64,000 bases of DNA. Origin: an uncultured Kiritimatiellota bacterium (GTDB lineage: Bacteria > Verrucomicrobiota > Kiritimatiellia > RFP12 > DVOR01). Shown here piece after piece: positions 1 to 64,000 of this stretch. The stretch lies in the NCBI GenBank assembly GCA_944391085.1, contig CALXSE010000009.1:1-64000 (forward strand). The letters are read 5' to 3'. How positions within the stretch are numbered: position 1 is the stretch's first letter; each line of letters begins with the position of its first letter. Under the pieces are notes generated by a model. It saw nothing but the letters and a program-made list of their open reading frames with translations. It was not told the origin of the DNA and made no database searches. Made by a program: the position numbers and the translations under genes.

Positions 1-63
1 ATCATGCGTGCCGCCTTGGACCCCGACTACCTCGAATTCCTCTTGAATCTTCAGCGAAATTAG
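1..63 (+). CDS. C-terminal end of an unidentified protein
   Basis: Only the last 20 residues and the TAG stop of a rightward gene lie inside the window (frame 1, ending LEFLLNLQRN). The tail is hydrophobic with a basic end and shows no motif that I can assign. The next gene has its own promoter and ribosome binding site, so the two may or may not be cotranscribed. Confidence 0.45.
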   Translation: MMRAALDPDYLEFLLNLQRN

Positions 64-119
64 ATGCGTTTGCCCTGTTTTGTCCGCGGACGCGCGCCAA
101 GCGCGGGGCCGGGATTTGG

Positions 120-125
120 TATACT
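120..125 (+). promoter_or_regulatory. -10 box TATACT upstream of the ymdB-like gene
   Basis: TATACT is preceded by GG, in the GGTATANT style seen repeatedly in this window. A start site near 132 leaves a leader of about 20 nt that contains AAGGAGG at 140-146, six bases before the ATG at 152. No good -35 is visible. Confidence 0.55.
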
Positions 126-151
126 GGGCGGGTTTCAAGAAGGAGGCTCGG

Positions 152-934
152 ATGAAGGTTTTGCTGGTTGGCGACATCGTCGGCTCGCCGGGGCGGGCGT
201 GGTTCAAGGCGGTGGCGCAGAGGCTGTTGGGCGCCGGCGAGGTGAACGCCGTCATCGCGAACGCGGAGAACGCCGCGGCGGGCAACGGCCTCACCAGGGC
301 GTTGGCCGAGGAGCTGCTGGGCGCCGGGGCGAACCTCCTGACGCTGGGGGACCACACGTGGGGCCAGCGGGGCTTTGACGCGGAAATCGGCGCCCTGCGC
401 CAGGTGGTGCGCCCGGCGAACTTCCCGGAGGGGACGCCCGGGGCGACGGCGGCGGTGGCCGAGACGGCGCTGGGGCCGATCGGGGTGGTGTCGGTGCTGG
501 GGCAGGTCTTCATGGGGCCGGCGGACAATCCCTTCCATGCGGTCGATCGGGCGCTTCGGCAGATCCCGGCGAACGTGCCGGTGTTCGTGGACGTCCATGC
601 GGAGGCGACGAGCGAGAAGATCGCGCTGGGGCATTGGCTGGACGGGCGGGCGACGTGCGTCTTCGGCACGCACACCCATGTGCAGACGAACGACGCGGCC
701 ATCCTGCCCCGCGGCACGGCCTATATCACGGATTTGGGGATGACGGGGCCTTCGGAGGGGGTCATCGGGCGGCAGCTGGCGCCGGTGCTCAAGAAGTTCA
801 CCACGGGGGTGCCGGCGAGGTTCGAAATCGCCGCCGGGCCGGCGAAGCTGGAGGGGGCGATCGTAGAGCTCGCGCGTGGGGAGCGGCGGGCGCTTTCCAT
901 CAAGGCCGTGCGTTACGTGCAGCGGGAGGGGTGA
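152..934 (+). CDS. YmdB-like metallophosphoesterase (TIGR00282 family)
   Basis: This 260-residue protein matches the calcineurin-like phosphoesterases of the YmdB/TIGR00282 family, whose characterised members hydrolyse 2',3'-cyclic nucleotides. The metal-site motifs occur in family order: GDIVG (D8), AEN (E39, N40), GDHTW (D67, H68), DVHAE (H149) and THTH (H174, H176). I chose the ATG at 152 because AGGAGG sits six bases upstream; an upstream in-frame start at 80 lies before the likely promoter. In many bacteria this gene follows rny (RNase Y); the preceding fragment is too short to test that. The stop is one base before the TTG start of the helicase gene, so the two genes are almost certainly one operon. 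Length and motifs are normal. The exact substrate here is not shown. Confidence 0.88.
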   Translation: MKVLLVGDIVGSPGRAWFKAVAQRLLGAGEVNAVIANAENAAAGNGLTRALAEELLGAGANLLTLGDHTWGQRGFDAEIGALRQVVRPANFPEGTPGATAAVAETALGPIGVVSVLGQVFMGPADNPFHAVDRALRQIPANVPVFVDVHAEATSEKIALGHWLDGRATCVFGTHTHVQTNDAAILPRGTAYITDLGMTGPSEGVIGRQLAPVLKKFTTGVPARFEIAAGPAKLEGAIVELARGERRALSIKAVRYVQREG

Positions 935-935
935 G

Positions 936-3383
936 TTGCCCCCGACCCTGGAGAGCCTGCCGGCGTGGGCGCTGGACACGATGGCCTCCGCGTTGCGGAA
1001 CGTGGGCGGGGCCTTCGCGGACGCGGTCGCGGCGGCGCAGAAGGAGCGCCTCTTTGAGGAGCCGGGCGCCTGGTACGCCAAGTTCCCGCAATGGGAACGC
1101 ACGAAGCCGCGCGACCTGACGAAGCCCGAGCAGTGGCTCCCCGTGGAGGAAAGCGCGCTGGACGCCATCTTCGGCGCGGGCGGCGAGCTGGAGAAGGCCT
1201 TTGAGCGCTATGAGCCGCGGGCGGGGCAGACGGCCATGGCGCGCGCGGTGGCGCAGGCGCTCAACGGGCGGCGTTTCCTGTTGGCCGAGGCGGGGACGGG
1301 CGTGGGCAAGAGCCTGGCCTACCTGGTGCCCTGCGCGCTCTGGGCCTGCGCGAACAACCTGCCCATCGTCGTCTCCACCAACACGCGCAACCTGCAGACC
1401 CAGCTTCTGACGAAGGACATCCCCCTGGTGCGGCGCATCGTGGCGCCGTTCCTGCCGAAGGGGGTGCCGCTCGACGTGACGGTGCTGAAGGGGCGCGGCA
1501 ATTACCTGTGCCTCAAGCGCCTGGGCTTTTACGTCGAGGGCGGCTACGAGAACCTGCGCGATGCCGAGGCGCCCCTCTTCGCCGACCTCGTGGCCTGGGC
1601 CGCCGCGACGCCGGACGGCGACCTGGACGCCTTCCGGCCCGAACACGCGCGGGGCGACCAGGCCTTCATCCACCACTTCGGGTGCCAGGGCGACGCCTGC
1701 ACGGGCAAGAGCTGCCGCTTCTACCGCCGTTGCTTCCTCCAGGCGGCGCGCCAGCGGGCGCTCCGCGCGCATCTTGTCATCGCCAACCATGCGCTTGTCT
1801 TCGCGGAGCTGACGAACCCGGGCTCGCTCCTGCCGCCGCACGCGCAGGTCGTCTTCGACGAGGCGCACAACCTTGAGGCCGCGGCGACGACTTTCCTTTC
1901 CGGCGAGCTCTCGCCCCTGACGCTCTATGACCTCTGCCAAAAACTCGCCCCGAGCCGCGGGCGCGAGGCCGGGAGCCTCTTCCATCAGGCGCGCGTGGAC
2001 TTTGTGGACGTGGCGAAGCTGACGAACGAGCGCCGCGCGGCGCTGGTCGACCTGCTGGCGCGGCTGCGGCAATGCGGCGTGGAGCTGGCGAAGGCCGGCA
2101 CGGCGCTCTTCGAGACGCTCCATGGGTTCCTGGCGCGCACCACCGAGACGACCGTGCGTTACCGCGCGGTGCCGGACGCCTCGAAGCCCGACCTGCCCGG
2201 TGGCCACCCGCAGCTGCGGCGCGAGGTCTGCCTGCGCGGCGCGGCCTTCATCCCGGCGGAGGACATCGTCCCTGAGACCGAGATCCAGGCGCGGCGCGAC
2301 GCCATCGCCGAGCGCCTCACCGAGGCGCACAAGTTGCTCGACCGTCTGCTCGCGGCCGTCGCCGAGCAGGCCCCGCCCGCGGGCCAGGAGAATCCGTACG
2401 AGGATCTTGTGGGCGTGCTCAAGGCGACCTCCGAGGGGCTTGCCGAGTTCGGCCAGACGATGGCGGCGATCCTGGGCGGCGCCGACCCCGGGATGGTCTA
2501 TTGGATGGCGCGCCTGGGGGCGGATTCGCGCGCCTGTGCGCTCACCGCCGCGCCGCTGGACATTGCGCGGCAGCTGCAGGGGCTGCTTTACAAGACCAAG
2601 TCCACGCTCGTCCTTTCCTCGGCCACGCTGCGCATCTACGGCGGGTTTGGGCACATCCGCGCGCGGCTGGGCCTCTCCTTTCCGGATGTCGCCGGGCGGG
2701 TGGACGAGTTCGTGGCCGAGAGCCCTTTTGATTACCCGCGGCAGTGTTGCGTGGCGGTGCCGGATTTCCTGCCGGAGGTGACGACGGGCCACGATTACGT
2801 GCTGGAGCTTTCGCGGCTGATGTACAGCCTTTTCACGACGGCCAGGGGGCGTTCGCTGGCGCTGTTCACTTCGCACGAGATGCTCCGTGCCTGCGCCGAC
2901 CTGCTCACGCCGCATCTGGCGGCCAAGGGCATCGACCTGCTGGCGCAGTCGCCCGCGCTTGGCCGCGACGCGATGACCGAGGCCTTTCGCGCGCAGCGGC
3001 GCCCGACGGTGCTCTTCGGCGCGCAGAGCTTCTGGGAGGGCGTGGACGTGGTGGGCGACGCGCTCAGCTGCGTGGTCATCGCGCGCCTGCCTTTCGGCAC
3101 CTTCGGCGATCCCCTGCAGAAGGCGCGGTGCGAGCAGATTGAGGCCTCTGGGCGCTCCGCCTTCGCCGAGCTTTCCCTGCCGCAGGCCGTCATCCGTTTC
3201 CGCCAAGGCTTCGGGCGCCTCATCCGCAACCGGGCCGACCGCGGCATCGTGGTGGTGGCGGACACGCGCATCGTGGCCAAGCGCTACGGCACCGTCTTCG
3301 CCGATTCCCTTCCCGTGAAAATCGAGGTCGCGGACAGCCGCCCGGCGCTCGTCGCGCGCCTCAGGAAATTGCTGCAATCATGA
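936..3383 (+). CDS. dinG: DinG/Rad3-type ATP-dependent DNA helicase
   Basis: An 815-residue superfamily 2 helicase of the DinG/XPD type. Walker A (EAGTGVGKS) is near residues 118-126 and the DEAH box (DEAHN) near 308. Four cysteines at about 250, 255, 260 and 266 form the iron-sulfur cluster signature. SSATL, the SFWEGVD motif and the C-terminal QGFGRLIRN arginine finger region follow. DinG unwinds DNA with 5'-3' polarity and helps resolve R-loops and replication conflicts. The likely start is TTG at 936: GGGAGGGG lies just upstream and the previous stop ends at 934. An internal ATG at 981 is the alternative. The last codon overlaps the bioA start (ATGA at 3380-3383), which implies translational coupling. 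Confidence 0.9.
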
Positions 3384-4651
3384 ACGACATCCTGTTTGAC
3401 GCCTTCGACCGCGATCATCTTTGGCACCCCTACACCTCCACCGTCGCGCCTCAGCCGACCTACAAGGTCGCCCGCGCCGAGGGGTGTGAGCTCATTCTCG
3501 CCGACGGCCGGCGCCTGGTGGAGGGCATGAGTAGCTGGTGGTGCGCCATCCATGGCTATTCGCACCCCGTCCTCGTCGAGGCCGCGCGGGAGCAGGCCGC
3601 CAAGCTGTGCCATGTGATGTTCGGCGGGCTCACCCACCAGCCGGCCATTGACCTGGGCAAGCGCCTCCTGCGCCTTGCGCCGCCCGCGATGGACAAGATC
3701 TTCTATGCCGACAGCGGGTCCGTCGCCGTCGAGGTCGCCCTCAAGATGGCCATCCAGTACGACCCCGCCAAGACCGACTTCCTCACCATCCGTTCCGGTT
3801 ACCACGGCGACACGTGGAACGCCATGAGCGTCTGCGACCCCGTCACCGGCATGCACACGCTCTTCGGCCCCGCGCTTCCCCGCCGCCGCTTCGCCCCCGC
3901 CCCCGCGCCCATCCACGACCTCGACGAGCCTTGGGACCCGGCCGACTTCGCGCCCATGGCCCGCCTCATCGAGGAACACAGGGCCACCCTCGCCGCCGTC
4001 ATCCTTGAGCCCATCGTCCAGGGCGCCGGGGGGATGCGCTTTTATCATCCCTCCTATCTTCGCGCCCTCCGCGCCGCCTGCGACGCCGCCGGCATTCTGC
4101 TCATCTTCGACGAGATCGCCACCGGCTTCGGCCGCACCGGCGCCTTCTTCGCCTGGGAGCACGCCGGCGTCCAGCCCGACATCCTGTGCGTGGGCAAGGC
4201 CATCACCGGTGGCATGATGTCCTTCGCCGCCGTCCTGGCCACCGCCGCCGTCGCCGAGCGCGTCTGTTCCGGCCCGGCGGGATGCTTCATGCACGGCCCC
4301 ACCTTCATGGGCAATCCCCTGGCCTGCGCCATCGCCAACGCGTCCATCGACCTTTTGCTCGCCGGCCCGTGGCAGGCGAAGGTGAAGGCCATCGAGGCGC
4401 AGCTGCGCGAGGAGCTCGCCCCCGCGCGCGGCCTGCCGGGCGTGGCCGACGTGCGCGTGCTCGGCGCCATCGGCGTGATTGAGCTCAGGCGTCCGGTCGA
4501 TTTGCCGTCTGCCACGGCCTTCCTCGTCGAGCGCGGCGTCTGGCTCCGCCCCTTCGGGCGCAACCTCTACGCGATGCCGCCCTACGTCGTCACGCCGGGG
4601 CAGCTTTCCAAAATCACGGGCGCCATGCTCGCCCTCGCGGCGCGCCAATGA
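3380..4651 (+). CDS. bioA: Adenosylmethionine-8-amino-7-oxononanoate aminotransferase
   Basis: A 423-residue class III PLP aminotransferase. It transfers the amino group of S-adenosylmethionine to 7-keto-8-aminopelargonate to give 7,8-diaminopelargonate, the second-last precursor step in biotin synthesis. BioA-specific features are the N-terminal [31 protein letters not shown], the cofactor Asp in [11 protein letters not shown], and the PLP lysine in VGKAITGG. The start overlaps the dinG stop by four bases. No other bio gene is in the window, so biotin genes are dispersed or the cell takes up an intermediate. It is the last gene of the ymdB-like/dinG/bioA operon. I see no clear terminator after it. 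Confidence 0.93.
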
Positions 4652-4738
4652 GCGCCGGGGCGCGTCCTTCAGGCGTCGGTCCTCCCGCTTCCCGCGGCTT
4701 TCCGCGCGGTTTGGTTTGGCGTGGGAGGCGGAATGCGG

Positions 4739-4744
4739 TATACT
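4739..4744 (+). promoter_or_regulatory. -10 box TATACT for the 4769 gene
   Basis: GGTATACTAT lies 24 bases before the ATG at 4769. A start near 4751 leaves a short leader containing GGAGAGAAG as a ribosome binding site. This placement also rules out the upstream in-frame starts at 4721 and 4733. Confidence 0.5.
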
Positions 4745-4768
4745 ATTGCGTCTTTGTGGAGAGAAGTG

Positions 4769-7483
4769 ATGAGACTGTTCACCGAATATAGGCGTTTGCC
4801 GTGGCTGGTTGCCGTGTTCGCGGCGGCGTTTGCCTTTTTCCTTTTGACGGGGGCCTGGGCGCCCTATCCCGGGGAATCCGCCGCGTTCGTGGCGGCGCTC
4901 AGCTTCCCGGGGCAGGCCGAGGGGCCGGTCTTCGAGCCTTTCGACACCGCGGTGATGGGGCTGGCCCTGCGGCTGCTTGGGCCGGTCGGGCTGGGCGTCT
5001 TTTCCGCGGCCTTGGGCGCGTGGGCGGTGGCGATGCTTTTCGTGGCGGCGGTGGAGGGCGTGCGCCATGCCTCGCTCGATCTGCTTGACCTGAGTGAGGA
5101 GGAGGTGCCGCGTGCGGGCGTCGACATGGCCGGGACGGCGCTTTTGTCCGGCTTTGTCGCCTCTGCCCTTGCCGCCACCGCATTGCCGGTGTGGGCGCTG
5201 GGGACGCGCCCGCTCCCGGCCGCGCCGATGGTGGCGCTGTGCACGACGCTGTTGGCGTTGGCCATGGCCCTGCGCCGCAAGTGCGCCGAGGATTATGTCA
5301 CGGGGCAGGCGCCGTCGCGCCGGAGGCGGCTGGGGATGGGGTTGCTCTTCGCGGGGGCGGTTTTCCTTTTCGCGGACGACCCAGGGGCGGCCCCGTTGGC
5401 GGCGATGGGCCTGTTGCTTGGCGGCGGCATCCTGCTCCGCCAGGGGGTGGAGGGGCGCACGGCCTACCTGCCATGGATTGTTGGGGGCATCGTGCTGGGG
5501 CTGGCGGGGGCGCTTGCCTCGGCGGCCGCGTGGTTCGTCTCGCTGGGGCTTCAGTTGCCGGACAATCTTTTCCTCTTTTGGTGCACGCGCATCCAGACGT
5601 TGACGATGCCCGCCGCGCGGGAGCTGCTGACGACCTTCGACGGCGTCTCGGCGCTTGCGCTCTTCGGGTTGGCGCTTCTGCTGTTGCTGGGCACCTTCCC
5701 GCGGGCCTTCTTCCGTCTGGGCGCGCCCTTCGTGGGGCAGCTTGCGATTGTGGCGCTGGCGGGGCTTTCCTTGGCGCGGTGGCCGTTCGAGCTGTGGGGG
5801 CGGATGGCCGAGCCGACGCCCCTGATGGCGATGGGCGTGGCGTTGCTGGCGCTTGACGTGGGGCTTCTGCTTGGCTCGTGGGTGCGCCATTGGATGGACG
5901 CGCGCGCGGCATGGTCGGTGGGGGTTGTGCACCTTGTGGCGGACGTCGGCGTGGCGGTCGTGGCGGTGGCCTTGGCGGCGGCGCAGGTTTGGCGCATCGG
6001 GCCGGAGGCCTCGGGGCGGCACGCGCGGCAGACCCTGCGCGGGGTTTGGGAGCCGCTCGCCGCGCGTGTGCCGGCCTCGGTGGAGACATGGTTTGCGCCG
6101 GATGCGTGGCTTGCGCCCTTTTTCCTTTGGCGTCAGGAGCGGGGCGAGCCCTTGCGCCCCGTGGTTGACCTCAAGACCGCGGTGGATGCCTTGGCACCTG
6201 CCGAGGCCCGTGCCGCGGACCCGGCCCTTGACGCCGCGGCCGAGCTTGGCGGAGCGCCTTTCCGGCGCTTCCTGATCGCCACGGACGCCACGGGGCGCTT
6301 CCGTGAGGGGGTGCTTGGCGCCGATGACGCCGCGGCTGTCGAGGCCGTCGCCGCCCAGGTCGGGGACTCGACGTATGGGCGGACGGAGGCGGGCCGCCGC
6401 TTCTTGGGTGAGCTCCGCGCCGCGGCCTCACGTGGTTGGGCGGGGGCCGCCTGGGGGAGGCCCCCGTTGGAGGCCGCCCGCCTGTTGCGCCATGCCTTGG
6501 CCCTTGACCCGGGGAACCTGGGCGCGACGTTGAGCCTGGCCGCCCTGTCCGATTCGCCGGAGGCCGCCGTTACCGCGGAGGAGCGCCGCGCCGCCCGTCG
6601 GCTGGGCGAGAATGACCCATGGCTGATCGCCCCCACGTCGGCCCAGGCCGAGGCGTTCGAGCAGACGTTCGGCCCTGTGGGCACCGTCGGGTTCCGCGCC
6701 GCCGGGCGTCTTCGGGCGTTGGAAGGCGATCGCCGCGAGGAGACGCTTGTTGAGCTCGTGCGCCTCTATCGCGGGGACCCCGGGGATCTCTCCCAGCAAG
6801 AGCGTTTCATCGCCCTGCTTCGCTTGCCCCAGGGGGAGGCCGCCCAGTTGCTTGAGCGGAGCGCCGCCACGGACGAGGACGTCGCCTTCTTCCTTTGCGT
6901 CTATCCGTGGAGCGACGAGGCCGAGGCCCTCTTTGCCCGATACGAGGCCCGCCTGATGTCCGACCGCGAGCTCGGCGGTTGCCTTTCCATGCTTTACCAC
7001 AACCTCAGCCATCGTTCCCGTGCCCAGCGGCTCAACGACCTGGGGGCCTATTTCATCCGCCAGGGCCGTTTCGCCTACGCCTACGCCTACCTCCGCCACC
7101 TTGTCGCCGAGGGGCGCGCCCGCCAGGCGCTTGCCTTCGTCTCGGACTTTGCCTTCTCCGAGCGTCTCGCCGCAAGCCCCTACCTTCGGGAACTCCTGCG
7201 TATCCGTGCGCTCGAGGCCGTCGCCAAGGAGGATCCCGCCCAGGCCCTTGCCTCTGCCCGCGCCTGGCTCATCGCCGACCCGATGCAATCCGCCGTCTGG
7301 GGCTTTGTGCTGCAACGCGACCCCACCGAGCGCGACATCCACGATTGCCTCCGGGCCTTTCCCGCGCACCCCGTGGCCGTCCGCCTCTTCGGCGAGGCGC
7401 TGCGCGCCCGCGCCGGGGACGCCGCCGCCGAGCGTTGGCTCGGCGCCATGCTGCCCAAGGAACCCGCCCATGCTGACCGCTGA
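4769..7483 (+). CDS. Large polytopic membrane protein with helical C-terminal half (possible GT-C/DUF2723-like)
   Basis: A 904-residue protein. Residues 1 to about 425 hold roughly ten hydrophobic segments; the C-terminal half is soluble, Ala-rich and helical, with TPR-like repetition (for example around RLNDLGAYFIRQGRF). The first lumenal loop (GAWAPYPGESAAFVAALSF) recalls the acidic first loop of GT-C membrane glycosyltransferases and of DUF2723 proteins with C-terminal TPRs, but I cannot confirm the family. ATG 4769 is preceded by GGAGAGAAG. The 3' end overlaps queA by 14 bases, so the two are cotranscribed. The downstream mannose-1-phosphate guanylyltransferase gene fits a role in surface glycan assembly; this is inference from context. 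Confidence 0.7.
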   Translation: MRLFTEYRRLPWLVAVFAAAFAFFLLTGAWAPYPGESAAFVAALSFPGQAEGPVFEPFDTAVMGLALRLLGPVGLGVFSAALGAWAVAMLFVAAVEGVRHASLDLLDLSEEEVPRAGVDMAGTALLSGFVASALAATALPVWALGTRPLPAAPMVALCTTLLALAMALRRKCAEDYVTGQAPSRRRRLGMGLLFAGAVFLFADDPGAAPLAAMGLLLGGGILLRQGVEGRTAYLPWIVGGIVLGLAGALASAAAWFVSLGLQLPDNLFLFWCTRIQTLTMPAARELLTTFDGVSALALFGLALLLLLGTFPRAFFRLGAPFVGQLAIVALAGLSLARWPFELWGRMAEPTPLMAMGVALLALDVGLLLGSWVRHWMDARAAWSVGVVHLVADVGVAVVAVALAAAQVWRIGPEASGRHARQTLRGVWEPLAARVPASVETWFAPDAWLAPFFLWRQERGEPLRPVVDLKTAVDALAPAEARAADPALDAAAELGGAPFRRFLIATDATGRFREGVLGADDAAAVEAVAAQVGDSTYGRTEAGRRFLGELRAAASRGWAGAAWGRPPLEAARLLRHALALDPGNLGATLSLAALSDSPEAAVTAEERRAARRLGENDPWLIAPTSAQAEAFEQTFGPVGTVGFRAAGRLRALEGDRREETLVELVRLYRGDPGDLSQQERFIALLRLPQGEAAQLLERSAATDEDVAFFLCVYPWSDEAEALFARYEARLMSDRELGGCLSMLYHNLSHRSRAQRLNDLGAYFIRQGRFAYAYAYLRHLVAEGRARQALAFVSDFAFSERLAASPYLRELLRIRALEAVAKEDPAQALASARAWLIADPMQSAVWGFVLQRDPTERDIHDCLRAFPAHPVAVRLFGEALRARAGDAAAERWLGAMLPKEPAHADR

Positions 7484-8537
7484 CTTCGACTACGACCTGC
7501 CCGCGGAGCTCATCGCCCAGACGCCGCCGACCGTGCGCGGCACCTCGCGCATGATGGTGCTTGACCGCGCCAAGCCCGGCCTCGAGCATCGTTCCATCGG
7601 CGACATCGGCGAGTATCTCCGGCCCGGCGACCTGTTGGTGCTCAACGACACGCGCGTCTTCCCCGCCCGTGTCCTTGGCGCGTGGGCCGACACCGGCGGC
7701 GCGGCCGAGCTCCTGCTCACCGACTGCGACCAGGAGGAAGGCCCCGACCACGTCAGCCTCTGGCGCGCGCTTTGCAAAAGCGGGCGCCGCGCCCGCGCTG
7801 GGCACGTCATCCGGTTGGCCGCGGGCCATCTCGAGGCCGACGTCCTCGAATGCGGCGAAGAGGGTCGGGCCCGCGTTCGCCTCCGCGGCGACGCCCCGCT
7901 CATGGACATCCTTGGGCGTTACGGCCTCACCCCCGTCCCCCCCTACATCCGGCGCGACCCCAACGACCCCGCGATGGCCCGGCTTGACCGCGAGCGCTAC
8001 CAGACCGTCTACGCCCGCGAGGTCGGCGCCGTCGCCGCCCCCACCGCCGGTCTCCACTTCACCGAGGCCCTCCTCGCCGGACTCGAGGCCCGGGGCGTCC
8101 GCCGTGCGTTCGTCACCCTCCACGTCGGCCCCGGCACCTTCCGCCCGGTCAAGGCCGAGCGCGTCGAGGAGCACCGCATGGACGCCGAGCGCTACCATGT
8201 CCCCGAGGCCACCGCCCGGGCCATCGACGAGACCCGCGCCGCCGGCGGGCGTGTCATCGCCGTCGGCTCCACCTCCGTGCGCACGCTTGAGACGGTCGCC
8301 GCCGCCAACGGCGGGCGCGTCGTCCCCTGTTCCGGCGAGAGCGTCGCCTTCATTTATCCGCCTTATCGTTTCCTGGCGGTGGACGCGATGCTCACGAACT
8401 TCCACCTTCCCCAATCCACGCTCATCATGATGGTCTCCGCCCTTGCCGGGCGCGAACGCATCCTCGCGGCCTACCGCGAGGCCGTGCGCGCGCGCTATCG
8501 CTTCTTCTCTTACGGCGACTGTATGCTCATCCTCTGA
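7470..8537 (+). CDS. queA: tRNA preQ1(34) S-adenosylmethionine ribosyltransferase-isomerase
   Basis: This 355-residue protein is a full-length QueA. It moves the ribosyl part of S-adenosylmethionine onto preQ1 at tRNA position 34, giving epoxyqueuosine. Recognisable blocks are the N-terminal FDYDLPAELIAQTP, LLVLNDTRVFPARVLG, PPYIRR, ERYQTVYA, the AAPTAGLHFTE core, the HVGPGTFRPV motif, and TNFHLPQSTLIMMVSAL near the C-terminus. The ATG at 7470 lies inside the end of the preceding gene and has AAGGAA seven bases upstream. The following gene starts 12 bases after the stop. No other queuosine gene is visible in the window. Confidence 0.95.
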   Translation: MLTADFDYDLPAELIAQTPPTVRGTSRMMVLDRAKPGLEHRSIGDIGEYLRPGDLLVLNDTRVFPARVLGAWADTGGAAELLLTDCDQEEGPDHVSLWRALCKSGRRARAGHVIRLAAGHLEADVLECGEEGRARVRLRGDAPLMDILGRYGLTPVPPYIRRDPNDPAMARLDRERYQTVYAREVGAVAAPTAGLHFTEALLAGLEARGVRRAFVTLHVGPGTFRPVKAERVEEHRMDAERYHVPEATARAIDETRAAGGRVIAVGSTSVRTLETVAAANGGRVVPCSGESVAFIYPPYRFLAVDAMLTNFHLPQSTLIMMVSALAGRERILAAYREAVRARYRFFSYGDCMLIL

Positions 8538-8549
8538 CGGGAGGCCCCC

Positions 8550-9581
8550 ATGCCCCAACTCCACGCCTTCATCCTTGCCGGCGGCCGCGGCGAACGCTTC
8601 TGGCCCCTCTCCACCTTTGCCCGGCCCAAGCAGTTCTGCGCCCTCTTCGGCGGCACGCCGCTCTTGGCCCAGGCCGTCGGGCGCCTGCATGGTCTGGTTC
8701 CGGAGGCCAACATCCGCGTCATCACCTCCGCGGATCTCGTCGCCGCCACCCGTGACGCCCTGCCGGAGCTCCACCCGGACAACGTCATCGGCGAGCCCAT
8801 CGGGCGCGACACCGCCGCCGCCGTCGCCCTCGCCTGCGGCATCGTCTCGCGCGACGACCCCCAGGGCGTCGCCCTCGTCCTTCCCGCCGACCCGCTCATC
8901 GCCGACGAGGCCGCCTACCGCGACGCCTTGCGCCTGGCCGCCGGGCAGGCCGCCCGCGCGCCCGTCATCGCGACCGTCGGCATCGCCCCCACGTTTCCCG
9001 CCACCGGCTACGGTTACATTGAGGCCGCCGACGAGGTCGCCCCCGGCGTCCGCCGCGTCCGCCGCTTCGTCGAGAAGCCGGACCTCGAGACCGCCAAGCG
9101 CTATCTTGCCACCGGGGCCTTCGCGTGGAACGCCGGCATGTTCGTCTGGCGCGCCGACACGATGGCCGCCGCCTTCCGCGCCCATGCGCCCCAGTGGCTT
9201 CCCCTCGTCGAGCGCCCGGACGCCCTCGAGCGCCTTTACCCCACGCTTCCCAAGCTGTCCGTCGACTACGCCATCATGGAGAAGAGTGACAATCTTGTGG
9301 TCGTCCGCGGGGACTTTGGCTGGGACGACGTCGGCTCCCTGCCCGCCCTTGCCCGCCACTTCCCGGCCGACGCCCAGGGCAACGTCGCCATTTCCCCCGT
9401 CTATGCCCTTGACGCCCAGGGCAACATCGTCGCCGCCGAGGGCGTCGGGCGCCCCACCGCCCTGTTTGGCGTGGAGGGCCTCATCGTCGTCCACACCGCC
9501 AAAGCCACCCTCGTCTGCGCCAAGGACGCCGCGCAAGACCTCAAACGCCTTGTCGCCACCCTTCCCCCCGAGCTTCGCTGA
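8550..9581 (+). CDS. manC: Mannose-1-phosphate guanylyltransferase
   Basis: A 343-residue nucleotidyltransferase that makes GDP-mannose from mannose 1-phosphate and GTP. It has the signature AGGRGERFWPLS, the RPKQF motif, IGRDTAAAVALA, LPADPLI, GYGYIEA, FVEKPD, WNAGMFVW and DYAIMEKS, as in ManC/RfbM. It lacks the C-terminal phosphomannose isomerase domain of bifunctional ManC. The symbol follows the family; manC-like single-domain enzymes are also named otherwise. It is 12 bases after queA with GGGAGG upstream. GDP-mannose feeds exopolysaccharide, O-antigen or glycoprotein mannosylation, which would suit the membrane protein at the start of this operon. Confidence 0.93.
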   Translation: MPQLHAFILAGGRGERFWPLSTFARPKQFCALFGGTPLLAQAVGRLHGLVPEANIRVITSADLVAATRDALPELHPDNVIGEPIGRDTAAAVALACGIVSRDDPQGVALVLPADPLIADEAAYRDALRLAAGQAARAPVIATVGIAPTFPATGYGYIEAADEVAPGVRRVRRFVEKPDLETAKRYLATGAFAWNAGMFVWRADTMAAAFRAHAPQWLPLVERPDALERLYPTLPKLSVDYAIMEKSDNLVVVRGDFGWDDVGSLPALARHFPADAQGNVAISPVYALDAQGNIVAAEGVGRPTALFGVEGLIVVHTAKATLVCAKDAAQDLKRLVATLPPELR

Positions 9582-9615
9582 CCCCGCCGGGCCGCTTCCC
9601 GCGCCGTCCTGAAAG

Positions 9616-9660
9616 GGGAAACGGGCCGCCGCTTCCCAGGGCGGCCGTCAGCCTGTTTCC
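9616..9660 (+). terminator. Possible weak terminator hairpin
   Basis: GGAAAC at 9617-9622 pairs with GTTTCC at 9655-9660, and GGCCGCC (9624-9630) pairs with GGCGGCC (9640-9646). There is no proper T-run, so termination is uncertain. It sits between the manC and purD units. Confidence 0.3.
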
Positions 9661-9690
9661 GTGGTCGGGCAAAGGGCGGGCGGAATGTGG

Positions 9691-9696
9691 TATCCT
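9691..9696 (+). promoter_or_regulatory. -10 box TATCCT placing transcription start at the purD ATG
   Basis: TGTGGTATCCT ends six bases before the ATG at 9703. Transcription would start at or within a base or two of the start codon, so purD mRNA should be leaderless. No Shine-Dalgarno is present between the box and the ATG. Confidence 0.6.
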
Positions 9697-9702
9697 AATG
9701 CC

Positions 9703-10977
9703 ATGAAGATCTTGATTGTTGGAAACGGCGGGCGGGAGCACGCCATCGTTTGGCGTTTGTCGCAGGACGCGGCGGGGCATGTGCTTTTCTGCGCCCCCGG
9801 CAACGCGGGCACGGCGGCCCTCGCCGTCAATGTGCCGATCGGAACAGAGGATTTGCCGGGGCTCGTGGCCTGGGCGAAGGCCAACCGCCCGGACCTGGTC
9901 GTGGTGGGGCCGGAGGCCCCGCTCTGCGCGGGGTTGGCCGACCTGCTCGAGGCCGAGGGGCTGAAGGTCTTCGGCCCCGGCAAGGCCGCCGCGCGCCTGG
10001 AGGGGAGCAAGGCCTTCTCCAAGGAGGTCATGGAAAAGGCCGGCGTGCCCACGGCCCGTGCGCGCGTCTACACCGATTGCGCCGCAGCCCTTGCGGGGCT
10101 CGACGGGTTTTCCCTCCCCGTGGTCGTCAAGGCCGACGGCCTGGCGGCGGGCAAAGGCGTGGTCATCGCCCAGACGCGCACGGAGGCCGAGGCCGCGGTG
10201 CGCGACATGCTCGAGGGCGGGCGCTTCGGCGCGGCCGGCGCGGAGGTGCTCATCGAGGAGTTCCTGGAAGGCGAGGAAGCCTCCGTCTTTGCGTTGTGCG
10301 ACGGCGAGCGCGTGGCGCTCCTGCCCGCCGCGCAGGATCATAAGCGCGTGAACGACAACGACGAGGGCCCGAACACCGGCGGCATGGGCGCCTATACCCC
10401 CGCGCCCATCGCGACGCCCGAGGTGATGGCGCAGGTGCGCGACCGCGTCGTCCTGCCCACGCTGGCGGAGCTGCGCCGGCGCGGTATCGTCTACAGGGGC
10501 GTGCTCTTCTGCGGGCTGATGATCGGCCCCAAGGGCGTGAACGTGCTGGAGTTCAACTGCCGTTTCGGCGACCCCGAGACGGAGGTGGTGCTGCCGAGCC
10601 TGGAGGGCGACTTCGCCGGGACGCTCCTGGCCTGCGCCGAGGGGCGGCTCGACCCGGCCGCGCTGCGCATCCGCAAGGGCGCGGCGGTGACGGTGGTGAT
10701 GGCCGCGCCGGGTTATCCGGGAAGTTACCCGAAGGGCCTGGAAATCACGGGCCTTGGGCAGGCCGCGGCCAAGGGATGCCTGGTCTTCCACGCCGGCACG
10801 GCGGAGCAGGACGGCAAGGTCGTCACCGCCGGCGGGCGCGTGCTCACCGTGACGGCGCTGGGCGACGACCTGCGCGGCGCGGTCGACGCGGCCTACGCGG
10901 GCGTCGCCGAAATCCGCTTCGAGGGGGCCCACTTCCGCCGCGACATCGCGGCCAAGGCCTTCAAGCATCTTCATTGA
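9703..10977 (+). CDS. purD: Phosphoribosylamine--glycine ligase
   Basis: This 424-residue ATP-grasp enzyme joins glycine to phosphoribosylamine to make GAR in purine synthesis. It opens with MKILIVGNGGREHAIVWRL and contains the PDLVVVGPEAPL, GPGKAAARLEGSK, KADGLAAGKGV and NTGGMGAY motifs and the metal-binding NCRFGDPETEV. ATG 9703 is chosen because the protein begins exactly as the family does there and the -10 box immediately precedes it. An in-frame start at 9661 would lie upstream of the promoter. purE follows after 12 bases, so the two purine genes form one transcript. Confidence 0.96.
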   Translation: MKILIVGNGGREHAIVWRLSQDAAGHVLFCAPGNAGTAALAVNVPIGTEDLPGLVAWAKANRPDLVVVGPEAPLCAGLADLLEAEGLKVFGPGKAAARLEGSKAFSKEVMEKAGVPTARARVYTDCAAALAGLDGFSLPVVVKADGLAAGKGVVIAQTRTEAEAAVRDMLEGGRFGAAGAEVLIEEFLEGEEASVFALCDGERVALLPAAQDHKRVNDNDEGPNTGGMGAYTPAPIATPEVMAQVRDRVVLPTLAELRRRGIVYRGVLFCGLMIGPKGVNVLEFNCRFGDPETEVVLPSLEGDFAGTLLACAEGRLDPAALRIRKGAAVTVVMAAPGYPGSYPKGLEITGLGQAAAKGCLVFHAGTAEQDGKVVTAGGRVLTVTALGDDLRGAVDAAYAGVAEIRFEGAHFRRDIAAKAFKHLH

Positions 10978-10989
10978 AAGGAAAACGTC

Positions 10990-11490
10990 ATGGACAATCC
11001 GTTGGTCGGCATCATCATGGGCAGCGATTCGGACTGGGGCACGATGCGGCGGTGCGTGGACGTGCTCAGGCAGTTCGGCGTGCCCTTCGAGGCGCACGTG
11101 ATGAGCGCGCACCGCACGCCCGAGCGCGCCGCCGCGTATGCCTCGGAGGCCGAGGGGCGCGGGCTCAAGGTGCTCGTCTGCGCCGCCGGCCTGGCCGCAC
11201 ACCTGGCCGGCGTCGTCGCCGGGCACACGACCCTGCCGGTGATCGGCGTGCCGATGAAGGGCGGCGCGCTCGACGGGCTCGACGCGTTGCTGGCGACCGT
11301 TCAGATGCCCGGGGGCATCCCGGTGGCGACGCTGGCCCTGGGCAACGCCGGGGCCACGAACGCGGGCATCCTGGCCGCCCAGATCCTGGCGCTCGGCGAC
11401 CCCGCCCTGCGCGAGCGGCTCCATGCCTACAAGGCTGAGATGGCGCGCAAGGTGGAAGAGGCCGACGCGCGCCTGCAAGGCGAACTGTGA
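10990..11490 (+). CDS. purE: N5-carboxyaminoimidazole ribonucleotide mutase (class I PurE)
   Basis: A 166-residue PurE. It interconverts N5-CAIR and CAIR in purine synthesis. The signature GIIMGSDSDWGTM, MSAHRTPER, CAAGLAAHLAGVVAGHTTLPVIGVP and the GNAGATNAGILAAQIL block are all present, which matches the class I (bacterial mutase) type. AAAGGAAAACGTC precedes the ATG. purK is not in the window. The last two bases overlap the GTG start of the downstream amidase gene (GTGA at 11487-11490). Confidence 0.96.
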   Translation: MDNPLVGIIMGSDSDWGTMRRCVDVLRQFGVPFEAHVMSAHRTPERAAAYASEAEGRGLKVLVCAAGLAAHLAGVVAGHTTLPVIGVPMKGGALDGLDALLATVQMPGGIPVATLALGNAGATNAGILAAQILALGDPALRERLHAYKAEMARKVEEADARLQGEL

Positions 11491-12722
11491 GGCGCCTGGC
11501 ATTGGCGTTGCTTGCGGCGATGGCGTGTGGGCTCTGCCATGCGCTTTCGTACAGCGACGCCTATGCCTCGCCGCGCACCCGCGAGCGCGCCCGCCGCGCC
11601 TCGACGCAGTTCATCATCCTCCACACCACCGAGGGCGAGGCGAAGCCCTCGCTCCGGAAGCTCTCCAAAAACGGCGAGGCGCATTATTGCGTCGACCGCG
11701 ACGGCAAGGTTTACCGCATCGTCGAGCGTTCGCGCGTGGCCTACCATTGCGGCGTGAGCATGTGGCGTGGGCGCAGGAACCTCGACGACGTCTCCATCGG
11801 CATCGAGGTGGTGGGCTATCATGACCGCGCCCTCACCTCCCGCCAATACGTCGCCCTCCGCGAGCTGGTGCTGACGTTGCAGAAGATTTACGGCATCAAG
11901 GACGCCAACGTCATGCCGCACGCCCAGGTGGCCTACGGCACGCCCAACCGTTGGCACCCGCGCAGCCACCGCGGCCGCAAGCGCTGCGGCATGGGCTACG
12001 CCGTGCCCGCCGTGCGCAGGCTCCTGGGGTTGGAGGAACGGTGGCTCGTCGACCCGGACGTGCGCGCCAAGCGCCTGGTGGTGGGCGACGTCTACCTCTC
12101 GCAGGTGCTCTATGCCAAGAACGGCGAACAACTGTTGCCCTACAAGGTCCCCCGTTCCACCGCTGCGGCGGCGGAAAGGGTCGTCGCCTCCGCCGGCCCG
12201 CGCACCTACGTCATCAAAAAGGGGCAGACCGCCTGGGACGTCGCCAGGGATGCCTACAACGCCCCTTCCACCACCTATGTCTTCCCGGACGGCAGGCGGT
12301 TGCCCGGCGACAAGGTCAGGGACTGGGAGGGACTGGTCGTCGGCACCAAGGTCATCCTTGGCGACGCCGACGCCGCCGGTTCGCCTGTGCAGACGCTCGC
12401 CAAGGGGTCGCACCCGCGCCGCCTCATCGGCGAGGCCGTCTTCGCGCCGGACACGTGGTACATCCGCCCCACCGGCGGCTCCGTCCAGGGTTCGCGGCTT
12501 ACCGAGCGCAGCCTTGCGGCCATGCCGCCGGGCACCAAGATCCTCGTCGGCTATGCCAAAGGCGGCCCCGTCACCAGCCGACGTCTGCCCGCGCAGATCT
12601 GCCCCACGCAATGGGACGCCCCGGACACCTTCTATCTCATTCCCGGCCAGCCGCTTCGCCCCTCCGGGGAGATCGACATGCGGCGCGTCCCGCCGGGGAC
12701 GGTCGTTTTCTATAGGAACTAA
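11487..12722 (+). CDS. Secreted N-acetylmuramoyl-L-alanine amidase (Amidase_2/PGRP fold)
   Basis: A 411-residue exported protein with an N-terminal signal peptide (RRLALALLAAMACGLCHA). Residues about 38-180 form an Amidase_2 domain: ILHTTEG gives the first zinc His, then HYCVDRDGKVYRIVE, YHCG, SIGIEVVG, and MPHAQVAYG followed by HPRSHRG with further His ligands. Such enzymes cleave the amide bond between muramic acid and the stem peptide. The region around RTYVIKKGQTAWDVARDAY looks like a LysM-type wall-binding segment. The GTG start overlaps the purE stop. The neighbours on the right are a Pro-rich anchored protein and, convergently, a transpeptidase, making a small cell-wall group. No lipobox is seen. 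Confidence 0.8.
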   Translation: MRRLALALLAAMACGLCHALSYSDAYASPRTRERARRASTQFIILHTTEGEAKPSLRKLSKNGEAHYCVDRDGKVYRIVERSRVAYHCGVSMWRGRRNLDDVSIGIEVVGYHDRALTSRQYVALRELVLTLQKIYGIKDANVMPHAQVAYGTPNRWHPRSHRGRKRCGMGYAVPAVRRLLGLEERWLVDPDVRAKRLVVGDVYLSQVLYAKNGEQLLPYKVPRSTAAAAERVVASAGPRTYVIKKGQTAWDVARDAYNAPSTTYVFPDGRRLPGDKVRDWEGLVVGTKVILGDADAAGSPVQTLAKGSHPRRLIGEAVFAPDTWYIRPTGGSVQGSRLTERSLAAMPPGTKILVGYAKGGPVTSRRLPAQICPTQWDAPDTFYLIPGQPLRPSGEIDMRRVPPGTVVFYRN

Positions 12723-12727
12723 GCGCG

Positions 12728-13699
12728 ATGAGAGCCTTCTGCACCATCCTTGTCCTGATTATCCTTGCCCTGGGCGGCGCCATCGCCCTCAAGACGTTCG
12801 CCCCGGAACGCTGGGACGCCCTCGCCGGCGTGTCCCGGAGCGAGCCGCTTCCTGCGGCCGAGCCGCCCGCCCCGATTCCCGAACCCGAGCCCGAGGCCCC
12901 CGCCGAGCCGCCGCCCGCGCCCAAGCCGGAGCCGGCTGCGCCGCCCGCCCCGGCCCTCGAGCCCACCCCTGCGCCGGAACCGCCGCCCGCCCCCAAGGCC
13001 GCGCCGGAGCCGAACGCCGCGGGGCAGATCGGCTGGGGCGTCGTCACGGCGCCGGAGGCGAAGGCTTACGGGAAGGACGGCAAGGTCGTCGCGGAAATCC
13101 CCGGCGGTGAGGTCTTCGTCGTCCTCAAAGCCATCTCCGCCAACGGTAAACCGGCCTATTACGTCTGCCTCGACAAGCGCCCGAAGAAACCCGAATGCGC
13201 ACTGCTGGGCGATGACTGCCGCGTCTTCCTTGCGCCGCCGCCCGAGATCAAGGCGGACGTCGACGCCTTCGTCGCCTACAGCGGCAACCGCCGCGCGCTG
13301 GGCGATTATTACTCGGCCGTCGCCATGCGCGCCAAGCTCGAGGCGCGCGCCCGCGAGCGCCACCTGGCCAAGTCCCCCGCCGGGGCGCTCCCCAAGCTGA
13401 AGGCCCAGCTTGCCGACATCCCGGAGACCGACCGTCGTTACGAGGCCGCGCAGAAGCGCGCCCGCACCAACGCCGAGCGCCTCAAATACCAGGATCTGCG
13501 CAAGGAACTCCGCTACACCGCCACCGGCCTACGCGAGGAAATCAAGCGCCTCGAGGCCGCCAAAAAAAGCTGGGAGGCCGCCCATCCCTATGACGAGGCG
13601 GCCATCCGTTCCAATGCCGTCTGGCGCCGACTGACCCAGAACATCGAGCGGCTGGAGCCCAAGGCCAAAGCGGTCGAGGCGACCGCCCCCGGCGCGTGA
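12728..13699 (+). CDS. Membrane-anchored Pro/Glu-rich protein with C-terminal coiled coil
   Basis: This 323-residue protein is not a family I recognise. Residues 1-22 form one transmembrane anchor (ILVLIILALGGAIAL). Residues about 38-97 are a Pro/Ala/Glu spacer rich in PxPEPEP and PAP units, similar to TonB-like linkers that span the periplasm. A small globular part around GWGVVTAPEAKAYG follows, SH3-like in feel. The last 150 residues are strongly charged and helical, probably a coiled coil. It is five bases after the amidase gene, so a cell-envelope role together with that enzyme is plausible but not shown. Its stop is two bases from the convergent stop of the penicillin-binding protein gene. 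Confidence 0.7.
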   Translation: MRAFCTILVLIILALGGAIALKTFAPERWDALAGVSRSEPLPAAEPPAPIPEPEPEAPAEPPPAPKPEPAAPPAPALEPTPAPEPPPAPKAAPEPNAAGQIGWGVVTAPEAKAYGKDGKVVAEIPGGEVFVVLKAISANGKPAYYVCLDKRPKKPECALLGDDCRVFLAPPPEIKADVDAFVAYSGNRRALGDYYSAVAMRAKLEARARERHLAKSPAGALPKLKAQLADIPETDRRYEAAQKRARTNAERLKYQDLRKELRYTATGLREEIKRLEAAKKSWEAAHPYDEAAIRSNAVWRRLTQNIERLEPKAKAVEATAPGA

Positions 13700-13700
13700 C

Positions 13701-15152
13701 TCACTCCCGGCCCGCGCGCCAGGCCTCGAGCAGGCGCTTCGCGATCGGCAACGCCGCCTGCGCGCCGAAGCCGCCGTGCTCCACCAGCACCGTCACCACG
13801 ATCTGCGGGTTCTCCTCCGGCGCGAAGCAGGTGAACCACGCATGGTCGCGCCCCGAGGTCTCCGCCGTCCCGGTCTTCCCGCATACCCGCAGGCCCCGCA
13901 TCGCCACGCCGCGCGACGTCCCCCGCTCCACCGAGCGCCGCATCAGGTGACGCACCAGCTCCGCCACGTCGGCGCGCCAGACGCGCCGCGGCGCCTCCGG
14001 CGCGCCGGGCCCCAGGTGGGGCGGCATCAGGACGCCTCCGTTGGCGAAGGCCGCCGTCAGCGCCGCCACGTGCAGGGGCGTCAGCAGCAGTTCGCCCTGA
14101 CCGAAGCCCACGTAGGCCAACTGGTTGGGGCGCTTGGACAAATCCGGCACGCGCCCGGCCTCCGCGTCGAACGCGCGCTCGCCGCAGGCCGCCAGGGTGA
14201 AGCCTTCCGCGAGGCCCCCGCGCGCAGCGGCCGCGCGGAAGGCCTCCCACCCGCATTGGCGCGCGGCCTTCGCGAACCAGATGTTCGAGCTTTCGGCGAA
14301 AGCCGTGCCCAGATCCAGCGTCGCCTCGTCGGGCGCGTGGCGGTGCGTGTCGCCGATGGGGCGGGTGTTGGGCGCGGGGGCCCAGCCCTGCGGGGGGCAG
14401 ACGTACCGCCCGGCCTTGCCTTCCTGCACGGCCAGCGCGGCGATGAAGGGCTTGAAGACCGAGCCGGGCGGGTAAAGCCCATGCGTGGCGCGGTTGAAGA
14501 GCGGCGCGTCCGCATGGTTCCGCATCGCCGCCGGCAGGTCGTCCTCGTCCGCGGAAGGGCTGGAGACGAGGGCCAGGATCTCCCCCGTGCGCGGGTTCAG
14601 CGCCACCACCGCGCCTTTGCGCCCGCCGAGCGCGTCGAAGGCCTCGCGCTGGAGCCGTGCGTCGAGCGTCAGGCGCACATCCTGCGGCGCGGCGCGGCGG
14701 AGCCAGTCGCGCGGGCTTTCGGGCGTCGCGAAGCCGCAGAGCCGCGCGTCGTACACCCGCTCCAACCCCGTCAGCCCATACGTCCGCGAGGAATAGCCGA
14801 TGACGTGCAGCCCCGCCGGGCCGAGCGGCGCCTCGTGCCCCCACCGCCGACCCGGGAGCGGTGCGGCGAGCACCTCGCCGTTGCGGTCAAGCAGCCGCCC
14901 GCGGCCCTCGGCCGTCCGCTCGAGCGTCGCCGGGCGCGTGTCGTAGCGCCGTTGGAACTTTTGGAACGCCGTCGAGCCGAAGCCGCTTAACTGCCAGCCC
15001 GCCTGATGGGCCAGCAGGGCCGCGAACCCCGCCGCGAAGCAAAGCGCCAGCCCCCATCCGCGCCACCCCTTCCCGCGCGTCGGCCAAACCAACAGCCCCG
15101 CCGCGCAAAGCGCCAGCAGGGCCAGGAACGCCAAGTGGAAGACCGGGGCCAT
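13701..15152 (-). CDS. Class B penicillin-binding protein (peptidoglycan DD-transpeptidase)
   Basis: A 483-residue transpeptidase of the FtsI/MrdA/PbpA group. Two or three N-terminal hydrophobic segments precede the periplasmic part. Active-site motifs are complete: SxxK in PPGSVFKPF, SxN in ESSNIWF and KTG in CGKTGTAET. The N-terminal dimerisation-type region includes GRLLDRNGEVLA and LTGLERVYD. It cross-links peptidoglycan strands. At 483 residues it is shorter than classical FtsI or PBP2, closer to actinobacterial PbpA, so I give no symbol. A TATAAT box ends eight bases before the ATG, so it can be transcribed as a leaderless mRNA, separately from the interrupted gene that ends 22 bases upstream. 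Confidence 0.85.
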   Translation of the reverse strand: MAPVFHLAFLALLALCAAGLLVWPTRGKGWRGWGLALCFAAGFAALLAHQAGWQLSGFGSTAFQKFQRRYDTRPATLERTAEGRGRLLDRNGEVLAAPLPGRRWGHEAPLGPAGLHVIGYSSRTYGLTGLERVYDARLCGFATPESPRDWLRRAAPQDVRLTLDARLQREAFDALGGRKGAVVALNPRTGEILALVSSPSADEDDLPAAMRNHADAPLFNRATHGLYPPGSVFKPFIAALAVQEGKAGRYVCPPQGWAPAPNTRPIGDTHRHAPDEATLDLGTAFAESSNIWFAKAARQCGWEAFRAAAARGGLAEGFTLAACGERAFDAEAGRVPDLSKRPNQLAYVGFGQGELLLTPLHVAALTAAFANGGVLMPPHLGPGAPEAPRRVWRADVAELVRHLMRRSVERGTSRGVAMRGLRVCGKTGTAETSGRDHAWFTCFAPEENPQIVVTVLVEHGGFGAQAALPIAKRLLEAWRAGRE

Positions 15153-15160
15153 ACGCGCCC

Positions 15161-15166
15161 ATTATA
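15161..15166 (-). promoter_or_regulatory. -10 box TATAAT next to the PBP start codon
   Basis: On the minus strand TTGTATAAT ends eight bases before the ATG at 15152. It lies in the 22-base gap after the upstream gene. There is no Shine-Dalgarno in the gap, so a leaderless transcript is predicted. Confidence 0.6.
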
Positions 15167-15174
15167 CAACATCG

Positions 15175-17007
15175 TCACGCCTCCCACAGTTCCCCGATGC
15201 GCCACCACAGCAACTGCGGGAGGGCGACGAGATACGTCTGCGGCACGAAGAGGAGATAGCGTGCGTAACGCTGCGTGCGGGAAGGACACTGCGTGATGGC
15301 ATGGTGGTAGGAGAGCGGCGGCTCGATCCTCTCGTTGAGCATGGCGGAAACGTAGGGGAAGCCGAAGTCGCGCCTGCGTGGTGAAACCGTTCCTGCCTCG
15401 ACCAACGGCAGTTCCCGCAGGGCGGGTGTTTGCCGGTGAATCAGGCGGATGGCGTTGTTTACGCCGTCGTCTTTGAAGAGACAGAGGGCCTGGAGGACGG
15501 GTTCGCGGAGGGCTGACTTCAGCTCGTAGGCGTGGTCGATCGGGAGCGCCGCAAAGAACAGGCCTTTGGCTACCGCCCCAGCGGCCAAGATGCCGCCAAG
15601 CGCCCATCCCAACGGCCTCCACCGTCTTGGGAAATCGGAGAGGAAGCACCCGACGGCCAGCGCGGGCAGGAGATAGAGCCAGGGCACATAGCGCAGATAA
15701 CCGACGTAGGCCGGAGGGAAGGCCACCACGCCGATTGCGCAGAAGAGAAGGGGCAAGCGCATGTCCCGGCCGCCAAAGAGCAGAAGACTTACGAGTGCAA
15801 CCAGGAACAAAATCCGCTCAGTCCCGGGCATTGGTTGGGAACCGTCCGAGCCATTCCATGCATTCCACACGCGGCACCACGGCTTGAAGCCCGGCCGGTC
15901 AAGCTTCCATGCGTAATAGGCACGGGTGAGGGACGGGCTCAGGTAGGCGTTGGTCAGTAGCCCCACATACCCCATCGCCTGGGCGTCCGCGTTCTTGTCG
16001 TGGAAGTTGGCGGTGATGTCGAACGCCGGGAAACGCGCCTCGTCCGCCGTATAGGCCGGGTAGAGCGGGTGGCCGACCTTGGCCCATGAGGTCAGGTAAG
16101 GCGCCGTGCAAACCCAGCAGAGCCCCGCCGTCAGCAAGACCCCACAGAATGCCAGCTGCGCCGCCCAACGCCGCCAGTTTTCGCGAAAGCGCCAGAACCC
16201 AAGGCCGGCGAACAGGCACCAAAAGACAAAGCACGTCAGCAAAGACGATTGCTTGGCCACCATCATCCACAGGGAGAAGATCAGCAGCGTTCCCCACGCG
16301 CGCTTCCCGTGCAAAATGCGCGCCATGGACAGCATCACGCCCACGCCGGTGAACGCGACGGTCGAATCGACCGCGCCAGGAAGTCCCCACCCGGAACCAA
16401 AAAACAGCGATGTCAGCGTCAGGGCCGACAAGCCACATACCCAATGGTTCCAGCCCTTTTCGCGCCCAAACCGCCAGAACGCCCCCAGGGCCGGCAACAA
16501 TAGGAATGGCGTTAACGCGAAGCTGACGTTGAATGGTTTCTGAGAGAAGGTGGCGAACACGGCGTTGAAGATCTCGACGGGGCGTGTGATGTAAAGGACG
16601 TGCCAACGCAGCATTTCCTCCAGCGGAAGGCCGGCCGCCGCGGCCAACGCCTCCGGCGTGGAGGCCCGCACCAGGTTCCACCCTTCCATCAGCAGCCGCG
16701 TCACTGGTATGTGATAACCCATGTTGTCGATTCCACCCAGCGCCAGGCACCCCGAAACAACCCAGATGGCCGCCAGGAAAAGCAGGAAGAGGCCCATCCC
16801 GGACAACCGTGCCCGTCAGGCAAACCGCGACTGCGCGGCGGCCACCGCGAACGCCGCCGCAAGCCCCAGCGCGAACTGCCAGGCGGAACAGCGCCCGCCG
16901 AACCAGAATGCAGCCGTCGCAGACAGCACCACCGCCAGCGGAAACGCCAAAACCATCCGTTCCAGCACGACAAGCGCCGGACGCAACCCACTGAATAACC
17001 CACGCAT
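15175..17007 (-). pseudogene. Polytopic membrane protein A, interrupted by one in-frame TGA (paralog of 32047-33969)
   Basis: From ATG 17007 the frame reads 63 residues (MRGLFSGLRPALVV...) to TGA at 16818-16816, then continues in the same frame without another stop to 15175. Read through, it is about 610 codons with around ten membrane segments. It aligns without gaps to the intact paralog B across the interruption: SRFA-stop-RARL here against GAGMRARL there. Other shared blocks are GIDNMGYHIP, EGWN, ADEARFPAFDIT, NADAQAMGYVG and NAYLSP. The D/Y/H-rich first loop suggests a GT-C-type membrane glycosyltransferase, by inference. A recent nonsense change is the simplest reading. A split product restarting at TTG 16806 or ATG 16797, UGA recoding, or a base error are alternatives. 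AGGAGG precedes ATG 17007. Confidence 0.75.
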
Positions 17008-17198
17008 AAAAACACGCCTCCTTTTCATGTTCCAACAGAGGCCCTAGCAAAGCCCGTCAACGAACATGTCAAAGGAGGCGTGCCAGATAAGCACGCCTCG
17101 CTCAGACTCATCGCCCGTTGACCGAAAGTTGCTAGGTTTCTGTTGGAGCGAATTGTCTACGCAAAGCGAAAACATTCCGTGGCTGCCCCACGGCGTGC
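17008..17198 (-). promoter_or_regulatory. Structured leader RNA of membrane gene A (candidate riboswitch, copy A)
   Basis: This minus-strand leader is about 190 nt. In 5'-3' order it has a hairpin CCGTGG/CCACGG (17193-17177) and the motif GAATGTTTT (17177-17169). The enclosing helix is CCAACAGA (17146-17139) with TCTGTTGG (17039-17032) plus CCTAGCAA (17136-17129) with TTGCTAGG (17050-17043), separated by AA on one side and GCC on the other. The inner helix is GTCAACG (17122-17116) with CGTTGAC (17062-17056). The central hairpin is GAGGCGTGC/GCACGCCTC (17099-17075). The arm CACGCCTCCTTT (17082-17071) can instead pair with AAAAGGAGGCGTG (17025-17013), which contains the Shine-Dalgarno and is followed by TTTTT and then ATG. 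These pairings exclude each other. Confidence 0.75.
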
Positions 17199-17202
17199 CA
17201 TT

Positions 17203-17208
17203 AAGATA
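17203..17208 (-). promoter_or_regulatory. Extended -10 box TATCTT for leader A
   Basis: ATGGTATCTT on the minus strand carries an upstream TGG, like other boxes in this window. A start near 17198 begins the RNA with GGCACGCC. A loose -35 (TTGCGC) lies about 15 bases further upstream. Confidence 0.5.
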
Positions 17209-17253
17209 CCATTGTCCTCCCCCGCGCAAGCCCCTTCGCGGCCTTGCGTGTCG

Positions 17254-18126
17254 TTATCGGCGGGCGGCGTGGGTGGAGAGCGCGACGCCCGAGAGGGTCA
17301 GCGCCGCGCCGAGCAGGGTGGGGGCGTCAAGCGGCTCGCCGAGCACACCGGCCGCGACGAGGACGCCGATGACGGGGATCAGGTAGAGCAGGAGCGTCGC
17401 CCGGACGCCGCCCAGACGCGCCACGGCGCGGTTCCAGGCCGCGTAACTGAGCGCCGAGGCGAGGATCCCCAGGAAAAGCAGGCGCCAGACGTTGGGCCAC
17501 GCCAGCAACGGCGCGGCGCGCCACGCCCCCGCGTCGAGCAGGCACAGGGGCGCCATGGCGAGCAGCCCCCAGAGGAAGGTGCGCCGCGTCACGGCCAGCC
17601 CGTCCACGCCTTGGGGCAGGGGCAGGAGCGTGTAGCACGCCCATGCAAGCGCCCCCAGCAGGCCGAACGCCGCGCCTTGCCACGCCCCGCGGAGCGCTCC
17701 CACATCCCCGCCCGTCACCGTCAGCGCTACGCCGCCCATCGCCAGGGCGAAGCCGCACCAATACCAAGCACCCAGCCGCGCGACGCGCCCCAACGCCCGC
17801 GAGAAAAGCGCGGTAAGCAACGGCGAGACGCACACCACCACGGCCACCATCCCGGCGCGGGCGTGGACAAGCGCCAGATTCTCGAAATGGAAATAAAGCG
17901 CGATGCCCAGCGTCCCCGCCAGCGCCAGGCGCGCCTCCACGCGCCACCCCATCCACGGCAGGCGGCGCGGCGCGAGCGTCCACAGCGCGGCGTAACCCAC
18001 GACGAAGCGCGACAGCAAAATCTCCGTCGGCGGCAGGGAGCCGAGCAGCTGCTTGGTGGTGGCGAAGGTGGCCCCCCAGACCGCGACGGCGAAGAGGCAG
18101 GGCCACCAACCGGAACGCGCGCTCAT
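17254..18126 (-). CDS. EamA/DMT-family transporter
   Basis: A 290-residue inner-membrane protein with ten predicted hydrophobic helices in two EamA repeats. The first begins at FAVAVWGATFATTKQLLGSLPP and the second near AAFGLLGALAWACYTLL. The C-terminal repeat ends LYLIPVIGVLVAAGVLGEPL, typical of the drug/metabolite transporter superfamily. Members export amino acids, sugars or other metabolites; the substrate cannot be read from sequence. The ATG at 18126 overlaps the TGA of the U32 gene (ATGA), so it is translated from that transcript. Confidence 0.85.
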   Translation of the reverse strand: MSARSGWWPCLFAVAVWGATFATTKQLLGSLPPTEILLSRFVVGYAALWTLAPRRLPWMGWRVEARLALAGTLGIALYFHFENLALVHARAGMVAVVVCVSPLLTALFSRALGRVARLGAWYWCGFALAMGGVALTVTGGDVGALRGAWQGAAFGLLGALAWACYTLLPLPQGVDGLAVTRRTFLWGLLAMAPLCLLDAGAWRAAPLLAWPNVWRLLFLGILASALSYAAWNRAVARLGGVRATLLLYLIPVIGVLVAAGVLGEPLDAPTLLGAALTLSGVALSTHAARR

Positions 18127-20459
18127 AGCCTGGGCCCGGCGAAGTGCGCCGGCAGGGGGGTGCTTGCCGCAAGCAGGTCTCGCCATGCGGCGCAGGGCGC
18201 CTCGGCCCCGGCCCAGGAGAGATCCACGCGCAAACGCCCGAAGCCCGCCCCCAGCAGCCCCCGCACATGGGCGGCGGCGCTCCACGGCCGCTCGGAGAAG
18301 GTGACCCAGTGCCGCCCCAACCGCGCCACGCGCAGCGGCTCGCCGCCGCGGTCGCGCAGCCGCGCGCCCTCGGGGTGGGGGAGCAGGGGCGGCGTCTCGG
18401 CGATGAAGAGCGGCGCGTAGGCGGCCACGAGCACCTCGCGCGGCGGGTCGTCGGGGAGCGTCGCCAGGTTGGGCAGGTTCGCCTCAGGCCCCGTCACGCC
18501 GAAGGCGAGGCCGCACGCGCGCTGCAGGCGGACGGCCTCGGCGTTAGCGGCGTACCACGTCCAGTCCGCCGAGATCTCGAAGGCGTCGCATGCGGGCTGC
18601 AAATCGTGCAGCAGCTGCCAGGAGGCCAGGTCGGCGCACTCGAAGCGCCTGAACCCCCGGTCGGCCAACGCCCCCACCCGTGCCGCCAGCGGGCCGAGGT
18701 CGGCGTCGCGCATCGCCACGGGGAGCGCCAGGCGGAGCCGTTCGCGCGGGACGGCGTCGAGCCAGGCCGCGAGCGCCGCCCCCGGCGCATCCGCCGTCAG
18801 GGCCACGACCGCCTCTCGCGGCGTTTCCCCGCCCAGGACACGGGGGGATTGAAGAACGGAGACCTTGACCGACCACGTGGCCTCCGCCGGGGCGCGGACG
18901 GCGCGGACGGCCGGCCCCTCGGGCGGCGTCGGCGCGGGCCTGGGCGCTGGCACGGCGGCCTTGGCGGCCCAGTCTCGGCGGAGGGCGTTGAGGAGCGAGG
19001 GCGGCGCGAAGAGCCCCTGCGGGTCGTGCACCGTCAGCGACCGCAGGACGAAGCCGTCCTCTCCCAGCCGTGCCAGGTGCCGTTCCGCCGCGGCGCGCGT
19101 GCCGGCAGGGTTCTTGGCGGGCCCGAGCGTCGCCGGCACGCGGGCCTCGGCGCCGTTCCCGGAAAGGGTGAGCGCGTCCGGCGCGAGGGTCAGCGTGAGG
19201 TCGGCCGGGCGCGGCGCGCGGAGCTCGGTGGCACGGGGACGCGGCACGGGGAAGGCCCGGCGGACGGCCTGCGAGGCCGCGTGGCAGACCGCGGCGCCGC
19301 GCGGCAGTTCGCCCACCTCGCGCGGCAGGGCCACCTCCACGCGCGTCCCGGCGGGCAGGGTGATGGCGGGGCGTTTGGCATGGGCGTCCCGCAGGCGGTC
19401 CACGGCGAAGCCCACGGGGCGGCCGGGCAGGTCGATCTGCAGGCCGTCGTGGCGCTCGATGGCGCGGGCGGCGTCGAAGGCCATCCAGCGCGTCCCGTCC
19501 GCGTCCCGCGTCACGCGCAGGACGCGGCCGATGGGCAGCCCGCGATGGCCCACGCTCCGCGCGTCGATGATGGTTTCCGGGGCGGCGGGGCCGTCGGCGT
19601 AGAGGTGCGTCCAGGGGCGCGAGAAAATGGTGCGCAGGTCGTCGGCCTTCGCGCGGAGGGCCTCGGGTGGGAGGTCGCCGTCGAGGGCGTGGCGGTAGAG
19701 GTCGGTGACGGCGGCCACGTAGAGCGGGTTCTTCATGCGCCCCTCGATCTTGAGCGAGGCCAGGCCCGAGGCCCGCAGGCGCGGCGCCTCGTCGAGGAGC
19801 GCCAAATCGCGCATCGAGAAGGGGTGGCACGCCTCGCCGCCCTCCGGCGCGAAGGGCTGGCGGCAGCAGTAGGCGCACCGCCCGCGGTTGCCGCTGCGCC
19901 CCGTGGTGAGCGAGGAATAGAGGCAGAGCCCGCTGAGGCTGTAGCACAGCGCGCCGTGGACGAAGACCTCGATCTCCACGCCCGCGCGCCGCCCGATTCC
20001 CGCCGCCTCCGCCAACGGCAGCTCGCGCGCCGTCACGATCCGCACGAAGCCAAGCGCCTTCAGCGCCCGCGCCCCGGCCAGCGACGTGCAGGCCAGCTGC
20101 GTCGAGGCGTGCAGGGGGAGGCGCGGGAAGGCCCGCCGCACCCACGCCGCCAACCCCAAGTCCTGCACGATCAGCCCATCCGCGCCCACCTCGTCCAACA
20201 CCGCCAAAGGCCCGGCCAATTCCGGCAGCTCGCGCGTCTCCAGGAGCGTGTTCAGCGTCACGTAGACCTTGCGGCCCTTGTTGTGCGTGTAGGCCACGAT
20301 TTGGCGCAGCTCCGCCTCGGAGAAGTTTGCCGCGTCGGCCCGCGCCGAGAAGCGGCTCAGGCCCAGGTAGACGGCATCCGCCCCATAGGCGAAGGCCGCC
20401 AGCGCGGCGTCGAACGAGCCCGCCGGCGCGAGCAACTCAGGAAGAGCGTCGGTTTTCAT
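18123..20459 (-). CDS. Peptidase U32 family protein with DUF3656-like middle (RlhA-like)
   Basis: A 778-residue protein of the U32 family. The N-terminal 270 residues carry the family pattern: ELLAPAGSFDAALAAFAYGADAVYLG, TLNTLL, ADGLIVQD, LHASTQ, and a Cys cluster in CAYCCRQPF after GRSGNRGR. GLASLKIEGRMKNPLYVA is the U32 signature. The long region after residue 350 resembles the extra domain of E. coli RlhA, which is needed for hydroxylation of 23S rRNA C2501. An RNA hydroxylation role is therefore more likely than peptidolysis, but this is by family analogy. Start ATG 20459 is preceded by TAAACT seven bases away, so the mRNA is probably leaderless. The EamA gene overlaps its stop. Confidence 0.82.
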   Translation of the reverse strand: MKTDALPELLAPAGSFDAALAAFAYGADAVYLGLSRFSARADAANFSEAELRQIVAYTHNKGRKVYVTLNTLLETRELPELAGPLAVLDEVGADGLIVQDLGLAAWVRRAFPRLPLHASTQLACTSLAGARALKALGFVRIVTARELPLAEAAGIGRRAGVEIEVFVHGALCYSLSGLCLYSSLTTGRSGNRGRCAYCCRQPFAPEGGEACHPFSMRDLALLDEAPRLRASGLASLKIEGRMKNPLYVAAVTDLYRHALDGDLPPEALRAKADDLRTIFSRPWTHLYADGPAAPETIIDARSVGHRGLPIGRVLRVTRDADGTRWMAFDAARAIERHDGLQIDLPGRPVGFAVDRLRDAHAKRPAITLPAGTRVEVALPREVGELPRGAAVCHAASQAVRRAFPVPRPRATELRAPRPADLTLTLAPDALTLSGNGAEARVPATLGPAKNPAGTRAAAERHLARLGEDGFVLRSLTVHDPQGLFAPPSLLNALRRDWAAKAAVPAPRPAPTPPEGPAVRAVRAPAEATWSVKVSVLQSPRVLGGETPREAVVALTADAPGAALAAWLDAVPRERLRLALPVAMRDADLGPLAARVGALADRGFRRFECADLASWQLLHDLQPACDAFEISADWTWYAANAEAVRLQRACGLAFGVTGPEANLPNLATLPDDPPREVLVAAYAPLFIAETPPLLPHPEGARLRDRGGEPLRVARLGRHWVTFSERPWSAAAHVRGLLGAGFGRLRVDLSWAGAEAPCAAWRDLLAASTPLPAHFAGPRL

Positions 20460-20466
20460 GCCCCAT

Positions 20467-20472
20467 AGTTTA
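20467..20472 (-). promoter_or_regulatory. -10 box TAAACT next to the U32 start codon
   Basis: On the minus strand GTGTTAAACT ends seven bases before ATG 20459, with ATGGGGC between. Transcription would begin at the start codon. This is one of the leaderless-type starts in this window. Confidence 0.5.
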
Positions 20473-20543
20473 ACACGCCCTCTCGGCGGAACCAACCCTG
20501 TCTCTCCTCCTCGCCGCTGGTGTTGGCCATCACATCCAAGGGG

Positions 20544-23500
20544 TCAGGAGAGTCGGGGGAGGCGGGAAAGCAGGGCGTCGAGCCAGTCGAGGAGGAGGTC
20601 GGCGGGCTTGTCTGGGACGGGGAGGTGGGAGAAGTGCCGGACGGGAGCGTGGTTGAGGCGGGCGTAGAGGGTGAGGAGGCCGCGGCGGGCCTCGATCTTG
20701 GCAACGCCCGCGGCGGCGGCGCGGATGCGGAGGCGGGCGAGGCGGAGGGCGCGCCGGGCGGCGGGGGGCGGGGGGCCGTAGCGGTCGGCGAGTTCGTCCT
20801 GGAGGGCGTCGACCTCGGGGATGGAGACGGCTTCCGCGAGGCGGCGGTAGACGTTCATGCGTTGGGCGTCGTCCTCGACGTAGAGGTAGGGGATGGCGGC
20901 GGCGTCGGGGCCGGCGGCGCCGGGGGAGGCGTCGAGGAAGTCGAGGTCGAGCTCGACGTCGACGAGGGCGGGGAGGGCCTCGCCCTTGAGGCGGGCGACG
21001 GTGCGGCGCAGGAGCTGGCAGTAGAGGCCGAAGCCGATGGCGGCGATGTGCCCGCTTTGGGCGGCGCCGAGGAGGTTGCCGGAACCGCGGATCTCAAGGT
21101 CGCGCAGGGCGATGGCGTAGCCGGCGCCGAGCCCGGAGTGGCGCTTGAGGGCCTGGAGGCGTTTGCGGGCGTCGGCGTCGATGAGGCCCTCGCCGGGGAG
21201 GAGGAGGTAGGCGAAGCCTTTGGCGGCGGAGCGCCCGACGCGGCCGCGGAGCTGGTAGAGCTCGGCGAGGCCGAAGCGGTCGGCGCGGTCGATGAGGATG
21301 GTGTTGGCGCGGGGGATGTCGATGCCGCTTTCGATGATGGTGGTGCAGAGGAGGAGGTCGGCCTCGCCGCGGGCGAAGGCGGCCATGGTCTGGGAGAGGG
21401 TCGCCGCGTCCATGCGGCCGTGGGCGACGAGGACGCGGGCCTGGGGGACGATGCGGCGGAGGCGCTCGTGGACGCGGCCGATGGTGTTGACGCGGTTGTA
21501 AAGGTAGAAGACCTGGCCGCCGCGGGCGAGCTCGCGGCGGATGGCGGCGGCGACGGTGGCGTCGTCGTCGCGCTGGATGAGGGTCTCGACGGCGACGCGG
21601 TTGCTGGGCGGGGTGCGCAGGAGCGAGAGGTCGCGCGCGCCGGTGAGGGAGAGGTAGAGCGTGCGGGGGATGGGGGTGGCGCTCATGGTGAGGACGTCGA
21701 CGAGGGCGCGGAGGCTTTTGAGGCGTTCCTTGTGGGCGACGCCGAAGCGCTGCTCCTCGTCGATGATGAGCAGGCCGAGATCCTGGAAGGGGATGTTCTC
21801 GGTGAGGAGGGCGTGGGTGCCGATGAGGATGTCCACCTGGCCCTTGGCGGCGGCGGCGCGGGTCTTCTCGCGTTGGCCGCGGGTGCGGAAGCGCGAGAGC
21901 ACCTCGATGCGCACGGGGAAGTGGGCCATGCGGTCGCAGAAGGTGGCGAAGTGCTGCTCGGCGAGGACGGTGGTGGGGGCGAGGAGGGCCACCTGCTTGT
22001 GGTTGGCGACGGCGATGAAGGCCGCGCGCATGGCGACCTCGGTCTTGCCATAGCCGGCGTCGCCGCAGAGGAGGCGGTCCATGGCGGTGGGCGCGGCCAT
22101 GTCGCGCTTGACCTCGGCGATGACGCGCGCCTGGTCGGGGGTTTCCTGCCAGGGGAAGAGGGCCTCGAACTCGGCGATCCAGGGGTCGGAGAGGTCGAAG
22201 GCGAAGCCGGGCATCACGCGGCGGCGGGCCTGGGTCTCGAGGAGGCCGGCAGCGAGATCCTCGATGCCGCGCTGGGCGGCCTCCTTCTCGCTGCGCCAGC
22301 GTTTGCCGTCGAGCGCGTGGAGCTTGACCTTGCGGCTGTCCGGGCCGATGTAGCGCGAGAGGAGGTGCGCGTGGGTGGTGGGCACGTGGAGGCGCGCGCC
22401 GCCGGCGTATTCCAGGGTAAAGACCTCGGTGCGGCGGCCGTCGACCTCGATTTCGTTCAGCCCCAGGAAGCGGCCGATGCCGTGCTCCAGGTGCACCACC
22501 AGCTCGCCGGGCTCCACGTCGAAGGCATATTCCAGGCGCTGCCCCGCGATGGGTTTGGCGCGGGGCGCGGCGCGCCAGGAGCGGGTCGTCGGGTAGAGGT
22601 CGCCCTGCGCCGCCACCGTCAACCTGAGGTTCGCCAGCGTGAACCCCTCGGAGAGGCTCTCCGGCAGGAGCTTCACCTTCGTGTCCGGCGGCAGTTCGCG
22701 GGCCAGCAGCTCCCGCGCGGCGGCGCCCTCGGCGCAGACGAGCACCGTGCGCCGCCTGCGGGCCTCGGCGTCCAGCTCCGTGAGCAGGGTTTTGCGCAGG
22801 CTGGCGTAGAAATCCGGGTGGTTCGCGCGGCCGTTCCCGGCCAGATCCCGCACGCCCCTGATGGGCTCGGCCACCAATGCCACGGCGGGCATCCCGCCGC
22901 GCAGCGGCTCGCCCGCCCAGCAGACGCGCCCGCCCAGCGCCCCGGCCTGCGCGGCGAGCCACTCGGCGTTGGTCTGCCGTTGGGAGACGAGCGGGAGCTG
23001 CGCGAGCGCGGCCTCCACGGCGGGCGCGTCCTGCACCCAGAGCGAGGCGCCCTTGAGCTGCGGCAGGAGCTGCGCGGACTTGATTTTGGCCGACGGGGCG
23101 GGCGGCAGGGAGAGGCGCTCGAGCCTCGCCACGGAGCACTGGGTCGCGGGGTCGAAGGCCCGCAGGCCGTCCACCGTGTCGCCAAAGAACTCTGCGCGCA
23201 CGGGCTGGGCCGCGCCCGCGGGCCAGACGTCGAGGATGCCGCCGCGCAGGGCGAAGGTCAGCGGCTCGGTCACCAATTCCTCCCGCGTGTAGCCCAGGCC
23301 CGTAAGCGCCCCGGCCAGCGTGTCGAAGGGGAAGTCCGCGTTGAGGCGGAGGCTCAGGCTGGCCCTGTCGAGGGCCTTAGGGTCCGGCGCCGGCTGGAGC
23401 AGGGCGTGGATGGAGGCCACGATGAGGCAGTGGCCCTCCGCCGCGAGGATGTCGCGCACCTGGGCCATCCGCCCGCCGGTGAGGAGCGCCTCCTCGTCGT

Positions 23501-23741
23501 CCGCCGGGGCGAGCGGCAGGAGCGGCACGCCGGGCAGGAGCGCCGCCGCGTCCGCCAGGGCCTGATCCGCCGTCTCCGGCGAGGGCGTCACCAGGAGCGT
23601 CCGCCCCTCCCCCAGGAGGCTCGCCGCCATCGCCGCCACCGGCATCGGCACGTCCCCCACCGCGAACACGCGCGCCTGCCGCGGGAGGATTCCCTCCAGC
23701 AGCTTCGCGACCTTCGGCGCCACCTCCGCCAAGCGTTTCAT
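20544..23741 (-). CDS. mfd: Transcription-repair coupling factor
   Basis: This 1065-residue protein is Mfd, the ATPase that removes stalled RNA polymerase at DNA lesions and recruits UvrA. The N-terminal UvrB-homology part (RGGILDVWP, AEFFGDTVDGLR), the RNA polymerase interaction domain (VHLEHGIGRFLG), Walker A (GDAGYGKTEVAMRAAF), the DEEQRFGV box, TMSATPIPRTL, HGRM and GRVGRSA are all present, followed by the C-terminal autoinhibitory domain. Its length is slightly below that of E. coli Mfd. ATG 23741 is chosen because TATGCT ends seven bases upstream; the in-frame start at 23753 would lie inside that box. It is transcribed alone or with the U32 gene 84 bases downstream, which has its own -10 box. 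Confidence 0.96.
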   Translation of the reverse strand: MKRLAEVAPKVAKLLEGILPRQARVFAVGDVPMPVAAMAASLLGEGRTLLVTPSPETADQALADAAALLPGVPLLPLAPADDEEALLTGGRMAQVRDILAAEGHCLIVASIHALLQPAPDPKALDRASLSLRLNADFPFDTLAGALTGLGYTREELVTEPLTFALRGGILDVWPAGAAQPVRAEFFGDTVDGLRAFDPATQCSVARLERLSLPPAPSAKIKSAQLLPQLKGASLWVQDAPAVEAALAQLPLVSQRQTNAEWLAAQAGALGGRVCWAGEPLRGGMPAVALVAEPIRGVRDLAGNGRANHPDFYASLRKTLLTELDAEARRRRTVLVCAEGAAARELLARELPPDTKVKLLPESLSEGFTLANLRLTVAAQGDLYPTTRSWRAAPRAKPIAGQRLEYAFDVEPGELVVHLEHGIGRFLGLNEIEVDGRRTEVFTLEYAGGARLHVPTTHAHLLSRYIGPDSRKVKLHALDGKRWRSEKEAAQRGIEDLAAGLLETQARRRVMPGFAFDLSDPWIAEFEALFPWQETPDQARVIAEVKRDMAAPTAMDRLLCGDAGYGKTEVAMRAAFIAVANHKQVALLAPTTVLAEQHFATFCDRMAHFPVRIEVLSRFRTRGQREKTRAAAAKGQVDILIGTHALLTENIPFQDLGLLIIDEEQRFGVAHKERLKSLRALVDVLTMSATPIPRTLYLSLTGARDLSLLRTPPSNRVAVETLIQRDDDATVAAAIRRELARGGQVFYLYNRVNTIGRVHERLRRIVPQARVLVAHGRMDAATLSQTMAAFARGEADLLLCTTIIESGIDIPRANTILIDRADRFGLAELYQLRGRVGRSAAKGFAYLLLPGEGLIDADARKRLQALKRHSGLGAGYAIALRDLEIRGSGNLLGAAQSGHIAAIGFGLYCQLLRRTVARLKGEALPALVDVELDLDFLDASPGAAGPDAAAIPYLYVEDDAQRMNVYRRLAEAVSIPEVDALQDELADRYGPPPPAARRALRLARLRIRAAAAGVAKIEARRGLLTLYARLNHAPVRHFSHLPVPDKPADLLLDWLDALLSRLPRLS

Positions 23742-24093
23742 CACGCATAGCATACCAAAAGCGGCCCCCGGCCAATTCGACCGTGCCGGGCGCCGTATCT
23801 ACTTGCGGAGGGCGAAAAAGGGAGCGCGAGGTCTCAACCATCCTCCAGTGTCTTAAGGATGAGGAAGACAATCCAGCCAACGACGGGGAGAAGTGCTATC
23901 CAAGCATTGCCGTGCGAGGTGTTCTTTGAGGAAGTGTTTGGCTTCGTCTATGGGTGGATTCCTTTATGACATCCAACAAGGGACATGCCAACATTTCTCT
24001 CCCGCTTTTATAAGCGTGCCGCTGTGTTCTGGGTAGAGGGGCAGAGGACGGGAGGCGCTTGAGTCTTGAGGATTTCTTTGCTAGCGTATTGGC
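23742..24093. other. 352-base intergenic region with a possible gene remnant
   Basis: This stretch between mfd and the divergent secreted protein gene has lower GC than its surroundings. On the minus strand an open stretch at 23834-23947 has no start codon. It reads as a hydrophobic tail (GNAWIALLPVVGWIVFLILK) ending LEDG and a stop, like the last helix of a DUF805-type membrane protein. It is probably a decayed gene end. On the plus strand a weak -10-like TAGCGT at 24082-24087 ends six bases before ATG 24094. Confidence 0.35.
23749..23754 (-). promoter_or_regulatory. Extended -10 box TATGCT next to the mfd start codon
   Basis: TTTTGGTATGCT on the minus strand ends seven bases before ATG 23741. 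No ribosome binding site fits in the gap, so a leaderless mfd mRNA is predicted. Confidence 0.6.
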
Positions 24094-26034
24094 ATGGGAA
24101 AGACTCTTGCATTGGGAACCGCGTTGTGCGCGGTGGTTTGGGCGGGCATAGGCATGGCCGCGGAGCTGGCGCAGGGCGACGCGCCGGACTTCGTGATCGT
24201 CAAGCCGCGCTGCGAGGCGACTGATTGGAACCAGACTGCCGAGCTGAACGCCTATGTGGGGAAGAAAGACTTGAGCGGCTATGTGGATGGCGAGGGCAGG
24301 TCGGGCTTCGACGGCGCGGTCTGCGGCTGCGACCCCTTGGCGTGGGGGCAGGTGCTGGTCTATCACGCGCTCAACCACGGAGTCCCCAAGCAGGGCTGGG
24401 AGCCGACCCCCTTCGAGGGTTCCGTGGGCTATGGCTTGGAGGACGTGCCGCGCGCATCGTGGCCGGGCGCGTACGACTGGGAGGCGGTGCGCGGCAAAAA
24501 GACGCTCGGCGCGGCGGACGGCCTGGAGGACATCCCCGTCGCGCGGCTGATGTGGAACCTTGGCCTCCTCGGGAAGGTGAACTACCAATCCAAACTGGGG
24601 GCGGCGGGGACCATCAGGGTCGAGGACTTCAAGGCTTACTGCGGCTTCGCGGACGGCGCGATGTACAGCAAAATCAGGCGCAACGGCGTCACGGTGCCCT
24701 ATTGGCCCGACCTGATGCGCCGCCTCCTGCGCGTGGGGGCGCAGGTCGAGGCGCCGACGCCGCTCACGATCAACGGCCACATCATTGTGGCGGACGGTTG
24801 GGGCGTGGACGCCGACGGCAAGGAGTGGTTCCACGTGGACAAGGGGTGGGGCAGCGCCAGTGGGCGCTGGTGGGACTTGGATCAACTGGTCACCGAGGGC
24901 TTCGCCTTCTATCCCAACGTCTTCCCGACCGACCTCAGGGGTGTCATCGTCGGGCGCGTGGCGACCGACGGTGCGGTGCCCGTTCCCGGCGCAACGGTGA
25001 CCTTGTCCACGGCGGACGGCAAGATTAAGGACACCGCCACCACGGACGCGAACGGCTGCTACGTCTTCACCGGCCTGCCCAAACCTTCCGCCGACGCGGT
25101 GGTCGACCCCGCCGTGCCCTATCCCGTCGACCGCTATATCCTCTCCGTCCAGGTCGAGGGCTACGCCGACGCCCCCGCGCAGACCGTCACGGTCGAAAGC
25201 CACGTGGACGACCCGACGCTCAAGGCCAAGCAGAAAGCCTGGGACGAGGCGCACAAGGACGACAAGCCCGGGGAGGGCGAGGCGGCCCACTTCGAGCTGG
25301 CCTACGCCGGCGCCGTCGCGGACTTTTCGCTGACGCCCAACGCCATCTTCGTGACCGCCGAGGGCGTCGGCGACGGGCGCTCCTGGGAGACCGCCGCCTC
25401 GCTCAAGGATGCGCTGGAACAGGCTGACGCCGTCCACCCCATCCACCTGGCCGCCGGCGATTACGTCTTTTCTGAAACGTTGAAGATCCCCGTCGGCTTC
25501 ACCCTCCAAGGCGGCTACGACCCCGCCACGGGGGCGCGTGACCCCCTGAACCGCCCCACGCGCCTGACCTTCGCCGACGGCGCGTACCTCGATATCGGGA
25601 GCGACGCCACCCTCGACGGCCTCTGGCTTGAGGGCGCGGGGGCCGCCGACAGCCTGGTCACCTCCACCAGCGGCACGGGCGGGGGGATGATGCCCACCCT
25701 GCGCGGCTGCGTCCTCCAGGGTGGCAAAAACGGCAAGGCCGCTTCCTTCTGCGTGCTCGTCTGCTGCCTCTTCCCGGGCACAGACACCACCCTTCAGGGG
25801 TGCGATCGGACGCACTGCACCTTCGCGGGGACGCTTCCGATGGATGCCTGGTACTTGGATTTCGGCGGCCACCGTGCCGAGGTCGGGACGGCATGGCGCC
25901 CCAACGCTGAGGAACGTTGCGACGAGCAAGGCCGCCACACCTGCCCGGAGACGGGGCTTGACGGCCGAGCGCTCGGAGGGCTGCGCGGCGCCCTCGGCCC
26001 CGCGCTCCCGGGCTATCGGTTCAGGATTCGTTGA
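24094..26034 (+). CDS. Secreted C10 (streptopain-like) peptidase-type protein with Ig-like and beta-helix regions
   Basis: A 646-residue exported protein: the signal peptide (KTLALGTALCAVVWAGIGMAA) ends near residue 22. Residues about 65-275 resemble C10 cysteine peptidases. CGCDPLAWGQVLVYH (C77, C79) matches the nucleophile region, NGHIIVADGWG (H229) the His region, and FHVDKGWGSASGRWW the loop that normally reads FHVNWGWGG. The usual Asn-Trp is Asp-Lys here, so activity is doubtful. Residues about 286-370 look like a carboxypeptidase-regulatory/Ig-like domain (GRVATDGAVPVPGATVTLS, TTDANGCYVFTGLP). From about 415 a right-handed beta-helix type region begins (FVTAEGVGDGRSWETAASLKDAL). ATG 24094 has no Shine-Dalgarno. 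The protein may bind or degrade host or microbial proteins outside the cell. Confidence 0.65.
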   Translation: MGKTLALGTALCAVVWAGIGMAAELAQGDAPDFVIVKPRCEATDWNQTAELNAYVGKKDLSGYVDGEGRSGFDGAVCGCDPLAWGQVLVYHALNHGVPKQGWEPTPFEGSVGYGLEDVPRASWPGAYDWEAVRGKKTLGAADGLEDIPVARLMWNLGLLGKVNYQSKLGAAGTIRVEDFKAYCGFADGAMYSKIRRNGVTVPYWPDLMRRLLRVGAQVEAPTPLTINGHIIVADGWGVDADGKEWFHVDKGWGSASGRWWDLDQLVTEGFAFYPNVFPTDLRGVIVGRVATDGAVPVPGATVTLSTADGKIKDTATTDANGCYVFTGLPKPSADAVVDPAVPYPVDRYILSVQVEGYADAPAQTVTVESHVDDPTLKAKQKAWDEAHKDDKPGEGEAAHFELAYAGAVADFSLTPNAIFVTAEGVGDGRSWETAASLKDALEQADAVHPIHLAAGDYVFSETLKIPVGFTLQGGYDPATGARDPLNRPTRLTFADGAYLDIGSDATLDGLWLEGAGAADSLVTSTSGTGGGMMPTLRGCVLQGGKNGKAASFCVLVCCLFPGTDTTLQGCDRTHCTFAGTLPMDAWYLDFGGHRAEVGTAWRPNAEERCDEQGRHTCPETGLDGRALGGLRGALGPALPGYRFRIR

Positions 26035-26050
26035 GGGTGTTCCCTGCCGG

Positions 26051-26074
26051 CCCCTCCCGCGAGGGGACGTTTTC
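26051..26074 (+). terminator. Probable terminator after the C10-like gene
   Basis: CCCCTC/GAGGGG form a six-pair stem with a CCGC loop, followed by ACGTTTTC. The T-run is short. It lies 17 bases after the stop at 26034. Confidence 0.4.
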
Positions 26075-26170
26075 GCATGGCTCAAACCAGACGGCTTCTC
26101 CCGTAAGGGGGGTGTTGTTCGGGCCTTGATGCTTTCGGGGTTTGGCCGGCTCCTCTCATGAGGGGCAAAC

Positions 26171-26500
26171 TCATTCGGCGGCGCGGCGGTAGGCCTCGCC
26201 CCAGGCGGCCATGGCGTCGAAGAGGGGGAGGAGGCCGCGGCCAAGGGCGGAGAGGGCGTATTCGACGGGCGCGGGCTTGCCGGGGAGGACGGTGCGGGTG
26301 AGGAGGCCGTCGGCCTCCAGGGCGCGGAGGCTCTCGGCGAGGACTTTCTTGCTGATGCCGGGGCAGGCGCGGAGCAGGGCGCCGAAGCGGGTGGGGCCGG
26401 AGAGGATCAGCTCGCGCAGGATGAAGAGTTTCCACTTGCTGCCGACAAGCCCGATCGTGACGGCGATGGGGCAGGGCGGGAGTTCCGATTTCTTCACCAT
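26171..26500 (-). CDS. HxlR-family transcriptional regulator
   Basis: A 109-residue winged-helix regulator. It has the HxlR pattern CPIAVTIGLVGSKWKLFILREL near the N-terminus, with the conserved Cys redox- or ligand-sensing position (C10), then RFGALLRACPGISKKVLAESLRALEADGLLTRTV and VEYALSALGRGLLPLFDAMAAWG. HxlR proteins typically repress or activate a divergent detoxification gene in response to aldehydes, quinones or oxidants. The divergent neighbour at 26604 is therefore the likely target. The ATG at 26500 starts at the family's usual point; TTG 26524 is an alternative. Confidence 0.9.
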   Translation of the reverse strand: MVKKSELPPCPIAVTIGLVGSKWKLFILRELILSGPTRFGALLRACPGISKKVLAESLRALEADGLLTRTVLPGKPAPVEYALSALGRGLLPLFDAMAAWGEAYRRAAE

Positions 26501-26516
26501 TTCCGGGTCTCGCGGT

Positions 26517-26534
26517 GGTAACAAAAAGGTGCCT
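26517..26534. promoter_or_regulatory. Possible HxlR operator
   Basis: GGTAAC-AAAAAG-GTGCCT lies in the 103-base divergent gap, close to the hxlR start. Direct-repeat or dyad GTnAC-type sites around an A-rich spacer are common at HxlR targets. The match here is imperfect and only suggestive. Confidence 0.3.
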
Positions 26535-26559
26535 ACTGGCGGCTTGGCGCGGGGTGCGC

Positions 26560-26565
26560 TATCCT
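26560..26565 (+). promoter_or_regulatory. -10 box TATCCT for the 26604 gene
   Basis: CGCTATCCT lies 38 bases before ATG 26604. The leader contains AAAGGAC about seven bases before the ATG. It is 25 bases from the putative HxlR site. Confidence 0.5.
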
Positions 26566-26603
26566 AGCCGCGTTTTCTTCAATTCTAACAGAAAGGACAA
26601 ACG

Positions 26604-27356
26604 ATGAAAACTTCGACGATCCAACTCCCCGGCTGCGTGCTCCATGTCTGCGACACGGGCGACGCGCTGGCCGACACCTGCTTTGCCTTCGAGGGGCCCG
26701 AGGGCCTGGTCTGCCTGGAGGCGCCCGCCTTTCAGCCCGACGTGGACGCCTGGAAGGCCTATCTGGCGGCGCTCGGCAAGCCTATCCTCGGCGTGCTCAC
26801 CCCTTATCACGTGGGCGGGGCCGACCAGCTCGGCGAGACGCTCGCCACGGCCCGCACCGTCGCGGCGCTCGCCCCCGGCGGCGCCATCCATGGCATCACC
26901 GAGGGCTTCAAGGAGGCCTTCCATGGGGCCTTTCTCCAGCCCCGTCCGATTGGCCGGGTCATCCCCGAGGGGGCGCTGAGCCTCGGCGGCCTGGACTTCG
27001 TCATCCGCGACGAGGGCTATGGTTTTGCCGTGGAGCTTCCCGCCGCGCGACTCTCGGCCACCCACCTCTTCGGCGCGGACTGCCACAGCCTGCTGCCCTC
27101 GCGCGAGGCGATCGACGCGGCGCTGGCGCAGTGCGACGCGCTGGAGGCCGCGGGCGTCCGTCTCATCCTTTCCACCCACCATCTGCCGGAGGGCCCCGAG
27201 GCGATCCCCGCCAAGCGCGCCTATCTGTTGCGCGTCAAGGCGATCGCCGCGGAGGCGCCAGACGCCAAGGCCTTTGAGACTGCCGTGCGGGCGGCCTTCC
27301 CCACGCTCGGCGCGGAGGGTTATCTCGCGATGACGGCGGCGGCGCTCTATCGTTGA
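26604..27356 (+). CDS. Metallo-beta-lactamase-fold-like protein without the HxHxDH motif
   Basis: A 250-residue protein with the outline of the metallo-beta-lactamase fold: an N-terminal strand pair (CVLHVCDTGDALADTCFAFEGPEGLVCLEAP), a loop TPYHVGGADQL where the metal motif HxHxDH normally sits, and ILSTHHLPEGPEAI near the end. Only one His of the usual zinc set is in place, so it may bind a different metal or act without one. It is divergent from the hxlR gene with AAAGGAC before the ATG, and is probably that regulator's target. A glyoxalase-like or detoxifying role is a guess from context. A strong bidirectional terminator follows. Confidence 0.6.
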   Translation: MKTSTIQLPGCVLHVCDTGDALADTCFAFEGPEGLVCLEAPAFQPDVDAWKAYLAALGKPILGVLTPYHVGGADQLGETLATARTVAALAPGGAIHGITEGFKEAFHGAFLQPRPIGRVIPEGALSLGGLDFVIRDEGYGFAVELPAARLSATHLFGADCHSLLPSREAIDAALAQCDALEAAGVRLILSTHHLPEGPEAIPAKRAYLLRVKAIAAEAPDAKAFETAVRAAFPTLGAEGYLAMTAAALYR

Positions 27357-27376
27357 GCGGCGGCATACATAAAAGA

Positions 27377-27408
27377 GAAGGCCCCCGACCGCGCGGTCGG
27401 GGGCCTTC
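27377..27408. terminator. Bidirectional intrinsic terminator between the 26604 gene and lysS
   Basis: A perfect 16-pair inverted repeat centred at 27392/27393 (arms GAAGGCCCCCGACCGC). It is preceded by AAAAGA and followed by TTG, so it can end transcripts from both sides. It separates two convergent genes. Confidence 0.85.
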
Positions 27409-27426
27409 TTGCAGACTGGCGGGGCG

Positions 27427-28875
27427 TCAGGCCTCGGATTTGAGCTGGGGGAAGAGGATGACGTCGCGGATGGCCTCGGTGTTGGTCAGGAGCATGACGA
27501 GGCGGTCGATGCCCAGGCCCAGGCCGCCGGTGGGCGGCATCCCGTATTCGAGGGCCTCCACGAAGTCCAGGTCGGTGGGCTCGGCGTCGGCCTCGACCTG
27601 GCGGGAGAAGGCCTCGCGCTGGGCGTCCGGGTCGTTCTGCTCGGTGTAGCCGGGGCAGAGCTCCTTGCCGGCGACGACGAACTCGAAGACGTCCACCAGC
27701 GCGTCGTCGTCCTTGCAGGCTTTCGCGAGGGGGACGTATTGCTTCGGGATACGGGTGACGAAGGTGGGCTGGAAGAGGGTCTTCTCGATGAGCTTGTCGT
27801 AGACCTCGTGGGAGAGGGTGAGGTGGTCGACGATCTCGGGGGTGAGCTCGAGCCCGGCCTCGGCGGCGCGGGCGCGGGCGGCCTCATAGTCGAGCGCGAA
27901 CCAGTCGGCGCCCATGCGCTCCTCGATGAGCGCGCGCTGGGAGATCTCGCGGTAGGGCGGCTCGAAGTCCAGCGTCTTGCCCTCCGTGCCGTAGGGCACC
28001 TGGCGGGAACCGAGGACGGTGTCGCAGAGGTAGGGGAGCAGGCCCTCGATGAGGGCCTTCATCGAGGAACGGTCGCCGTAGGCCTCGTAGACCTCCAGGA
28101 CGGTGAACTCGGGGTTGTGCGTGCGGTCGATGCCCTCGTTCCGGAAGTCCTTGCCGAGCTCGAAGATCTTGTCGAAGCCGCCGACGAGGAGGCGCTTGAG
28201 GTAAAGCTCGGGGGCGATGCGCAGCACCATCTCGCGGTCGAGGGCGTTGTGGTGGGTGACGAAGGGCTTGGCCGCGGCGCCGCCGGCCTGCGCCTGCATG
28301 ATGGGCGTCTCAACCTCGACGAAGCCCTTGGAGGCGAGGTAGTTGCGGATGCCGAGGAGAATCTTGTGGCGCTTGTCGAAGCGGGCGCGGCTCTCGGGGT
28401 TGGACATCAGGTCGAGGTAACGGCGGCGGTAGCGCTCTTCCTGATCCTGCAGGCCGTGCCATTTCTCGGGCGGCTGGCGGACGGCCTTGGAGAGGAGCTC
28501 CCAAGAGGCGACGTCGACGGTCTTTTCGCCGGCCTGGGTGGTGAAGAGCGCGCCCTTGACGCCGATGATGTCGCCCAGGTCGAGCAGCTTGGCGGCGTTG
28601 TAGGCCTCCTCGCCGACGCCGTCGCGCTTGAGGAGGATTTGGAAGGCGTCGGTGCCGTCGTTGAGGTGGATGAACATGAGCTTGCCCATGCGGCGCTTGG
28701 TCTGGATGCGCCCGGCGACGGCGACGGCCTTGCCTTCCTCGAAGCGCTCGCGGGTCTCCCTGAGGGTGCCGGTGCGGGCGAAGGCGTGGCCGTAGGGGGC
28801 GTAGCCCAGCTCGGCGAGCCTGGCGCGGTTGGCAAGGCGCTGCGCGCGGTATTGGTCCGGGGTTTGCGTGTCCAT
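27427..28875 (-). CDS. lysS: Lysyl-tRNA synthetase, class II
   Basis: This 482-residue class IIb synthetase charges tRNA-Lys. It has the OB-fold anticodon domain (AVAGRIQTKRRMGKLMFIHLNDGT), motif 1 (GFVEVETPIM), motif 2 (FRNEGIDRTHNPEFTVLEVYEAY) and motif 3 (GLGLGIDRLVMLL). ATG 28875 is preceded by AAGGAGG eight bases upstream; an earlier in-frame start at 28893 would overlap that site. It follows tkt by 27 bases on the same strand and is likely cotranscribed. Length and motifs are normal. Confidence 0.96.
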   Translation of the reverse strand: MDTQTPDQYRAQRLANRARLAELGYAPYGHAFARTGTLRETRERFEEGKAVAVAGRIQTKRRMGKLMFIHLNDGTDAFQILLKRDGVGEEAYNAAKLLDLGDIIGVKGALFTTQAGEKTVDVASWELLSKAVRQPPEKWHGLQDQEERYRRRYLDLMSNPESRARFDKRHKILLGIRNYLASKGFVEVETPIMQAQAGGAAAKPFVTHHNALDREMVLRIAPELYLKRLLVGGFDKIFELGKDFRNEGIDRTHNPEFTVLEVYEAYGDRSSMKALIEGLLPYLCDTVLGSRQVPYGTEGKTLDFEPPYREISQRALIEERMGADWFALDYEAARARAAEAGLELTPEIVDHLTLSHEVYDKLIEKTLFQPTFVTRIPKQYVPLAKACKDDDALVDVFEFVVAGKELCPGYTEQNDPDAQREAFSRQVEADAEPTDLDFVEALEYGMPPTGGLGLGIDRLVMLLTNTEAIRDVILFPQLKSEA

Positions 28876-28902
28876 CGTGTGCCTCCTTGGCAAAGGCGGC
28901 CG

Positions 28903-30900
28903 TTAGGCCAAGAGGTCGTTGAGCAGTGCGGCGAGGCGCCCGGGGGTGAAGCCGAAGTGTTCGGCCAAGACCTCCGCGGGGCCCGAGGCGCCGAACCCAT
29001 CCATCCCCAAAACGCGGCCCTGCGCGCCGACGTACCGCTCCCACCCGAAGGGGCTGGCGGCCTCGACGGCGAGGCGCCTGGCGACGGCGGGGGGGAGGAC
29101 TTCGTCGCGGTAGGCCTTGTCCTGCCGGGCGAACAGGAACCAGCTGGGCATGGAGACCACGCGGAGGTTGCGTGCGTCGGCCTGCGCCACCTGCAGCGCC
29201 AGGGCGACCTCCGAGCCGGAGGCGATGAGGATGGCCTCCGGCTCCCGGGCGGGGTCGCGTTGCCAGAGGACGTACGCGCCCTTTTTGAGGCCCTCGGCGG
29301 GGGCCAGGGCGGCGCGGTCGAGCACGGGAAGGTTCTGGCGCGAGAGCATCAGGCAGGTAGGCCCGTCCTTGCGGCGGAGGGCGACCTCCCATGCCACGGC
29401 GGTCTCCGTGGCGTCAGCCGGGCGGAGGTCGCAGACGTTGGGCATGGCGCGGAGCGCGGGAAGCTGCTCCACCGGCTCGTGCGTCGGGCCGTCCTCGCCC
29501 ACGTAGAAGCTGTCGTGCGTCAGCACGCAGATCGTCGGCGCGCCCATGAGCGCGGCCACGCGGAGCGCGGGGCGCAGGTAGTCGCAGAAGACGAAGAAGG
29601 TGCCGCCGTAGACGCGGAGGCCGCCGTGGACGGCCATGCCGCCCATGACCGCGGCCATCGCGAACTCGCGGATGCCGAAGTGGAGGTTCCGCCCGGCGTA
29701 ATCCCCGCGCGACACGTCGCCCAACCCCGTGAGGGTCGTCATGTTCGAGGGCGCCAGGTCGGCCGAGCCGCCCACGAGCCAGGGGAGCGCGGGGGCGATG
29801 GCGTTGAGCACCTTGCCGGAGGCCGCGCGGGTGGAGATTGGCCTGTCGCCCCAGGCGGGGATGAGGTCGGCGAAGGCCTCGGGCACCGTCTGCGCCTGGA
29901 AGGCGTTCCACTTGGCCTTGAGCGCGGGGTCGGCGGCGAAGGCGGCCTTGGCCTCGCGCGCCCATTTCTTTTGCAGGCGGCGCATCTTTTCGGCGCGCGC
30001 GGCGAAGAGCCCGCGCACCTGTTCGGGCACCGCGAAGGCCTGCTCCGGGTCGAAACCGAGGCCCCGCTTGGCCAGGCATACCTCGTCCGCGCCCAGCGGC
30101 GCGCCATGGCAGGAGGCGGAGCCGGCCTTGTTGGGCGAGCCTTTGCCGATGACGGTGCGGCAGATGACGAGCGTGGGCTTCCCCATGGGCTTGCCGGCCT
30201 TGCGCAGGGCTCTCTCGATGTCGTCGAAGTCGTGGCCGTCGCAGGAGAGGACGCGCCAGCCGTAGCTCTCGAAGCGGCGTTTGGCGTCGTCGGCCATGGC
30301 GATGTCGGTGGCGCCCTCGATGGTGATGCCGTTGGAGTCGTAGAGCAGGATCAGCTTTTCCAGGCCCAACGTGCCGGCCAGCGAGCAGGCCTCGTGCGAG
30401 ATGCCTTCTTCCAGGTCGCCGTCGCCGCAGGTGACCCAGGTGCGGTGGTCGACGAGCGCGCGGCCCTCGGCGTTGAAACGTGCCGCGAGCATCCGCTCGG
30501 CCAGCGCCAGGCCCACGCCCGCGGCGATGCCCTGGCCCAGGGGGCCGGTCGTCGTCTCCACGCCGGGCGTGACGCCGCGCTCGGGGTGGCCGGGCGTGCG
30601 CGCGCCCAGCTGGCGGAAGGCCCTGAGGTCGTCCAGCGACACCCCGAAGCCGGCCAGGTGGAGCGTCGCGTAAAGCAGGCTGGAGGCGTGCCCGCCGGAG
30701 AGCACAAAGCGGTCGCGGTCGACCCATTCGGGGGCGTCGGGGCAGACTTTGAGGTGGCCCAGCCAGAGCGCGGCCATCACGTCGGCCAACCCCAGCGCCA
30801 CGCCCGGGTGGCCGGAGTTCGCCGCCTGCACCTCGTCCATGGCCAGGCATCGCAGCGTGTTCGCCGCCAACAGCAGGTCTTCCGTCTTCAATTTGCTCAT
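28903..30900 (-). CDS. tkt: Transketolase
   Basis: A 665-residue thiamine-diphosphate enzyme of the pentose phosphate pathway. It moves two-carbon units between sugar phosphates. It carries the N-terminal RCLAMDEVQAANSGHPG, GPLGQGIA, the ThDP motif from GDGDLEEGISHEACS to YDSNGITIEG, FGIREFAMAAVMGGMA, the Glu-containing catalytic block GEDGPTHEPVEQL and the C-terminal SGSEVALALQ. ATG 30900 has AAGGGTGA upstream; earlier in-frame starts would lie in or before the promoter. lysS lies 27 bases downstream. Confidence 0.96.
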   Translation of the reverse strand: MSKLKTEDLLLAANTLRCLAMDEVQAANSGHPGVALGLADVMAALWLGHLKVCPDAPEWVDRDRFVLSGGHASSLLYATLHLAGFGVSLDDLRAFRQLGARTPGHPERGVTPGVETTTGPLGQGIAAGVGLALAERMLAARFNAEGRALVDHRTWVTCGDGDLEEGISHEACSLAGTLGLEKLILLYDSNGITIEGATDIAMADDAKRRFESYGWRVLSCDGHDFDDIERALRKAGKPMGKPTLVICRTVIGKGSPNKAGSASCHGAPLGADEVCLAKRGLGFDPEQAFAVPEQVRGLFAARAEKMRRLQKKWAREAKAAFAADPALKAKWNAFQAQTVPEAFADLIPAWGDRPISTRAASGKVLNAIAPALPWLVGGSADLAPSNMTTLTGLGDVSRGDYAGRNLHFGIREFAMAAVMGGMAVHGGLRVYGGTFFVFCDYLRPALRVAALMGAPTICVLTHDSFYVGEDGPTHEPVEQLPALRAMPNVCDLRPADATETAVAWEVALRRKDGPTCLMLSRQNLPVLDRAALAPAEGLKKGAYVLWQRDPAREPEAILIASGSEVALALQVAQADARNLRVVSMPSWFLFARQDKAYRDEVLPPAVARRLAVEAASPFGWERYVGAQGRVLGMDGFGASGPAEVLAEHFGFTPGRLAALLNDLLA

Positions 30901-30935
30901 CGCGCTCACCCTTGGGTCTGAAAAATGAAGCATGA

Positions 30936-30941
30936 ATGATA
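30936..30941 (-). promoter_or_regulatory. Extended -10 box TATCAT for tkt-lysS
   Basis: TTTTGGTATCAT on the minus strand, 35 bases before ATG 30900. It matches the TGGTATnnT pattern found before other genes here. Confidence 0.5.
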
Positions 30942-31165
30942 CCAAAATCGGCCTGGAGCCGCAAATTGTCGCGAGTCTCACGGGGTTCCCCTCGCCCTTC
31001 CCCTTGACCTGGCATACTGTGCGGCATTCCCGGGCGGACCTGGGGCGGCCATGCGCTTGACTTCTCGTTCCGGTTGTGGGAGAGTGTGGGCATCCAGGCG
31101 GTTTGGCTCAGCCGTGGTTTCATAGGGCCATAAGCGGGGGATCGGAGAAAGGCGTGGGAGGGAAG

Positions 31166-31681
31166 GTGCCCGTTTCAATCAGGGAAGAGGGACCGGCGGA
31201 TGACGCTGCCGTTTATCGGGTGGTGCGGGAGGCTTTCGCCGGCGCAAAGCACCGTGATGGCACGGAGCAAGACCTGGTCGTCGCGCTCCGGCAGGGGGAG
31301 GCGTATATCCGGGAATTGGCGTTGGTCGCCTGCCAGGAAGACAAACTCGTCGGCCACATCCTCTTCACCCGCGCGGCGATTGGCGAAGTGCCTGTCCTGG
31401 CGCTTGCGCCGTTGGCGGTGTTGCCGGAGGCGCAGCGCCGGGGCGTCGGCTCGGCGCTGGTGCGCGAGGGGCATCGGCGTGCGGCAAAGATGGGGTTTGG
31501 GTACAGCGTCGTCCTAGGCGACGCCGCGTTTTATTCGCGCTTTGGTTACGCCCCCGCCTCGCGGTTTGGGATACGGGCGCCCTTTGAGGTGGCGGACGAG
31601 AACTTTATGGCGGTTCGGTTGCGCGCTGACGTGGGCGAGCTTCCCGGCGTGGTTCGTTACGCCGCGGCCTTTGGGCTCTGA
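31166..31681 (+). CDS. GNAT-family N-acetyltransferase
   Basis: A 171-residue protein of the YhbS-like GNAT group: acceptor side at RVVREAFAG, LALAPLAVLPEAQRRGVGSALVREG as the acetyl-CoA pyrophosphate loop (QRRGVGS), then YSVVLGDAAFYSRFGYAPA, a hallmark of this subgroup. Its substrate cannot be told. The likely start is GTG at 31166 with GGGAGGGAAG just upstream; there is no good ATG. About 150 bases upstream TGGCATACT could be its -10. It is a single gene, followed by the leader RNA region of membrane gene B. Confidence 0.85.
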   Translation: MPVSIREEGPADDAAVYRVVREAFAGAKHRDGTEQDLVVALRQGEAYIRELALVACQEDKLVGHILFTRAAIGEVPVLALAPLAVLPEAQRRGVGSALVREGHRRAAKMGFGYSVVLGDAAFYSRFGYAPASRFGIRAPFEVADENFMAVRLRADVGELPGVVRYAAAFGL

Positions 31682-31694
31682 GGCAAGCGTAAAT

Positions 31695-31718
31695 AAAAAA
31701 GAGGGAAGGGTGTCCCTC
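31695..31718 (-). terminator. Leftward-pointing terminator hairpin without an obvious gene
   Basis: On the minus strand GAGGGA-CACCCT-TCCCTC is followed directly by TTTTTT. It would stop a leftward transcript coming from the 31720-31860 region, where I see no coding sequence. On the plus strand the A-run lies before the hairpin, so it is not a good terminator for the GNAT gene. Confidence 0.5.
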
Positions 31719-31849
31719 CTCGTCGGGCCGTCTTGTCCCCTCGGTCTTTCCGCCGCGAACTTGATGCTTTCCGCGCCGTGGCCGTGGTAAGGACATTGCG
31801 GGATTGTTGACGGCCACCGGCGGCGTTTCCCGTTTGAGCGGGTTTGTGG

Positions 31850-31855
31850 TATAGT
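31850..31855 (+). promoter_or_regulatory. Extended -10 box TATAGT for leader B
   Basis: TTTGTGGTATAGT matches the TGTGGTATnnT pattern of this window. Transcription should start near 31862, giving a leader of about 185 nt before ATG 32047. Confidence 0.6.
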
Positions 31856-31861
31856 ATGTGG

Positions 31862-32046
31862 CGTCCTGCGGGAGACATCCGCAGGGCATGCGTGCGCATG
31901 CACGAATGTTTTGCTCAACACGAAGTCTGGTAAACATCGAGAGGGCAAACGTTCGGGTGCGGCATATGCGTTGGCATATGCCCTCCCGTCTGTTTCTCTC
32001 AAGGCCTACCAGACGCCCGTGTTGGAACAGACGGGAGGGCCTTTTT
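31862..32046 (+). promoter_or_regulatory. Structured leader RNA of membrane gene B (candidate riboswitch, copy B)
   Basis: The leader mirrors copy A. Hairpin CCTGCGG/CCGCAGG (31865-31885) and an extra GCATGC hairpin come first, then the shared motif GAATGTTTT (31904-31912). The enclosing helix is CAACACG (31916-31922) with CGTGTTG (32018-32024) and GTCTGGTA (31925-31932) with TACCAGAC (32007-32014), split by AA and GCC exactly as in A. The inner helix is GAGAG (31939-31943) with CTCTC (31996-32000). The central hairpin is GGCATATGC/GCATATGCC (31961-31982). The final stem GCCCTCCCGTCTG (31980-31992) with CAGACGGGAGGGC (32028-32040) hides the GGGAGG site and is followed by CTTTTT and ATG. No known riboswitch class is recognised. 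Confidence 0.78.
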
Positions 32047-33969
32047 ATGGCATGGAGACGTTGGGGCGAGGCTGTCGCCCGGTTGAGGGAGCCGGTCCGG
32101 CGGGCCGAGTGTGCTGTTCTGTTTTTCCCGGTCGCGGTGACGGTGCTGGCGGCGTTGGCGCTGCTGTGTGGCGGACGGGTGGCCGCGTGGCAGTGGTGGG
32201 TGGCGACCGCGGCGGCGTTCGCGTGGCTGGCGCTCTGGCGAGGGGCGGGGATGCGCGCTCGGCTTGCGGCGTGCGGGGCCTTCGCGGTGGTGTTGGCGGG
32301 GATCTGGGTGGCGGCGGGATGCGTGGTCTCGCAGGGGGGAGTGGACAACGTGGTTTACCATTTTCCGGCCATCCGGCTCCTGATCGAGGGATGGAACCCG
32401 GTTTACGCGCCGACGCCGGAAACACTGGCCGCGTCGATGGGCGTGGAGCCCTGGGAGATGCGCCTGTGGCATGTGCTTGCTTTTCCCAAGGGCGTATGGA
32501 TTTTCAATGCCGCGGCGTATCGTTTTACGGGCGCGCCCTTTGCATTGACTTTCCCGCTGTGGCCCTTTCTCTTTCTGGCGGCGGCGGGGCAGGTGGCGCG
32601 GCTGTTGCGGACGATGGGATGGGGGATGTGCCTGGTCGCGGTGGTGTTGCTATGGGCGTGGGCACCGGCGCATGGGGGGATCACGGACGCGGCGGTCTGC
32701 CTGGGCGGGGTGGGGGTGCTGGCGGTGATGGCGCGGGCGTTGGCGGGGGAGCGCGGGGTGGCGTTGCCGTTGGTTTGCCTGAGTTTCTGGATGATGGTGT
32801 CCAAGCAGGTGGGGTTGCTGGCCTGCTTCGTCTTTTGGGCGTGCTTCGCGGCGGTTTTGCTGTGGCGGGCGCGCTGGGCGGCGGTGCCGCGGCTGGCGGC
32901 GTTTGGCGGGGTGCTGATGGCGCTTTTCCTGGTGGTGTGCGCGAACCCGTACCTGACGTCGTGGCGGCATTACGGGCACCCGCTTTATCCGATGGTCTCG
33001 GCCGACGAGGCGCGCTTCCCGGCCCATGACCTGACGGAGGATTTCTCCATCTGCAACGCGGACGCTCAGGCGATGGGGCATGTGGGGAGCTTTGTGAACG
33101 CCTATCTTTCCCCTTGGCTGGCCGCGCGTTATTATGAGTGGCGGCTGGGGCGCGGGGACTTCGCCCCCAATCGTTACGTGTGGTGGCAGACGAACCCCGA
33201 GGCGTGCGAGGCCGCGCCGTTGCCGGCGGGGGAACGGTGGGGGCTGTTGGCGGCCTTTGCGGCGGTGGCGCTGTTTGGGGGGCGGCGGCTGCGGTTCGTC
33301 TGGGTGGCGGCGGCGGTGGGGCTTTTCGCCTTCCCGGCGGTCTATTTCGGCTTTCTGCGGTATGCGCCGTGGGTGGCGTTGGTGAAGGCGCTGGGGGTGG
33401 CGGCGACGGCGGATTGGGCGGCGCGGCGCTTGCCGCGGGCGGGGCGCGCCGTGGCGTGGGGGGCGTTGGCGGCGGCGGTGGGGGTGGTCGGGGGGCGGGC
33501 GGCGCTTTACGCCGCCATCCAGATCGACCAGGCGGAGCAGATGCGCGAGGTGTTGCGGCGGTCGCCGCCGAAGGTGTTGCGCATGTACACGTATGGCGGC
33601 GACCGCTCGCTGGAGGCCGCGGCGCGGCATGGTTACCCTTCCATCGACCCGGCGACGTTTGGGGATCGCTCGCAGATCGTGTTGCTCAACCTGCGCCTGC
33701 TGACCCGGCAGGTGCCGGCGCTCCGTGGGGCGGAGGTGCGGCGGATGAGCCTTGAGGAGCTGGCGGTTTTCCCGCCGGGGCCGAACGAGGAGTTCCGGAT
33801 GGGCCCGGATTACGACCCGAAGGCGTGGTCGGGCTGGGCGCGGAACGCCGCGAACCCGAACCGTCTGGCGCGGTACCTGAACTATCCGTCGCTGGTGCTG
33901 CGGGCCTATTGCGTGGCGTTGCCCCGGGGCGTGTTGGCGCGGCTGGAGGGGCTCCTCCCCGGGAGGTGA
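32047..33969 (+). CDS. Polytopic membrane protein B (possible GT-C-type glycosyltransferase)
   Basis: A 640-residue integral membrane protein with around ten to twelve hydrophobic helices. After two N-terminal helices comes QGGVDNVVYHFPAIRLLIEGWNPVY, a first-loop pattern (acidic residue, then YHxP) like that of GT-C sugar transferases of the PMT/ArnT type. ADEARFPAHDLTEDF, NADAQAMGHVG and FVNAYLSPW are shared with the interrupted paralog A, ungapped over the N-terminal 90 residues. A C-terminal soluble part (from about 535) ends GVLARLEGLLPGR. GGGAGG, eight bases before ATG 32047, lies inside the terminator-like hairpin of the leader, so both transcription and translation should respond to the leader fold. 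The function is inferred, not shown. Confidence 0.75.
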   Translation: MAWRRWGEAVARLREPVRRAECAVLFFPVAVTVLAALALLCGGRVAAWQWWVATAAAFAWLALWRGAGMRARLAACGAFAVVLAGIWVAAGCVVSQGGVDNVVYHFPAIRLLIEGWNPVYAPTPETLAASMGVEPWEMRLWHVLAFPKGVWIFNAAAYRFTGAPFALTFPLWPFLFLAAAGQVARLLRTMGWGMCLVAVVLLWAWAPAHGGITDAAVCLGGVGVLAVMARALAGERGVALPLVCLSFWMMVSKQVGLLACFVFWACFAAVLLWRARWAAVPRLAAFGGVLMALFLVVCANPYLTSWRHYGHPLYPMVSADEARFPAHDLTEDFSICNADAQAMGHVGSFVNAYLSPWLAARYYEWRLGRGDFAPNRYVWWQTNPEACEAAPLPAGERWGLLAAFAAVALFGGRRLRFVWVAAAVGLFAFPAVYFGFLRYAPWVALVKALGVAATADWAARRLPRAGRAVAWGALAAAVGVVGGRAALYAAIQIDQAEQMREVLRRSPPKVLRMYTYGGDRSLEAAARHGYPSIDPATFGDRSQIVLLNLRLLTRQVPALRGAEVRRMSLEELAVFPPGPNEEFRMGPDYDPKAWSGWARNAANPNRLARYLNYPSLVLRAYCVALPRGVLARLEGLLPGR

Positions 33970-33986
33970 GCGGCGGGAAAAAAGGC

Positions 33987-34016
33987 TTGCAGAGGGGGGC
34001 GGCTGTCGTGTATGAT
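33987..34016 (+). promoter_or_regulatory. Promoter TTGCAG-N18-TATGAT for the secretion/pseudopilin operon
   Basis: A recognisable -35 (33987-33992) and -10 (34011-34016) pair lies 57 bases before gspF. It would drive the long cluster up to the tpiA region, where gaps between genes are short. Confidence 0.5.
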
Positions 34017-34072
34017 ACTGTTCGCAACGTTGGAGCGGGCGGGAGCCCGGTGGTTTAACCGAGGACGGAACG

Positions 34073-35353
34073 ATGGCGAAGTTCAGATTCAAGGCGGTGG
34101 ATTCGCAGGGCCAGGAGGTCACCAGCACGGTGGAGGCGGAGACGCAGCGCGACGCGATCGAGAAGATCCGCGCGATGAAGCTGACGCCCAAGGCCATCGG
34201 TCAGGTGCGCGAGGACGCCGCGCCGCCGCCCGCCGCGGAAAAGCCGAAGAAGAAGCGCGCGGGCGACATCGAAATCAAGCTGCCCAAAATCTTCAAGCCC
34301 CGGGTGAAGGCGAAGGACCTGATGGTCTTCACGCGCCAGCTGGCGACGTTGGTGGACGCGGGCCTGCCGCTCCTGCGCGGCCTGCGCGTGCTCCACCGCC
34401 AGTGCCAGAACGAGACGCTGAAGGACGCGCTGACGGGGATGATCGACACGGTCGAGACGGGCAACACCTTCTCCGAGTCGCTGGCGAACTACCCCAAAAT
34501 CTTCAACCACCTGTACGTGAACATGGTGCGCGCGGGCGAGGCCGGCGGCGTGCTGGAGACGGTACTGAACCGCCTGGCCGAGTTCATGGAGAAGGGCGAG
34601 AAAATCAAGAACAAGGTCAAGGGCGCGATGACGTACCCGATCGTCGTCCTGGTGGCGGCCGTGGGCATCGTGGTCTTCCTGATGCTGGCGGTGATCCCGA
34701 AGTTCCAGCAGATCTTCGACGACCTGCTCGGCGGCGAGGGGATGCCGGCGCTCACGGCCTTCGTCATCGCCTTCTCGGAGTGGGTGCAGCAGTATTGGCT
34801 TTTCCTCTTCGCGGCGATCTTCGGCGCGGTGGTGCTGCTGAAAATCTTCTTCAAGACGCCGATCGGCTCGCGGGCGTGGGATTACTTCGCCCTGCGCGCG
34901 CCCGGCTTCGGGCAGCTGAACCAGAAGACGATCGTGGCGCGCCTGACGCGCACGCTGGGCACGTTGCTGAGCTCGGGCGTGCCGGTGCTGCAGGCGCTGG
35001 CGATCGTCAAGGAGACGACGGGCAACAGCGTCATCTCCAAGGCCCTGCAGACGGTGCACGACAGCGTGAAGGAGGGCGAGGGGATGACCGCGCCGCTGGG
35101 GGCGAGCGGGGAGTTCCCGCCCATGGTCGTCTCGATGGTGGAGGTGGGCGAGGAGACCGGCGCCCTGCCCGAGATGCTCATCCGCGTGGCGAACACGTAC
35201 GACGACGAGGTGGACAACGCGGTGGCGGCGATGACCTCGGTCATCGAGCCGATCATGATCATCTTCCTGGCCGTGGTCGTCGGCGGCATCGTGGTGGCCA
35301 TGTTCATGCCGCTGATCTCGATCATCGGCTCCATCGGCGGCGGCGCCGCCTAA
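34073..35353 (+). CDS. gspF: Type II secretion/type IV pilus inner-membrane platform protein (GspF/PilC family)
   Basis: A 426-residue polytopic protein with two T2SF domains. The N-terminal FRFKAVDSQGQEV is typical of GspF/PilC. The first domain has FTRQLATLVDAGLPLLRGLRVL and ANMVRAGEAGG-type sequence (NMVRAGEAGGVL); the second has LTRTLGTLLSSGVPVLQALAIV and MVEVGEETGALPEML. Three hydrophobic segments lie near 200, 250 and 400. The protein anchors the assembly ATPase and drives pseudopilus growth. Residues 50-70 form an unusual Pro/Lys-rich linker (PPPAAEKPKKKR). It leads a run of prepilin-like genes; the ATPase, secretin and prepilin peptidase genes are not in this window. Confidence 0.93.
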   Translation: MAKFRFKAVDSQGQEVTSTVEAETQRDAIEKIRAMKLTPKAIGQVREDAAPPPAAEKPKKKRAGDIEIKLPKIFKPRVKAKDLMVFTRQLATLVDAGLPLLRGLRVLHRQCQNETLKDALTGMIDTVETGNTFSESLANYPKIFNHLYVNMVRAGEAGGVLETVLNRLAEFMEKGEKIKNKVKGAMTYPIVVLVAAVGIVVFLMLAVIPKFQQIFDDLLGGEGMPALTAFVIAFSEWVQQYWLFLFAAIFGAVVLLKIFFKTPIGSRAWDYFALRAPGFGQLNQKTIVARLTRTLGTLLSSGVPVLQALAIVKETTGNSVISKALQTVHDSVKEGEGMTAPLGASGEFPPMVVSMVEVGEETGALPEMLIRVANTYDDEVDNAVAAMTSVIEPIMIIFLAVVVGGIVVAMFMPLISIIGSIGGGAA

Positions 35354-35368
35354 GCGAGGAGGCCTAGG

Positions 35369-36136
35369 ATGGGACGTCAGAAAGGAATCCGCGCCCGCAG
35401 GGGCTTCACGCTCATCGAGGTCTTGGCCGTGGTCGTCATCATGGCCATCCTCGCCGGCGGCGTCTTCATGATGCTCGGCGCCGGCAACGACCAGGCGAAC
35501 ATCGCCAAGACCACCGCGCAGATCCACGCCATCGCCTCGCTCCTCGAGGATTACCGGAACTGCTACGGCGCCTATCCGCGCGTGACGAACCCCGACGACG
35601 ACGGCTATGCGCCGCTGAACTTCACCTTCAAGATCGAGGACGGCGGCACCTGCGAGGAGTGCGGCAACTCGCGCGGCAGGGACGGCGTGGCCTTCGGGCT
35701 CGCCTCCCACTTCATCCCGCGCGCCAGCAAGATGTACGAGAAGGCCGCCGACACCAACATGGCCAGCCATTACGAGGATTGCTTCTCCGACCCCTCCGGG
35801 CAGGACGACAACCCCGCCTGGGAGCGTGAGCTGGGCAACCGCTCCAGCGACTGGAGCAAGGCCCAAAGCCTCGAGGCCGCCGACAGCAACCTGAACCGGA
35901 TCAACCGCGTCTGGCGCCGCTTGGCCGCCGACGGCATGGTCTACGAGACCGAGACCTTCTGCAACTACTGCGGGACGCGCACCTACGCCGCCGGCGCGCA
36001 GCGGGACGCGTGGGACAAAGAGCTGAAGTACAACGTCGCCACCGGCGCCATCGTCTCCGCCGGCCCGGACGGCGTCTTTGGCACGGGCGACGACATCACC
36101 GGCGCCGGGACCGGCACCGACGAAGACGAGGATTGA
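35369..36136 (+). CDS. GspG-like pseudopilin with two CxxC pairs
   Basis: A 255-residue prepilin. RRGFTLIEVLAVVVIMAILAGG is the type III signal: cleavage is expected after G12, with E17 as the conserved Glu+5. The C-terminus has the major-pseudopilin pattern DAWDKELKYN and SAGPDGVFGTGDDI, which in GspG binds calcium. An insert of about 100 residues is not found in ordinary GspG and carries CEEC (C95, C98) and CNYC (C198, C201), each followed by Gly, like a zinc ribbon or a pair of disulfides. AGGAGG precedes ATG 35369. It is 15 bases after gspF. Confidence 0.88.
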   Translation: MGRQKGIRARRGFTLIEVLAVVVIMAILAGGVFMMLGAGNDQANIAKTTAQIHAIASLLEDYRNCYGAYPRVTNPDDDGYAPLNFTFKIEDGGTCEECGNSRGRDGVAFGLASHFIPRASKMYEKAADTNMASHYEDCFSDPSGQDDNPAWERELGNRSSDWSKAQSLEAADSNLNRINRVWRRLAADGMVYETETFCNYCGTRTYAAGAQRDAWDKELKYNVATGAIVSAGPDGVFGTGDDITGAGTGTDEDED

Positions 36137-36146
36137 GGGGAGCGCC

Positions 36147-36746
36147 ATGAAAACCGCCTTTCGCGACACCGCCCGTGCCGGCTTTACCCTTATCGAGCTG
36201 CTGGGGGTCATCGTCATCATCGCCATCCTGGCCTCCTCGCTGCTCATGGGCTATGGCCACTTCATGGAGCGCGCCCGCCAGAAGAACGCCGCCGACGTGT
36301 GCGCGCAGATCGCCGCCGCCTGGACGCGTTATCACGATGACCTCGGCTTCTGGCCAGACGCCATCCGTTCCTCCTCCGTCCAGGCGATGGACACCAAGAT
36401 GTGCGAGATCCTCGGCGAGGCCAAGCTGCTCGACGTGCTTTACCTCGACACCTCCTCGGGCGCGGACAACGCCTCCGGCCTGGAGCGCAACAAAAAGGAT
36501 GAGCCGGAGCTGGCCTTCGGCCTGCTTGACCCCGTCGGCCTGCGGTTTTTCGACGAGGGCCGCTCCGACAGCGACATCCGGGACCACCTTTACCAATTCG
36601 TCCTGGACGAGGACGGCGACGGCGTCATCTCGCTGCCCTCCGAGGTCGGCGGCGGGGAGATCCGCGCCGCGGCCGCCGTCTGGTGCTGGAGTGAGGACGA
36701 GGACGACCGCCGCGACGGCATCGTTTACGCGAAGAGCTGGCAGTGA
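36147..36746 (+). CDS. Prepilin-like protein (type II secretion pseudopilin family)
   Basis: A 199-residue protein with the N-methylation motif AGFTLIELLGVIVIIAILASS near residues 11-32. The rest is acidic. DEDGDGVISLP resembles a calcium-binding loop, and the end reads WCWSEDEDDRRDGIVYAKSWQ. It lies ten bases after the GspG-like gene, and its own stop overlaps a possible GTG start of the next. Which pseudopilin role it plays (GspH, I or J position) cannot be decided from sequence alone. Confidence 0.83.
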   Translation: MKTAFRDTARAGFTLIELLGVIVIIAILASSLLMGYGHFMERARQKNAADVCAQIAAAWTRYHDDLGFWPDAIRSSSVQAMDTKMCEILGEAKLLDVLYLDTSSGADNASGLERNKKDEPELAFGLLDPVGLRFFDEGRSDSDIRDHLYQFVLDEDGDGVISLPSEVGGGEIRAAAAVWCWSEDEDDRRDGIVYAKSWQ

Positions 36747-36763
36747 GCGAAAGGGGCAGGGAC

Positions 36764-37408
36764 ATGACGCAGGGACTTCGTTTCGGGTTGGGCGGCGCCA
36801 GACGCCGCGCGGGTTTCACGCTGGTTGAGCTCCTGGTGGTGATCGCCATCCTGGGCGTGCTGGTGGGCATGGCCAGCCTTGCCGCGGTGCGCCTGTTGCG
36901 CGGCTCGGACAACGCCGAACGCACCGCCATGGCCGGCATCGTCAAAAACGCCATCGCCGCCTACAAGGCCGAGAACGACGAGTATCCCATCCCCGAGGGC
37001 ACCTCCATCGGCAGCGGGGACGACTCCATCGTCTTCGGCACCGTCAGCTCCTCCAACCGGGCCGACACCCCCAACGCCGAGCTCATCCTCCTGCTCCTGG
37101 GGCGCGACGCCAACGGTGGGCGCGACGACAGCCGCCGCGCCTACATCACCGATTCCTCCGCCCTCTACGTCTGCGAGGGCAGCTTCGCGCGGAAGCTCGA
37201 CGAGGCGCTCGCCGACGGCAACATCGGCCGGGACGCCATGATCGGCTTCCCCATCACCATGCGCGAGACGAAGGTCTCGCGTTACAGTGACCTGAGCGGC
37301 GCGCACGCCTTCGCGCCGATCCGAATCGAGTTCGATTTCGACCTTGACCGTTACGAAGTCTCCGTCCCCTCGGACGGCGACTTCGGCAGGGTCATTCGCC
37401 TGAACTGA
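36764..37408 (+). CDS. Prepilin-like protein (GspG/PilE type)
   Basis: A 214-residue protein with RAGFTLVELLVVIAILGVLVG near residue 15. KNAIAAYKAENDEYPIPEG is the alpha-spine and segment typical of major pseudopilins. The C-terminal half is strand-rich and ends with a charged Asp-rich tail. ATG 36764 follows AGGGGCAGGGA; GTG 36743, which overlaps the previous stop, would add seven residues. It is part of the continuous pseudopilin operon. Confidence 0.82.
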   Translation: MTQGLRFGLGGARRRAGFTLVELLVVIAILGVLVGMASLAAVRLLRGSDNAERTAMAGIVKNAIAAYKAENDEYPIPEGTSIGSGDDSIVFGTVSSSNRADTPNAELILLLLGRDANGGRDDSRRAYITDSSALYVCEGSFARKLDEALADGNIGRDAMIGFPITMRETKVSRYSDLSGAHAFAPIRIEFDFDLDRYEVSVPSDGDFGRVIRLN

Positions 37409-37430
37409 GGCACTGGAAAGGAGCCGCAGG

Positions 37431-38309
37431 ATGCCGCGCACCGCTTTCGCAGGCCCACTTGCCGCCGCCCGCCGGGCGCCGCGGGCGGGCTTCACGCTGA
37501 TCGAGCTGATGGTGGTCGTCGGCATCGCCGCGCTCCTGCTCACCATCTCGGCCACCGCCTTCTTCGGCGCCTCGCGCACCGAGAACCTCACCCGCAGCCG
37601 CAATCAGCTGCGCGACGTGCTCCTCATGGCGCGCCAGCAGGCCTGCATCACCCAGAAGCCCCACGTCGTCATCTGTTACAACGTGGACTCCGAGATCGAG
37701 GTGGGCGGCGCCACGCAGCAGGTGGAGCAGGGGCGCTTCGCCCTCTTCCGTTACGTCGGGCGGGTCTGGCCGCAGGGCGACAAGCTCGCCGCCCCCTTCG
37801 GCTTCCAGCGGGATCTCTTGAGCACCCTCACCGTCCGCGAGCGCGTCCTCAACCTTGACAAGCCTGATCAGGGCGTGGGCGGCAGCCCGTTCATGCGCGT
37901 CTCGGCCGTCGCCCGAGACGACAACCTGCTCTCCGACGATTCCGACGACGCCAACGACGGCAACGCCATTTCGCGCCTGAGCTACGAGTATTACGACGGG
38001 CAGACGCTCAATCTCGTTTACGCCGGGAACATGAACACCGGCAGCAACAAGCTGGGCTTCTACGTGGCCGAGCTTGACCGTTCCAGCGGCGAGAGCCAGC
38101 CTTTCCCCCTGGGCGTGCGCGTCACGGGCACCTACTCCCTCCCGCGCGGCTTCGCCTTCTCGAACGACCGCACAGCCTTCGTCTTCACGCCGGACGGCCT
38201 CGTCCGGAAAGGCGGCACCGTCTCCGCCTCGATGTCGGTGGGCGGCGGGAACAACGCCCCCAGCTTCTCCATCGACGTCGCCACCGACGGTTCGGTCACC
38301 ATCAAGTAA
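37431..38309 (+). CDS. GspH-like prepilin protein
   Basis: A 292-residue protein. RAGFTLIELMVVVGIAALLLTISATAFFG near residue 19 is the prepilin helix. RSRNQLRDVLLMARQQACITQKPHVVICY matches the GspH/FimT pattern, where a long helix is followed by strands. It is larger than usual GspH (about 170-200). GAGCC-type spacing and AAAGGAG before the ATG at 37431 support the start. It has 22 bases to the gene before and ten to the gene after. Confidence 0.83.
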   Translation: MPRTAFAGPLAAARRAPRAGFTLIELMVVVGIAALLLTISATAFFGASRTENLTRSRNQLRDVLLMARQQACITQKPHVVICYNVDSEIEVGGATQQVEQGRFALFRYVGRVWPQGDKLAAPFGFQRDLLSTLTVRERVLNLDKPDQGVGGSPFMRVSAVARDDNLLSDDSDDANDGNAISRLSYEYYDGQTLNLVYAGNMNTGSNKLGFYVAELDRSSGESQPFPLGVRVTGTYSLPRGFAFSNDRTAFVFTPDGLVRKGGTVSASMSVGGGNNAPSFSIDVATDGSVTIK

Positions 38310-38319
38310 GGAGGGCATG

Positions 38320-38835
38320 ATGAGCAGACTTTCCCGCATTGCCCGGGCCGGCTTCTCCCTCATTGAGGTGAACATGGCCATCTTCGTCCTTGCCGGCGGC
38401 GCGCTTGCCCTCCTCGGGCTCTTCCCCCTGGGCCTGAGGGACAGCACCGAGGCCCGCAACGAGATGCGCGTGGCCGCCTTCGCCGACCGTTTCGTCGGCG
38501 CGGTCAGGATCGCCGCCGAGCAGGCCGCGGACAAAGGCGAGTTCGAGGATTTGCTCGCCGAGGCGATGGACGTCACCGGCGGGCTGAAGCTCAACGAGGA
38601 CGCCGGCGACGCGGACAACGACGGCTCCGACTACGACGAGGATCAGTCCGGCGTCTACTACCGCGCCTGGATGACCCCGCTTGACGCCCCGGAGGGCATC
38701 TCCGCCGATCATCTGAAGTGTTACCGCCTGGGCCTTCTGGTGACGGCCGAGAACCCCAAGCAGAACCCCCGCGCCATGTATTACGCCACCGGCTACGGCC
38801 TGACCGTGACGCTCGACGGGCGGAACGCGGATTGA
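38320..38835 (+). CDS. GspI-like prepilin protein
   Basis: A 171-residue protein with RAGFSLIEVNMAIFVLAGGALALLGLFPLGL near residue 9, like the minor pseudopilins GspI/PilV. The rest is acidic (DAGDADNDGSDYDED). Two adjacent ATGs exist at 38317 and 38320; AAGGAGG at 38308-38314 gives better spacing to 38320. It is a member of the pseudopilin operon. Confidence 0.8.
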   Translation: MSRLSRIARAGFSLIEVNMAIFVLAGGALALLGLFPLGLRDSTEARNEMRVAAFADRFVGAVRIAAEQAADKGEFEDLLAEAMDVTGGLKLNEDAGDADNDGSDYDEDQSGVYYRAWMTPLDAPEGISADHLKCYRLGLLVTAENPKQNPRAMYYATGYGLTVTLDGRNAD

Positions 38836-38849
38836 GGGAGGCCCCAGCG

Positions 38850-39569
38850 ATGAGAACGTTCCCCAACCCTTCCCTGCGCCGCGGCTTCTCGTTGATCGAG
38901 ATCCTGGTGGCGATGGCCATCCTCGTGGTCATCGTGCTGATCGTGGCGGGCGTCTTCCAGCAGACGAGCCTGGCGTGGTCGCTCGGCCTGCGCCGCGCCA
39001 CCGAGCAGGGCAACGTCCGCGCCGTCGCCGGCGCCATCGGGCGCGACCTGTCCATGATCGTCGACCCGGCGAACCTCGCCATCGGCCCCGCCGCCAACGA
39101 CGCGAGCCTCCAGCAGCGCGCCTTGGAGGCGGGCCTCCCGGAGCCGACCGAGAGCCTCGCCTCCAACACCGCGCTCACCTTCTGGGCGCTCATGGCCCCG
39201 GATCTTTGGGACGAGGAGCAGGACAAGGTGGCCCGCGAGCTGGCGCTCGTCAAGTACGAGGCCGGGAGCGGCTCCGTCACGCGCACCGTCACCACCTTCG
39301 ACGACGCCGGCTCCCCCACCGACACCGAGAGCGTCTTCAAGCTCGGCACCGGCAGGATCGAGTTCGAGACCATCCAGGGCGTCGCGGCGGAGGATTTCAC
39401 CTCGGCCTATTCCGGCGACGGCGACGCCGCCGGCATCCGCGTTGTCGTCACCCCCGCCGGGGCGCTTTCCGTGAACGATTACGAAATCTACGTCGGCTCC
39501 GCCGGCCCAGACGGCGAATGGGACACGGACGACGACATCCGCCCCTGGGTGGAGGGAGAGGAGAAATGA
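38850..39569 (+). CDS. GspJ/PilW-like prepilin protein
   Basis: A 239-residue protein. RRGFSLIEILVAMAILVVIVLIVAGVFQQT near residue 11 and the following LRRATEQGNVRAVAGAIGRDLSMI fit minor pseudopilins such as GspJ, which initiate pseudopilus assembly with GspI and GspK. GGGAGG lies 11 bases before the ATG. The stop overlaps the next start (ATGATG at 39566-39571). Confidence 0.82.
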   Translation: MRTFPNPSLRRGFSLIEILVAMAILVVIVLIVAGVFQQTSLAWSLGLRRATEQGNVRAVAGAIGRDLSMIVDPANLAIGPAANDASLQQRALEAGLPEPTESLASNTALTFWALMAPDLWDEEQDKVARELALVKYEAGSGSVTRTVTTFDDAGSPTDTESVFKLGTGRIEFETIQGVAAEDFTSAYSGDGDAAGIRVVVTPAGALSVNDYEIYVGSAGPDGEWDTDDDIRPWVEGEEK

Positions 39570-40090
39570 TGCGCGCCAAGACCAACGCCCGCGCGGGCTT
39601 CACGCTCATCGAGCTGCTGGTGGTGCTGGCCATCATCGGCATCCTCGCGGCCACCTTCGTCACCTCCTCGATGTCCGCCTACGAGACGGCCCAGATCGCC
39701 CGCGCCACCGCCGAGAGCCGCGAGCTGGGCAACGCCATCCGCCTCTTCCTGCTCACGGAGTTCGATTCCTCCGACGATTCCGCCATCGAGGGCAGCGACC
39801 CGCTGGGCGAGCTCGGCCTCTCCGAGGGCACGGGCGAGATCTCCAGCGCCCTCACCAGCAACCTCACCACCCGCAACAATGACGCCGGCTACGCCTATTA
39901 CCAGGCCAACCAGGACTCCCTGCGCAACGGGCGGATCGTCGACCCGTGGGGCAACCCCTACGTCATCCGCGTGCGCAAGGTCGACGTGGAATCCGATTCC
40001 GACGTCCAGGACGAGGCCTACGAGATCGTCCTGCCCATCCAGGGGCGCCACCGCGCGCTGGAGCCCCTCAATTCCGGCTCCGCCAACTGA
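39569..40090 (+). CDS. GspG-like prepilin protein
   Basis: A 173-residue protein. RAGFTLIELLVVLAIIGILAATFVTSSMS near residue 9 is the prepilin segment. RELGNAIRLFLLTEFDSSDDS and VDPWGNPYVIRVRK show the GspG-type ending, with the DPWGNPY motif before a charged tail. Start choice is between ATG 39566 and 39569; GAGGAG gives better spacing to 39569. It is the seventh consecutive prepilin-like gene. Confidence 0.82.
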   Translation: MRAKTNARAGFTLIELLVVLAIIGILAATFVTSSMSAYETAQIARATAESRELGNAIRLFLLTEFDSSDDSAIEGSDPLGELGLSEGTGEISSALTSNLTTRNNDAGYAYYQANQDSLRNGRIVDPWGNPYVIRVRKVDVESDSDVQDEAYEIVLPIQGRHRALEPLNSGSAN

Positions 40091-40105
40091 TCGGAGGTTC
40101 CTCCC

Positions 40106-43100
40106 ATGCGACGCCCCCAACGTTCCGATCGCGGTTCCGCCCTCCTGATTGTGCTGGGCCTCCTGGGCTTTCTGCTCATCAGTGCGGTGGCCTTCTCCAT
40201 CTCCATGCGCACCGAGAAGAGCGCCGCGGCCGCCTACCGCACCGGCCTTCAGGCCCGCGAGCTGTTGGCCACCGTCTTCTCCGAGGCCCGCTACGCCGTC
40301 GACGCCGCGCTTTCCGAGCAGTTTGAGGACGACGGCGACCCGCTCACGGACGCTTCCGTCCGCACTGCGCGCAATCTCGCCCCTTTCCGCTATTCCGACG
40401 GCGGGACGGATCGTTATGCCCGCGTCATGGCCTCCCGCGACGACGGCAACGAGGAGAGCATCGCCTACCTGCTTGACGACGCGGTGCTCCGCCACGTGCC
40501 GCCGGCCTTCGCTTACGCCGTCTACGAGGCGTTGGAGAACAACGCTGACCCTGTCGCCGACGGGCAGCGCCCAGAGGCTTACAACTTCGACCACTGCGCC
40601 AACTGGAAGCAGCTCAGGGTCGCCACTCCCACCCGCGAGGTCTCCGTTGACGGTCAGACCAAGAATGTGAGCGAGGAGGTCATCGGCCGCATGGCCTGGG
40701 CCGTCGTCAACCTGTCCGACAGCCTCGACATCAACGCCGTCGGCTCCTTCTCGCCCAACCGCGGCATCGGCCTCACCGCCAGCGAGTTCGCCTTCAATAC
40801 CGACGGCGACGACGACTATGCCCTCTTCGAGGAGAACGTGAACGCCGACGGGCTGCCCCTCTTCGCCTCCGGCGCCGACCTGGCGCTTTACGCCGCCCGC
40901 GCCACCTCTTCGGGCTACCTATGGCGCGGCACGGGCGGGTTCTTCCCCTACTCGTGGGAAAACGCCATCGACGCGGAGGGGCTCGACGCTTACTCCCCCT
41001 TCACCGTCTACAGCTTCTGGCCCGACGTCGGCCGCGAGACCGAGAGCGGCAAAAGCGTCACGCAGTCCACGCCCTCCGGCGGCAGCTCCGTCGAGACCAT
41101 CCCCTGCAACGAGGTGAACACCGATTCCAGCCTCCTTGCCCCCGGCAGCAAGCTCCAGCCCTACTTCGGCGCCGAAGATGCGCTCGGCGACAACGCCGCG
41201 GCGGATTCCCTCGTGCAGATGCTCATGGATTACCTTGACAAGGACACCGTCCCGAGCGACTACGAGAGCGCCCCCTCCCAGGAGGCCTTCAACAACGCCA
41301 TGCCCACCGTCGAACCTGTCCCCATGCTCTCCGAAATCGGCTACACCGACGCCGACTGGAAGAGCGGCGCGGCCTTCGAGAGTGCGCTTCAGACGGCCAT
41401 CACCGAGGCCTTCGACGGCAAGGCTTCCAAGGCCGTCCAGAACATCGACGAGCTCACGACGCTCAACGTGGATGAGACGCTGACCCTGGAGCTCCCGCCG
41501 GCCACCCTCTCCGCCGCGCTGCGCACCTATTTCCCCGGGTGCGCCGAGGGCGAGCAGGGCGACACGCTCTTCCAGCTGGAAGGCTTCGCCATCGGTTATG
41601 CCGCCCTTGCCCAGGGCCCCGCCGGCAGCGCGACGTTTAAGCCCAACGCCGTCACGGGCGCCGCCAAGGCCGCCCCCTTCACGACGGCGGACGCGCTGAC
41701 CGTCCCCGGCGGCGAAGACCCCGGCGAGAACATCTACACGGCCGCCCCCAACGTCCCGCTTACGACCTCCGGGTCCATCGGCTCCTACACGATTGAAGGC
41801 ACGGAAATCGAGATGTCCGCGCCTTCGGTGGGTGGCGGCGGCCAGGGCGGCCAGGGCGGCCAGGGCGGCGGCGGGGGCGGGGGAGGCTCCTCGACGGCCT
41901 CGCAGGTGACGCTCAACCTTTTGGTTGACTTCGTCTTCCGCGTCAAGGCCACCTCCGGCGGCACGGTCGTCGACCTCTGCCCCGCGGGTAAGGGCTACAA
42001 CGCCCCGCCCTCGGCCGAAGGCACGGACTACCCCGCCACCCTCGACCTGCGCCAGGACGTCAATCGGATGGCCTCTTATGACGGCCATTACTTCCGCGTT
42101 TCGCGCACGCTCACGGCGACCTTTGACCTCTCGTGGGCGGAGGTTCAGGGCGCCGGCACCGCCGAGGAACCCTACAAGGCCACCTCCAAGGTCGAGAACC
42201 TTACCGTCGATTTTGAGCCCGAGAGCTGCCAGCTGAGCGAGCAATTCGACGTCGTCCCGGCCAAGGAGGCCCCCGACGAGTCCTCTTGCCAAGTCGCCTC
42301 GCCCGCCTCCGGCGCCTGGTTCACCATCGACCCGCGCTACAACTGGCTTTCGCCCATGAAGGGGGTCTCCGACGATCCCTCCGATGCGAACTATGGCCTC
42401 GCTTCCGGCAACGGCGCCTTCCTGGCCGCCTTCTCTTCGCCGCATTGGCTCTTCTATGAAGACGCAACCGTGGAGACCTCTTCCTCCGCGGCCTCCGTGG
42501 TGCAGCAGGCTTACGCCGAGGCGCACAACGGCGAGGGCGGCGGCACGGGCCTTGTGCCGTTCTCGTGGGGCCTCGATCCGCAGGACGTCCGCTACGGCTA
42601 CAACAACTCCGGGCAGCTCCTCCTCCCCGAGGAGGTCGGCTTCCTGCCGGTGCCCTACACGCGCAACGAATGGACGCCCACCGGCACCTTCGACGACGCC
42701 GGCTACCGCAGGGCCTCCCTCCAGAGCTACTACGACACCGTCGGCAAGGCCTCCTTCTACCGCACCCTCCCCGTGGCGGACTTCGAGGACGGCGCCTTCG
42801 GCGATTACGATCGGATGGTCGGCCTGACCACGCGCTTCGGGCGCTTCGGCGGCGAGAACTTCCCCGAGGAGCACCGCGGCATCGTCAACGCCTTTGCCGG
42901 CATGGACAATTACACCTATGGCCAGCGCCTCAAGCAGTTCGCCATGCTCGGCATCCCCGACACCATCACCAAGGCCGCCGCCAACACCTACACCCGTCTG
43001 GAAGAGGCCGTCGCCGCCGCGCGCGTTTCCGACCAGATGTTGGGCGAGCTTGAGGTCTTGAAGCCGGACGACGCCCAGGGCGGCGGCTCCGACGAGGCGT

Positions 43101-43579
43101 CCACGACCTCGAAATACGACGAGTTCGTGCGCAACTACCTCTTCCCCGTCGACGTCGATGCGAGCGGCGAAATCGGCACCGACTCCTGGGAGCAGGAGTA
43201 TGTCCTTGCGGAGGCGGACGAAAGCGGCCAGCAGGTGACGGGCAAGCCCACCCGCCCCACGACCGTCGAGGACGTCATCTTCCAGGAGGACGCCGAGGTC
43301 AGCCTCACCTCGAAGCTCCAGGGCTACAACGGCAAGCATGACGGCGACAAGCTGGGGCAGAACGACCTTACCACCCTCGTGGCGGTCGGCAACTCCTGTT
43401 TCGGCGACCGTCAGCAGCTTTTCCTCTATATCCTGCGCGCCGACACCATCAACTACAGCTCTAACCGCGACCTGGCCGCCCACAAGCCGCAGACCACCGC
43501 CCGCGCCGTCGCCCTTGTCTGGCGCGACGCCTATGGCGAGCTGCCCGACCGTGTCGTTTACTTCCAATACCTGCCATGA
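40106..43579 (+). CDS. Giant GspK/PilX-like minor pseudopilin
   Basis: A 1157-residue protein with an N-terminal hydrophobic segment RGSALLIVLGLLGFLLISAVAFSISM, then MRTEKSAAAAYRTGLQARELLATVFSEARYAVD. This helix layout, lacking the conserved Glu+5, is that of GspK, which caps the pseudopilus tip. DSLDINAVGSF is close to the GspK D(x)NxN region. Known GspK proteins are about 320 residues; this one is more than three times longer, with a Gly/Gln run near residues 578-600 and a long acidic, strand-rich remainder. It ends overlapping the next gene (ATGA). The extra domain could be displayed at the pseudopilus tip. Confidence 0.75.
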   Translation: MRRPQRSDRGSALLIVLGLLGFLLISAVAFSISMRTEKSAAAAYRTGLQARELLATVFSEARYAVDAALSEQFEDDGDPLTDASVRTARNLAPFRYSDGGTDRYARVMASRDDGNEESIAYLLDDAVLRHVPPAFAYAVYEALENNADPVADGQRPEAYNFDHCANWKQLRVATPTREVSVDGQTKNVSEEVIGRMAWAVVNLSDSLDINAVGSFSPNRGIGLTASEFAFNTDGDDDYALFEENVNADGLPLFASGADLALYAARATSSGYLWRGTGGFFPYSWENAIDAEGLDAYSPFTVYSFWPDVGRETESGKSVTQSTPSGGSSVETIPCNEVNTDSSLLAPGSKLQPYFGAEDALGDNAAADSLVQMLMDYLDKDTVPSDYESAPSQEAFNNAMPTVEPVPMLSEIGYTDADWKSGAAFESALQTAITEAFDGKASKAVQNIDELTTLNVDETLTLELPPATLSAALRTYFPGCAEGEQGDTLFQLEGFAIGYAALAQGPAGSATFKPNAVTGAAKAAPFTTADALTVPGGEDPGENIYTAAPNVPLTTSGSIGSYTIEGTEIEMSAPSVGGGGQGGQGGQGGGGGGGGSSTASQVTLNLLVDFVFRVKATSGGTVVDLCPAGKGYNAPPSAEGTDYPATLDLRQDVNRMASYDGHYFRVSRTLTATFDLSWAEVQGAGTAEEPYKATSKVENLTVDFEPESCQLSEQFDVVPAKEAPDESSCQVASPASGAWFTIDPRYNWLSPMKGVSDDPSDANYGLASGNGAFLAAFSSPHWLFYEDATVETSSSAASVVQQAYAEAHNGEGGGTGLVPFSWGLDPQDVRYGYNNSGQLLLPEEVGFLPVPYTRNEWTPTGTFDDAGYRRASLQSYYDTVGKASFYRTLPVADFEDGAFGDYDRMVGLTTRFGRFGGENFPEEHRGIVNAFAGMDNYTYGQRLKQFAMLGIPDTITKAAANTYTRLEEAVAAARVSDQMLGELEVLKPDDAQGGGSDEASTTSKYDEFVRNYLFPVDVDASGEIGTDSWEQEYVLAEADESGQQVTGKPTRPTTVEDVIFQEDAEVSLTSKLQGYNGKHDGDKLGQNDLTTLVAVGNSCFGDRQQLFLYILRADTINYSSNRDLAAHKPQTTARAVALVWRDAYGELPDRVVYFQYLP
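41839..41887 (+). repeat. Short tandem repeat encoding a Gly/Gln linker
   Basis: A nine-base unit (GGCCAGGGC) is repeated about three times and runs into GGC/GGG codons inside the GspK-like gene, coding GGQGGQGGQGGGG. It is a flexible linker in the protein and a possible site of length variation. Confidence 0.7.
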
Positions 43580-43995
43580 CAGACCCACAGACCCAGCCCG
43601 CCGAGGATGACGGGGAGGAGGGGCTCCTCGACCTCCGTTACCTTGGCCAATGGCAGATTGCCTGCTCCGGCGAGGACTTGCTCGATTTGCTGAACTGCGA
43701 CGACGGCGTCGGCCCCGCCCTCTATGCCCGCCTCGGCCTCACCCCGCGCCCCGTGGAGGGCCTCGGTTTCGCGTGGACGGAGTTCGCCGAGATCGACCCT
43801 TCCGCCTATTACGCCCTTGAGTTCCCCGCCGGCACGGATTTCGCCGATTTCTCCGTCGCCCAAGCGTTGCGGCTTGAGGAAATCGGCGAAAAGTGCTTTA
43901 ATGATTTGCCGACGGGCGAGGAAGACGACGCCTGCGACGGCGATTGCGAACATTGCCCCCAGGATTGCGTCGGAAAGAGACCCGTCACGGATTGA
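43576..43995 (+). CDS. Small acidic protein with a Cys-rich C-terminus, end of the pseudopilin operon
   Basis: A 139-residue protein that I do not recognise. It has no signal peptide or membrane segment. The body is acidic. The end has C120-x3-C124-x2-C127-x3-C131 (ACDGDCEHCPQDCVG), a spacing that could hold zinc or an iron-sulfur cluster. Its start overlaps the GspK-like stop by four bases, so it is made from the secretion operon and may be a cytoplasmic partner. tpiA follows after 25 bases. Confidence 0.65.
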   Translation: MTDPQTQPAEDDGEEGLLDLRYLGQWQIACSGEDLLDLLNCDDGVGPALYARLGLTPRPVEGLGFAWTEFAEIDPSAYYALEFPAGTDFADFSVAQALRLEEIGEKCFNDLPTGEEDDACDGDCEHCPQDCVGKRPVTD

Positions 43996-44020
43996 ACAGC
44001 CCCAGAAAGGACACATCCCC

Positions 44021-44773
44021 ATGCGCACCAAAATCGTCGCAGGCAACTGGAAGATGAACAAGACCGCCTCCGAGGCCGGAGACCTGATCGCCGGCATCCG
44101 CGCCGCCACCAACGACGGCGACTGCGGCGTCGAGGTCGTCGTCTGCGTCCCCTTCACCGACATCCCCGCCGCCGCCGCCGCCCTCCAGGGCTCCAAGATC
44201 GGCCTCGGCGCCCAGAACATGCACTGGAAGGACGCCGGCGCCTACACCGGCGAGATCTCCGCCGCCATGCTCAAGGATCTGGGTGTGCAGTACGTCATCC
44301 TTGGCCACTCCGAGCGTCGCCAGTACTTCGCCGAGACCGACGAGACCGTGAACCTCAAGCTCAAGGCCGCGCTCGCCGCCGGCCTCACCCCCATCGTCTG
44401 CGTGGGCGAGACCCTCGAGGAGCGCGAGGAGGGCAAGATGGAGGAGGTCATCGTCCGTCAGGTCTCCGCCGACCTCGCCGGCTGCCAGGAGGACTTCGAC
44501 CGCATCGTCATCGCCTACGAGCCCGTCTGGGCCATCGGCACCGGCAAGACCGCCACCTCCACCCAGGCCCAGGAGGTCCACGCCCTCATCCGCGCCACCC
44601 TGGCCAAGATGAACCCCGCCAAGGCCGACGACGTGCGTATCCAGTACGGCGGTTCCATGAAGCCCGAGAACGCGGCCGATCTCATGGCCAAGCCCGACAT
44701 CGACGGCGGCCTCATCGGCGGCGCGGCCCTGAAGGCCGATTCTTTCGCCGCCATCGTCGCCGCAGGCAAGTGA
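44021..44773 (+). CDS. tpiA: Triosephosphate isomerase
   Basis: A 250-residue TIM-barrel enzyme that interconverts dihydroxyacetone phosphate and glyceraldehyde 3-phosphate. NWKMN carries the catalytic Lys, ILGHSERR the His, AYEPVWAIGTGKTAT the catalytic Glu and flexible loop, and YGGSMKPENA and GGLIGGAAL the phosphate site. AGAAAGGACA lies before ATG 44021. It ends the rightward run; a strong bidirectional terminator separates it from clpP. Confidence 0.97.
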   Translation: MRTKIVAGNWKMNKTASEAGDLIAGIRAATNDGDCGVEVVVCVPFTDIPAAAAALQGSKIGLGAQNMHWKDAGAYTGEISAAMLKDLGVQYVILGHSERRQYFAETDETVNLKLKAALAAGLTPIVCVGETLEEREEGKMEEVIVRQVSADLAGCQEDFDRIVIAYEPVWAIGTGKTATSTQAQEVHALIRATLAKMNPAKADDVRIQYGGSMKPENAADLMAKPDIDGGLIGGAALKADSFAAIVAAGK

Positions 44774-44786
44774 GTCCTGCCGTGAC

Positions 44787-44822
44787 AAAAAAAGCCCGCC
44801 GGTCTCCCGGCGGGCTTTTTTT
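44787..44822. terminator. Bidirectional intrinsic terminator between tpiA and clpP
   Basis: GCCCGCCGG/CCGGCGGGC form a nine-pair stem (44794-44815) flanked by AAAAAAA on the left and TTTTTTT on the right. It is a strong terminator in both directions. Confidence 0.92.
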
Positions 44823-44839
44823 GTCGCCTGGCGGGGCGC

Positions 44840-45439
44840 TCAGGCCTTCGCCACCACCATGTCCACGAGGCCGTAGGCCTTGGCCTCTTCGGCGGACATG
44901 AAGTTGTCGCGGTCGGTGTCCTTGAAGATGGTCTCGAGGGGCTGGCCGGTGTGCTTGGCGAGGATCTCGTTGAGCGTCTGCTTCATGCGCTGGATCTCCG
45001 CGGCCTGGATTTGGATGTCCGTGCATTGGCCCTCGGCGCCGCCGAGGGGCTGGTGGATCATGATGCGCGCGTTGGGCAGGGCGTAGCGCTTGCCTTTCGC
45101 GCCGGCGGCCAGGAGCACCGCGCCCATGCTGGCGGCCTGACCCACGCAGTAGGTGGCCACGTCGCAGGTGAGGAACTGCATCGTGTCGTAAATCGCCAGG
45201 CCGGCCGTCACCACGCCGCCGGGGGAGTTGATGTAGAAATTGATGTCCCGCTTCGCGTCCTGCGATTGCAGGAAGAGCAGCTGGGCGATGACCAGGTTCG
45301 CCACGTTGTCGTCGATCGGGCCGCCCAGGAAGATGATGCGATCCTGCAGGAGGCGCGAATAGATGTCGTACGAACGCTCACCCCGCGCGGTCTGCTCCAC
45401 CACGATGGGCACCAGCATGTTGTTCTTCGTTTCTTTCAT
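44840..45439 (-). CDS. clpP: ATP-dependent Clp protease proteolytic subunit
   Basis: This 199-residue serine protease forms the ClpP barrel that degrades proteins fed by ClpX or Clp[21 protein letters not shown]-type N-terminus ([11 protein letters not shown]), NFYINSPGG, the nucleophile in [13 protein letters not shown], the His in [12 protein letters not shown] and the Asp region [12 protein letters not shown] are all present. TACACT ends seven bases before ATG 45439 with no Shine-Dalgarno, so the mRNA is probably leaderless. clpX is not in the window. The terminator shared with tpiA closes the gene. Confidence 0.96.
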
Positions 45440-45446
45440 GCCCGAT

Positions 45447-45452
45447 AGTGTA
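45447..45452 (-). promoter_or_regulatory. Extended -10 box TACACT next to the clpP start codon
   Basis: GATGTGGTACACT on the minus strand ends seven bases before ATG 45439. It fits the TGTGG-TAnnnT pattern of predicted leaderless starts. Confidence 0.6.
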
Positions 45453-45633
45453 CCACATCCGCTTTCCGGAAGTCTTTCCCGGGGTTTGGCTGTGGTCTTT
45501 GCCCGCGTCGCGTGCGTGGGCGTGGTATGGGCGTTCGGGGATGAGGCTGCCCGCCCCAAGGGCCTGGCCTGAGGGAGTTTCGGCGGACATGGGGCAGGGG
45601 CGGCCGATGGCTGCCTGGTGGCGGGGCCGCGCC

Positions 45634-46632
45634 TCAGTCCGGCCTGACGGCGCGGGCGAGGGCGTGGGGCATGGGCGGGGGGACGGGGGCGCAGGTGAAG
45701 CCGGTGAGGCCGGCGGCTTCCATCCAGCCTTTGAGCTCGGCGTCGGAGAAGACCCAGCCGTGTTCGGTGGTGAGGGCCATGTTGATGGCGAAGAGGGCGG
45801 AGAAGGGGGGCGTGGTGTGGTCGGGCCCGGTCATGAGGTCGAGGACGTAGAGGGCGCCGCCGGGCTTGAGGGCCTCCGCGGCGCGGCGGAGGATGTCGAG
45901 GATGGCCGCGGGGGATTCCTGGTGGAGGCAGCCGAAGAGGGTGACGGCGTCGTAGGCGGCGGGTTCCCAGCGGTCGACGTGGTAGTCCCCGGCGTGGCAA
46001 CGGACGCGGCCTGCGCAGGGGGCGGTGATTTCCTGGGCGACCTCGGCGATGGCGGGGAGGTCGACGGTGTCGCAGGTGAGGGTGGGGTCGCGCTGGGCCA
46101 TGAGGAGGGCGTAAGTGCCGGGGCCGCCGGCAAGGTCAAGGACGCGCGCGCCCTTGGGGAGGTCGAGGAGGGGGACGATGGCGCGGCCGATGCCGAGGGC
46201 GCGGCCGTGCATGGCCAGGGCGAAGCGGCGGGTGCGTTCCTTGTCCGCGCCGAGGTGGAGGGCGGGGGGCTCGACGGGGCGGCCGGTGCGGGCGAGCTGG
46301 GCCAGGCGGCCCCAGGCGGGGTAGACGTCGCGGTTGTAGGCGATGGCCCGCGTCAGGTCGTGCGGGGCGCCACGCACGAGGGTGTCGGCGGAGGCTGGGG
46401 TGAGGGCGTAGCGGCCTTCCGCCTTCGTGAGGAGGCCGACGGCGACGGCGCCGTCAAGGATGAGGCGCAGGCCGCGGGGGTCGAGGGCAAGGCGTTGGGC
46501 GAGGGCTTCAAGGGTGGGGGGCTCGGCCTCTTGAAGGGCGGTGAAGAGATCCAGCTCCAGCGCGGCGAAGAGGACGGCCGAGCCGTAGAAGGCGCTGGCG
46601 AGGTCGACGATCTGTGGGATTTGCAAAGCCAT
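45634..46632 (-). CDS. SAM-dependent O-methyltransferase-like protein
   Basis: A 332-residue class I methyltransferase resembling the plant/bacterial O-methyltransferase family 2. An N-terminal winged-helix dimerisation domain (residues 1-85) starts at [24 protein letters not shown] and includes [28 protein letters not shown]. The SAM site follows: [16 protein letters not shown], then [22 protein letters not shown] and [13 protein letters not shown]. The small-molecule substrate is unknown. AAGGAGCG precedes the ATG. It is a lone gene with about 195 noncoding bases before clpP. Confidence 0.85.
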
Positions 46633-46735
46633 GTGGCGCTCCTTTGGCGTTATGGTAGCAAATCCCGGGCCTGCGTTCCGGGATGGGCAGGGTAGGCCGC
46701 GGTGTGGGGCGTGAGGCCGGAACGGCGCGGATGTG

Positions 46736-46741
46736 TTATCT
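46736..46741 (+). promoter_or_regulatory. Extended -10 box TTATCT for the GH84 gene
   Basis: ATGTGTTATCTTAAG lies about 40 bases before ATG 46782. The leader contains GAGAGGATCC as a ribosome binding site. Confidence 0.45.
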
Positions 46742-46781
46742 TAAGAACGTGTAACGACCCTGTCTTCAGAGAGGATCCAAG

Positions 46782-48521
46782 ATGGCCAAGATGACTGTTT
46801 CCGCATTGGTCGCGGCCTGCGCGTTCGCGCTGTTCGCAGAGCCCGTCCGCGTGTGGCCCACGCCCCAGGAGCTGACCTTCGCCGAGGGAGCCTTTGCCGT
46901 GCCCCGGGCGGTGGCGCTTGCCCCGGCCGAGGGGTTCGACGCGGATGCCCGGCGCGTCTTGGAAGAGGCCGTCGCGGTGGAGGCCGGGGCCCCGTTCACG
47001 CTGGCCTGGCGGGTGGATGGGGCGTTGCCGGCGGAAGGTTACGCGCTGGAGCTGGGCGAGCGGGGCGCGACGCTCGCGGCGGCGGACGCGCGGGGCTTTT
47101 TCTACGGCGTGTGGACGTTGCGGCAACTGCTTGCGGGGGAGGCCTTCCGCCCGGCCCGCGTGCGGGATTGGCCGGACGTGCCGTTCCGCGGCGTGGTGGA
47201 GGGGTTTTATGGCCAGCCGTGGAGCTTCGAGGCGCGGCGGCGGATGTTCGCGTTCATGGGCGCGCAGAAGATGAACACATATCTCTACGGGCCGAAGGAT
47301 GACCCGTATCACGGCTTCGGGCCGAAGTGGCGCGACCCTTACCCGGAGGCGAAGGGGAAAGAGATCGCGGCGCTGGCGCGCGCGGCGCGGGAGAACAAGG
47401 TGAACTTCGTCTGGGCCGTCCATCCGGGCCGGGACATCCAGTGGGCGGACGACAGCGACATCCGTGCCTGCCTGGCGAAGTTCGAGATGATGTACGCGCT
47501 GGGCGTGCGCGCCTTCGCCGTCTTCTTCGACGACATCAGCGGGGAGGGCGCCCGGGCGGAGAAGCAAATCGCCCTGCTCAACACGCTCAACCGCGAGTTC
47601 GTCCGCAGGAAGGGCGACGTCGCGCCGCTGATCATGTGCCCCACCGATTACGCCGCGGCGTGGGCCAAGGGAACCTACCTGGAGCGCCTGGGGGAGGGGC
47701 TTGACCCCGACATCCAGATCATGTGGACGGGCGACGCGGTCTGCGCCGACATCACGCGCGGGACGGTGGAGCACGTCACCCCGCGCATCCGGCGCAAGCC
47801 GTTCATCTGGTGGAACTGGCCCGTGTGCGATTACTGCAAGGCGCATCTGCTCATGGGGCGCTGCTACGGCAACGATCCCACCAACGGCCCGCGCTACGGC
47901 GGCTTCGTCTCCAACCCGATGGACAAGCCCGAGGCCTCGAAGGTGCCGCTTTTCGGCGTCGCGGCCTATGCGTGGAACCCGGATGACTTCGACTCCGATC
48001 TGGCGTGGCGCGACGCCATCCGCCGCCTGTTCCCCGAGGTCTCCGCCGCCGTGCAGACCCTTGCCGACCACAACTCTGCGCAGGGGCCGAAGGCGGAAGG
48101 CTTCAACCGCGAGGAATCCGTCGCCTTCGTCACGGTCGCCGGGCGCGTGACGCAGGCGCTCGACGCCGGCACGGCCCCCGCGGCGGGGGATCTGGAGGCG
48201 CTCGAGGCCGAGTTCGTCCGGATCGCCCGGGCCGGGCTCGACATCCGTGCCAAGTGCGCGAACAGGCGGTTCGTGGAGGAGGTCGAGGATTGGGCGGATC
48301 TCTTCACCCGCTTCGGCCTCACGGGCGCCACCGTCATGGAGGCCCTCGCCGGGAAGGCACCGCGGGCGCAGGCCCTCGCGGCCCTCGAGCTTTACCGCGC
48401 CGACCAGGCCGCCATTTCCGCCCGTCACGCCAAGAAGCCCTTCTGCGAGGGCGTCGTCGTGGCCTCGCGCGTCCTTGCGCCCCTGCTGCGGCGCGCGGAG
48501 GCCCATCTGCGCGGCGAGTGA
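46782..48521 (+). CDS. Secreted GH84 beta-N-acetylglucosaminidase
   Basis: A 579-residue exported glycosidase: the signal peptide ends near residue 19 (LVAACAFALFAEP). An N-terminal GH20b-like domain (residues 20-125) precedes the GH84 barrel. The barrel has RGVVEGFYGQPWS, NTYLYGPKDDPYH, FAVFFDDI with the paired catalytic aspartates, MWTGD and WWNWPVCDY. GH84 enzymes remove terminal GlcNAc by substrate-assisted catalysis, acting on mucin, hyaluronan or O-GlcNAc proteins. A helical C-terminal region ends the protein. With the GH2 enzyme at 49827 it suggests use of host or algal glycans. Confidence 0.92.
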   Translation: MAKMTVSALVAACAFALFAEPVRVWPTPQELTFAEGAFAVPRAVALAPAEGFDADARRVLEEAVAVEAGAPFTLAWRVDGALPAEGYALELGERGATLAAADARGFFYGVWTLRQLLAGEAFRPARVRDWPDVPFRGVVEGFYGQPWSFEARRRMFAFMGAQKMNTYLYGPKDDPYHGFGPKWRDPYPEAKGKEIAALARAARENKVNFVWAVHPGRDIQWADDSDIRACLAKFEMMYALGVRAFAVFFDDISGEGARAEKQIALLNTLNREFVRRKGDVAPLIMCPTDYAAAWAKGTYLERLGEGLDPDIQIMWTGDAVCADITRGTVEHVTPRIRRKPFIWWNWPVCDYCKAHLLMGRCYGNDPTNGPRYGGFVSNPMDKPEASKVPLFGVAAYAWNPDDFDSDLAWRDAIRRLFPEVSAAVQTLADHNSAQGPKAEGFNREESVAFVTVAGRVTQALDAGTAPAAGDLEALEAEFVRIARAGLDIRAKCANRRFVEEVEDWADLFTRFGLTGATVMEALAGKAPRAQALAALELYRADQAAISARHAKKPFCEGVVVASRVLAPLLRRAEAHLRGE

Positions 48522-48554
48522 GCGCCCCGCGGGGCCGCGCCGGGGGAATTGTGG

Positions 48555-48560
48555 TATAGT
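48555..48560 (+). promoter_or_regulatory. Extended -10 box TATAGT next to the maf start codon
   Basis: AATTGTGGTATAGT ends seven bases before ATG 48568. No Shine-Dalgarno lies in the gap, so the mRNA should be leaderless. Confidence 0.6.
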
Positions 48561-48567
48561 CTGGCGC

Positions 48568-49152
48568 ATGGAACGGATTCCGATAGTGTTGGCCTCGGCA
48601 AGCCCCCGGCGTCAGGCCGTGTTGCGGATGTTGGGGGTGCGTTTCTCGGTGAGCCTGCCGCAGTGCCCGGAGATGCGGCTGCGCGACGACCCGGCGGGGA
48701 CGGTGGGGGTGAACGCACGCCGTAAGGCGCTCTCCGTCGCCGCGGCGCACCCGGGCGCGGCCATCATCGCGGCGGACACGGTGGTCTCCTTCGAGGGGCG
48801 GGTGTTGGGCAAGCCGAATACCCTTGGGCAGGCGCGTGAATGGCTGCTTTCCTACGCCGGCAAGGTCCAGACGGTCTTCACCGGCGTGGCGATGCGCTTC
48901 CCCGGGGCGGAGGAGCCGTCGCTACGCATCGAGGCGACGAGCCTGCTTTTCAAGGAATACGACGTGCGGACGGTGGAGGCCTATCTGGCGCTGGTGAACC
49001 CCATCGACCGGGCGGGCGCCTATGACGTGAACGAGCGCGGCGACCTGCTCATCGCGGGGCGGGTGGGGAGCTTCACGAACGCGATGGGGCTGCCGCGCGG
49101 CGTGGTGGCCGACTGGCTGTCCGCGCATGGGTTCTTCGGGGAGGGCGAGTGA
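48568..49152 (+). CDS. maf: Maf-family nucleotide pyrophosphatase
   Basis: A 194-residue Maf/HAM1-like protein. It begins IVLASASPRRQAVLRMLG, the family signature, and contains ARRKALSVA, IIAADTVVSFEGRVLGKP, VFTGVAM and INRAGAYDV-like sequence (IDRAGAYDVNERG). Maf proteins hydrolyse dTTP, UTP or modified nucleotides and influence septum formation. ATG 48568 is fixed by the adjacent -10 box; longer in-frame extensions lie before it. The stop overlaps the GTG start of the exporter gene. Confidence 0.93.
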   Translation: MERIPIVLASASPRRQAVLRMLGVRFSVSLPQCPEMRLRDDPAGTVGVNARRKALSVAAAHPGAAIIAADTVVSFEGRVLGKPNTLGQAREWLLSYAGKVQTVFTGVAMRFPGAEEPSLRIEATSLLFKEYDVRTVEAYLALVNPIDRAGAYDVNERGDLLIAGRVGSFTNAMGLPRGVVADWLSAHGFFGEGE

Positions 49153-49790
49153 GGCGGCTGCTCGGTTACGTCGGCGTCTGCCTGCTGGTGGCGCTGGCGC
49201 CTGGGCCGGACAATTGCTTTGTGCTGGCGCAGTCGGCGGCCTTTGGCGCGTGGGCGGGGCTTTGCGTGACGGCCGGGCTGATGAGCGGGCTGTGCGTGCA
49301 TATCGCCCTGGCGGCGCTGGGGGTGGCGGCGGTGGTGGAGCGTTGGCCGCGGGCGGCGGAGGCGATCGCCTTGCTCGGGGCGTGTTATCTCTTCTACGTG
49401 GCGTGGGGGATGTGGGGCGCGGGGATGGCGTCTGCGCGGGCGGAGGCCGGGTCGCCGGCCGGGTTCTGGCTGCGCGGCGTGGCGCTGAACCTGTCGAACC
49501 CCAAGGTCATCCTCTTTTTCGTGGCCTTCCTGCCGCGCTTCCTGCCGCCGGGATGCCGCCGGCGCGCGTTGGGGCTGATGGGGCTTGGCGCGCTTTTCCT
49601 GTTGTCGGCGGCGGCGGTGATGGGGATGTGCGCGCTGGCCGGCGGGGGGCTTTCGGCCTTCTTGGGGCGGAACCCGCAGGCGGCGGCGTGGGTGGGGCGC
49701 GCCTCGGCGCTGGCCGTCGCGGCGATCGGGGCGTGGGTGTTTGTGCCGGCGGCGTGGGCGCTGGCCGGGCGGCGGGGGGCGCGGGCATAA
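49149..49790 (+). CDS. LysE/RhtB-family amino-acid exporter
   Basis: A 213-residue membrane protein with about six hydrophobic helices. LLVALAPGPDNCFVLAQSAAFGAWAGLCVTAGLMSG is the LysE/RhtB signature, and GVALNLSNPKVILFFVAFLPRFL the second conserved block. These proteins export amino acids such as threonine, homoserine lactone or lysine; the substrate is unknown here. The GTG start overlaps the maf stop (GTGA). The terminator at 49792 follows directly. Confidence 0.92.
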   Translation: MRRLLGYVGVCLLVALAPGPDNCFVLAQSAAFGAWAGLCVTAGLMSGLCVHIALAALGVAAVVERWPRAAEAIALLGACYLFYVAWGMWGAGMASARAEAGSPAGFWLRGVALNLSNPKVILFFVAFLPRFLPPGCRRRALGLMGLGALFLLSAAAVMGMCALAGGGLSAFLGRNPQAAAWVGRASALAVAAIGAWVFVPAAWALAGRRGARA

Positions 49791-49791
49791 A

Positions 49792-49817
49792 GAAGCCCCC
49801 GCGGCCGCGGGGGCTTC
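49792..49817. terminator. Palindromic hairpin between convergent genes
   Basis: GAAGCCCCCGCGG/CCGCGGGGGCTTC form a perfect 13-pair inverted repeat two bases after the exporter stop. The T-run is weak, but the stem is very stable. It likely serves both the exporter gene and the GH2 gene. Confidence 0.6.
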
Positions 49818-49826
49818 GGCGGCGCC

Positions 49827-52800
49827 TCAGGCCTCGTTTGGCATGACGATGACGCGGTCGATCTGCACGTTGGGCCCGGAGGTTTTCTGGATGCGGAGCT
49901 CGAGCTTGCCGTCGAGGAAGTCCTCCATGTCCACGGGCAGCTCCAGCCAGTAGGCGCCGTCCGGGTTGTCTTTGCCCTTGGCGTGGGGCGGGACGGTGAA
50001 GGCGCGCCCGCCGTCGAAGGTGCCTTTCGCGGTGCGGCCGTTGTTGTTTGGGTCACGGAAGCGGACGAGGAGCTTGCCGCGGACGTTGGAGCAGTCCGTC
50101 AGGGTGAGGACAAGCTCGTCGCCGACCCAGTACTGCCCGTCCCCGTCCGCCCAGGTACGCACGTTCTTGCCGGAGAGGGTGTATTGCCCGGCGACGAGTT
50201 CGGCGCGGTCGCGCTTCTTCGACCAGGGCACATCCCTGCCGCGCTGGGTGAGGAAGGCGGCGCATTCGAGGTAGACGACGGCGTCTTTGTATCGCGCGGG
50301 ACGGGGCGCGGCGTCGGCGCGGACGTCGTGGAAGAGGGCCCAGAGGGCCTTTTCCTCGATGGCGGCCTTGGGCGCGAAGGCGTCGGAGGCGACGTAGTCG
50401 AGCAGGGAGCGGCGGAGCTGCCGGGCCTCGGGGCGGTCGGCGGAGAGGTCGATGCCCGAGACGAGGAGCCTGCCGGGGCCGACGGCGGTTTCGAAGAGCA
50501 GGCCGGCGAGGGCGGGTTTGTGGAAGTCGACGATGGGCATGGCCAGGGGTTGGAAGTCCGCGCTCGCGCCGGCGATGCGGAAGGTGGCCGCGCCGTTGAC
50601 GAGGTGCTGCCACTGCCAGTCCTGCCAATCCTCGGTGGGGAAGGCGGCGAAGGCGGGGCTCTTGTCCTGCACGACCATGCCGAGGGTCGTCTGGCGCTGG
50701 CCCGGGAACCAGGTGGTGCCCCAGTAGACGGGGCGGAAGGAGGAGAAGATCGTGGCGTCGGGGGCGGCGCAGCCGTGGGCGTCGAAGAGGACGCGCCCGC
50801 CTTTGGCGAGGGCGGCCTTGGCCTCGGCGGGGTCGTCGGTCAGGAGGACGCCCTGGGGCACGTCGGCGGGGATCTCGGCGGGGTAGACCCAGAGCGGCCA
50901 GCGGTTTTTGCCGAAGACGAGCTCGATTTTGGCGGGGGCTTTGACACCGGTGAGCGGGATGGCGATCTGCCCTACCTGCCGCACGGCGCCGACGGGGACG
51001 CTCTGCCTGAAGCTGCCGCTTTGCCCAAGGGCGGGGATGGACCAGGCGAAGGGGCCTTCCAGCGGCTCGGGGCCGTAGTTGTGCACCACGAGCTTGGCGG
51101 TGAAGGTCTCATCGGCGCGCCAGACGTACTTCGGGAAACGGGCGAGGCAGGCCACCGGCGCGAAGTAATCCGCCACCGGCACGGCACGCTCGGCCCCGGG
51201 TTTCTCGTCATAGAAGGAGTCGAGCCAGCCGATGAGCGCCTCGCCCTGTCCGGAATAGTCCTGCACGCCCAGGAGCTGGAGGCCGGCGCAGGAGGGCGTG
51301 CGCAGGAAACTTTCGATTTCGTCTTTGTACATCAGGCGGTTGGTCATGAGCGAGGCGCGGGCGTAGGCCTCGTTGAAGCGCAGGACGCCGGCCCTGGCGC
51401 TGTCCTCGCGCAGGCCCTCAAGGTTCCAGGGGCGCAGGAGCCCGGTGTACTTGGGGATTTCGCGGCCGAAATCCGGGAAGACGGGCCATTGGCCGATCTC
51501 ATGGGCGATGGTGGGGAGCGCCGTGCGGCGGTAGACATCCTCGTAATCCCAGTCCGTCCCGTCGCGGCGGCGTTCGCGCACCATGCCGACGCCCGGGTAG
51601 TTGTGCGTCACGAAGAAGTCGTCTCCGGGGGAGACGCTCCGCGCGGAGGAGGCGGCGTAGAGGTGGCGCCCGTCGTAGGCCTTGCACGCCTTCATCCACT
51701 TGCCCAGCAGCTCGAAGTCCGAGCTTCCCAGTTCGTTGCCGACGCTCAGCGAGAAGAAGGAGGGCGCGTTGCCGTAGGCGTCGAGGATACGGAAGAGTTC
51801 GTTGTGGACAAAATCGTCCACTTCCTTCGGCCCCCTGCCGATGCCTTTGAGGTAGGGGTAGTCCTTGGTCATCCAGCCGTCGATCCAGACGATCTCGGGC
51901 GAGACGAGCAGCCCCAGCTCGTCCGCCGCGTCATAGGCGGCCTGGGGCACGGCCCACGTGTGGCAGCGGATCTGGTTCACGCCCTGCCCTTTGAGGATGG
52001 AGAAGATTCGCAGCCATGTGGCCTTGTCCATGGCCGGGTAACCGGTGAGCGGGAAGTGGCAGTTCTCCGTGTTGCCGCGGATGAAGAGCGGCCGGCCGTT
52101 CATGAAGACGCGGTTGCCCCGCACCTCGAAGGATCGGAAGCCGAAGCGGATGCGGTGTTCCAGCCCGTTCCACCGCAGGACGAGCGTGTAGAGCCGCGGG
52201 TCGAACTCGCTCCACGGTTTGGCCCCCGGCACGCGCAGGGTGATGGAATCGGCGCTCGCGGCCACCTGGACGGCCTGCTCGCCTTCCACCTCCGCCGTCA
52301 CGGGCTTGCCTTCGATCTGCGGCCCGGCGTCCGCCGAGACGGGATGGGTCAGCTTCGGCAGGCGCACCGTCACCTCGTCGCCGAAGGGCGCGAAGACGCG
52401 GGCCTGACGCAGCGGGTTGCGCGGGCGCAGGACGATCTGCCCGATGACGCCGTTCCAGCGCGTCTGCATCGAGTCGCCGTAGCTGTGACTTTTCTCGCCG
52501 ATGGGGTGGATGAGGGAGTTATCGATGGTCAGCGTCAGCGTGTGCGTCCCGGGCGTCAGCAGCCTCGCCGGGATCTCATAGGTGTGCGGCGCGGCCAAGG
52601 AGTCGCACTCGCCCAGCGGCGTGCCGTCCAGCGACGCCGCGCTCTTCCACATCACGCGCTCCAGGAACAGCTCGTAGTCGCCCGTCATCTCCGGCGTTGC
52701 CGTGAAGGATCTGGTGTACGTCGCGGGGCCCACGTATTGATGGCGCGGGGTGAGCGCGCCGTAGACGGCCTTTTCCGCCGCCGGGCCCAGCCCCGCGTCC

Positions 52801-52946
52801 CCGAGCGTCCCGGGCAGGGTGATGGGCGCGGCCTGGGCGCCCTCGCCCAACCGCACCTCCCATCGCCCGGCCAAATCCAGCGTCTGCGGCGCGGCCAGCG
52901 CGTTCAACGCCGCGCACCCGACGATCGCCAGTGTCATTCGTTTCAT
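49827..52946 (-). CDS. Secreted glycoside hydrolase family 2 protein
   Basis: A 1039-residue exported enzyme. The signal peptide spans residues 1-20 (MTLAIVGCAALNALA). The N-terminal jelly-roll domain of GH2 (RRxxVGPATYTRSF, ERVMWKSAASLDGTPLG) is followed by the immunoglobulin-like domain (FDPRLYTLVLRW) and the barrel: FGFRSFEVRGNRVFMNGRPLFIRG, IRCHTWAVPQAAYDAADELGLLV, SLSVGNELGSS with the acid/base Glu, and PTIAHEIGQWPVFPD with the likely nucleophile Glu. A long C-terminal beta-rich part carries accessory domains. The sugar specificity (beta-galactosidase, glucuronidase or mannosidase) cannot be fixed. AAAGGA spacing favours ATG 52946 over 52955. Confidence 0.88.
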   Translation of the reverse strand: MKRMTLAIVGCAALNALAAPQTLDLAGRWEVRLGEGAQAAPITLPGTLGDAGLGPAAEKAVYGALTPRHQYVGPATYTRSFTATPEMTGDYELFLERVMWKSAASLDGTPLGECDSLAAPHTYEIPARLLTPGTHTLTLTIDNSLIHPIGEKSHSYGDSMQTRWNGVIGQIVLRPRNPLRQARVFAPFGDEVTVRLPKLTHPVSADAGPQIEGKPVTAEVEGEQAVQVAASADSITLRVPGAKPWSEFDPRLYTLVLRWNGLEHRIRFGFRSFEVRGNRVFMNGRPLFIRGNTENCHFPLTGYPAMDKATWLRIFSILKGQGVNQIRCHTWAVPQAAYDAADELGLLVSPEIVWIDGWMTKDYPYLKGIGRGPKEVDDFVHNELFRILDAYGNAPSFFSLSVGNELGSSDFELLGKWMKACKAYDGRHLYAASSARSVSPGDDFFVTHNYPGVGMVRERRRDGTDWDYEDVYRRTALPTIAHEIGQWPVFPDFGREIPKYTGLLRPWNLEGLREDSARAGVLRFNEAYARASLMTNRLMYKDEIESFLRTPSCAGLQLLGVQDYSGQGEALIGWLDSFYDEKPGAERAVPVADYFAPVACLARFPKYVWRADETFTAKLVVHNYGPEPLEGPFAWSIPALGQSGSFRQSVPVGAVRQVGQIAIPLTGVKAPAKIELVFGKNRWPLWVYPAEIPADVPQGVLLTDDPAEAKAALAKGGRVLFDAHGCAAPDATIFSSFRPVYWGTTWFPGQRQTTLGMVVQDKSPAFAAFPTEDWQDWQWQHLVNGAATFRIAGASADFQPLAMPIVDFHKPALAGLLFETAVGPGRLLVSGIDLSADRPEARQLRRSLLDYVASDAFAPKAAIEEKALWALFHDVRADAAPRPARYKDAVVYLECAAFLTQRGRDVPWSKKRDRAELVAGQYTLSGKNVRTWADGDGQYWVGDELVLTLTDCSNVRGKLLVRFRDPNNNGRTAKGTFDGGRAFTVPPHAKGKDNPDGAYWLELPVDMEDFLDGKLELRIQKTSGPNVQIDRVIVMPNEA

Positions 52947-52978
52947 GCGCACCATCCTTTCGGCAACATTCCTTCCTC

Positions 52979-52984
52979 ACTATA
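52979..52984 (-). promoter_or_regulatory. -10 box TATAGT for the GH2 gene
   Basis: GTGCTATAGT on the minus strand, 32 bases before ATG 52946. The leader holds AAAGGA in good position for that ATG. Confidence 0.5.
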
Positions 52985-53055
52985 GCACATCCCGAGCTTC
53001 CCGTTTGCGGCCAAAGGCCGTTTGCCGCCGATGGCGCGCCGGGGGATGGGGCCTG

Positions 53056-53085
53056 TTGACAGCGTGGGGAAGGCTTTTCTATACT
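53056..53085 (+). promoter_or_regulatory. Promoter TTGACA-N18-TATACT for the FHA gene
   Basis: This is the closest match to a sigma-70 consensus in the window: TTGACA (53056-53061) and TATACT (53080-53085). The leader contains AAGGAG, ten bases before ATG 53119. Confidence 0.75.
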
Positions 53086-53118
53086 CTTGACGTACCTTGA
53101 CGAAGGAGCGCATCGATT

Positions 53119-53616
53119 ATGCCAAACATCACCATTCTCAACGGCGAGGAAATCGGCAAGACCTACTCGTGGACGGCGGATCAGATCCGCATCGGGCGCA
53201 ACAGCGCCAACGATTTCGTCATCGCCAACGCCTCCGTCTCCGGGGAGCACTGCATCATTGAGCGCTGCGAGGGCGGCTGGCGCGTGAAGGATTTGGATTC
53301 CACCAACGGCACGCGCGTGAACGACCAGCGCATCACGATGGCCACCATCCGCCGCAACGACGTCGTCACCCTGGGCGACATCGCCCTCTCCATCCGCGGT
53401 GACGACGTGCCGGAGGCGGAGCCCGGCCAGATGGAAAGCGTCGATTCCATCCCGCGCACGACGATCGTGATGCGTCCGACGGTGGCCTCCGGTAAGCCCG
53501 TGGAAGGCTTCGCGCGCAAGTCCGAGAGCAAAAAGGCGCTGAACCTGGCCATCGTGCTGATCGTCGCGCTGATCGTGGTGTTGGCGGTGGCGGTGGTGGT
53601 CAAGCTGTTCGCATGA
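53119..53616 (+). CDS. FHA-domain protein with C-terminal membrane anchor
   Basis: A 165-residue protein. Residues about 1-95 form an FHA domain: IRIGRNSANDFVI, SVSGEHCIIE, and the LDSTNGTRVN motif that contacts phosphothreonine. A short linker leads to one transmembrane helix near residues 141-163 (LAIVLIVALIVVLAVAVVV), so the FHA domain faces the cytoplasm. It should recruit a Thr-phosphorylated protein to the inner membrane. Its stop overlaps the start of the pseudopilin gene, linking it to secretion or pilus function. No Ser/Thr kinase gene is in the window. Confidence 0.9.
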   Translation: MPNITILNGEEIGKTYSWTADQIRIGRNSANDFVIANASVSGEHCIIERCEGGWRVKDLDSTNGTRVNDQRITMATIRRNDVVTLGDIALSIRGDDVPEAEPGQMESVDSIPRTTIVMRPTVASGKPVEGFARKSESKKALNLAIVLIVALIVVLAVAVVVKLFA

Positions 53617-54245
53617 GTGCCCGCGCCGGCTTCACGCTCATCGAGCTGCTGATTGTCCTGGGCATTCTGGGGATGATGGCGCTGGTCGTGGTGCCGTCCT
53701 TCTCGGGGTTGGCCTCGATGCAGGTGTCGATGGCGGCGAAGGATTCCCTCCGCCTGATGCGCTATGCCCATAACGTGGCCGTGCAGACCCAGCGGCCCGT
53801 CACGCTCACCTTCGCGCCCGGGCTCATCCGCCTGACCCCCGGGGGCGCGGCGGAAGGCGAGGAGGCGCCAGGTGCGGGAGAAGAGGCGGCGCCTGCGGAG
53901 GACGGCGGGGCGCGGGAGCCGAAGGGCGACATCGAGGGCGGGGACGTCTCCACCTTTGGCCTTGCCAAGCGCTACAAAGACGTCGCCTTCGCCTTCGTCG
54001 GTTACGACGACACCATCACCCAGGGCCGCAACCTTGCCGGCGAGAAGGCCGATTTCGGCCGCCGCGTCGCCGGGCAGGTGGGCGAGGAGGCGCGCAAGCA
54101 GGCCGCCGAAACCTTCTCCGTTACCGTCCGCGCCAACGGCACCACCCGCCCTTTCACCCTCCGCATCTTCCCCAAGGACGCGGAGACCGGCGGCGACTTT
54201 GTCTCCTTTGACTTTCTCTGCGCGGGCACCATCGGCGAGGAATAG
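53613..54245 (+). CDS. GspH-like pseudopilin
   Basis: A 210-residue prepilin: RAGFTLIELLIVLGILGMMALVVVPSFSG near residue 4 gives the cleavage site and Glu+5. DSLRLMRYAHNVAVQTQRPVTLTFAPG matches the GspH pattern of a helix followed by a strand. A Glu/Gly/Ala-rich insert (residues 75-110) is unusual. The start overlaps the FHA stop (ATGA). It is about 13 kb from the main pseudopilin operon and may serve the same machine. Confidence 0.83.
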   Translation: MSARAGFTLIELLIVLGILGMMALVVVPSFSGLASMQVSMAAKDSLRLMRYAHNVAVQTQRPVTLTFAPGLIRLTPGGAAEGEEAPGAGEEAAPAEDGGAREPKGDIEGGDVSTFGLAKRYKDVAFAFVGYDDTITQGRNLAGEKADFGRRVAGQVGEEARKQAAETFSVTVRANGTTRPFTLRIFPKDAETGGDFVSFDFLCAGTIGEE

Positions 54246-54248
54246 CCC

Positions 54249-55025
54249 ATGGGCCGCGCCAACGCCTACGCCCCACGCCTGGCCCGCGCCGTCCGCGGCG
54301 GGCTCCGCCTCCAGGGCGGCCGCCGCGAGGCCTGGTGGCGCCGGAGGCTCCTGGCCTGGCTCGAGGGGATGCGCATGGGCGCGCGCCTCGGCCGCGGCCG
54401 GAACTACGCCCAGCAGGGGCAGATCCGTGCGCTCTCCGTCCTGCCCGGGCTGCTCGAGGCCGAGGTGCAGGGCGCGGAGGCCGCGCCCTATCACACCCGC
54501 GTGGAAATGGCGCCGCTTGACGCCGCCGCCGTGGGGGAGATTTTGCGCGCGCGCCCGTTCCTGGCCGCGCAGCTTGCCGCGCACGCCCTGCCCCTGGCCT
54601 TTGACGAGGCGCTCCGCCAGGCCGGGCTCAGCCTGTTGCCCGAAGGCCGGCGTGACCTGAGGCTCCGGTGCGACTGTAAGGACTGGGCGCGCCCCTGCAA
54701 GCACCTTGCCGCCGTCCTCTGCCTCTTCGCCGACGCCACCGCCGCCGACCCCGCGCTGCTCCTGCGTTTTCGCGGCATCGAGCCGCCTGCGCCCCCGGAT
54801 GCCGACGTGCCGCGCGTCGTGCCGGAGGCCGAGGTGGCGCGCCTGCACCCGAGCGCCGACGCGGGGGCCGTGCCGCGGCGGTTGGGGGCGCTGCCCTATT
54901 GGCGCGGCGAGGAACCTTTCGTCAAAACGCTCGAAGGCGCGTACCGCCGCGCGCAGGCCAAGGCGCTGGCCGCGCAAACCGCCTTCTCGGACTTTCGGTT
55001 CCCCGAGGATTTCCCCGCGCGCTGA
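54249..55025 (+). CDS. SWIM zinc-finger protein
   Basis: A 258-residue protein. LRCDCKDWARPCKHLAAVLCLF near residue 140 is a SWIM zinc finger (CxCx6CxH). The N-terminal part is basic and Arg-rich. SWIM proteins are often encoded beside SNF2-type helicases and may bind nucleic acid; no such helicase gene is adjacent here. It starts three bases after the pseudopilin stop. Function unknown. Confidence 0.85.
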   Translation: MGRANAYAPRLARAVRGGLRLQGGRREAWWRRRLLAWLEGMRMGARLGRGRNYAQQGQIRALSVLPGLLEAEVQGAEAAPYHTRVEMAPLDAAAVGEILRARPFLAAQLAAHALPLAFDEALRQAGLSLLPEGRRDLRLRCDCKDWARPCKHLAAVLCLFADATAADPALLLRFRGIEPPAPPDADVPRVVPEAEVARLHPSADAGAVPRRLGALPYWRGEEPFVKTLEGAYRRAQAKALAAQTAFSDFRFPEDFPAR

Positions 55026-55085
55026 GGGGGTGCCCGCACCCTGGGCCGGACGGCGAAAAGAGGGTTCCCAGGGCGCCTTTTTTGA

Positions 55086-55091
55086 TATAAT
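55086..55091 (+). promoter_or_regulatory. -10 box TATAAT for the alcohol dehydrogenase gene
   Basis: TTTGATATAATGG lies 31 bases before ATG 55123 and is a consensus hexamer. No clear -35 is visible. A GAGGTG ribosome binding site follows. Confidence 0.55.
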
Positions 55092-55122
55092 GGGGGATAA
55101 TTTCAGGTGCAACCGAGGTGCT

Positions 55123-56232
55123 ATGGACAGCTTGCGTTTCTTCCTCCCGACGACGATAGAATCCGGTGCCGAGTGCGTGCGCTCGGCCGCGGCGCGATGG
55201 GCGCTCGGCCGCAAGGCGCTGCTGGTGACGGGCCGGGGCGCGGCGGCGGCCTCGGGGGCGTTGGCGGATGCGCAGGCGGCGCTTGAGGCGCGCGGCGCGG
55301 GGTGGGCGCATTTCGACGGCATCCGGGCGAACCCGGACGCCGACCAGGTCTACGCGGGCGTGGCGATGGCCCGGGAGCAGGGGTGCGACTTTGTGGTGGG
55401 CATCGGCGGGGGGTCGGCGTTGGACGCGGCGAAGGCGATCGCCTGGGCGGCGGCGACGGGGGTGCCGCGGGAGCGGTTCTTTCGGATGCGGCCCGAGCCG
55501 GGCGACGCGGTGCTGCCCATCGTGGCGATCCCGACGACGTGCGGCACGGGCAGCGAGGTGACGCCCTATGCCATCGTCACGAACCATGAGGCGAAGACGA
55601 AGGTCAACGTCTCGGGCGAGGGGCTCTTCCCGAAGGTGGCGTTGCTGGACGCGCGCTATCTGAAGAGCCTGCCGCCGCAGGTGCTGTGCGACACGGCGCT
55701 GGACGCGCTCTCGCACGCCATCGAGGGCGCCTATTCGCCGCGTTCGACGCGCCTGACCGAGGCGTTGGCGGCGGAGGCGATCCGGACGATCGTGCCGGAA
55801 CTGGTGCGGATGGCGCACGGGGCCTTCGTGAACCAGGTGCAGCTGCAGTACGCCGCGACGGTGGCCGGGGTCGTCATCGCGCAGACGGGAACGGGCCTGG
55901 TCCACGCGATGGGCTACCCGCTTACCTACCACAAGGGCATCCCGCACGGCCGTGCCAACGGCATCCTGCTGGCGGGTTATCTGGATTTTATGGCGCGCCC
56001 GTGCGCCGCGCTCACCGAGAGGCTGCTCGAGGCCGCATCCCTGCGTTCGACCGATGAGCTGCATGGGCTGGTGGACGCGTTGCTGGACGTGACGAACGCG
56101 ACCCCCGAGGCGCCGAGCGAGGATGAGCTGATGCGCTTCACCCGCGAGCCGCTCCGCTTGGATCTGGTGCGCCGCTACCGCACCATGCCCTCGCCCGAGG
56201 AGGTCATGGACATCTATCGAACCGGCTTTTGA
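55123..56232 (+). CDS. Iron-containing alcohol dehydrogenase
   Basis: A 369-residue group III (iron-dependent) dehydrogenase. VVGIGGGSALDAAKAIAW binds NAD(P), PTTCGTGSEVTPYAIV is the family block, and the metal ligands are expected in DTALDALSHAIEG (Asp, His), GLVHAMGYPL and KGIPHGRANGILL (His). Such enzymes reduce aldehydes or oxidise alcohols such as butanol, propanediol or lactaldehyde; the substrate is not clear. It starts its own unit and is followed by an aminopeptidase gene after 18 bases. Confidence 0.92.
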   Translation: MDSLRFFLPTTIESGAECVRSAAARWALGRKALLVTGRGAAAASGALADAQAALEARGAGWAHFDGIRANPDADQVYAGVAMAREQGCDFVVGIGGGSALDAAKAIAWAAATGVPRERFFRMRPEPGDAVLPIVAIPTTCGTGSEVTPYAIVTNHEAKTKVNVSGEGLFPKVALLDARYLKSLPPQVLCDTALDALSHAIEGAYSPRSTRLTEALAAEAIRTIVPELVRMAHGAFVNQVQLQYAATVAGVVIAQTGTGLVHAMGYPLTYHKGIPHGRANGILLAGYLDFMARPCAALTERLLEAASLRSTDELHGLVDALLDVTNATPEAPSEDELMRFTREPLRLDLVRRYRTMPSPEEVMDIYRTGF

Positions 56233-56250
56233 CAGCAAGGAGGCTTTGCC

Positions 56251-57651
56251 ATGGAAGAAATCAAGGGAACCGTGAAGCGCGAGAACGCCGCCGGGCGTAT
56301 GGGCGCGCAGGATGCCGCCGCGTGCGCGGCCTATGCCGAGGATTACGCCGGCTATCTGGGCGTGGCCAAGACCGAGCGCCGCGCCTATGCCGAGGCCGTG
56401 TGCCGCATCGAGGCCCTCGGCTTCCGCGAGCTGGGCGCGTATGAGACGCTCAAGCCCGGCGACAAGGTCTATCGCGGCTACCACGGCAAGACGCTGATGG
56501 CCGCCGTCATCGGCCAGGAACCCGTCGCCGCCGGCCTCAACGTCATCGGCGGCCACACCGACGCGCCGCGCATCGACCTCAAGCCCGTGCCGCTCTGCGA
56601 GAAGGGCGGCCTGGCGTACTTCGACACGCATTATTACGGCGGCATCAAGAAGTTCCACTGGCTGGTCCACCCCCTGGCGCTCTACGGCGTCGTCGTCAAG
56701 CCAGACGGCTCGAAGGTGGAAATCGCCATCGGCGACAAGCCCGGCGACCCCGTCTTCCAGATCACGGACATCCTGCCGCACTTCGGCGCGGAGCAATCCG
56801 CCAAGAAGGTTTCCGAGGCCTTCGACCCCGAAGACATGGACGTGCTCATCGGCTCGCTGCCCGACCCCGGCGCGGACAAGGACGCCAAGGAGGCCGTGAA
56901 GCGCAACATCCTGCGCCTGTTGGAGAAAGACTACGGCGTGACCGAGGAGGACCTCCTTTCCGCCGAGCTCGAGCTCGTCCCCGCCGGGATGCCGCGCGAC
57001 TTGGGGCTTGACCGCTCGATGATCGTCGGCTACGGCCACGACGACCGCGTCTGCGCCTATGCCGGGCTCCGCGCCCTCATGGATTTGCCCGCCATCCCGC
57101 GCCGCACCGGCATGGTGCTGCTCTGCGACAAGGAGGAAGTCGGCTCCATCGGCGCGACGGGCATGGATTCGACCTTCTTCGAGAACTCCGTGGCCGAGCT
57201 CATCGCGCGGCAGGGGACGCCGAACCCCGAGCTTGCCGTACGCCGCGCCCTTGAGGCCAGCCGGATGCTCTCGGCCGACGTCTGCGCCGCCAGCGACCCG
57301 CACTTCCCGAACGCCGATTCCACCAACAACATGGCCAGGATGAACGCCGGCGGCTGCCTTATCAAGTATACCGGCGCGCGCGGTAAGAGCGGCGCCAACG
57401 ACGCCCGGGCCGAGTTCATCGCAGACCTGCGGCGCATCTTCGCCGAGGCCGGCGTCGCCTGGCAGGCCGGCGAGCTGGGCCGTTGCGAGAAGGGCGGCGG
57501 CGGCACCATCGCCCTCTTCATGTCCCGCTACGGGATGGACGTGGTGGACTTCGGCGTGCCGCTGTTCAACATGCACGCGCCGTGGGAGGCCGCCTCGAAG
57601 TTTGACTGCTACATGACCTACCGCGCGTATCGCGCCTTCCTGGCCGACTGA
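56251..57651 (+). CDS. M18-family aminopeptidase
   Basis: A 466-residue metallo-aminopeptidase. VIGGHTDAPRIDLKP gives the first metal His and Asp, DKEEVGSIGATGMDS the catalytic and metal Glu residues, SADVCAASDPHF an Asp region, and NMHAPWE the last His. M18 enzymes remove N-terminal acidic or neutral residues from peptides in the cytoplasm. AAGGAGG stands ahead of the ATG. There is no signal peptide. The response-regulator gene follows 19 bases later. Confidence 0.92.
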   Translation: MEEIKGTVKRENAAGRMGAQDAAACAAYAEDYAGYLGVAKTERRAYAEAVCRIEALGFRELGAYETLKPGDKVYRGYHGKTLMAAVIGQEPVAAGLNVIGGHTDAPRIDLKPVPLCEKGGLAYFDTHYYGGIKKFHWLVHPLALYGVVVKPDGSKVEIAIGDKPGDPVFQITDILPHFGAEQSAKKVSEAFDPEDMDVLIGSLPDPGADKDAKEAVKRNILRLLEKDYGVTEEDLLSAELELVPAGMPRDLGLDRSMIVGYGHDDRVCAYAGLRALMDLPAIPRRTGMVLLCDKEEVGSIGATGMDSTFFENSVAELIARQGTPNPELAVRRALEASRMLSADVCAASDPHFPNADSTNNMARMNAGGCLIKYTGARGKSGANDARAEFIADLRRIFAEAGVAWQAGELGRCEKGGGGTIALFMSRYGMDVVDFGVPLFNMHAPWEAASKFDCYMTYRAYRAFLAD

Positions 57652-57670
57652 ACGCACGAAAGGGGCGCCC

Positions 57671-58435
57671 ATGGACAAACGTCTGCTGCTGATCGACGAC
57701 GACCCCAACATCCGCATGATGCTTGGGGATTTCCTCATTGGCGCGGGCTACGAGGTCACCTGCGCCGCCTCCGGCGAGGAGGCCCTGCGCCTGATGACGG
57801 AGTCCCTGCCCGACCTGGCCATCCTCGACCTTGGGATGCCCGGGATGGGCGGCACCGGCTTCCTTGAGCGCATCACCGACCGCCTGGGCCGTACGCGCGT
57901 GCCCGTCCTCGTGCTTACCGCGCGCGGCGACATGGCCGAGTTCTTCGCCGACAAGCAGATCGCCGGCTTCGTCACCAAGCCCGCCGACCCCGACGAGCTC
58001 CTGGCCGAGGTGCAGCGGATCCTCTTCTCCGAGAGCGCCTTGCCGCGCGGCGACACCATGGTGGTGGGGGACGACGTCCGCCGCCTGGTGGTTTTGGCCG
58101 AGGCCAACGCCATCCGTGCCAACGCGCTGCGCGAGGCACTTGGCAAGGCCGGCTTCTCGGTGGAGGTCGTGCGCACCGGGGCCGAGGCCGTCGAGGCCGT
58201 CATCGCCCGCCACCCGGCGGGGCTGGTCTTGCCGATGGACGCCGAGGGCCTCGCCGCGGACGGCGTGCTTGAGATCCTGCGCAAGCTCCCTGTCGGGAAA
58301 ACGCTCCCCGTGGTCGTCTTCTCCGCCGAGAAGACCCCCGGGAAGTGGAGCTTCATCGACCCGAGCCACGTGGCCAAGGTGGAGGGCACCGACGGCGCGG
58401 AAATCGCCCAGGCCGCCCTCACCGCCATCGTCTGA
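57671..58435 (+). CDS. Response regulator with one active and one degenerate receiver domain
   Basis: A 254-residue protein with two receiver modules and no output domain. The first (residues 1-120) is complete: LLIDDDPN acidic pocket (D9-D11), D53 as phosphoacceptor (LAILDLGMPG), T83 and K103. The second (about 130-254) keeps the fold outline (VVLAEANAIRANALREALGKAGFSVEVV) but has AEAN in place of the acidic pair and LPMDAEG where the phosphoacceptor should be, so it is probably not phosphorylated. No histidine kinase gene is near. nrdR follows. Confidence 0.88.
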   Translation: MDKRLLLIDDDPNIRMMLGDFLIGAGYEVTCAASGEEALRLMTESLPDLAILDLGMPGMGGTGFLERITDRLGRTRVPVLVLTARGDMAEFFADKQIAGFVTKPADPDELLAEVQRILFSESALPRGDTMVVGDDVRRLVVLAEANAIRANALREALGKAGFSVEVVRTGAEAVEAVIARHPAGLVLPMDAEGLAADGVLEILRKLPVGKTLPVVVFSAEKTPGKWSFIDPSHVAKVEGTDGAEIAQAALTAIV

Positions 58436-58442
58436 GGCGCCC

Positions 58443-58925
58443 ATGCGCTGCCCCAAGTGCAACGCCGACAACGACCAGGTGGTGGATACGCGCGCCAACC
58501 AGGAGGGCTCCGTCATCCGCCGCCGCCGCCGGTGCATCACCTGTGGCTTCCGTTACACCACCTATGAGCGCTTCGAGCGCCACCTCCCGCGCGTCCTCAA
58601 GCGCGATGGCCGCACCGAGGCCTTCGACCGCGAGAAGCTTGCCCGCGGCCTCACCATCGCCTGCCAAAAGCGCCCAATCCCGGGCAACGCCATCGACCGC
58701 CTCATCGACGACGTGATGGACGACGTCGAGGCCCTCAACGCCGCCGAGGTCTCCTCCGCCAAAATCGGCACGTTGGTGATGGAGCGCCTGCGCGCCCTGG
58801 ACCCCGTCGCCTACGTGCGCTTCGCCTCCGTCTACTCCGCCTTCGACGAGCTCTCGCAGTTCATCGACCTTATCCGCGCCATTGCCCCCGCGCCTGCCTC
58901 CAAGCGCAAATCCCGCCGCGCCTGA
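58443..58925 (+). CDS. nrdR: Transcriptional repressor NrdR
   Basis: This 160-residue protein is NrdR, the ATP/dATP-sensing repressor of ribonucleotide reductase genes. The N-terminal zinc ribbon CPKCN...CITCGFRYTTYER (four Cys) and DTRANQEG...IRRRRRC are typical; the ATP-cone follows (VLKRDGRTEAFDREKLARGL, VSSAKIGTLVMERLRALDPVAYVRFASVY). The Ala/Lys/Arg-rich tail is short. It starts seven bases after the response regulator stop. No nrd operon is in the window. Confidence 0.95.
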   Translation: MRCPKCNADNDQVVDTRANQEGSVIRRRRRCITCGFRYTTYERFERHLPRVLKRDGRTEAFDREKLARGLTIACQKRPIPGNAIDRLIDDVMDDVEALNAAEVSSAKIGTLVMERLRALDPVAYVRFASVYSAFDELSQFIDLIRAIAPAPASKRKSRRA

Positions 58926-58999
58926 GCCTCCTCCGCCATCCTGCGTCCTTGCGTAAGCAGAGCCTTCGCTTTGGGCTTGCGCAGGGGAGGCGTTTGGGC

Positions 59000-59005
59000 T
59001 ATGCT
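59000..59005 (+). promoter_or_regulatory. -10 box TATGCT for the lipoprotein gene
   Basis: GGGCTATGCTAAGG lies 24 bases before ATG 59030. The leader contains TTGGAGG, seven bases before the ATG. Confidence 0.5.
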
Positions 59006-59029
59006 AAGGCTGTTGACTTGGAGGACCCC

Positions 59030-59608
59030 ATGAACGCCTTGCCGCTTGCCAGTGCCTTGTTCGCCGCCGCCCTGCTGGGCGGATGCGCCGCCGCGGAGCG
59101 TGGCGCCCAGCCGCCCCCCGCGCCCGCAGTGGACGTTTCCGCCGCCACGCCGCTCGACCGCTGGCTGGCCCAGGCGTGCGTGCCCAGCGTCATCGTCTGC
59201 GCCGTGGAGCCCAAGGAGGCGCCGGACGCCGTCGCCCGCTTCCAGGCGCTGTCCGAGCGCGTCGACGCGCTTTATCGCGTCATCTACGAGGACGCCCACC
59301 GCGTGGCCGATGGCTCGATGCCCGTGCCCGAGGCGCCCGCGGGGAAGGATTGGCGCCCGACCGTCCAGGCCGCCATCACCGCGAAATATCAGGCCGCGAT
59401 GGTCGATATCGAGGCCATCCGCAAAGACCTCGCCGCGTACACCGACGCCCTCGCCGATGATGCAACCCTCACCAACAGCGTTCGGCGCACCCGCCTGCTT
59501 ACCCAGTTTGGCCAGGGCACCTCCCGTTTGGAGGCGCGGCTGGACGAAGCCGCCGAGGCCGCCCGGCTGATGTTGGGTCAGGGCCTTTCGGATGTCTCCG
59601 CGAAATGA
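59030..59608 (+). CDS. Small predicted lipoprotein
   Basis: A 192-residue protein with a lipoprotein signal: AALLGGC places the lipidated Cys near residue 19. The mature part is helical (RFQALSERVDALYRVIYEDAHRVADG, RLLTQFGQGTSRLEARLDEAAEAARLM) and resembles no family that I can name. GGAGG lies before ATG 59030. The stop overlaps the glycosyltransferase start (ATGA), so the two proteins are coupled and may both serve envelope glycan synthesis. Confidence 0.78.
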   Translation: MNALPLASALFAAALLGGCAAAERGAQPPPAPAVDVSAATPLDRWLAQACVPSVIVCAVEPKEAPDAVARFQALSERVDALYRVIYEDAHRVADGSMPVPEAPAGKDWRPTVQAAITAKYQAAMVDIEAIRKDLAAYTDALADDATLTNSVRRTRLLTQFGQGTSRLEARLDEAAEAARLMLGQGLSDVSAK

Positions 59609-60786
59609 CGCCCCCAAAAGCCAAGCTCGCCCTGTACAAGGACTACCTCCGTTCCGGCCGCGGCGCCGACCGCGTGACGGCGGCGCTGGCCAATGCCCTG
59701 GCCGCCCGCGGCTACGACGTCCATGTCGTCACGCGCCAATCGCCCGACGAGCCGCTTTCCGTTACCCTCGCGCCGGGCGTTACCTGCCACCGCGTGCCGC
59801 GTGGGCGCAGCCGCCCCTTCGCCAGGTTCCTCAACAAGTTGCTTCTGCGCTCGGCCTGCGGCGAGCGCCTGCTGCGCGCCTTGCCTGGGCTTGACCTGAT
59901 GCGATGCGACAGCCTTCGCCTTCAGGCGTGCCTGAACCACCTGCGCCCGGACCTCATCCTCTCCTCCGGCTCGAACGAAGGCACCGAGCTGACTTACGCC
60001 GGGCCGCTCCCCGCGCCGCTCCTCCAGCTTTTCCATGTCTACCCGCCCACCTTTTTCCGGGGCAAAAAGTATCGCCGCGCCGCGCGGTTCCGCGCCGCCG
60101 TCCGCCGCGCCGCCGCCTGCCAGGTGCTCCTGCCGTCGTTCCGCGACCTCCTGCGGCCGTACACCGAGGCGCCCGTCGTCGCCATCGGGAACGCCATCGA
60201 GTGGCCCGCCGACGAGCCGCTCCCCGATCCCGCCACGCGGGAGAAGGTCATCGTCTACGTCGCCTACTTCAGCAAGGACAAGAACCATCTGGAGCTTCTC
60301 GAGGCTTTCGCCAAACTGCGCCGCGCCGACGCGTGGCGCCTGTGTCTCTGCGGCACCGGCACGCCCGCCTGGGAGCGGCGTCTGCGCGAACGCGCGGAGG
60401 CCCTCGGCATCGCCGGGCGCGTCGAGTTCCACGGCGTTGTCCGCGCCCCGCGCCCCTTGCTCCTGCGCGCCGGCATCTGCGCCTATCCCTCGCTGGTGGA
60501 GGGCTTTGGCCTGGCGTTGGCCGAGGCGATGTGGTGTGGCCTGCCGTGCGTGGGCTTCGCCGACGCCCCGGGGGTGAACGGCCTCATCGTGGACGGCGCC
60601 ACGGGGTTTCTCGCCGCCCCCGGCGCGGACGCCTTCGCCGAACGGCTTCAGCGGCTGATCGACGATCCCGCGCTCCGTGTCAACCTTGGCGCGCGCGCGG
60701 CTTCCTTCACGCGCCACGCGTATGCCGCCCCCCATATCTGGGAGCAGTGGGACGACCTTATCCAGTCGCTTCTTGCGAAGCGCTGA
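59605..60786 (+). CDS. Glycosyltransferase family 4 protein
   Basis: A 393-residue GT-B glycosyltransferase. The N-terminal SGRGADRVTAALANALAARGYDVHVVT is the acceptor-side Gly-rich start, and the C-terminal half has YVAYFSKDKNHLELLEAFA, LCGTGT, RVEFHGVV and YPSLVEGFGLALAEAMWCGLPCVGF with the EGFGLALAEA nucleotide-sugar motif of GT4. It transfers sugars from an activated donor during polysaccharide or lipopolysaccharide synthesis. It overlaps the lipoprotein gene and ends at the terminator shared with alaS. Confidence 0.9.
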   Translation: MTPPKAKLALYKDYLRSGRGADRVTAALANALAARGYDVHVVTRQSPDEPLSVTLAPGVTCHRVPRGRSRPFARFLNKLLLRSACGERLLRALPGLDLMRCDSLRLQACLNHLRPDLILSSGSNEGTELTYAGPLPAPLLQLFHVYPPTFFRGKKYRRAARFRAAVRRAAACQVLLPSFRDLLRPYTEAPVVAIGNAIEWPADEPLPDPATREKVIVYVAYFSKDKNHLELLEAFAKLRRADAWRLCLCGTGTPAWERRLRERAEALGIAGRVEFHGVVRAPRPLLLRAGICAYPSLVEGFGLALAEAMWCGLPCVGFADAPGVNGLIVDGATGFLAAPGADAFAERLQRLIDDPALRVNLGARAASFTRHAYAAPHIWEQWDDLIQSLLAKR

Positions 60787-60793
60787 GGGTGGC

Positions 60794-60832
60794 AAAAAGG
60801 CCGCCGACCCGATGGGGCCGGCGGCCTTTTTT
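60794..60832. terminator. Bidirectional intrinsic terminator between the GT4 gene and alaS
   Basis: GGCCGCCG/CGGCGGCC arms with an inner CCC/GGG pairing (60799-60826) are flanked by AAAAA and TTTTTT. It is a strong bidirectional terminator for two convergent genes. Confidence 0.92.
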
Positions 60833-60843
60833 CGCCGTTTGCC

Positions 60844-62667
60844 TTACTTCCCGGCGGCGCGGCGCTTCTCAAGGGCGGGCTCGCCGATGATGGCCTTGAT
60901 GCGGCGGACGCCGGCGGAGGAGCTTTCCTCCTTGAGGATTTTGAAGGCCACGAGTTCGGCGGTGTTGTTGGCGTGGGGGCCGCCGCAGACCTCCTTGGAG
61001 AAGTCGCCCATCGTGTAGACCTTGACCTGCTCGCCGTACTTGGCGGTGAAGAGGGCGGTGGCGCCGCCGGCCTTGGCGGCCTCGATGGACATCGTCTCGC
61101 AGGTGATGGGGAGGGCGCGCTTGATTTGCTCGTTCACCAGGTCTTCCACCTGCTCAAGCTGTTCCTTGGTCATCTTCTCGGGGTGGGAGAAGTCGAAGCG
61201 GAGGCGTTCGGCGGTGATGTTGGAGCCCTTCTGGTTCACGTGGTCGCCCAGGACGAGCTTGAGGGCCTTGTGGAGCAGGTGGGTGGCGGTGTGCAGGCGG
61301 GTGGTCTGCTCGGAGTGGTCGGCCAGGCCGCCCTTGAAGACGCCCTCGCCCTGCTTGGAGGCCTCGCGATGTTTGGCTTCGGCCTTGGCGAAGCCGTCGG
61401 CGTCGACGGTCATGCCGCGCTCGGCCGCGAGTTCCTGGGTGATTTCCAGGGGGAAGCCGTAGGTGTCGTAGAGCTTGAAGGCCGTCTTGCCGGAGATCTG
61501 GGTCTGCCCGTGCTGGGCCATGACCTCGGCCACCTTTTCGAACTCGTGGCGGCCCTGGGCGAGGGTCTTGGCGAAGCGGCTTTCCTCGGCGGTGAGCTCG
61601 GCGACGATGGCGCCGCGCTTTTCCAGCAGCTCTGGGTAGAAGCCTTTGTAGACGCCGATGACCAGGTCGGCCAGTTGCTCGGTGAAGCCCGCGGGCAGGC
61701 CCAGATCCATCCCGTAGCGCACGGCGCGGCGGATAAGGCGGCGCAGGACGTAGTTCGCGCCCACGTTGCCGGGCTTCACGCCGCCCTTGGGGTCGCCCAG
61801 GATGATGGTGGCGGTGCGCATATGGTCGGCGATGATGCGCTCGGCGCGGACGCGGCGCGCCTCGGGCAGGTCGACCGTGGCCAGCGCGCGGATGCGCTCG
61901 AGCAGGGGCAGGAAGAGCTCGGATTCGTAGACGTCGGCGTAGCCGTTGATCATGCAGATGGTGCGCTCCACGCCCATGCCGGTGTCCACGTTGTGCTGCT
62001 TGAGCGGCTCATACGTGCCCTCGGCCGTCTTGTTGTACTGCATGAAGACGTCGTTCCAGATTTCCATGAACTTGCCGCAGTGGCACCCCGGGCCGCAGTC
62101 GGGCCCGCATGCGGGCTTGCCCGTGTCCAGGAACATCTCGGTGTCCGGGCCGCAGGGGCCGGTGACGCCCGCCGGGCCCCACCAGTTGTCCTCGCGCCCC
62201 TTGGGGAAGATGTGGCTTTCGGGGATGCCCTGCGCCTTCCAGCAGGCGATGGCCTCGTCGTCGCGCGGGATGCCTTCCTCGCCCTTGAAGACCGTCACAT
62301 AGAGATCCTCGGGCTTCAGCCCCAGCTTGGTGGTCAGGAACTCGAAGCTCCACGCGATGGCCTCTTTCTTGAAGTAGTCGCCCAGCGACCAGTTGCCGAG
62401 CATCTCGAAGAAGGTGAGGTGCGCGCTGTCGCCCACCGCGTCGATGTCGCCCGTGCGCACGCACTTCTGCACGTCGGTCAGGCGGCGGCCAGCCGGGTGC
62501 GGCTCGCCAAGCAGATAGGGCACGAGTGGGTGCATCCCGGCGGTGGTGAAGAGGACGGTCGGGTCGTTCTCAGGGATGACGGAGGCGCCCGAGATGATCG
62601 TGTGCCCCTTGCCCTCAAAGAACTTCAGGTACATCTCGCGCAGCGCATCGGCGGTCAACTTAGCCAT
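60844..62667 (-). CDS. alaS: Alanyl-tRNA synthetase, short form
   Basis: A 607-residue class II synthetase that charges tRNA-Ala. It starts MAKLTADALREMYLKFFEGKGH and carries DPTVLFTTAGM, VQKCVRTGDIDAVG, FFEMLGNWSLGDYFK, a Cys-rich insert (CGPDCGPGCHCGKF), EIWNDVFMQYNK and the HVRRLIRRAVRYG-type block (YVLRRLIRRAVRYG). The editing-domain metal motifs are kept: HTATH near 458 and CGGPH near 560. The usual enzyme is about 870 residues; the C-terminal DHHA1/C-Ala part is missing, as in the known short AlaRS group. ATG 62667 has GGGAG upstream. Confidence 0.93.
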   Translation of the reverse strand: MAKLTADALREMYLKFFEGKGHTIISGASVIPENDPTVLFTTAGMHPLVPYLLGEPHPAGRRLTDVQKCVRTGDIDAVGDSAHLTFFEMLGNWSLGDYFKKEAIAWSFEFLTTKLGLKPEDLYVTVFKGEEGIPRDDEAIACWKAQGIPESHIFPKGREDNWWGPAGVTGPCGPDTEMFLDTGKPACGPDCGPGCHCGKFMEIWNDVFMQYNKTAEGTYEPLKQHNVDTGMGVERTICMINGYADVYESELFLPLLERIRALATVDLPEARRVRAERIIADHMRTATIILGDPKGGVKPGNVGANYVLRRLIRRAVRYGMDLGLPAGFTEQLADLVIGVYKGFYPELLEKRGAIVAELTAEESRFAKTLAQGRHEFEKVAEVMAQHGQTQISGKTAFKLYDTYGFPLEITQELAAERGMTVDADGFAKAEAKHREASKQGEGVFKGGLADHSEQTTRLHTATHLLHKALKLVLGDHVNQKGSNITAERLRFDFSHPEKMTKEQLEQVEDLVNEQIKRALPITCETMSIEAAKAGGATALFTAKYGEQVKVYTMGDFSKEVCGGPHANNTAELVAFKILKEESSSAGVRRIKAIIGEPALEKRRAAGK

Positions 62668-62701
62668 TTCATGCTCCCATTGGAAACCAAAATCGCGCGC
62701 T

Positions 62702-62707
62702 AGTATA
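62702..62707 (-). promoter_or_regulatory. Extended -10 box TATACT for alaS
   Basis: ATATGGTATACT on the minus strand lies 34 bases before ATG 62667. The extended TGG is the same as in other boxes here. Confidence 0.55.
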
Positions 62708-62900
62708 CCATATTTCCCCAACACGCGGAGCCCCCTGGGGCCGTCAAAACCGTCCACGGGGGCCCTGGCCGAAGCCGGCCCGGCGACGCCGCCCAGCCCG
62801 TCGGGAAGTCTCCTGCCAGGAACGCCTCTCCCGAGGGCGGGGTGCATGGCGCAAAGCGGGGGCGGCCCTGTGCGCCGCCCGCGGGCGTCGCAAAAAAGAC

Positions 62901-62928
62901 TTGCCTTGGGGTGGGGGTGTTGTATTAT
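62901..62928 (+). promoter_or_regulatory. Promoter TTGCCT-N16-TATTAT for the candidate RNA
   Basis: -35 at 62901-62906 and -10 at 62923-62928. Transcription should start near 62935 (GGCACGCC). No ORF with a ribosome binding site follows, which suggests a stable RNA. Confidence 0.6.
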
Positions 62929-62934
62929 CGTATT

Positions 62935-63123
62935 GGCACGCCGCGGGAAGCCGCAGCGACACTGCGCTTTAAGCGACAGGTGCTCCCTTGAAACCTGAGA
63001 AACTTCATTGTCCGGGCCCCGCGTCAAATAAGGTGCGCCACTTTTGGCGCATCCCTTTGGCATGTATCCGGACAAGGCTCCTCAGGGCCGCAAGGGATTA
63101 CAGGTGAAGGTGGTGCGCCTTTT
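62935..63123 (+). ncRNA. Candidate 190-nt structured RNA (6S-like size and rod shape)
   Basis: The 5' end GGCACGCC (62935-62942) can pair with GGTGCGCC (63112-63119), with one mismatch and one wobble, and is followed by TTTTC. Inside, CCCTT/AAGGG (62985-62989 with 63092-63096), CCTGAG/CTCAGG (62994-62999 with 63081-63086) and TTGTCCGG/CCGGACAA (63008-63015 with 63068-63075) stack into one long interrupted helix with an apical hairpin TGCGCCA/TGGCGCA. An asymmetric open region (42 against 15 nt) sits above the closing stem. Length, single-rod shape and the CAAGGGATTACAG element recall 6S RNA, but small 5' hairpins do not fit the standard model. tmRNA, SRP RNA and RNase P motifs are absent. Confidence 0.5.
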
Positions 63124-63327
63124 CTTGGCCTTGTCCGGACGGCGCGGCGGCGCACATGGGCGCGTGTCTGTGGCGCACAAGCCGAAGGGGCCCCCGCTTT
63201 CCCGCCCCGATCCCTTCCGGCCTCCCGTCTGGGGCGGGGGAGGGGCTTGCGGCGTCTTTCGACGTGCGGGGCGGAGGCCGGGGCGTTTCCCGCGCGGCGG
63301 GGTTTGCGTCGTGGGGGGCTGGTGTGG
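63124..63327. other. Intergenic stretch before infA with no clear feature
   Basis: The sequence is very GC-rich with many short inverted repeats. CCTTGTCCGGA (63129-63139) could pair with TCCGGACAAGG (63067-63077) of the candidate RNA, giving an alternative fold if transcription runs on. I see no ORF with a believable start and no strong terminator. Confidence 0.4.
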
Positions 63328-63333
63328 TAAAAT
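63328..63333 (+). promoter_or_regulatory. Extended -10 box TAAAAT for infA
   Basis: GTGTGGTAAAAT lies 32 bases before ATG 63366. AAAGGA at 63354-63359 is a well placed ribosome binding site. Confidence 0.55.
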
Positions 63334-63365
63334 GAGGGCAATCTTTGGTTCATAAAGGATTGTTT

Positions 63366-63587
63366 ATGGCGAGCGATGACGCGATTGAGGTGAATGGCGT
63401 GGTGATGAAGGTGCTCCCGGCGACGATGTACCGGGTGCGGCTGGAGAACGGCCACGAGGTGTTGGCGCATATCTCCGGGAAGATGCGCAAGTTCTTCATC
63501 AAGATCGCGACGGGTGACAAGGTGACGCTGGAAATCTCGCCGTACGATCTGACGAAGGGGCGCATCATTTACCGCCACAAGGTCTAA
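63366..63587 (+). CDS. infA: Translation initiation factor IF-1
   Basis: A 73-residue S1/OB-fold protein that blocks the ribosomal A site during initiation. The family sequence is clear: [68 protein letters not shown] 63366 is chosen for its AAAGGA site and the family start; TTG 63345 lies too close to the promoter. It stands apart from any ribosomal protein operon in this window and is followed after four bases by a gene for an exported protein. Confidence 0.97.
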
Positions 63588-63591
63588 GCCC

Positions 63592-64000
63592 TTGCGGGCG
63601 CTTTTGCTGCTTGTCGCCCTGCTGTTCCTGCCGGCGGTTGGCCTGCGGGGGGCGGAGGTTGCGGTGGTGTACGCCGTGGACGCGGTCTCGGCGGGGGAGC
63701 GGGGCTTTGCGCGGGCATTGGCCGGCCATGTGCGCCGGTGGTATGCCGAGGCCGGGGTGGAGGCGGATCTGGTGGCGGATTCGGCCTTTCGCGGGGGGGA
63801 TGGGCACGGCGTGGCGGTGTTGGTGGATTGCTACACGCCCAACGCGGCCTTTTTGGCGCAGGTGCGCCGGGGGATGGAGGCGGGGACGCGCTTTGTGGTG
63901 TGCTATTCGGGCTCGGCGGGGCTGGCGCGGCTCTTCGGCCTGGAGCCGGTGGGTTACAAGAAGGACGGCCCGCGGCGGTCGATGGCCTTTTTGCCGAACC
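63592..64000 (+). CDS. N-terminal part of an exported protein of unknown function
   Basis: Open from TTG 63592 to the window edge (136 codons). It begins LRALLLLVALLFLPAVGLRGAEV, a signal peptide with cleavage expected near residue 20. The mature part alternates strands and helices (VAVVYAVDAVSAGERGFARALAGHVRRWYAEAGVEADLV, VAVLVDCYTPNAAFLAQVRRGMEAGTRFVVCYSGS), like a Rossmann-type fold with a periplasmic location. No ATG is available and TTG is the first start after the infA stop. The family is not recognised. Confidence 0.7.
   Translation, partial: MRALLLLVALLFLPAVGLRGAEVAVVYAVDAVSAGERGFARALAGHVRRWYAEAGVEADLVADSAFRGGDGHGVAVLVDCYTPNAAFLAQVRRGMEAGTRFVVCYSGSAGLARLFGLEPVGYKKDGPRRSMAFLPN

Follow-up and report, generated by a model that had tools for sequence, protein, structure and literature searches.

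Several described systems resemble the element reported here. Riboswitch-type attenuators, such as the c-di-GMP class among the cis-regulatory families of Rfam, carry a covarying domain in 5' leaders together with an alternative helix that forms a terminator or sequesters the Shine-Dalgarno (SD) sequence, and c-di-GMP riboswitches are used in many copies per genome. Long surface-polysaccharide operons are controlled elsewhere by protein antitermination; the leaders of processive antitermination at polysaccharide operons include JUMPstart/ops-RfaH, EAR and the LoaP hairpins. Integron attC sites, furthermore, form a stem with unpaired internal bases and have ends of the GTT/AAC type. Comparative genomics has also yielded orphan structured RNA motifs, for example a set of 104 candidates (PMC2864571), and a recent account describes the control of restriction-modification genes via a protein repressor, RptR (PMC12255303). 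The literature that we searched, with most subscription journals outside its coverage, contained neither an RNA leader class for restriction-modification genes nor a description of the present motif.

The locus examined here lies in a window of 64,000 nucleotides, the whole stretch of DNA that was analysed, from an uncultured Kiritimatiellota bacterium (contig CALXSE010000009.1). Its element is one of a family of folded RNAs that has not been catalogued before, reaches ~30 copies per genome and occurs across this bacterial phylum, in which little RNA regulation is known; the family is a covarying RNA class that occupies gene leaders, carries terminator or SD signals and contains helices that are mutually exclusive in a nested fold. 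Like the riboswitch-type attenuators, it combines a covarying domain with an alternative terminator or SD-sequestering helix and is present in many copies per genome, but it matches no Rfam covariance model and its targets are mainly DNA methylase/defence, polysaccharide and surface genes. The JUMPstart/ops-RfaH, EAR and LoaP leaders likewise precede exopolysaccharide genes, whereas the present element has its own terminator/SD platform, many single-gene targets, in many copies a start codon directly behind it and, again, no Rfam match. It also resembles the orphan motifs in kind, as a structured RNA that comparison brought to light (some of those motifs likewise stand ahead of genes), but Rfam release 15, in which such families are curated, contains no match to it. 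We regard it as quite probable that the leader at the centre of this study, copy B, is one of a new class of cis-acting leader RNAs that act like a two-state attenuator or riboswitch.

Copy B lies on the plus strand behind an extended -10 promoter of the TGnTAYnnT pattern (TGGTATAGT, 31847-31855). The 5' end of the RNA forms the hairpin P1 (31865-31885), an inverted repeat of CCTGCGG and CCGCAGG, and is followed by the short hairpin P2 (GCATGCGTGCGCATGC, 31886-31901), which has a counterpart at the matching place in most of the copies inspected. The large helix P3 spans 31916-32024 and is composed of an outer helix of 7 bp (CAACACG, 31916-31922, with CGTGTTG, 32018-32024), an internal loop in which AA (31923-31924) faces GCC (32015-32017), and an inner helix of 8 bp (GTCTGGTA, 31925-31932, with TACCAGAC, 32007-32014). 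Within P3, the helix P4 (31939-32000; GAGAG, 31939-31943, with CTCTC, 31996-32000) encloses P5, and the central hairpin P6 (GGCATATGC/GCATATGCC, 31961-31982) was recognised as an inverted repeat and in the matched-pair test described below. Downstream of P3 are the SD sequence GGAGG (32034-32038) and a U-run (32042-32046), directly followed by the ATG (32047) of a gene for a 640-residue polytopic membrane protein without a Pfam family (32047-33969).

Two further helices run across this nested drawing. In the early 5' hairpin HA (31910-31949), TTTGCTC (31910-31916) pairs with GGGCAAA (31943-31949); HA crosses both P3 and P4 and was absent from the earlier description of the leader. In the terminator or SD-sequestering helix (31980-32040), furthermore, 31980-31994 pairs with 32026-32040 over 15 nt without a mismatch, and part of its 5' strand also belongs to the 3' arm of P6. 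Because the 3' arm of the leader is perfectly complementary to a strand overlapping P6, that strand has two possible partners, and the 15-nt alternative is invisible in a nested drawing.

The first-pass annotation had described copy B as the second instance of a leader architecture already seen in copy A, and both are indeed members of the structured-RNA family. Copy A is on the minus strand (~17213-17005); its core domain (17028-17150) is followed by the 3' arm AAAAGGAGGCGTG with SD, U-run and ATG (17005-17027, the ATG at 17007-17005). The short blocks of shared sequence held up as well: GAATGTTTT (B, 31904-31912; A, 17177-17169) and TGTTGGAACA (B, 32020-32029; A, 17037-17028) are each found at exactly two places in the window, and two matches to the shared blocks were obtained in none of 100 shuffles. 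As to the enclosing helix, the 7+8 pairs given for B are correct, but a descriptor scan assigns 9+8 pairs to A (TCCAACAGA AA CCTAGCAA with TTGCTAGG GCC TCTGTTGGA) instead of the proposed 8+8. The central hairpin, the SD-containing final arm and the U-run before the ATG were all located in copy B, and the genes behind the two copies are paralogs, as had been stated, with 45% identity. The gene after copy A (15175-17007, minus strand) has its reading frame broken by a TGA at codon 64 (16818-16816), which makes it either a pseudogene or the site of a sequencing error. Against dinucleotide shuffles, the folding of copies A and B had z-scores of -6.2 and -4.4, respectively.

The claim that the RNA structure is under selection is borne out by two kinds of test. 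Among 77 distinct sequences, 92.8% of the paired cells were standard pairs; all 40 pairs varied, 39 of them with two-sided changes, and none of 500 shuffles equalled the observed covariation. All P3 columns covaried, and sliding the structures by 1-3 columns collapsed the paired fraction to 32-50%. Since this alignment was fitted to a model, an alignment-free test was added over 154 copies, in which the pairing between the 5' and 3' strands of one copy is compared with pairing to the strands of other copies. Matched strands beat mismatched ones in P3 (0.985 for the outer and 0.943 for the inner helix), P4 (0.946), P6 (0.852), the terminator helix (0.903) and HA (0.887 and 0.834 in two tests), and five control window pairs gave 0.457-0.518. 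A chance origin is excluded by these shuffles and controls. Two candidate pairings were rejected: a local GAAA/TTTC helix inside the HA hairpin gave no covariation signal (0.498), and an outward extension of P3 into TGCTT, which shares bases with HA, gave mixed results, with unsupportive matched pairs (0.529) and weakly supportive column covariation. Outside the variable helices, the least variable positions are GAAA, AAnTTTC, GG..TT and GCCTC around the inner P3 helix.

Further copies, which the first-pass annotation had proposed to look for in related genomes, proved to be numerous. A descriptor consisting of six or more pairs, AA/GCC and again six or more pairs, which matched once in 640 kb of mononucleotide-shuffled window, turned up additional copies in related genomes, and a third copy in the source genome was located ahead of another membrane paralog (L023). 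A nine-copy alignment, with two-sided changes in 26 of 40 predicted pairs, gave a covariance model (R1) that found 30 copies in the source genome (1.73 Mb), was positive in 16 of the 17 genomes of the genus (at most 34 copies per genome) and had matches in 87 of 115 genomes of the order and 52 of 289 of the phylum. A second model (R2), built from 79 matches with A and B left out, recovered copy A at 103.3 bits (E 6e-21) and copy B at E 7e-8, and matched 115 of 388 sampled genomes of the phylum, that is, 61 of 199 genera. The E-values of these searches are rough and many of the genomes are draft assemblies; the match-free genomes serve as a built-in negative control. That the motif lies outside Rfam also stands: release 15 gave no covariance-model match in the window and, when 26 more loci were scanned at E<=1, nothing but tRNA matches or unrelated chance matches, by which a known Rfam family is ruled out.

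Copy B itself is a member of a divergent subtype, since it shares the blocks GCAAACGTTCGGGTG and CCTCCCGTCTGTTTCTCTC with a close relative in the same genome (L100, G000:C10:13458-13580) that stands ahead of a DNA methylase gene. An ortholog of the gene after copy B in another genome (L004, G004:C13, ~1430-1505) is 93% identical but has a leader without ~94 nt; the gap falls between two GAGGGC repeats, so that most of the element is gone while SD and ATG remain, and represents either a natural deletion or an assembly artefact.

With regard to the genes behind the element, the earlier expectation that it marks the membrane-protein family is too narrow, as most copies precede other genes. Four members of this family do follow a copy in the source genome; at least one member (L008), however, has none, and this element-free locus together with the many other targets rules out a strict link. 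The other source-genome targets are about 12 PEP-CTERM-type secreted proteins, GtrA, an acyltransferase-3, a glycosyltransferase, an F420-dehydrogenase-beta-like protein, an EcoRI-type methylase, an N6/N4 methylase, an Mrr/ResIII restriction protein and a protein with a weak MmeI-methylase match. At distant loci, EcoRI-type methylases account for 12 of 83 scanned ORFs, counted per ORF, some being second-choice ORFs of one locus with gene starts picked by simple scoring; defence families there comprise DrmD/HKD-Snf2 helicases, BrxC, a type III methylase, QatA and BPTD_3080 restriction families, and lipoproteins, zinc-ribbon proteins and sulfatase-modifying-factor-like proteins were also found. 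In the reverse direction, the element was upstream on the same strand at 24 of 30 high-scoring EcoRI-type adenine methylase loci of the order, and just upstream at 1 of 30 loci in the general N6/N4 methylase family. Every one of the 24 elements that R1 detected at methylase loci was upstream of and co-directional with the gene. The BREX-like DUF6079 family offered a single gene in the order for such an association test. Separately, we noticed a second GC-rich conserved stretch (GCGCAC..GGGCGYGTGTCTGTGGCGCAC) between the element and several PEP-CTERM genes (L083, L087, L088, L092, L095 and L096, downstream of the element), and an ORF for an IS256/Mutator-family transposase preceded by a copy at L148/L201 (G116:C34).

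The two sets of covarying helices, P3-P6 on the one hand and HA with the 3' terminator/SD helix on the other, are incompatible in a nested fold. In the nested ensembles of 153 copies, P3 and the terminator never both exceeded 0.5, and in the copies in which these two compete, HA and the terminator rose and fell together (0.466 and 0.472 in copy B; 0.984 and 0.984 in L100). At equilibrium in the nested model, P3 won in 143 of the 153 copies and the terminator in 7; the terminator should thus need kinetic trapping or a ligand. Copy B is predicted to fold near balance (P3 0.51, terminator 0.47), and folding of its lengthening transcript is predicted to produce HA first, in transcripts ending 40-75 nt into the core, and P3, which displaces HA, later. 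In the 5' leaders of its targets, then, the covarying RNA domain expected of an attenuator is accompanied by a competing pairing that would make a terminator or mask the SD sequence, as indicated by covariation, the U-run, the ATG directly behind it in many copies and exclusivity in the nested ensemble.

These features can be arranged in a mechanism by which the leader probably turns its target genes on and off. The early hairpin HA would form before the other helices. If HA persists, the downstream arm would capture the 3' arm of P6 to give the terminator helix followed by the U-run, and in copies with an ATG directly behind, the same helix would also hide the SD sequence; the gene would be off in either case. 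If instead P3, P4 and P5 form, with the AA/GCC and AAnTTTC/GGGC loops enclosed, P6 would stay intact, the downstream arm would be free and the gene would be on. We infer that the helices switch in the cell with P3 as the ON state and that a ligand, which would most likely be a small molecule or a signalling nucleotide, biases the choice of fold, probably at the conserved P3 loops. The same two-fold leader might be read instead by an RNA-binding protein, an antiterminator or a translational repressor; a protein effector is possible because the targets have no single metabolic theme, and their shared surface/defence flavour as well as the conserved internal loops, which are also typical of protein sites, would suit it, as would the protein antitermination known from long surface-polysaccharide operons, but so large and conserved an architecture, equipped with a terminator/SD platform of its own, resembles a riboswitch, and we consider a protein reader somewhat unlikely. 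Slightly less likely still is a compact pseudoknot that holds HA, P3 and P4 at the same time and leaves only P6 and the terminator to switch. The 5' strand of HA does end beside the P3 core, with an overlap of 0-2 nt in 80 of 154 copies; the near-zero linkers across P3 and P4 would nonetheless demand strong bending, the 3' strand of HA overlaps the 5' strand of P4 in most copies, and P3 displaces HA as the RNA lengthens in the folding prediction.

One RNA leader links restriction-modification and other defence genes with exopolysaccharides and PEP-CTERM surface proteins, and their common signal is hence directly testable. The composition of this regulon is suggestive of a common surface or phage-defence state. 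A bolder proposal, that this is a phylum-wide, many-copy riboswitch whose main job is to control phage-defence/DNA-modification and surface-sugar/PEP-CTERM genes in response to a signalling molecule so far not linked to the control of defence, is offered tentatively and may well be wrong.

In the source genome, 25 of 30 copies have the TGnTAYnnT promoter pattern at 46-58 nt before the core, compared with 13 of 300 control windows, and 25 of the 30 have a P1 motif of the GGG..AGCC type. Behind the 3' arm, a U-run is present in 134 of 154 copies, compared with 115 of 745 control windows. An ATG directly follows the U-run in 57 of the 154, and the SD sequence is then inside the RNA. With the SD in the arm of some copies and the start codon further downstream in others, one RNA seems to serve both as a translational and as a transcriptional platform. 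The element's own promoter, placed at a fixed distance, and a 3' end resembling a terminator would also befit a stand-alone small RNA that lies upstream of genes by happenstance, but the ATG at the U-run, the SD within the RNA and the uniform orientation at the methylase genes make this quite improbable. Least probable of all is a dispersed DNA repeat (REP/BIME-like, or an attC-like recombination site) hitch-hiking with mobile genes, for although there are many copies per genome, some targets such as restriction-modification genes are commonly mobile, a transposase follows one copy, and the stem with unpaired bases and the R-box-like ends GTTGG/CCAAC recall attC, the copies diverge in sequence and not in structure, they are dispersed upstream of genes with promoter, U-run/SD and gene orientation all fixed, no cassette array was seen around the element, and plasmid and phage records (one query each) gave no match. 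Viral contigs, in a weak test with three exact patterns, gave none either.

Finally, a third copy in the window, copy D (62979-63102, plus strand; 79.3 bits with R2), is not followed by a PEP-CTERM-type gene, whereas its downstream sequence resembles that preceding PEP-CTERM genes elsewhere; infA lies beyond and has its own promoter, and copy D is probably an orphan left behind after gene loss. Also, we noticed a pair of same-strand elements ~1.3 kb apart elsewhere in the source genome (L079 and L090, G000:C4:2797-4355), each standing before a gene of its own.
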